A stretch of 21,776 nt of DNA from a virus: positions 1 to 21,776 of IMG/VR virus record IMGVR_UViG_3300017967_000260. One strand, given 5' to 3'. The position numbers and the translations under genes are program-made. Shown here piece by piece: positions 1-21,776 of the stretch. The notes under the pieces are model-generated. The model did no database searches. It saw only the letters and a program-made list of their open reading frames with translations, and was not told the DNA's origin. Numbering within the stretch: the stretch's first letter is position 1; each line of letters begins with the position of its first letter.

Positions 1-873
1 CAATTGCGTGAGGATTCAGACATTGATGCAACAGGCAATACTGTTATTGGTCGTACAGCTGATGAACTTCTAACTTTCGTTGGTACTGCTGCTGTAACTA
101 CAGGTTCGACCAGTTCGCCACCAAGCAATCCAAATGGCGGTGGTTCTGGTGTTTTCATTGCAAATTATGCTGAAGCTGATACTAACAAAATTACAGTAGT
201 GACAAATGCTGGAGTTGAAGATAACTTCCCAACTGTTGTAACACTTACCTTGAGTTTTAATGAAAACTTAACTGAAGATCAAATTGACGGCGGCAGTGTA
301 GATTATTCTCAATTCTGGTTATTCTTCCAATATGGAAAACGCAGAACAGGCGCTTTTGTTGTCGGCGCACCTACTAATAATACATCTACAATTACTCTTT
401 CCGGTGCATTCGCCTTGGATAACGGAACTACACAATTACAAGTAAATGATTATCTAAAGTTTTCAGGATTTACTAACGATGTGAACAATGGTCTTTGGAA
501 ACTTCTCTCTCGCGATAGTGATAACCAAATCACTGCGGTAAAAGTAGACGGTTTAGTTCCAACAGGAGAAACAGCACCAGTAACTGCTAATATCGATGAA
601 GGTGCTATTGATACTCCTAATGCTATTATTGTAGATAATAATTTGAATGCTGATATTGCTGGAGATGTTGATGGGACAACAAAATCGTTCTCATATGCTT
701 ATACGACAAATCAACAAGGACCGAAACCGACGGAACAAGTAACACCAGTTATTGTTAGAGCAATTGGTCTTGAAGCCGGCCAGTTTGTAGAAACTGCACC
801 TTCAGATCTCGGCGCAGAAAACTTAACCATTTCTGTAACATCTGGTCTTGAAAGAAACTACTCAAATCCATAA
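1..873 (+). CDS. Virion fibre/appendage-like protein, 5' end cut off
   Basis: The reading frame is open from the first base of the window, so the N-terminus lies upstream. A TTG at 4 is unlikely to be the true start. At least 290 residues are visible, rich in Thr, Asn, Gly, Val and Asp, with alternating beta-strand patterns and a glycine/serine-rich linker near residues 37-50. There are no membrane segments or enzyme motifs. The composition and the position just before other fibre-like genes suggest a tail fibre or virion-decoration protein. This is inference from composition and neighbours; no domain is recognised. The gene ends in TAA and an AAGGAG ribosome site for the next gene follows at once. 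Confidence 0.6.
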   Translation, partial: QLREDSDIDATGNTVIGRTADELLTFVGTAAVTTGSTSSPPSNPNGGGSGVFIANYAEADTNKITVVTNAGVEDNFPTVVTLTLSFNENLTEDQIDGGSVDYSQFWLFFQYGKRRTGAFVVGAPTNNTSTITLSGAFALDNGTTQLQVNDYLKFSGFTNDVNNGLWKLLSRDSDNQITAVKVDGLVPTGETAPVTANIDEGAIDTPNAIIVDNNLNADIAGDVDGTTKSFSYAYTTNQQGPKPTEQVTPVIVRAIGLEAGQFVETAPSDLGAENLTISVTSGLERNYSNP

Positions 874-886
874 TAAGGAGTGAAAT

Positions 887-1093
887 ATGACTATGAAGGT
901 ATCATTAGAACAGGCGGCTTCCATTCTTGGTAAATCGTCGGATGAGGTGATGTACTTAGTGCAGACCCAAAAAATCACGGCGGGTGTCGATCCAGACACC
1001 CTTTCGTGGAACTTCGAGCTCGATAAATTGTTGTCTTTGAAAACTCAGTTAGATGAGGGCGTGCAATCTGATCCACAGTTTTTAGCGGAGTGA
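887..1093 (+). CDS. Small helix-turn-helix-like protein (68 aa)
   Basis: ATG at 887 is preceded by a good AAGGAG site. Residues about 5-50 (VSLEQAASILGKSSDEVMYL, then a basic/aromatic stretch and a Trp-containing strand) fit the pattern of excisionase/MerR-type winged helix-turn-helix domains: a helix with paired alanines, a turn, a recognition helix, then a short wing ending before a leucine-rich helix. The protein lacks the strongly basic character of a typical DNA binder. It sits between two fibre-like genes and is translationally close to both, with only 4 bases before the next start. It could be a small regulator, or a virion protein that uses the same fold. The fold is called from pattern only. 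Confidence 0.6.
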   Translation: MTMKVSLEQAASILGKSSDEVMYLVQTQKITAGVDPDTLSWNFELDKLLSLKTQLDEGVQSDPQFLAE

Positions 1094-1097
1094 GATT

Positions 1098-2753
1098 GTG
1101 GGTATCGACAATAGAACCGAATTAAATGACTGTGAAGCAGATGCTGGATGGAATGGAACTGATAATCCAGATTTAGATAATGACGCTGGTTTTTATTATG
1201 AAGGCGCCGGAGCTATGGCTGCACAGTTTTCTAATTCTCAGGAATATATTATTGTCGGAGAAAATTCCGCCGGAACTGCTTTGAATGAAGATTTGTCGGA
1301 TTCTACTGTTTGGTTATTAGTAAAGGACAATCTTGCCGAAACACAGGTTAACGGAGGATTTCAAATTGTACTCGCCAATGGCACAGGAGGCGCTTCTGCT
1401 ATAATAGGATTTTATGTTGGCGGATATGATAATCCTGGATTAAATTTAGGAAAATTTTATAACTGTATTCGATTAGATGTTAGTAATATAAGCGCCTTTT
1501 CTTCTTTTGCACATAATGGAACCCTAGGTGGATTAAACACGGCCACAATAACTGACATTGGTTACGGCAGTGTACACATTGCCACTGCTAGAGGTAATAT
1601 TAATAACCTTTGGGTCGATAGAATAACAACTATAGCAAATGGAAGTTATGCCCTTACGGCTAATGGCGGTTCTGTTAGCACACCTCTTAATATGAACACT
1701 TTATACGAAGACGATGAGTTAGAATCTAATGGTTGGGGAATTGTAAGTAAAGGCGCCGGCTCTTCATATACAATTTATGCTTCTACACAATTCGGAGATA
1801 CAGGAACAGGAGATTCTTATTTCGAAGAAAACAATTCACAAATATTCTTAGACGGTACTGGAATTGGATCTACTCATTTCATTTTTAGAGTTATAGGAAA
1901 TTCTACCGGAACAAATTCCTTTGTATTAGACAACACTCTATTCGTGGGAACTGGAGAAGGAGCTATTTGGGATTTCACAGATACAAATTTCGACATTTTG
2001 AAATTAACAGGAACACAATTTGTCGATAACGGAACAATAAATTTTCCTGTCGCGAGTACAGGAAATAAATTTGTTAACACAAGCAGTTTCATAGGATGTG
2101 GTCAAATAGACTTTTCCACAATTAACGCTGATGATATTACGATAAAAAATAATTCCGATTCGGCCACAGGAGCAATGTTATTAGATACTGACGGCCAAAC
2201 AACCAACCAGACAAATTTTACATTTGAAAGTGGAGGAACCGGCCATGGTGTTTATATAACAGCACCAGGAACATATGGATTATCGAATTGGAATTTTTCA
2301 GGATACAGTACTGCTGATCCAGGAGATAATTTAGTATCTTCTTCTGGTTCTACTGATGCTATGGTATACAATAATTCAGGCGGTGCGGTGCAATTAAATG
2401 TTAGCGGTGGAATAGGTGGCAATATAACCATTAGAAACGGAGCTAGTGCTACAACAACCGTCGTTGCGACTATTAATATAACTATAACCAACATTGTTAC
2501 TGGTTCTGAGGTAAGAATGTATGATTTTACAGGAGGAGTAGTAGGTGATGAAGAGTTGGGTGGAAATACGAATGCGTTTTTAGAGTCTATAACAGGAACA
2601 TCGGTAACATTTAGTACAGTGCCTCAAAAGGACTATTTAATCAAGATAGTTAATCCTGAATATGTCATATTGAGAGTAGAAATTCCTTCAACTGGTGATG
2701 ATGTGACACAAAAAATCACACAAGTTATCGACAGAGTTTTCGATAATCCTTGA
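1098..2753 (+). CDS. Beta-structured virion protein, probable fibre or spike (551 aa)
   Basis: The start is GTG at 1098, 7 bases after a GGAG motif that overlaps the end of the preceding gene. The protein is rich in Gly, Asn, Ser and Thr. Between about residues 130 and 470 it has repeated short strands separated by turns (patterns such as NNSDSATGAM and NNSGGAVQLN), which suggests a parallel beta-helix as in phage spikes. The C-terminal 90 residues are more compact (SGDDVTQKITQVIDRVFDNP at the end) and may be an attachment or trimerisation domain. No catalytic motif is visible. Its place among other fibre-like genes supports a tail-appendage role, but the specific product is not recognised. 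Confidence 0.65.
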   Translation: MGIDNRTELNDCEADAGWNGTDNPDLDNDAGFYYEGAGAMAAQFSNSQEYIIVGENSAGTALNEDLSDSTVWLLVKDNLAETQVNGGFQIVLANGTGGASAIIGFYVGGYDNPGLNLGKFYNCIRLDVSNISAFSSFAHNGTLGGLNTATITDIGYGSVHIATARGNINNLWVDRITTIANGSYALTANGGSVSTPLNMNTLYEDDELESNGWGIVSKGAGSSYTIYASTQFGDTGTGDSYFEENNSQIFLDGTGIGSTHFIFRVIGNSTGTNSFVLDNTLFVGTGEGAIWDFTDTNFDILKLTGTQFVDNGTINFPVASTGNKFVNTSSFIGCGQIDFSTINADDITIKNNSDSATGAMLLDTDGQTTNQTNFTFESGGTGHGVYITAPGTYGLSNWNFSGYSTADPGDNLVSSSGSTDAMVYNNSGGAVQLNVSGGIGGNITIRNGASATTTVVATINITITNIVTGSEVRMYDFTGGVVGDEELGGNTNAFLESITGTSVTFSTVPQKDYLIKIVNPEYVILRVEIPSTGDDVTQKITQVIDRVFDNP

Positions 2754-2754
2754 T

Positions 2755-2762
2755 TATAAATA
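2755..2762 (+). promoter_or_regulatory. T4-type late promoter
   Basis: An exact TATAAATA lies 2 bases after the stop of the upstream gene and 40 bases before the 920-aa gene's ATG. It matches the -10-like element recognised by T4 gp55 sigma. A second, weaker AATAAATA follows at 2767-2774. A GGAG site at 2791 serves the gene downstream. Confidence 0.8.
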
Positions 2763-2802
2763 TATGAATAAATATTTTAAAACAGAATTCGGAGTAAAGT
2801 AA

Positions 2803-5565
2803 ATGGCAGGTGAACGCAAATATACAAGAATACCACCTGAAAGCACTGGTGATAGAATCTATATGATTCATACCGCAATTATAAATTATGACGGTAAAGA
2901 TGTTTCCCATACATGGAAAGTCGGTGACATGTACACCGTTTCGGGTAATGGAGGCCAGACGTTCACATTTCATCTCCACGGTGTTTACGAAACAAACAGT
3001 ACAACAGGTAGACTTTATGTTCATTACAATGAGCAAGCAAGAGAGGAAGGTTATACTGCTTCTGATGATCAATCGATACAATATGACACGGACAATGATG
3101 GTAATCTAGATGTAGTTGCGACAGTAAATGCTGACTCTACGGATATGTATATACCCACACAAAATATCATGGGGTATGACAATCCAGAATATGGACTGAA
3201 TATAGATCTCTTTGGATCGGCACAAGTCACATTCAAAGAAGGAGCACCACAAGCAACTGGCATGGGGTTGTTAAAAGTCTCAGATGCTAAATTGTTAGCC
3301 TCATATGATTTCTCTAAATCAAATTTAGTGACTCAATTTGTAAATTCAAGAGAAGGTGGCAGCGATGTTAGTAATACATGGGATCCTACAGTCAGAGGCG
3401 TTAAACTAGCAGTAGGAACAACACAAGGTGATCGTGTTACACAAACATCAAATCTTTTTCATTCTTACGAAGAGGGTGCATCATTATTATTTGTGATGAG
3501 TGCTAGATCCGGAGATGTTGGTAAACAGTTTGTGGCAAGAAATTGGGGCGCCTTTGACGCTACAGATGGTTTCTTTTTTCAAATAAAAGGTTCTGATGAT
3601 GCCCCAGGTGGCCGAACAACTCCAACCGATCCTGTCGGAACAGGTCCAGGATCGGCTCTTCGTATTGTTCATCGTTTTACATTCGACGGAGTAACAAAAA
3701 ATCACGAAATTCTACAAAAAGAATGGAATAAAGATACACTATTAGGAACTGGTGGAGGTTCTAATCCTTCAGGAATGCAAATTGATGTTACAAAAATTAA
3801 TACTTATTGGATAGATTATCAGTTTATAGGTGGCGGCAGAACTCGTTGGGGAGTATTTTACCAAGGCAATCGTATTGTTTGCCATGAAATGTATCATCAT
3901 AATGGTATTGGTATAGGAACACAGTTTACTCATCCTATTTCAAATGCTAATAGACCAGTATGTTGGGCTATAGCAAATTATGGTACAAGTGGTAGTTCAT
4001 CAGAGTTTTATGCATTTGGTGCTGGAGTTTACATCGAAACAACTACAGATCCTTTGAAGGCAGCTCGACCAGTTTCGATAGATATTCAGACAAAAATGTG
4101 GGGTGAACCAGAATCTCAACCTTACTGGAGAACAAAACAGTCTAAAAATGGATCTAATACTGCGTTTCCATCACTATTACAGTCTGGTAGTTATTCATCA
4201 TCAAGTTCGACACAATATCAAATGTCGTTATCACCTGATCAATTTTTATTAAATCCTGATGGCACAGAAGGTGACGAAAACCACACAATTTATCAACCTA
4301 TAATATTTGATATTTCTAATCATAACATTAGTGATGGAAGCAAAAAATTATCTGAAGCAAGAGTCTTTTACGGATGTGTAATGCGTGGAGTAGAATATCA
4401 ATCTAATCGACCAAGTACTCCTAGCGTTTCTTATGAATTGGAAGGAGATCATTTAGCACATATAATAGAACTTGGTCGTTCTACAGTTGACGGTAATTTA
4501 GTATTTGATTACAGCAAATTAACCGATAACGAACAGTATGGTACGGTAAATAATCTTTCAGATCAACCTTTCTCTAGGGCCCTTCAACCTCTTACAAACT
4601 GGACAAGCACATCAGACAAATATACTACAGGTAATGAAAGAGTTTTGATAACTGTTGGACCAGATCCAAGATATGGTGAAAGTAAATTTAGTATTTTTGC
4701 AGATAAACAACCAATTGTTGTTCGTGAATATGATGGAGACCAAGATGTTGCAACTGTACTAGGTACAACATTTACAGGAAAAACTGCTGGCGGAACTGGA
4801 TATGCTAGTGTAGATAAACAAGACAATCCTAATGACTGGCACTATTTATCTTTAGTCACTAGAAGTGAAGCATGGTTGTATGACAGTATTGCTGACATTG
4901 ACGATGATAGATTAACTCGTGTGCTTACAGTAAGCGACTGTACTTCGCTAAATCTTGGTCAAAAACTTACAGTTACTACAGGTTCACATACCGCATTTAT
5001 TATGAAAATTGATGTTGATACAGCTGGCGCTATTGCTGTTACCGCAGCCACTACCGCCGAATATCAAATCGTAACACGAGGTACAACCGACTTCACAGCA
5101 ATTGGCGCACCTGATAATAATCCTGGTACAATCTTTACCGCAACAGGTGCAGGTACAGGAACGGGCACATTAGTTAGAACAAACACAACAGGTACAGTCG
5201 CAATCTGCGGTAGAAGTTCTGCACAAATAAATTACTTGGGTGCCTTTACTACAGATGGTGGAGGTGCTGGGACAATCACAGTCAATGGTACAGACGATAG
5301 CATAGCAAAAGATTACTGGACTTCAATTAATGCACTACAATACGATGTAGATTTAGGTATGGGCGCAGATGTAGATTTAAGTAATACTACTGGCCCAGCA
5401 TATACTGGACTAGCACTTTACGGCGGTCCTCATCCTCGTGCAGCATGGACATTTATGATTAAACATAAAGATAATACTAACGAAGATGGTGATGGTGATA
5501 TTGGCCCAGTTTACGAAAACAGTAGAAATAACTGGAACATCTTCTGGCGCGAAAGAGAACAATAG
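2803..5565 (+). CDS. Large tail-fibre-like virion protein with lectin-like domain (920 aa)
   Basis: This is the largest gene in the window, with its own late promoter and a GGAG site 8 bases before the ATG. The N-terminal ~150 residues form a beta-rich unit. Residues about 160-410 form a second unit with regularly spaced aromatic strands (for example TYWIDYQFIGGG, TRWGVFYQGNRIVCHE and SSEFYAFGAGVYIE). This resembles the concanavalin/LamG-like domains found in phage fibres and adhesins. Near residues 753-797 is a short Gly/Thr-rich module containing YQIVTRGTTDFTAIGA and FTATGAGTGTGT, a sequence type common in marine phage structural proteins. The C-terminus contains GPHPRAAWTF and NWNIFWREREQ. 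Likely a host-contact fibre or baseplate-attached protein. The role is inferred and the exact T4 counterpart is unclear. Confidence 0.7.
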   Translation: MAGERKYTRIPPESTGDRIYMIHTAIINYDGKDVSHTWKVGDMYTVSGNGGQTFTFHLHGVYETNSTTGRLYVHYNEQAREEGYTASDDQSIQYDTDNDGNLDVVATVNADSTDMYIPTQNIMGYDNPEYGLNIDLFGSAQVTFKEGAPQATGMGLLKVSDAKLLASYDFSKSNLVTQFVNSREGGSDVSNTWDPTVRGVKLAVGTTQGDRVTQTSNLFHSYEEGASLLFVMSARSGDVGKQFVARNWGAFDATDGFFFQIKGSDDAPGGRTTPTDPVGTGPGSALRIVHRFTFDGVTKNHEILQKEWNKDTLLGTGGGSNPSGMQIDVTKINTYWIDYQFIGGGRTRWGVFYQGNRIVCHEMYHHNGIGIGTQFTHPISNANRPVCWAIANYGTSGSSSEFYAFGAGVYIETTTDPLKAARPVSIDIQTKMWGEPESQPYWRTKQSKNGSNTAFPSLLQSGSYSSSSSTQYQMSLSPDQFLLNPDGTEGDENHTIYQPIIFDISNHNISDGSKKLSEARVFYGCVMRGVEYQSNRPSTPSVSYELEGDHLAHIIELGRSTVDGNLVFDYSKLTDNEQYGTVNNLSDQPFSRALQPLTNWTSTSDKYTTGNERVLITVGPDPRYGESKFSIFADKQPIVVREYDGDQDVATVLGTTFTGKTAGGTGYASVDKQDNPNDWHYLSLVTRSEAWLYDSIADIDDDRLTRVLTVSDCTSLNLGQKLTVTTGSHTAFIMKIDVDTAGAIAVTAATTAEYQIVTRGTTDFTAIGAPDNNPGTIFTATGAGTGTGTLVRTNTTGTVAICGRSSAQINYLGAFTTDGGGAGTITVNGTDDSIAKDYWTSINALQYDVDLGMGADVDLSNTTGPAYTGLALYGGPHPRAAWTFMIKHKDNTNEDGDGDIGPVYENSRNNWNIFWREREQ

Positions 5566-5569
5566 TTGA

Positions 5570-6253
5570 ATGCCTTCTTTAACCTTTAACTACGGTAATT
5601 GGCAGTTTTGGGGAGACTACAATCCTCCTCTATACCTTGGTGAACAAAAAGTCACCTTTGACGGTCTTAATAAACTTATTTTAGTTAATGAAGGTGTGAC
5701 TGAATTAGATTTTCGTGTTGATGTTTATTCTGCATGGAAAGAATGGATACAAGATCCTAATCAGATAAATGCAAAATGGGAAAAGGCTCTAGATGTAATT
5801 GGTGGTGACCCACTTCCTGGTGACCGTGTTCTTGGTACTACATTCTTCCTAGAAAACGGTTGGCGTATGCGTACATGGGAAGGCAATCATTCTCTTACAG
5901 TTACAGGTAATGTGTTTACTCGTGAAGGTGAACCCATTTTTGTGCCAACATTAGATCCATGGACAATTACAATTAACTTGAACACATCTACACTGGTAGA
6001 AACAATACTACCAGCACTATCACTCGGTTCTGATGATATTGCTGGTATTGCTGATGCGGTCTGGGCTGAAGTACTTTCTGGTACCGCAGCAGGCACAAGA
6101 CTTGTTGAACTGGCTGATGCCGTTGCTGCATCAAATACATCATTGACAGCAACAGAAGTTTGGAGTTATATCATCGACACTGGTAAGAATCAAGCTGCTG
6201 GCGATAAACTTAAAAAGATTGCGACAAAAACACAAGACTTGGCGTTATCTTAA
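5570..6253 (+). CDS. Virion structural protein, tail/baseplate-associated type (227 aa)
   Basis: ATG at 5570 lies 4 bases after the preceding stop, with only a weak ribosome site, so it may be translationally coupled to the 920-aa gene. The N-terminal ~125 residues hold strand-rich sequence with conserved-looking aromatic motifs (YLGEQKVTFDGLNKLI, VYSAWKEWI, TFFLENGWRMRTWEG). From memory this pattern recurs in marine phage structural proteins. Residues about 150-225 are alanine-rich and helical (IADAVWAEVLSGTAAG and LTATEVWSYI), perhaps an oligomerisation segment. The next late promoter starts 4 bases after the stop, so this is the last gene of the fibre group. The function is inferred from context. 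Confidence 0.65.
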   Translation: MPSLTFNYGNWQFWGDYNPPLYLGEQKVTFDGLNKLILVNEGVTELDFRVDVYSAWKEWIQDPNQINAKWEKALDVIGGDPLPGDRVLGTTFFLENGWRMRTWEGNHSLTVTGNVFTREGEPIFVPTLDPWTITINLNTSTLVETILPALSLGSDDIAGIADAVWAEVLSGTAAGTRLVELADAVAASNTSLTATEVWSYIIDTGKNQAAGDKLKKIATKTQDLALS

Positions 6254-6257
6254 TTTT

Positions 6258-6265
6258 TATAAATA
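6258..6265 (+). promoter_or_regulatory. T4-type late promoter
   Basis: An exact TATAAATA lies between the fibre group and the head-core group, 31 bases upstream of an ATG that has an AGGAG site at 6285-6289. It probably drives the two core-protein genes, the 123-aa gene and gp21, which follow with no further late promoter. Confidence 0.85.
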
Positions 6266-6296
6266 GATTAATAGATATTTAAATAGGAGTATTACA

Positions 6297-6659
6297 ATGT
6301 CAACTAAAGAAGCACTTGAAGCACTTATCGGCGGACAGGCCTTTGAGTTTCGTTCAAAGATTGAAGATGAACTTGCTGCTCGTTCATTAGAGGCGATTCA
6401 AACAAAAAGATTTGAAGTTGGCGCTTCTATGTTCGGTGATGAGGTCGTCGAAGAAGAGGTCGTTGAAGAAGAAGTCGAAGAGCTCGATGAACTGTCATCA
6501 GATACATTGCGTAATTATGAAAGAAAGGCGACCTTGTATAACTTTAAAAGAAAGGGTGATCCAGAAAAAAGAAAGAAAAGAAGCGATATGATTAAGTTGG
6601 CAGGATATAAGAACACAAGAAATACATTAGGTCCTACTACAAGCTTTAAAGAGAAATAA
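6297..6659 (+). CDS. Putative prohead core / internal head protein (120 aa)
   Basis: The start is ATG with AGGAG 7 bases upstream. The N-terminal ~45 residues (STKEALEALIGGQAFEFRSK and following) resemble small prohead-core proteins of T4-like phages, which occupy the gp67/gp68 position upstream of gp21. Next comes a very acidic run of Glu and Val (residues 49-62), then LDELS at 63-67, TLRNY at 70-74, and a lysine/arginine-rich end. The C-terminal module from about residue 59 is shared with the next gene. Its acidic-basic layout and its position before the protease suggest a scaffold-core component packaged or cleaved during head maturation. Assignment to gp67 or gp68 specifically is not possible by eye. 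Confidence 0.6.
   Translation: MSTKEALEALIGGQAFEFRSKIEDELAARSLEAIQTKRFEVGASMFGDEVVEEEVVEEEVEELDELSSDTLRNYERKATLYNFKRKGDPEKRKKRSDMIKLAGYKNTRNTLGPTTSFKEK
6471..6623 (+). repeat. Shared LDELS module, copy 1 (copy 2 at 7338-7490)
   Basis: The C-terminal ~50 residues of the 120-aa gene match those of the 278-aa gene in layout: Glu-rich lead, LDELS, TL-x-x-Y, basic run, then a Met-(Ile/Val)-x-Leu-Ala helix and closing Arg. The DNA shares an identical 15-base core, CTCGATGAACTGTCA, at 6483-6497 and 7350-7364. This points to duplication of a protein module between neighbouring genes. Confidence 0.6.
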
Positions 6660-6662
6660 AAA

Positions 6663-7499
6663 ATGAACTATCTAAAACTTATGTCAATTCTATCTGAAGC
6701 TGACGCTGATGAATACGGTGTTGCAACTCAGAAGAAAAAGAAAGACGAAAAAGACGATTATCATCGTTCAAAAGCCGATCAAGCATTTAAAGATATGCAT
6801 AAGGTTGATGTTGCAACCGAAAAAGATTTTGAAACACTTGGTCCTATTACAACAAAACAACATGATGATCACAAAGGTAACCCATCTTCTATCAACATAG
6901 GTGATGCGACACAACAATCACCACTCAAGAAGTTTGATATGGGCGGTATCGGTAAATCATCTTATCGTAAGATTGATAAAACCGAAGGTCAGAAAGCCAT
7001 GCCTAAAGTGGACGATGGTGCCACTAAAGTTTTGAGAATGAAAGAGGAAGCTGAAATTGATGAAGCGGTCGGAACTGCTGCTAAGTACGCACATAAAAAA
7101 GGTATTTTCGGCGGTAAGTATGGTGCAAAGGACCATTATCTGAATGTAAGTGATAAAACGGCGAAGAAGTATCAAGCACAACGCTCTGCACAAAGTAAAG
7201 CAGAACACGAAAAACAAGACCCTCGTATGGCTAAAAAAGGTTATACACAAAACATGGTAGACGCACAAAAAGCAAAGAAAAAAGCTAAAGAACGCGGCGT
7301 TACTATGCCAAAACTGAAAGGAGTCAACTACAGCGAAGAAGTTGAACAACTCGATGAACTGTCACCAAAGACATTGAACAGCTATGCTACAAAGGCACAA
7401 CCAGATATTCGTAAACAATCTCTTGATGCAGCAAAAAGAAAGAGAAGAGCAAAAATGGTTGGTCTTGCTAGATTTAAAGCACTGAGAGGATCGAAATAA
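6663..7499 (+). CDS. Putative internal head / core protein, lysine-rich (278 aa)
   Basis: The gene starts 3 bases after the preceding stop, with only a weak ribosome site. The protein is highly charged and low in hydrophobic residues, with many Lys and Asp. Visible blocks are a short N-terminal helix (NYLKLMSILSEADADE), a lysine-rich disordered middle, EEAEIDEAVGTAAKYAHKKG near 128-147, and the C-terminal LDELS module (230-234) followed by a strongly basic tail with RRAKMVGLARFKALRG. It lies two genes before the prohead protease. In T4-like phages, basic proteins encoded here can be packaged in the head and trimmed by gp21. DNA- or core-binding is inferred from charge; no enzyme motif is seen. 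Confidence 0.6.
   Translation: MNYLKLMSILSEADADEYGVATQKKKKDEKDDYHRSKADQAFKDMHKVDVATEKDFETLGPITTKQHDDHKGNPSSINIGDATQQSPLKKFDMGGIGKSSYRKIDKTEGQKAMPKVDDGATKVLRMKEEAEIDEAVGTAAKYAHKKGIFGGKYGAKDHYLNVSDKTAKKYQAQRSAQSKAEHEKQDPRMAKKGYTQNMVDAQKAKKKAKERGVTMPKLKGVNYSEEVEQLDELSPKTLNSYATKAQPDIRKQSLDAAKRKRRAKMVGLARFKALRGSK
7338..7490 (+). repeat. Shared LDELS module, copy 2
   Basis: This is the partner of the module at 6471-6623. Residues 226-276 of the 278-aa protein carry EEVEQLDELSPKTLNSY followed by a basic helix. The reading frame and the position at the C-terminus are the same as in copy 1. Confidence 0.6.
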
Positions 7500-7870
7500 T
7501 GGCTAGTGATATTACAGTAAGACAAAGTTCGGGTAGTCGTGGTTCTGGTATTGTCGTCATTCGTTCAGATGTTACTGGTGGTTTACTCTTGAATACGGCC
7601 GGCGCGGTCGAAGGTGCAAACGCTACCTCTTCTGAAACCGTCGCGAGTATGACTATTGCACATATTGCTTGGACAGGTGAATGGACTTTACAAAGAGGAG
7701 ATGATGTGGTATTTTCAACTCCTAGTGGTTCATGGGGACAATACGATTTTGCGGATGAACAATTAAAATTAGAAACGGCCTCACAAGAAAGTGCGAATGT
7801 TATATTTACCGCTGGCGCTGGTGCTAATTCAATTATAATCAAAATGCACAAGAGATCGGGAGTAGCATAA
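7499..7870 (+). CDS. Small beta-rich hypothetical protein in head operon (123 aa)
   Basis: The ATG shares one base with the TAA of the upstream gene (TAATG), with a GAGAGGA site 8 bases before it. The protein is rich in Ser, Ala, Val and Thr, with predicted strands (SGIVVIRSDV, TIAHIAWTGEWTLQRGDDVV, SANVIFTAGAGANSIIIKMH) and no charge blocks or membrane segments. It ends 1 base before gp21. The size and all-beta character fit a small capsid-associated or decoration-type protein, but no family is recognised and this is only a suggestion from context. Confidence 0.6.
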   Translation: MASDITVRQSSGSRGSGIVVIRSDVTGGLLLNTAGAVEGANATSSETVASMTIAHIAWTGEWTLQRGDDVVFSTPSGSWGQYDFADEQLKLETASQESANVIFTAGAGANSIIIKMHKRSGVA

Positions 7871-7871
7871 A

Positions 7872-8519
7872 ATGAAACTTATTACGGAAGTCTATGACCA
7901 AAACATAGAGTATCTTACCGAAGCTTCAGAAGACGGTAAGAAAAACTATTACATCGAAGGTGTATTCATGGAAGGCGATATTAAAAACAGAAATGGTCGC
8001 ATGTATCCAATGCTTACGCTTGAAAACGAAATGAATCGTTACAACAATAACTTCGTAAAACAAAATCGTGCATACGGAGAACTTGGTCATCCAGACGGTC
8101 CTACTATCAATCTGGAAAGAGTTTCACACATGATTAAATCTCTTCGTAGAGAAGGTAATCAAATTATTGGTAAAGCAAAAATTATGGAAACACCTATGGG
8201 TTCTATTGTAAAGAATCTGATGGACGAAGGTGCCAAACTAGGTGTTTCTTCAAGAGGTATGGGATCACTTGTACAAAAGAATGGTTTAAACGAAGTACAA
8301 GATGATTTCATGCTTGCAACGGCTGCGGACATTGTTGCAGATCCATCTGCACCAAATGCGTTTGTAGAGGGTATTATGGAAGGTGTTGAGTTCTATTACG
8401 ATTCAGATAGAAAAACCTGGATGTCAGAACAAATTAAGCATGAAGTTAAAAAGATGAGTGTGAAAGAACTGGAAGAACAAAAACTTTTTCTATTCAAACG
8501 TTTCATCAATAATTTGTAA
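7872..8519 (+). CDS. gp21: Prohead core scaffolding protease gp21
   Basis: This is the serine protease that matures the T4-like prohead by cutting scaffold, internal and capsid proteins before DNA packaging. It belongs to the T4 gp21 (herpesvirus-assemblin-like) peptidase family. Visible hallmarks are the N-terminal YYIEGVFMEGDIKNRNGRMY block, the probable catalytic His73 in GELGHPDG, the serine pair Ser126/Ser127 in GVSSRGMG, and Asp153 and Asp157 in DIVADPSAPNAF. The length of 215 residues is normal for the family. It is read from the late promoter at 6258 through the core genes and is followed by the gp22 promoter. The family call is secure; the exact catalytic serine is not resolved by eye. 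Confidence 0.93.
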   Translation: MKLITEVYDQNIEYLTEASEDGKKNYYIEGVFMEGDIKNRNGRMYPMLTLENEMNRYNNNFVKQNRAYGELGHPDGPTINLERVSHMIKSLRREGNQIIGKAKIMETPMGSIVKNLMDEGAKLGVSSRGMGSLVQKNGLNEVQDDFMLATAADIVADPSAPNAFVEGIMEGVEFYYDSDRKTWMSEQIKHEVKKMSVKELEEQKLFLFKRFINNL

Positions 8520-8530
8520 ATTTTAAATAT

Positions 8531-8538
8531 TATAAATA
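8531..8538 (+). promoter_or_regulatory. T4-type late promoter for gp22
   Basis: An exact TATAAATA lies in the 63-base gap between gp21 and gp22. The gp22 ATG follows 44 bases downstream, with AGGAGA at 8571-8576. The gap has no terminator-like hairpin, so readthrough from upstream is also likely. Confidence 0.88.
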
Positions 8539-8582
8539 AGTAATAAATTGTAAATTATTCTCAATAATCAAGGAGAACAAAC

Positions 8583-9680
8583 ATGTCTGATTACGAAAAC
8601 TATGAAGATGAAAACATTGATGAACTTGCAGAAGTAAAGGCATCAATGGGAGATCCATCTGAAGTAGCAGATCCAGTAACAAAAGGCGATAATAAGTCTA
8701 AGGTTGCCATGAAGGGTTCTGCAAAGGCTGCTAAGGTAAAAGGTGTAGAAGATAAAGAAGATGCATTTTCTACAAATCTTCCTGTGCAAGAAAGCAAGTT
8801 TGGTATGTTGAATGCCATGATTGCTGAAATGCAAAGAATGTCTCGCGAAGAAGTAGAAGAAATTTATGCTGCTTTTGCTGAAGGCGCAGAAATGGACGAC
8901 GAAGATTACGAAGCTTCTGATGAAGAACCAGTATATTCCTTCAATGCAGAACAAGAAGTTGCTTCTATCTTTAACGGTCAAGAGCTGACCGAAGAAGGTA
9001 TGAGTAAAGCAGCTACTATCTTCGAAGCTGCTGTCGCATCAAAAGTCAACGAAGAAGTTGAAGCATTTGTTGCAGCTGCTGCTGAAGAGCTAGAAGAAGA
9101 AAGAATGTCTGTTGTTGGTACTCTTGAAGAGCAAGTAAGTTCATACCTCGATTATGTAGTTAACGAGTGGATTGAACAAAACGAACTTGCTGTAGAACAA
9201 GGTATCAAGAACGATGTAGTAGAAGATTTTATGGAGTCAATGAAGACTTTATTTGTTGAGCATTACATTGAAGTACCAGAAGAGAAGCAAGATGTTGTTG
9301 AGCAATTGATGGCTCGTGTTGCTGATCTAGAAGAAAGCCTGGATGTTGTCATGGAAGAAAACTTTGAAATGAATGATCTTATTGCTGATACAGCAAAGAA
9401 TGCAATTTTCGCTGACGTTGCAGAAGATATGATCGGAACTGATGCGGAAAAACTGCGTGAATTTGCAGAATCAATTGAGTCAAATGACGCTGAAGATTTT
9501 CAAGCAAAACTTGAAACTCTGAAAGAACATTATTTTGGTTCTGAAACTGCAAGTCCTACATCTTCGGTTATTTTAAACGAAGATGCTGATCCATATGTAG
9601 AACAAGAAGAACTTTCAGAAGCTGTTGCTCCTGAAATGAGATCTTATATGGATGCTATTTCTAGAACCATCAAAAAGTAA
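8583..9680 (+). CDS. gp22: Prohead core scaffold protein gp22
   Basis: This is the main internal scaffold of T4-like proheads, degraded by gp21 during maturation. The 365-residue protein is very acidic and mostly helical, with Glu/Ala-rich coiled-coil-like stretches. The central block has the family signature LTEEGMSKAATIFEAAVASK (about residues 135-155) and later MARVADLEESLDVVMEEN and FADVAEDMIGTDAEKLREFA. The N-terminal ~90 residues are a variable charged leader with a Lys/Ala-rich patch. It lies between gp21 and gp23, in the T4 order, with its own late promoter and a good ribosome site. The identity is well supported by sequence and synteny. Confidence 0.92.
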   Translation: MSDYENYEDENIDELAEVKASMGDPSEVADPVTKGDNKSKVAMKGSAKAAKVKGVEDKEDAFSTNLPVQESKFGMLNAMIAEMQRMSREEVEEIYAAFAEGAEMDDEDYEASDEEPVYSFNAEQEVASIFNGQELTEEGMSKAATIFEAAVASKVNEEVEAFVAAAAEELEEERMSVVGTLEEQVSSYLDYVVNEWIEQNELAVEQGIKNDVVEDFMESMKTLFVEHYIEVPEEKQDVVEQLMARVADLEESLDVVMEENFEMNDLIADTAKNAIFADVAEDMIGTDAEKLREFAESIESNDAEDFQAKLETLKEHYFGSETASPTSSVILNEDADPYVEQEELSEAVAPEMRSYMDAISRTIKK

Positions 9681-9685
9681 GTTTT

Positions 9686-9693
9686 TATAAATA
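9686..9693 (+). promoter_or_regulatory. T4-type late promoter for gp23
   Basis: An exact TATAAATA starts 6 bases after the gp22 stop and 45 bases before the gp23 ATG. A strong AAGGAG site at 9727-9732 lies 6 bases before the ATG. A dedicated promoter and ribosome site fit the high demand for the capsid protein. Confidence 0.9.
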
Positions 9694-9738
9694 ATATAAC
9701 ATTGAATAAAAAGATAAAACCTCAACAAGGAGAAAACA

Positions 9739-11151
9739 ATGTCTGTTAATACTTTAGTAGAAAAGTGGCAACCAGTTCTGGAACACCCAGACCTGCCAAA
9801 AATTGAAAATACTCATAAAAGAGAAGTTGTTGCACAGCTTTTAGAAAACCAACAACATGATGCAATGCAAAATATGTCAGGTGGATACCAAACACCTACT
9901 CTGTTGGGAGAAACTCCAACAAACGCTTTCGGTAATGCTGGCGGTGACGGTACTGCTACCGGTCAGGTAGATGTATTCGATCCAGTTCTGATCTCTCTAA
10001 TTCGTCGTGCTGCCCCTCAAATGATCGCATACGACATTTGTGGTGTTCAACCAATGACAGGTCCAACTGGACTTATCTTTGCAATGCATTCGCAGTACGC
10101 AGACGATGGTACCTCTAAGCAATCCGCTGCTAACGAAGCAAATCGTACCGAAGCATTCTTTAACGAGGCTGATACAAACATTTCTGCTTCTTCTAACAAT
10201 GCTATTGGCGGAGTTACTTCACAAGGCGGTGTCTTCGGTGATGGTACAGCATCTTCTGAAACAGATCCAACAACAAGAACTTCTACATACGCAGTTCGTC
10301 AAGCAATGGATACAGCTGATGCAGAAGCTTTAGGAACTGATGGAAACGCATTCTCGGAAATGGCATTCTCAATTGAGAAAGTTTCTGTTGTTGCTCGTTC
10401 TCGTGCCCTGAAAGCTGAGTACACAATGGAACTGGCTCAAGATCTGAAAGCAGTTCACGGTCTTGACGCAGAACAAGAACTTTCGAACATTCTGTCAACT
10501 GAAATTCTTGCTGAAATCAATCGTGAAGTCGTTCGTAGTGTAAACATTGTTGCTAAAGACGGCGCACAAGAAAACGTTGCTACTCAAGGCACATTTGACC
10601 TTGACGTTGATGCAAATGGTCGTTGGTCTGTTGAACGATTCAAAGGTCTGATGTTCCAACTGGAACGTGAAGCTAACGCGATTGCAAAAGCAACTCGTAG
10701 AGGTAAAGGTAACCTGATCATCTGTTCATCTGACGTTGCTTCTGCACTTCAAATGGCTGGTGTTCTTGATTATACACCTGCTCTTACAAATAGTCTGAGT
10801 GTGGACGACACAGGTAACACATTTGTTGGTGTTCTTAACGGTCGTTTCAAAGTCTACATTGATCCTTACTTCGCTTCATCTACTGGTCTTCAGTATGTAA
10901 ACGTTGGTTATAAAGGCTCAAATCCTTTTGATGCTGGTATTTTCTACTGCCCATACGTTCCGCTGCAAATGGTTCGTGCAATCGGTGAAGATACTTTCCA
11001 ACCTAAGATTGGATTCAAGACTCGCTACGGCATGGTCGCAAATCCATTCTCGAAAGGTGCTAACGGCCGTTTGACTACTCCTACTGACAACCAGTTGGAG
11101 AAACGCGCAAACGAATACTACCGTTTATTCGCTGTAAAGAACCTGATGTAA
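9739..11151 (+). CDS. gp23: Major capsid protein gp23
   Basis: This is the precursor of the major head subunit (HK97 fold) of T4-like phages. The 470 residues match the family layout. There is an N-terminal cleaved region starting LVEKWQPVLEHPDLPKI, with candidate gp21 cut motifs such as LLE ending at residue 36. A Gly/Asn-rich stretch follows (TPTNAFGNAGGD). The conserved blocks are DPVLISLIRRAAPQMIAYD, GVQPMTGPTGLIFAM, SRALKAEYTMELAQDLKAVHG and FKTRYGMVANPF near the end. The gene has its own late promoter and an intrinsic terminator 30 bases after the stop. The T4 site is cut after a glutamate about 65 residues in, so the exact site here is uncertain; the product itself is not in doubt. Confidence 0.97.
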   Translation: MSVNTLVEKWQPVLEHPDLPKIENTHKREVVAQLLENQQHDAMQNMSGGYQTPTLLGETPTNAFGNAGGDGTATGQVDVFDPVLISLIRRAAPQMIAYDICGVQPMTGPTGLIFAMHSQYADDGTSKQSAANEANRTEAFFNEADTNISASSNNAIGGVTSQGGVFGDGTASSETDPTTRTSTYAVRQAMDTADAEALGTDGNAFSEMAFSIEKVSVVARSRALKAEYTMELAQDLKAVHGLDAEQELSNILSTEILAEINREVVRSVNIVAKDGAQENVATQGTFDLDVDANGRWSVERFKGLMFQLEREANAIAKATRRGKGNLIICSSDVASALQMAGVLDYTPALTNSLSVDDTGNTFVGVLNGRFKVYIDPYFASSTGLQYVNVGYKGSNPFDAGIFYCPYVPLQMVRAIGEDTFQPKIGFKTRYGMVANPFSKGANGRLTTPTDNQLEKRANEYYRLFAVKNLM

Positions 11152-11180
11152 GAAAAAGATCTCTTTTAAGAGACACTTTT

Positions 11181-11207
11181 AAGGGGTGCTTCGGCACCCC
11201 TTTTTTT
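11181..11207 (+). terminator. Intrinsic terminator after gp23
   Basis: A perfect 9-bp hairpin (AAGGGGTGC paired with GCACCCCTT) closes on a TTCG tetraloop with the favoured C-G closing pair, followed by a run of seven T. It is the only strong intrinsic terminator seen in the window and should end transcripts from the late promoters upstream. A weaker hairpin (TCTCT/AGAGA) lies just before it at 11160-11173. Confidence 0.93.
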
Positions 11208-11210
11208 GTT

Positions 11211-11218
11211 TATAAATA
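11211..11218 (+). promoter_or_regulatory. T4-type late promoter for tube-like gene
   Basis: An exact TATAAATA lies only a few bases after the T-run of the gp23 terminator. The tube-like gene starts 21 bases downstream, leaving a short leader without an obvious purine-rich ribosome site. Confidence 0.85.
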
Positions 11219-11239
11219 GTTAAAAAATGGATATAAACT

Positions 11240-11755
11240 ATGTCTGAAATTACCGCAAACAAAAACTTTCTTTCACCACTAGGCTTTAGGTTTGTTCTTC
11301 AACGAGCACCTAATCTAGAATTCTTTTGTCAAGAATTTACATTACCGGAAATATCAATTGAAGATGTTACTCAAGAGTCACCAAATCTAAGGTTGTATTA
11401 TCCTGGTACAAAAATGGAATATGCACCTCTCAATGTAGAATTTATTGTTGATGAAGATTTATCAAATTATAAAGAAATACAAGAGTGGTTATTTGGTCTA
11501 GGTTCTCCACAAAAAACTCAACAATTTCAAAATCTAAGACAACAGGAGGTTATAGGTGAACCTGGTGGTATTAGGTCTGATGGTACACTTATTGTTTTAA
11601 CTTCAAATCATAATGCAAACATAGAAATTGTTTTTAGAAACTTATTTCCTATCTCACTTTCTCCTTTAAATTTCACAACTACATCATCTGATGTGGACTA
11701 TATAAAAGCAACTGCTACATTTAGATATAACGCATTTACCTTTGTGGGCTCTTGA
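11240..11755 (+). CDS. gp19-family tail-tube-like protein (171 aa)
   Basis: The sequence fits the T4 gp19 tail-tube fold. Signs are the opening NFLSPLGFRFVLQRAPNLEF, then FTLPEISIEDV, the central APLNVEFIVDEDLSNYKEIQ with EWLFGLGSP, and the closing DVDYIKATATFRYNAFTF strand. Length is close to gp19 of T4 (163 aa). The product could be the tube subunit itself or a related tube-initiator or terminator protein; in T4-like cyanophages a tail-completion gene (gp3) is often found at this position after gp23. It has a late promoter, and its TGA stop lies inside the -35 box of the uvsY promoter. Confidence 0.75.
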   Translation: MSEITANKNFLSPLGFRFVLQRAPNLEFFCQEFTLPEISIEDVTQESPNLRLYYPGTKMEYAPLNVEFIVDEDLSNYKEIQEWLFGLGSPQKTQQFQNLRQQEVIGEPGGIRSDGTLIVLTSNHNANIEIVFRNLFPISLSPLNFTTTSSDVDYIKATATFRYNAFTFVGS

Positions 11756-11780
11756 CAAACGAATCACACTATGATATAAT
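11752..11780 (+). promoter_or_regulatory. Consensus sigma70 promoter for uvsY-uvsW
   Basis: TTGACA at 11752-11757 and TATAAT at 11775-11780 are separated by exactly 17 bases, with an extended -10 (TGATATAATGG). The expected start site is near 11787, giving a ~30-base leader to uvsY. The stop codon of the upstream gene is embedded in the -35 box. This is the boundary between late structural genes and early/middle-type genes. Confidence 0.92.
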
Positions 11781-11815
11781 GGCTATGTTGCCTTTAAGAT
11801 ATAATAGGATACTAT

Positions 11816-12253
11816 ATGAACATTGAAACCATACTGAATGACTGGTCAGAAGATTGTAAGATTGATGAGACTAACCTATCACACGAGAGTACGAATATAC
11901 CAATACTACATAGTAAGTATATAAGTATGTATACGAATGCTAAACTTGCTAGATTGAGAATCTATGAGAAGAGAAAGGAGATTAAGAGAAAGCTCACTGA
12001 ATATTATTCTGGTGATTTAAACAATCCAGAAGATATAAAAGAGATTGGTAGAGAACCTTTTAACAAGAAACTACTGAATACACAAGTTCAGACCTATGTT
12101 GATTCAGATGATGAAATGATTAACATTAATTTGAAGATTGGTTATCAAGATGAACTCATTAAGCTCTTAGAAGATATTGTGAAAACAATACACACAAGAA
12201 ACTTTATTATTAAGAATAGTTTAGACTATCAAAGATTTATGAATGGTGGATAA
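11816..12253 (+). CDS. uvsY: Recombination mediator UvsY
   Basis: UvsY loads the UvsX recombinase on gp32-covered single-stranded DNA in T4-like phages. At 145 residues this is close to T4 UvsY (137). The visible match to the family is an N-terminal acidic helix with a Trp, the ILHSKYISMYTNAKLARLRI helix (compare the SKWLNKH region of T4), the basic EKRKEIKRKLTEYYSG segment ending in the YYSG turn, and a C-terminal helix with IHTRNFIIKNSLDYQRFM that mirrors the T4 C-terminus. It is followed by uvsW with one small gene between, a T4-like arrangement, and is driven by the consensus promoter at 11752. Confidence 0.88.
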   Translation: MNIETILNDWSEDCKIDETNLSHESTNIPILHSKYISMYTNAKLARLRIYEKRKEIKRKLTEYYSGDLNNPEDIKEIGREPFNKKLLNTQVQTYVDSDDEMININLKIGYQDELIKLLEDIVKTIHTRNFIIKNSLDYQRFMNGG

Positions 12254-12254
12254 A

Positions 12255-12485
12255 ATGAATAACTTTAACGGTGAATATCTAACACTATCGAAAGACATTT
12301 GCAAATACTATCACGACCACTTGGAACACTATATGCACATATATAGTCCTGAGTATAGATACACTACAGAAGAAGTTCACGCTATGAGTGTATTGAAAGC
12401 TTTGATTTCTTTATTAGGAGAACCATTAGTTGATAGACACCATGATCCAGTTATTCACCCAGTACAACTCAAGTTAAATTTATGA
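12255..12485 (+). CDS. Small hypothetical protein between uvsY and uvsW
   Basis: I chose the ATG at 12255 (76 aa) because GGTGGA at 12245-12250 precedes it; an in-frame ATG at 12243 would add four residues and overlap uvsY. The protein is rich in His and Tyr (CKYYHDHLEHYMHIYSPEYR) followed by a helix (VHAMSVLKALISLLGEP) and HHDPVIHP. The His clusters might bind metal, but no known motif is recognised. It overlaps uvsW by 4 bases (ATGA), so the three genes form one translationally coupled unit. A function in recombination is only suggested by position. Confidence 0.65.
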   Translation: MNNFNGEYLTLSKDICKYYHDHLEHYMHIYSPEYRYTTEEVHAMSVLKALISLLGEPLVDRHHDPVIHPVQLKLNL

Positions 12486-13927
12486 GTGATGTACTTAGAA
12501 TAATAAAATTAAATGAAGTAAATATGAGAGTGGATGCTGAACCAAGCATCCGTATGGAATTAAGTGATAAACTTACATTCATGGTACCAGGTGCCAAGTT
12601 CATGCCAGCTTATCGTAATCGATTATGGGATGGTAAGATACGATTGTTAAACGCAATGACTGGTGAGCTCTATGTTGGTTTGTTACCAGAAGTATTAGAG
12701 TTTGCAAAGACCCGAGGTTATGAATGTATTGTCGATGAAAGTTTATCAAAACAAGAAGACTTTACACTGAATAAGGCCGAAGAGTTTGTAAAAGATTTAT
12801 CATTACCTTTTGAACCAAGAGATTATCAGTACAACAGTTTTGTTCATGCGGTACAAAACAACCGAGCACTGGTGTTATCTCCAACGGGTAGTGGTAAATC
12901 TCTTATAATCTATTTGTTGGCTAGATACTATGCGAAGAAAACACTTATCATTGTACCAACAACTGGATTGGTATCACAATTAAAAAAGGATTTTGTTACT
13001 TATGGACTGAATGATAAATATATACATACAGTAACAGCAGGTAGTGAGAAGGGCTCAGAAAAACCTATTGTTATTAGTACATGGCAATCTATTTACAAAC
13101 AACCGAAGAAATACTTTTTACAGTATGATGTTGTGATTGGTGATGAATGTCACCAGTTCAAATCAAAATCTCTTACATCAATTATGACAAAGTTGCTTAC
13201 TTGTAAGCATCGTTTCGGTTTTACAGGTACACTTGATGGAACACAGACACACAAACTCGTACTACAAGGCTTATTTGGTGAGATCAAGCAATTTAAGAAA
13301 ACGGCTGAACTGATTGAAGATAAACATTTAGCACCATTTAGAATTAAATGCCTTGTTTTAAAACACAAAGAAGAGGAAAGAAAAAATGTTGTGGGTAGAA
13401 CTTATCAAGATGAAATGGACTACTTGGTCTCACACGACAGGCGAAATATGTTTATCACTAACCTTGTTCTTAGCCTTTCTGGGAATAGTCTCCTTCTTTT
13501 CCAGTATGTAGAGAAACACGGTAAAATACTATATGATTTAATCAAACAAACTGCGCCAGATAGAGATGTTTATTTTTTACACGGTGGTGTAAGTGCAGAG
13601 GAAAGAGAGTATGTACGAAATGAAATCGAGAAACGAAATAACGCTATTATCATTGCTAGCTACGGTGTTTTTAGTACCGGTATTAATGCTCCTAATCTTC
13701 ATAACATTATCTTTGGTAGTCCTAGTAAGTCTCGTATTCGCAATCTTCAGTCAATTGGTCGAGTTCTTCGTGTCAGTAAAGGAAAAGATAAGGCTACACT
13801 CTACGACATAGCTGATGATTGTAAATATAAATCAAAAACAAATTTCACTCTTAACCATTTTATTGAAAGAATAAGAATTTATAAAGACGAAAAGTTTGAA
13901 TACAAAGTATACAACATCGATTTATAG
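12482..13927 (+). CDS. uvsW: DNA/RNA helicase UvsW
   Basis: This is a superfamily 2 helicase that, in T4, unwinds R-loops and branched DNA and helps switch replication from origin-dependent to recombination-dependent. Motifs in order are Walker A PTGSGKS at 134-140, DECH box at 221-224, FTGT (motif III) at 247-250, the motif V region SYGVFSTGIN at 393-402, and QSIGRVLR (motif VI) at 423-430. The N-terminal ~110 residues, with FMPAYRNRLWDGKIRLL near 40-56, match the UvsW N-terminal domain. The length of 481 is close to T4 UvsW (about 500). Translation is coupled to the upstream gene, and the next promoter begins right after its stop. Confidence 0.95.
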   Translation: MSDVLRIIKLNEVNMRVDAEPSIRMELSDKLTFMVPGAKFMPAYRNRLWDGKIRLLNAMTGELYVGLLPEVLEFAKTRGYECIVDESLSKQEDFTLNKAEEFVKDLSLPFEPRDYQYNSFVHAVQNNRALVLSPTGSGKSLIIYLLARYYAKKTLIIVPTTGLVSQLKKDFVTYGLNDKYIHTVTAGSEKGSEKPIVISTWQSIYKQPKKYFLQYDVVIGDECHQFKSKSLTSIMTKLLTCKHRFGFTGTLDGTQTHKLVLQGLFGEIKQFKKTAELIEDKHLAPFRIKCLVLKHKEEERKNVVGRTYQDEMDYLVSHDRRNMFITNLVLSLSGNSLLLFQYVEKHGKILYDLIKQTAPDRDVYFLHGGVSAEEREYVRNEIEKRNNAIIIASYGVFSTGINAPNLHNIIFGSPSKSRIRNLQSIGRVLRVSKGKDKATLYDIADDCKYKSKTNFTLNHFIERIRIYKDEKFEYKVYNIDL

Positions 13928-13956
13928 TTGACAAATGGTTACAAATGTGATATAAT
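13928..13956 (+). promoter_or_regulatory. Consensus sigma70 promoter, near-leaderless
   Basis: TTGACA at 13928-13933 and TATAAT at 13951-13956 are separated by 17 bases, with an extended -10 (TGATATAATGG). The -35 box begins on the base after the uvsW stop. The ATG of the next gene is only 11 bases beyond the -10 box, so the transcript should begin about 4-6 bases before the start codon, with no ribosome site. It should express the Sm-like gene, gp55 and the following genes through gp47/gp46. Confidence 0.92.
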
Positions 13957-13967
13957 GGTACCCACTT

Positions 13968-14315
13968 ATGAAGATACAATACCTAAAATTAATTTCTGGC
14001 GAAGATGTTGTTGCTCAAGTAGAAGATATTGATGAGACTTCTGAAACAATAACATTAATTCAACCATTCGTAATTTCACTTGCAAAGGTCCAAGGGTATC
14101 ATCAATACACCGCACATCGTTGGAATTTATTTCTAGGCGATGATGGTGAAGATAAAGTTTCAGTAAAAAGAAACATGGTGATGTTCAGTAATATGGCTAA
14201 TGACTATGTGATGGAAATGTACTCTACTTGGATAAGACAAGATGATGAAGACGAGGACGATATGTCAGATATTATGCAGGAGTTAAATGCCGACTATTTA
14301 AAAAGGATACACTAA
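13968..14315 (+). CDS. Sm-like (LSm/Hfq-type) small protein candidate (115 aa)
   Basis: The N-terminus, KIQYLKLISGEDVVAQVEDI, followed by ITLIQPFVISLAKVQG, follows the Sm1 strand pattern: a hydrophobic strand, S/G-E, a bent strand, then a PxxI strand. A second set of strands (VKRNMVMFSNMANDYVMEMY) could supply Sm2. The C-terminal ~25 residues are very acidic (QDDEDEDDMSD). Small LSm-like proteins occur in T4-like marine phages, and an RNA-binding or transcription-related role is possible given that gp55 follows with a 1-base overlap. No sequence resemblance to T4 gp33, the other gp55 partner, is apparent. The fold call is inference from pattern. Confidence 0.6.
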   Translation: MKIQYLKLISGEDVVAQVEDIDETSETITLIQPFVISLAKVQGYHQYTAHRWNLFLGDDGEDKVSVKRNMVMFSNMANDYVMEMYSTWIRQDDEDEDDMSDIMQELNADYLKRIH

Positions 14316-14866
14316 TGGCAAAGAACCACTATGTTAATAATAAAGATTTTTTTGCAGCCATGGTTGAGTTTCGCGAATCTGTCAATATTGCAAAGGCAGA
14401 AGAAAAACCAAGGCCTAGAGTATCAGATTATATAGGACACTGTATTAAAGAAATTGCTGTTAATCTAGCTAGAAAACCTAACTTCATGAACTATCCGTTT
14501 CGTGATGAAATGATCGGCGATGGTATTGAAAACTCTTTAATGTATATTGATAATTTTAATCCGGAGAAGTCACAAAATCCATTTGCTTATTTTACACAGA
14601 TTATATACTACGCTTTTCTAAGACGAATACAAAAGGAAAAGACGCAACTATATACGAAATATAAAATGATGGAAGATATGGATTGGCAAACTTACGAACA
14701 AGGATTAGGTGATTCACCAGTCGAGATAAGACACGAACATACCGACTGGTCACAAGAATACATTTCACAATTTATAGTAGATTTTGAAGCGAATAAAAGA
14801 CGCGAAATAAAAAAGAGGAATACAAAAAATGTTAATACCAGCGCAGATTCAGGAGTGGGTGAATGA
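14315..14866 (+). CDS. gp55: Late-transcription sigma factor gp55
   Basis: gp55 is the phage sigma subunit that directs host RNA polymerase to TATAAATA late promoters, acting with the sliding clamp and gp33. The 183-residue length matches T4 gp55 (185). The sigma region-2-like core is visible at about 62-109 (FRDEMIGDGIENSLMYIDNF, then NPFAYFTQIIYYAFLRRIQK), followed by charged helices and a Lys/Arg-rich stretch near 165-172. It starts inside the stop of the upstream gene (TAATG) with an AAAAGGA site. Its target sequence occurs five times in the structural half of this window. Confidence 0.92.
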   Translation: MAKNHYVNNKDFFAAMVEFRESVNIAKAEEKPRPRVSDYIGHCIKEIAVNLARKPNFMNYPFRDEMIGDGIENSLMYIDNFNPEKSQNPFAYFTQIIYYAFLRRIQKEKTQLYTKYKMMEDMDWQTYEQGLGDSPVEIRHEHTDWSQEYISQFIVDFEANKRREIKKRNTKNVNTSADSGVGE

Positions 14867-15014
14867 GTTAAATAATAAGCGTTCAAATGAAATGACTCGA
14901 TTAAATTATCTTCAGAAGTTAGAAGATGTAAACACTTATGTTTATAGAGCAATTCGTAACTATAAGGGTAAGAATATGAAAAGAACAGGTAAAGCTGTGG
15001 AACCTTGGAAGTGA
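14829..15014 (+). CDS. Small basic hypothetical protein overlapping gp55 (61 aa)
   Basis: The start is ATG at 14829, 9 bases after an AGAGG motif inside the gp55 gene; the overlap is 38 bases in another frame. The protein is helical, with EWVNELNNKRSNEMTRLNYL in the first half, and basic in the second half (YKGKNMKRTGKAVEPWK). No family is recognised. It is kept as a real gene because it fills the space between gp55 and the next gene and because the neighbouring genes use the same kind of stop/start overlaps. Confidence 0.6.
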   Translation: MLIPAQIQEWVNELNNKRSNEMTRLNYLQKLEDVNTYVYRAIRNYKGKNMKRTGKAVEPWK

Positions 15015-15208
15015 AAGGATACATTCATTTATTTGTGAATGATCATTTTGTGAATCATTACCGCGACGGCATTGATATGAATGTGGAAGATTTAGTGATA
15101 AATGAAATGGTAAAAATAAAAGGTATTGATTACTTGGTGAAAAAAGTGCAACCTCTCGTTGTTGGACCAAGAGCTATGCCAGTAACTTATGTGTATGTTG
15201 AAGAATGA
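15011..15208 (+). CDS. Small hypothetical protein upstream of gp47 (65 aa)
   Basis: I chose GTG at 15011, which overlaps the upstream TGA (GTGA). A TTG at 15005 is a less likely alternative that adds two residues. The protein is beta-rich: KGYIHLFVNDHFV, then VEDLVINEMVKIKGIDYLVK, then MPVTYVYVEE at the end. It looks like a compact small-barrel fold, but no family is recognised. Its stop overlaps the gp47 start by 4 bases (ATGA), so coupling with gp47 translation is likely. Confidence 0.65.
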   Translation: MKGYIHLFVNDHFVNHYRDGIDMNVEDLVINEMVKIKGIDYLVKKVQPLVVGPRAMPVTYVYVEE

Positions 15209-16278
15209 AAGTAGCGCTTATAACCGATACCCATTGGGGTGCAAGAAACGATAGTCAAGTTTTTCTTGATATGATGGAAAGATTCTATAATAATGTATTC
15301 TTTCCTGAACTTGAAAAACAAAACATAAAAACAATCATTCATCTTGGTGATATTGTTGACCGAAGAAAGATGATTAGTTATGTTACACTGAATCGTTTTC
15401 GTAATGTATTTGTCAACCGATGCGTGACAGATGGTATTGACTTACATGTGCTCGTCGGAAATCACGATATTCCTTATCGTAATAGTAATGAAATTAATGC
15501 GATGAGTGAGTTGTTTGGTTCTTATGCAGAAGATGGTGTATCGTTTTATTCAGAACCAACTGATGTTTCTTTCGGCAATTTGAAGCTTACGATGATGCCA
15601 TGGATTCACAACATGAACTATGCAGATTGTATGGAACATATTGCAAACACCGATGCTCGTGTATTGTTTGGTCATCTTGACTTGAGTGGTTTTGTGATGC
15701 ATCAAGGTGTAGTACAACATCATGGTATGGATACCAAGCCATTCGAAAAGTTTGAGTTGGTGTGTTCAGGACATTTTCACCACAAGTCGCGTAAGAATAA
15801 CATTCAGTATCTTGGTAATCCATTTGAACTGACTTGGGGGGACTTTAACGACGCTCGTGGTTTTCATTTGTTTGATACGGAAACGCTTGAGTTACAGTTT
15901 ATTCAAAATCCATACCGTATGTTCTATAAGGTATTCTATGATGATACCGATAAAACGATGGATGAAGTGGTAGAAAAAGATTTTACAAACTACGAAAACA
16001 CTTATGTAAAAGTGATTGTACAGAACAAATCAAACCCATATTGGTTTGATATGATGTTGGACAAACTATATAAATCTAATCCAGCAAATGTGAGTATCGT
16101 AGATGATAACAAAAATCTTGGTGAAATGGATGATGAAGAAATCGTGAATGAAGCTGAAGATACACTGACAATTATGCGTAAGTATGTGGGTAGTTCCAAT
16201 CTAAATGTAGATGCGATACAATTAAATACATTACTCACTTCACTTTATAATGAATCACAAGCACTGGATATAGAATGA
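15205..16278 (+). CDS. gp47: Recombination endonuclease subunit gp47 (Mre11-like)
   Basis: This is the nuclease subunit of the T4 gp46/gp47 complex, the phage counterpart of Mre11-Rad50/SbcCD, which resects DNA ends for recombination-dependent replication. The metallophosphoesterase motifs are all present: TDTHWG (Asp8, His10), HLGDIVDRR (Asp49), GNHD (Asn86-His87-Asp88), GHLDLSG (His157) and SGHFHH (His190, His192). The length of 357 residues is close to T4 gp47 (339). It starts with an ATGA overlap. Its last nine residues, NESQALDIE, recur at the end of the next small gene, which separates it from gp46. Confidence 0.95.
   Translation: MKVALITDTHWGARNDSQVFLDMMERFYNNVFFPELEKQNIKTIIHLGDIVDRRKMISYVTLNRFRNVFVNRCVTDGIDLHVLVGNHDIPYRNSNEINAMSELFGSYAEDGVSFYSEPTDVSFGNLKLTMMPWIHNMNYADCMEHIANTDARVLFGHLDLSGFVMHQGVVQHHGMDTKPFEKFELVCSGHFHHKSRKNNIQYLGNPFELTWGDFNDARGFHLFDTETLELQFIQNPYRMFYKVFYDDTDKTMDEVVEKDFTNYENTYVKVIVQNKSNPYWFDMMLDKLYKSNPANVSIVDDNKNLGEMDDEEIVNEAEDTLTIMRKYVGSSNLNVDAIQLNTLLTSLYNESQALDIE
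16249..16278 (+). repeat. Duplicated gp47 3' end, copy 1 (copy 2 at 16563-16592)
   Basis: The last ten codons of gp47 (NESQALDIE plus stop) recur as the last ten codons of the next gene, with 27 of 30 bases identical. The three differences are synonymous (CAA/CAG and CTG/TTA). In both copies the terminal ATGA provides the start codon of the following gene. Confidence 0.85.
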
Positions 16279-16592
16279 TGGAAAAATTATCAGTCATTTT
16301 TGAATGGATCGATTTTGAAAAACAAGTTTGCCAAATTCGTTTTATGAATGAAAGTAAAAAGCAAATTCCTTTGGACATAGGACTTGAAAAGGCTGAATCA
16401 ATATTAAACAATGAAATGATGAAAGATTCTTATGCGAGAGGATTTTCTAAACTGAAAGTTAAAGTTCCAAACTCAGAAAATATGATGATTCGTTCTGATC
16501 TTTGTTTTACTGGTACTAGACAACACTCTATCTGGAATTCAGGAATATTTTTGGCTTTATTGAATGAATCACAGGCATTAGATATAGAATGA
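16275..16592 (+). CDS. Small inserted ORF between gp47 and gp46 with gp47-like C-terminus (105 aa)
   Basis: The ATG overlaps the gp47 stop by 4 bases (a second ATG is at 16278). The first ~90 residues match no family I know: a strand/helix start (EKLSVIFEWIDFEKQVCQIR), a helical middle (LEKAESILNNEMMKDSYARG), then KLKVKVPNSENMM and DLCFTGTRQHSIWNSG. The end, NESQALDIE, is identical to the gp47 C-terminus and nearly identical in DNA. The ORF thus looks like an insertion that ends by rebuilding the gp47-gp46 junction, which preserves the overlapping ATGA for gp46. Codon use looks like the neighbours. A role with the gp46/gp47 nuclease is possible from position only. Confidence 0.75.
   Translation: MMEKLSVIFEWIDFEKQVCQIRFMNESKKQIPLDIGLEKAESILNNEMMKDSYARGFSKLKVKVPNSENMMIRSDLCFTGTRQHSIWNSGIFLALLNESQALDIE
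16563..16592 (+). repeat. Duplicated gp47 3' end, copy 2
   Basis: This is the second copy of the NESQALDIE-stop segment, closing the 105-aa ORF immediately before gp46. Its three synonymous differences from copy 1 show that it is not a very recent exact copy, or that it came from a related phage. Confidence 0.85.
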
Positions 16593-18298
16593 TTCACTTT
16601 GAAAATATAAGATTTAGAAATTTCCTATCAACAGGAGATGTTTGGACGCAGATTGATTTATCTCGTAGTCCAACCACACTTGTTCTAGGAGAAAATGGTT
16701 CCGGTAAATCAACAATGCTTGACGCCTTATGTTTCGCGTTGTTCGGTAAACCTTTTCGTAAAATCAACAAACCACAGTTAGCTAATTCAATCAACGAAAA
16801 GAATTGTTTGGTTGAAGTAAACTTTCGTATTGGTTCTAACTCCTATCGTGTTTTGCGTGGCATCAAACCAGCAAAGTTTGAAGTCTACTATAACGATGTT
16901 TTGTTAGATCAAACAGCTGCGGTAAAAGATTATCAAGAACACCTTGAAAAGAATATTCTGAAACTGAATTATACTTCTTTTACACAAGTGGTTATTCTCG
17001 GTTCTTCTACATTTATTCCTTTCATGCAGCTGTCAGCACAGGCTCGTCGTGAGGTGATTGAAGACCTTCTTGATATTAAGATCTTTTCTGTTATGAATGT
17101 GTTACTTAAAACACGCATACAAGAAAATAAAGAATTGCTGAACGATTTGAAATATCAACTTCAGATGGCTCAAGAAAAACGAGCACTCCAACAGAAACAT
17201 ATTAAAGAACTTCGTAATCAAAATGAAGAACGAGTGAATGAAATTAAAACTGAGATTGGGAAAAGTAGAACTCAATTAGGTCTTTTGGTTCTAGAAAAGA
17301 CTGGTATTCTAAAAAGAATTGAAGAGAATGAGAAAACACAACGGGATAAGTATAAAGGTGTACTCAAGAAGTTTTCTGATTTAGAAAAATACCAAGGACA
17401 AATACAGACAAAACAAAACAAGTTAATGAAAGATAGAGATTTTTATCTTGAGAATGCCGATTGTCTGTCATGTGGCCAATCTTTACCAACAGATTTCAGG
17501 GACGATAAACTCAAAGTACTGGAAGAAAACATTTCAGATTACTCTGTAAATCTTTCTAAACTAGAAACTGAGTTGGAAAAAACTTCCGTACTGAAAGATG
17601 AACTAAAGGTATTAGAAGAAGAATACTCAACTTTGGTTGAAAAGAAGTTTAGTTGTGATAAAGATATTGACAACCACCATAGTTACATACGAAAACTTGA
17701 AAAACAGTTATCATCTGTAAGTAATGTTGATATGACCACAACACTGGAAGAACTCAAGGTAACAGAACGAAAACTTATTGAAGTAGAGAAACAACGAGAG
17801 GAAGCAGTAAAACAAAGAGAACTATATACAGTAGCAGCCGAACTGCTAAAAGATAAGGGCATCAAAACACAGATTGTCAAACAGTATGTTCCAGTGATGA
17901 ACAAACTTATCAATAAGTATTTGGCTAAGATGGAGTTCTTTGTAAACTTTGAGCTTGACGAAAACTTTAACGAAGTGATTAAGTCTCGTCACCGTGATGT
18001 GTTTAGTTATGCATCATTCAGTGAAGGAGAAAAGGCTAGGCTTGATCTGGCACTGTTACTTACTTGGCGTAGTATTGCGAAGATGAAGAATAGTTCTCAT
18101 ACGAATCTGTTAATACTGGACGAAGTATTTGATGGTTCACTTGATAATGTTGGTATTGAAAGTTTAATGGAAATATTGAATGAAACACAAGACACCAATA
18201 TCTTTATCATCTCCCACAAAGGAGAGTCACTACAAGATAAGATGCGTTCAATCATTCGTTTTGAGAAACATAAAAACTTTTCTAGGATGGTAGCATGA
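16589..18298 (+). CDS. gp46: Recombination endonuclease subunit gp46 (Rad50-like)
   Basis: This is the SMC/Rad50-type ATPase partner of gp47. Features in order are an N-terminal FRNFLSTG followed by Walker A GENGSGKST (34-42), the Q-loop region near TQVVILGSSTF, a first coiled coil rich in Glu/Lys/Gln, the zinc-hook CLSCGQ (Cys292, Cys295), a second coiled coil, the ABC signature FSEGEKARL (477-485), and Walker B LLILDEVFDGSLD (Asp511, Glu512) with the D-loop. The length of 569 is close to T4 gp46 (560). It starts with an ATGA overlap on the inserted ORF and ends with one on the methyltransferase-like gene. Confidence 0.96.
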   Translation: MIHFENIRFRNFLSTGDVWTQIDLSRSPTTLVLGENGSGKSTMLDALCFALFGKPFRKINKPQLANSINEKNCLVEVNFRIGSNSYRVLRGIKPAKFEVYYNDVLLDQTAAVKDYQEHLEKNILKLNYTSFTQVVILGSSTFIPFMQLSAQARREVIEDLLDIKIFSVMNVLLKTRIQENKELLNDLKYQLQMAQEKRALQQKHIKELRNQNEERVNEIKTEIGKSRTQLGLLVLEKTGILKRIEENEKTQRDKYKGVLKKFSDLEKYQGQIQTKQNKLMKDRDFYLENADCLSCGQSLPTDFRDDKLKVLEENISDYSVNLSKLETELEKTSVLKDELKVLEEEYSTLVEKKFSCDKDIDNHHSYIRKLEKQLSSVSNVDMTTTLEELKVTERKLIEVEKQREEAVKQRELYTVAAELLKDKGIKTQIVKQYVPVMNKLINKYLAKMEFFVNFELDENFNEVIKSRHRDVFSYASFSEGEKARLDLALLLTWRSIAKMKNSSHTNLLILDEVFDGSLDNVGIESLMEILNETQDTNIFIISHKGESLQDKMRSIIRFEKHKNFSRMVA

Positions 18299-18927
18299 AT
18301 CCAAATTTAATGTTTGGTCTTTCCGTTATGAATAGAATCAAACAAGAAATAGAAAAGACAGGAGATAATAAATTATTAGAAAGTTTTATTCAGAGTTATA
18401 GTCCTAATCAAATAAGTTCTAAACTATGGTTAGTGAATGAACTTAAAAAACATACGCCTTTAGGAACTTATAATGTAGAAGTGGTCGGTAGTTGGTTTGG
18501 TTATCCTTTAGTTTTTTTCATACGCGAGTATATGTCCAACGCTCAAAGAATTGTTCTATACGATATAGATGATAAGGCCTGTGAAATATGTGATAGATAT
18601 AAGACTTACTTTCACGATGAAAATATTGTTATAAAAAATATGGATTATTGGAAAGATTTTTCGGAAAGAAAGGATGTGGATGTGGTTATAAACACCTCGT
18701 CTGAACATATGAAAGGATCACATTCTATGAATTTTGTTTTATATGATGACCCTATTCATGCGATACAATCAAATAATATGGACATTGATGAACATATAAA
18801 CCTATGCCATTCCGAGGACGAGTTAGCAGAAAAACACGACTTTGAAGAAATACTATATAAAGGTACCAAAAGAATGAACAATGGCAGTTTAGATCAATAC
18901 AGATATATGGTCATAGGCAAAATATGA
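18295..18927 (+). CDS. Class I SAM-dependent methyltransferase-like protein (210 aa)
   Basis: The Rossmann-fold methyltransferase layout is visible. Motif I is VEVVGSWFGYPL at 61-72 (Gly-rich loop after strand 1). The acidic end of strand 2 is IVLYDIDDKA with Asp90/Asp92 (adenosine ribose binding). The strand 4 motif is DVDVVINTSSEHM at 127-139. The NTSSEHM segment replaces the DPPY/NPPF of DNA amino-methyltransferases, so base methylation is not indicated. Similar proteins occur in marine T4-like phages without a known substrate. The target could be a small molecule, protein or RNA. It is coupled to gp46 by an ATGA overlap and followed by a 61-aa gene and an oxygenase gene. Confidence 0.7.
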   Translation: MNPNLMFGLSVMNRIKQEIEKTGDNKLLESFIQSYSPNQISSKLWLVNELKKHTPLGTYNVEVVGSWFGYPLVFFIREYMSNAQRIVLYDIDDKACEICDRYKTYFHDENIVIKNMDYWKDFSERKDVDVVINTSSEHMKGSHSMNFVLYDDPIHAIQSNNMDIDEHINLCHSEDELAEKHDFEEILYKGTKRMNNGSLDQYRYMVIGKI

Positions 18928-19109
18928 AAAAATATGGTATTAAAGTAAGAGTTATGGATGGAGAATACCGTTGGATGTTAGATCATTCCGAAGTTCTGAC
19001 TGATGTTGGACCAATGTTATTTGAAACAAAACAAGAGGCCATTGACTTTGCAGAAAAGATGCAATGGACATTATATGAAGTGGACCTATATCCTTACAAG
19101 GAGTTTTGA
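18924..19109 (+). CDS. Small hypothetical protein (61 aa)
   Basis: ATG at 18924 overlaps the upstream TGA by 4 bases. The sequence has two strand-like parts (KYGIKVRVMDGEYRWML at the start and WTLYEVDLYPYKEF at the end) flanking a helix (ETKQEAIDFAEKM). This compact alpha/beta layout is similar to many small phage accessory proteins. No family is recognised. It ends one base into the start of the oxygenase gene (TGATG). Confidence 0.65.
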   Translation: MKKYGIKVRVMDGEYRWMLDHSEVLTDVGPMLFETKQEAIDFAEKMQWTLYEVDLYPYKEF

Positions 19110-19741
19110 TGGAGAATACAAAACGAAATAGAGTAAGAGGTAAAGGACCTAAAAGAAATCAACTGGTTATTTTTAAAAAATTAGGAGAAGTTTCTGATGA
19201 AACTTACGAATATCTTAACAATTTTTTGAATGAAAATACTCATAGTGATATCGGCACAGATGCGTATTCAATAACCAGAAATGTGGATTATGAAAAAGTT
19301 TTTAATGTCGGTCAAAAATATAGACAAGTAGTTTTACAGAAAAACAAAACGAGCAATGACGACACAATCGATGAACATGATTACGATAAATGGATAATTG
19401 GTAGTGAATTAATACAAGGAGAAATTAAACGATTTTTCAAAAAGATTTATAGATTTAGATTGAGTGAGATGCAACCAAAACACTCTCTGAATTGGCACAT
19501 AGATACCGATACAAGTGTTATGTGCAGGGCTCAGATATGTTTAAACGAGAATGATAGTGATTTCTTATTCAAAGATAGAAAAGGAATATATAAGTTAGGA
19601 ATGAAACCAAAAGAGTTTTGGTTTATAAACACTGGGTGGCCACACGCTGTTGAAAATTATACTGGTGTGAGAAGAGTTGCAATAATGAGTTTCGATTACA
19701 GTGATTTGAGAAAAGATTTGCAAGAGGAATTAAAATTATGA
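19109..19741 (+). CDS. 2-oxoglutarate/Fe(II)-dependent oxygenase-like protein (210 aa)
   Basis: I chose ATG at 19109 because AAGGAG at 19098-19103 lies 5 bases upstream; a TTG one codon earlier is less likely. The double-stranded beta-helix iron site is visible as HID (His130, Asp132) in LNWHIDTDTSVMCRAQICLN and His179 in NTGWPHAVEN. Arg188/Arg189 in TGVRRVAIMSFDY are placed to bind the 2-oxoglutarate carboxylate. The pattern is closest to the aspartyl/asparaginyl beta-hydroxylase branch. The N-terminal ~25 residues are basic (NTKRNRVRGKGPKRN). The substrate is unknown; protein or nucleic acid is possible. It is followed at once by peptide deformylase. Confidence 0.75.
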   Translation: MENTKRNRVRGKGPKRNQLVIFKKLGEVSDETYEYLNNFLNENTHSDIGTDAYSITRNVDYEKVFNVGQKYRQVVLQKNKTSNDDTIDEHDYDKWIIGSELIQGEIKRFFKKIYRFRLSEMQPKHSLNWHIDTDTSVMCRAQICLNENDSDFLFKDRKGIYKLGMKPKEFWFINTGWPHAVENYTGVRRVAIMSFDYSDLRKDLQEELKL

Positions 19742-20271
19742 TGTTAAAAGAGTTAGTGCCATCAACAGATCCAATACTCAAACAGAGTACAGTTTCTTTT
19801 GATTTTGAAAACCCACCAATGGATCCTATGGATCTAGCTGAAGAAATGCGTTATAATATGATTACGCATCGTGGTATTGGTCTTGCTGCACCACAGATAG
19901 GTTATAATTATTCTGTATTTGCAGTAGGTAACCCTGATGTGAAAGAGAGTATTCTTGTGTTCTTTAATCCAAGAATCGTACATTACTCTGACGATTTAGT
20001 TTTAATGGAAGAAGGTTGTCTGTCATTTCCAGGAATGTCTTTTAAAATTAAAAGACCTTCTGATATAAGAATGCGTTTTACTGGAGCCACTGGTATTACA
20101 GAGACTATGAGGTTTAACGGTATGACCGCAAGAGTGGTACAACATGAGTACGACCACCTACACGGAATTACTTTTGATACGAAAGTAAATAAGTTTCATT
20201 TAGAAAAATCTAAGAGGAGAAAAACACTATATAACCGTAAGAAGCGAAAAAATCGCTTGACAAGTGCGTGA
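19738..20271 (+). CDS. def: Peptide deformylase
   Basis: This enzyme removes the N-formyl group from newly made proteins. All three family motifs are present: GIGLAAPQIG at 46-55, EGCLS with metal-ligand Cys94, and HEYDH at 136-140 (the HExxH metal site with catalytic Glu137). The length of 177 is normal. The C-terminal ~20 residues are very basic (KSKRRKTLYNRKKRKNR), which may help ribosome contact; this is inference. Virus-encoded deformylases are known from marine phages, where they are thought to keep phage or host proteins processed late in infection. The start overlaps the oxygenase stop, and the gene's 3' end contains the promoter for the tRNA. Confidence 0.95.
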   Translation: MMLKELVPSTDPILKQSTVSFDFENPPMDPMDLAEEMRYNMITHRGIGLAAPQIGYNYSVFAVGNPDVKESILVFFNPRIVHYSDDLVLMEEGCLSFPGMSFKIKRPSDIRMRFTGATGITETMRFNGMTARVVQHEYDHLHGITFDTKVNKFHLEKSKRRKTLYNRKKRKNRLTSA

Positions 20272-20285
20272 GAATATGATATAAT
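20257..20285 (+). promoter_or_regulatory. Consensus sigma70 promoter for tRNA-Gly
   Basis: TTGACA at 20257-20262 and TATAAT at 20280-20285 are separated by 17 bases, with an extended -10 (TGATATAATGG). The -35 box is within the last codons of the deformylase gene. The tRNA begins 13 bases after the -10 box, so transcription should start about 6 bases before the mature 5' end. Confidence 0.93.
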
Positions 20286-20297
20286 GGATGGACAAAC

Positions 20298-20372
20298 GCG
20301 GGTGTAGTATAACGGATATTATGTCAGGTTTCCAACCTGAAGATGTAGGTTCAACTCCTACCACCCGCTCCA
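20298..20372 (+). tRNA. tRNA-Gly (anticodon TCC)
   Basis: The full cloverleaf can be drawn. The acceptor stem GCGGGTG pairs with CACCCGC at 20362-20368. The anticodon stem TCAGG/CCTGA closes the loop TTTCCAA, giving anticodon TCC. The T arm has GTAGG/CCTAC around the TTCAACT loop. A discriminator T is followed by a genomically encoded CCA (20370-20372). It reads GGA (and GGG) glycine codons; GGA is common in the AT-rich genes here, for example in the fibre proteins. It has its own strong promoter and lies 15 bases before the next gene's GTG start. Confidence 0.96.
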
Positions 20373-20387
20373 ACTTTGAGGTGTTTT

Positions 20388-21518
20388 GTGATATTAAATA
20401 ATGAAGATGCTGTTTACGCAGCCAATATTTTTATAGATTTCTTCTCAGATTTAAATCGTGTTGATGAATATCTAAGAAATGTGAAATCGGAAAGAATTTT
20501 AGAAAAATATAACCATCACGATAATTTTCTTGGTGGCCCGCAGGATGAAATGTTTCAAGACTTCTCTATTTCTCCTGAAAATATGAACTTTAAAGTCTAT
20601 GAGGTTTCATCTAAAGACTTCATTACAAAATTACAAATTGTTTCTTCTCACATTGTAGAGGCCTCTATTCCAGGCAAAGGATTGCTTTTATGTGTGAAAG
20701 AAACAAATTCGGATAGTATTGTCGGATTTATTCGACTGGGTTCTCCTACTATCAATTCAAAACCAAGGAATGATTTTCTTGGTCAACCCTTGAGAACTAA
20801 AGATAAGGATGTGATGAAAAGATTTAATGACTCCGCTATTATGGGGTTCATTATTGTACCTACACAACCCTTTGGTTTTAATTATCTTGGCGGTAAATTA
20901 TTGGCAGGTCTTTGTTGTTCGCATGAAGTCAGAGATATGTTGAATAAAAAATATGGAGGACCTTTTTGTTTATTTGAAACCACTTCTCTGTATGGTTCAA
21001 CAAAGGCCGCGTCACAGTATGATGGTATGAAACCCTTTCTTCGTTATAAGGGTCTTACCGATTCTAAGTTTACGCCTCTTTTAAATGATAATCATTTTAG
21101 AGATTTGAGTGATTGGTTCACAGAAAGGAATAATGGTGAGCGTCTTGTTCCTGTTAAGGCCTCTTCTAAGAAATTAAAAACTCAAACTAAAATGATTTCG
21201 ATTATTAAAAAATCTTTGAAGGACAACAAAGAGGTACTTGACAAATTCAACCAGGCATGTTATAATGGCCTCTCAATTACGGAACAGAAGCGAACTTATT
21301 TCTGTGATTACGGTTATGAAAATGTAAAAGAGTATTTGAATTTAGAAACCGACGAATTGAGAAAGAAAGATAACTACGATAGATACAGTATGGAAAATAT
21401 TGTTGAATGGTGGAGAAAAAAGGCCTCTAAACGATTTGAATCTCTAAAGACAGACGGCCGATTAAGAACAGAATTAGAAGTTTGGAATAAAAATAATGAC
21501 ATTGATATCATACGATGA
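20388..21518 (+). CDS. DUF4338/DruA-like protein of unknown activity (376 aa)
   Basis: I chose GTG at 20388, which has GAGGTG 4 bases upstream; a TTG at 20376 would add four residues. The central part holds a run resembling the acyltransferase-like DUF4338/DruA/Mom group: VVEA-type strand, LLLCVKETNSDSIVGFIRLG, then GFIIVPTQPFGFNYLGGK with LLAGLCCSHE (about 153-180), and PFCLFETTSLYGSTKAA with FLRYKG (about 192-222). The C-terminal third is helical and basic. DUF4338 occurs in anti-phage systems (Druantia) and in phages; Mu Mom modifies DNA. Activity here is unproven. The gene contains a perfect promoter at 21238. It overlaps the next gene by 23 bases. Confidence 0.65.
   Translation: MILNNEDAVYAANIFIDFFSDLNRVDEYLRNVKSERILEKYNHHDNFLGGPQDEMFQDFSISPENMNFKVYEVSSKDFITKLQIVSSHIVEASIPGKGLLLCVKETNSDSIVGFIRLGSPTINSKPRNDFLGQPLRTKDKDVMKRFNDSAIMGFIIVPTQPFGFNYLGGKLLAGLCCSHEVRDMLNKKYGGPFCLFETTSLYGSTKAASQYDGMKPFLRYKGLTDSKFTPLLNDNHFRDLSDWFTERNNGERLVPVKASSKKLKTQTKMISIIKKSLKDNKEVLDKFNQACYNGLSITEQKRTYFCDYGYENVKEYLNLETDELRKKDNYDRYSMENIVEWWRKKASKRFESLKTDGRLRTELEVWNKNNDIDIIR
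21238..21266 (+). promoter_or_regulatory. Consensus sigma70 promoter inside a coding sequence
   Basis: TTGACA at 21238-21243 and TATAAT at 21261-21266 are separated by 17 bases, with an extended -10 (TGTTATAATGG). It lies wholly inside the preceding gene, where it encodes LDKFNQACYNG. Transcription should start near 21273, about 220 bases upstream of the YunG-like gene, which is the likely target. Confidence 0.8.
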
Positions 21519-21776
21519 AAAAAATCTGGAGATAGTTTCCAAACTTATAATGGACAACCTGACTCCAGATTTATTACCTAAGAAGTGGGTAGAAAGAAAC
21601 AGTACTAACCCTACTTTTGGTCATTGTCATAACGCAGCAGGTTGTTTGTATAGAATCTTTGGTCACAAGAATCTTAAAATGTATCGTGCTAAAGATGATG
21701 AAGGTATTTGGCATTGGTGGTGTTTAGATCTAAACGGAAAAAGAATAGATTTAACTGCTGATCAATACTATAGTAC
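21496..21776 (+). CDS. YunG-like small protein, 3' end cut off
   Basis: The frame is open to the window edge. ATG at 21496 overlaps the preceding gene by 23 bases, with a poor ribosome site; the start is not certain. About 93 residues are visible. The block TNPTFGHCHNAAGCLYRIFG (Cys44), then DEGIWHWWCLDLNG (His73) and KRIDLTADQYY (Asp85), follows the Cys-His-Asp layout of the bacterial YunG family, where a Cys, a His-Trp/Tyr-Trp segment and a D-L-T-x-x-Q motif are conserved. This suggests a papain/transglutaminase-like fold. Whether it is an active thiol enzyme cannot be said. Confidence 0.65.
   Translation, partial: MTLISYDEKNLEIVSKLIMDNLTPDLLPKKWVERNSTNPTFGHCHNAAGCLYRIFGHKNLKMYRAKDDEGIWHWWCLDLNGKRIDLTADQYYS

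What the first reader, a model, noticed from the sequence alone, without database searches (positions are those of the whole stretch)
16249..16592. Small ORF inserted between gp47 and gp46 that ends with a copy of the gp47 3' end
The last ten codons of gp47 and of the 105-aa ORF differ at only three synonymous positions, encode the same NESQALDIE, and both end in the ATGA that starts the next gene. The simplest reading is that a gene landed precisely at the gp47/gp46 junction and carried, or copied, the gp47 end. That keeps the coupled start of gp46 intact. This is a tidy route for gaining a gene inside a tightly coupled replication operon, and the first ~90 residues match nothing I recognise.
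Basis: partly seen in the sequence, partly recalled or inferred. Interest (0 to 1): 0.65.

Follow-up and report, generated by a model that had tools for sequence, protein, structure and literature searches.

The report
ORFan gene inserted at gp47/gp46 joint
In a T4-like phage, a small gene with no known relatives sits between two recombination genes at a spot where such phages often gain extra genes, and unusually the last 30 letters of the upstream gene appear on both sides of it, a scar of how it got in.

Summary
gp47 (15205-16278) and the 105-aa ORF (16275-16592) end in the same 30 nt, differing at three nucleotides in two codons, both synonymous; the ORF overlaps gp47 and gp46 by ATGA. A second assembly has the identical junction. 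The ORF has no relatives in Pfam, PHROGs, NCBIfam, PDB, phage records, IMG/VR or GTDB contigs.

Among 140 distinct gp47/gp46 joints, 102 are direct and 38 hold inserts from about 20 unrelated families; T4 itself has 46.1 and 46.2 there. So gain of a gene here is ordinary. What is rare is the flank duplication: only this virus duplicates the gp47 end, and two relatives (L005, L120) duplicate the gp46 start.

The copy next to gp46 (tail 2) matches the sister's native gp47 end best, so the DNA probably entered inside gp47, about 30 nt before its stop, with a substitute end (tail 1) restoring gp47. This resembles fungal mitochondrial mobile-ORF gene hybrids, but the ORF shows no endonuclease, and local copying is not excluded. 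Coupling is not the tail's doing: gp46 starts NTGAT in 127 of 140 joints and supplies that stop itself.

The function of the ORF is unknown. New variant of a known kind, modest interest.

The parts
15205..16278 (+). gp47 (SbcD/Mre11-like recombination nuclease subunit), complete
   Evidence: ORF; phrog_100, E 4e-107
16249..16278 (+). tail 1: 3' end of gp47, probably the substitute end
   Evidence: 3 of 30 nt differ from tail 2 and 5 of 30 from the sister L005, against 34 of 600 just upstream
16275..16278 (+). ATGA overlap, gp47 stop and ORF start
   Evidence: sequence
16275..16592 (+). inserted 105-aa ORF with no detectable relatives
   Evidence: no match; only the same virus; best PHROG E 0.11; coding-like composition
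16555..16593 (+). second copy of the gp47 3' end (tail 2; core 16563-16592), fused in frame to the ORF C terminus; probably the displaced native gp47 end
   Evidence: 39 nt, 87% to 16243-16279; 2 of 30 differences from the native L005 gp47 end
16589..16592 (+). ATGA overlap, ORF stop and gp46 start; the stop lies in gp46's own first codons ATGAT
   Evidence: sequence; NTGAT start in 127 of 140 joints
16589..18298 (+). gp46 (SbcC/Rad50-like subunit), complete
   Evidence: ORF; phrog_77, E 9e-171

Best explanation
An accessory gene with no known relatives has been gained at the gp47/gp46 joint, a recurrent site of small-gene gain in T4-like phages, by a recombination event that was not flush with the gene boundary. 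Shown: the gp47 end is present on both sides of the insert; relatives have no insert or unrelated inserts here; the flanking genes are recombinant mosaics. Inferred: the break or crossover lay about 30 nt upstream of the gp47 stop, so that the resident gp47 end stayed attached to gp46 and became the C terminus of the new ORF, while the 5' side of the incoming DNA supplied an equivalent gp47 end. Selection for intact gp47 would retain such an event. The ORF is expected to be translated by termination-reinitiation from gp47, and gp46 from the ORF. What the protein does is not known; the most likely class is a dispensable accessory or host-interaction gene, like other small inserts at this joint.
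For: Tail repeat beyond chance. Direct joints in 102 of 140 relatives and inserts in 38, of about 20 unrelated families; T4 46.1/46.2 and a phiM12 ORF at the same place. The two closest relatives carry another ORF here, without a gp47 tail copy. The junction block of the window (gp47 from about nt 480 to gp46 about nt 660) is 88-100% identical to L005, mostly above 90%, and flanked by blocks nearer L004, so homologous recombination exchanges this joint. Tail 2 differs from the L005 native gp47 end at 2 of 30 nt, tail 1 at 5 of 30, where the preceding 600 nt differ at 34 (Fisher p 0.03 for tail 1, 0.69 for tail 2). L005 and L120 show the mirror case: a copy of the gp46 start with ATG left of the insert and a gp46 start without ATG (ATC, ATT) on its right. 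Coding-like composition of the ORF.
Against: The native-versus-substitute assignment of the tails rests on three to five nucleotide differences and an uncorrected p of 0.03. No donor with the ORF elsewhere, and no empty site with the exact NESQALDIE tail, was found. Divergence of the two tails (3 of 30) does not differ from background (Fisher p 0.41), so a local duplication that later diverged fits too. Nothing shows that the ORF is expressed.
Confidence: 0.72

Rival explanations
1. Local copying: the insertion itself duplicated about 30-38 nt of gp47 (staggered break with fill-in, or template switching with microhomology during recombination-dependent replication), and the copies later diverged at three synonymous sites. 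No foreign gp47 end was brought in.
For: Both tails encode the same residues and differ no more than background (Fisher p 0.41); such duplication needs no donor.
Against: At all three sites tail 2, not tail 1, agrees with the sister L005, and tail 1 shares CTG with L004; copies made in place recently should be identical.
Confidence: 0.35
2. The ORF and its tail are a mobile cassette in the strict sense, one that moves by itself or with a homing endonuclease and carries a replacement gene end, as fungal mitochondrial mobile ORFs do.
For: Same layout (gene, substitute end, ORF, displaced native end) as described in PMC3630166; an ORF with an HNH-like motif lies in the mirror-image case L120; phiM12 has mobE beside gp47.
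Against: The ORF has no endonuclease similarity in any library and occurs in one virus only; no second location.
Confidence: 0.12
3. The tail is kept for function: the ORF mimics the gp47 C terminus and binds gp46.
For: The gp47 C terminus has invariant L343, L347, Y348 and E350 among eight relatives, and the ORF ends in a near copy.
Against: The copy is ALLNESQALDIE: the invariant Tyr is Leu and the preceding gp47 region is absent; the identical peptide is explained by recent origin.
Confidence: 0.03

Closest known systems
T4 genes 46.1 and 46.2, and other small ORFs between gp47 and gp46 (e.g. Sinorhizobium phage phiM12 SmphiM12_045)
   Same: Same position and orientation, small accessory ORFs, 4-nt overlaps with gp47 and gp46
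   Different: No similarity to this ORF was seen; no copy of the gp47 end in phiM12 and none visible in T4
Fungal mitochondrial mobile-ORF gene hybrids (Allomyces atp6, Glomus atp6/atp9/cox2/nad3; PMC3630166)
   Same: Resident gene completed by a substitute end; native end displaced downstream of the inserted ORF; native end nearer to close relatives
   Different: There the ORF is a homing endonuclease and the ends diverge strongly; here no endonuclease and 3 nt of divergence over 30
Phage morons / accessory-gene insertion by illegitimate recombination (general knowledge)
   Same: A gene present in one genome between two genes that are adjacent in relatives
   Different: Sits inside a translationally coupled operon with a duplicated gene end

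Membership tests
Accessory ORF inserted at the gp47/gp46 joint of T4-like phages | Lies between gp47 and gp46, which are adjacent in relatives | tested here: met
   102 of 140 joints direct, 38 with inserts
Accessory ORF inserted at the gp47/gp46 joint of T4-like phages | Open frame with coding-like composition, coupled to its neighbours | tested here: met
   Codon usage; ATGA overlaps on both sides
Mobile-ORF gene hybrid (fungal mitochondrial type) | Gene end present on both sides of the ORF | tested here: met
Mobile-ORF gene hybrid (fungal mitochondrial type) | Displaced end nearer to the relative's native end than the substitute end | tested here: inconclusive
   2 against 5 differences in 30 nt, Fisher p 0.69 and 0.03 against background
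Mobile-ORF gene hybrid (fungal mitochondrial type) | ORF encodes a homing endonuclease | tested here: not met
   No match in Pfam or NCBIfam; best PHROG E 0.11, an anti-repressor
Mobile-ORF gene hybrid (fungal mitochondrial type) | Mobility shown | not testable with these tools
   Needs mixed infections

The most novel reading that the evidence does not exclude
Phages gain genes inside coupled operons by inserts that carry a replacement for the gene end they destroy, at 3' ends (this virus) and at 5' ends (L005, L120): a phage counterpart of the fungal mobile-ORF hybrids and a general route for landing off a gene boundary without loss of function.
Probability: 0.2. Interest if true: 0.6.

Novelty: new variant of a known kind. 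Interest (0 to 1): 0.36.

Why it matters
How new genes enter tightly packed, coupled phage operons without breaking essential neighbours is usually unseen, because the scars erode. Here, and in mirror image in two relatives, the scar is still readable, and it suggests that insertions need not hit the gene boundary exactly so long as the lost gene end is restored. The gp47/gp46 joint, with about 20 unrelated kinds of insert, is a good place to study this.

Tried and rejected
Relatives of the ORF: none in phage records, IMG/VR beyond the same virus, GTDB contigs, Pfam, PHROGs, NCBIfam or PDB. ORF as a decayed copy of a larger part of gp47: no profile support. A third copy of the tail inside the ORF (MNESKKQIPLDIG): codon-shuffle p 0.12, dropped. 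Structure: the single-sequence AlphaFold2 model has pLDDT 42, so no fold search was run. GAGATATATARATA, shared by L005 and L120 just after the gp46-start copy and nowhere else in the 1.28 Mb of loci held then: a scan with the exact L120 version GGAGATATATAAATAC found it mostly at unrelated places, so it is not a general mark of endonuclease inserts. Head-copy score in L112 (p 0.03): dismissed on inspection.

Full report
What is there. The window is a 21,776-base virus record. gp47 (15205-16278), a 105-aa ORF (16275-16592) and gp46 (16589-18298) follow each other with ATGA overlaps. The last 30 nt of gp47 and of the ORF differ at three nucleotides in two codons, CAA/CAG and CTG/TTA, and encode the same NESQALDIE. 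The similarity extends to 39 nt with a 2-nt indel and is beyond chance. A separate IMG/VR contig from sample 3300018424 has the same junction, differing from the window at two positions in 6185, neither near it. The ORF body has codon usage like the neighbouring genes in its own frame and not in the others.

Is it an insertion. Yes, by comparison. Of 140 distinct gp47/gp46 joints gathered from IMG/VR and a few isolate phages, 102 are direct (49 of the 140 overlap by 4 nt) and 38 carry inserts. The inserts fall into about 20 unrelated families, among them 2OG-Fe(II) oxygenases, a pyrimidine-dimer glycosylase-like protein and an exoribonuclease-like protein. T4 has 46.1 and 46.2 there and phiM12 one ORF, with 4-nt overlaps to gp47 and gp46. 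The two closest relatives, L004 and L005, carry another ORF, MFIWTIGDAIF.... Gene gain at this joint is therefore common and known; the ORF of the window is one more case, with no relatives in any library searched.

What is unusual. Only the window virus has a copy of the gp47 end. Two others have a copy of the gp46 start. In L005 the gp47 end runs into ATGATTCACTTTGAAAAAATTCG, a copy of the gp46 start, then the insert, then gp46 whose ATG ATT has become ATC ATA. In L120 ATGATACAGTTTCATAGTATCCAATGGAAAA is followed by an ORF with an HNH-like motif (my reading of the sequence; no Pfam match, phrog_5104 of unknown function) and then gp46 with ATT in place of ATG. Statistical support is strong for the window (0 of 300 shuffles), moderate for L120 (p 0.003) and weak within L005 itself (p 0.03, not corrected for 38 tests), though L005 5033-5084 matches the window tail 2-gp46 joint at 91% over 54 nt.

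Which tail is native. Window and L005 are 88-98% identical over the last ~600 nt of gp47 and 90-100% over the first ~660 of gp46, while L004 is nearer on both outer sides, so this joint lies in a recombined block. The L005 gp47 end differs from tail 2 at 2 of 30 nt and from tail 1 at 5 of 30; the preceding 600 nt differ at 34 (Fisher p 0.69 and 0.03). Tail 2 also remains joined to gp46 as in an empty site. The simplest reading is that DNA entered about 30 nt inside gp47, the native end was displaced and now ends the ORF, and tail 1 is a substitute. The data are few, and local copying remains possible (tail divergence against background, p 0.41).

How it would work. gp46 starts NTGAT in 127 of 140 joints, so the stop for an upstream ORF in that frame lies in gp46's own first codons; the tail copy is not needed for coupling. 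What the duplication does preserve is gp47. Termination-reinitiation at both ATGA sites is inferred from the layout. The function of the ORF is not known.

Comparison. The layout resembles fungal mitochondrial gene hybrids in which a mobile endonuclease ORF brings a substitute gene end and displaces the native one (PMC3630166). The ORF here is not an endonuclease by any test made, so it is not filed as a member. [quoted passage not shown]

Verdict. A new variant of a known kind.

Noticed in passing
window 18295-18927 and 19109-19741: Two further ORFs (about 210 aa each) are present in the window and absent from L004 and L005 at the next joints (gp46/61-aa ORF and 61-aa ORF/peptide deformylase); the first is flanked only by ATGA on both sides, with no longer repeat.
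   Followed up: partly
window 11751-11782, 13927-13958, 20256-20287, 21237-21268: Four similar sites of the form TTGACA-like, spacer, TATAAT-like followed by GG, resembling host sigma-70 promoters; the last lies inside the 380-aa ORF.
   Followed up: no
L005 4001-5068: gp47 of L005 is a chimera: its first ~360 nt are only 38-75% identical to the window, the rest about 88-98%.
   Followed up: partly
L005 5315-5345: gp46 of L005 has ATC ATA where relatives have ATG ATT and no in-frame upstream start was seen; a start copy with ATG lies left of the insert. Unusual start, pseudogene or assembly error not told apart.
   Followed up: partly
L120 4078-5966: 1889-nt insert with two related 2OG-oxygenase-like ORFs in tandem, a copy of the gp46 start, an ORF with an HNH-like motif, and gp46 with ATT for ATG behind GGAGG.
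   Followed up: partly
L005 5089 and L120 5349: GAGATATATAGATA / GAGATATATAAATA directly after the gp46-start copy in both; found nowhere else in the 1.28 Mb of loci then held. TATAAATA resembles a T4 late promoter.
   Followed up: partly
L003 4228 (window 16255): A third contig, 98% identical to the window, ends inside tail 1, as assemblies may do where a population is mixed for an insert.
   Followed up: no
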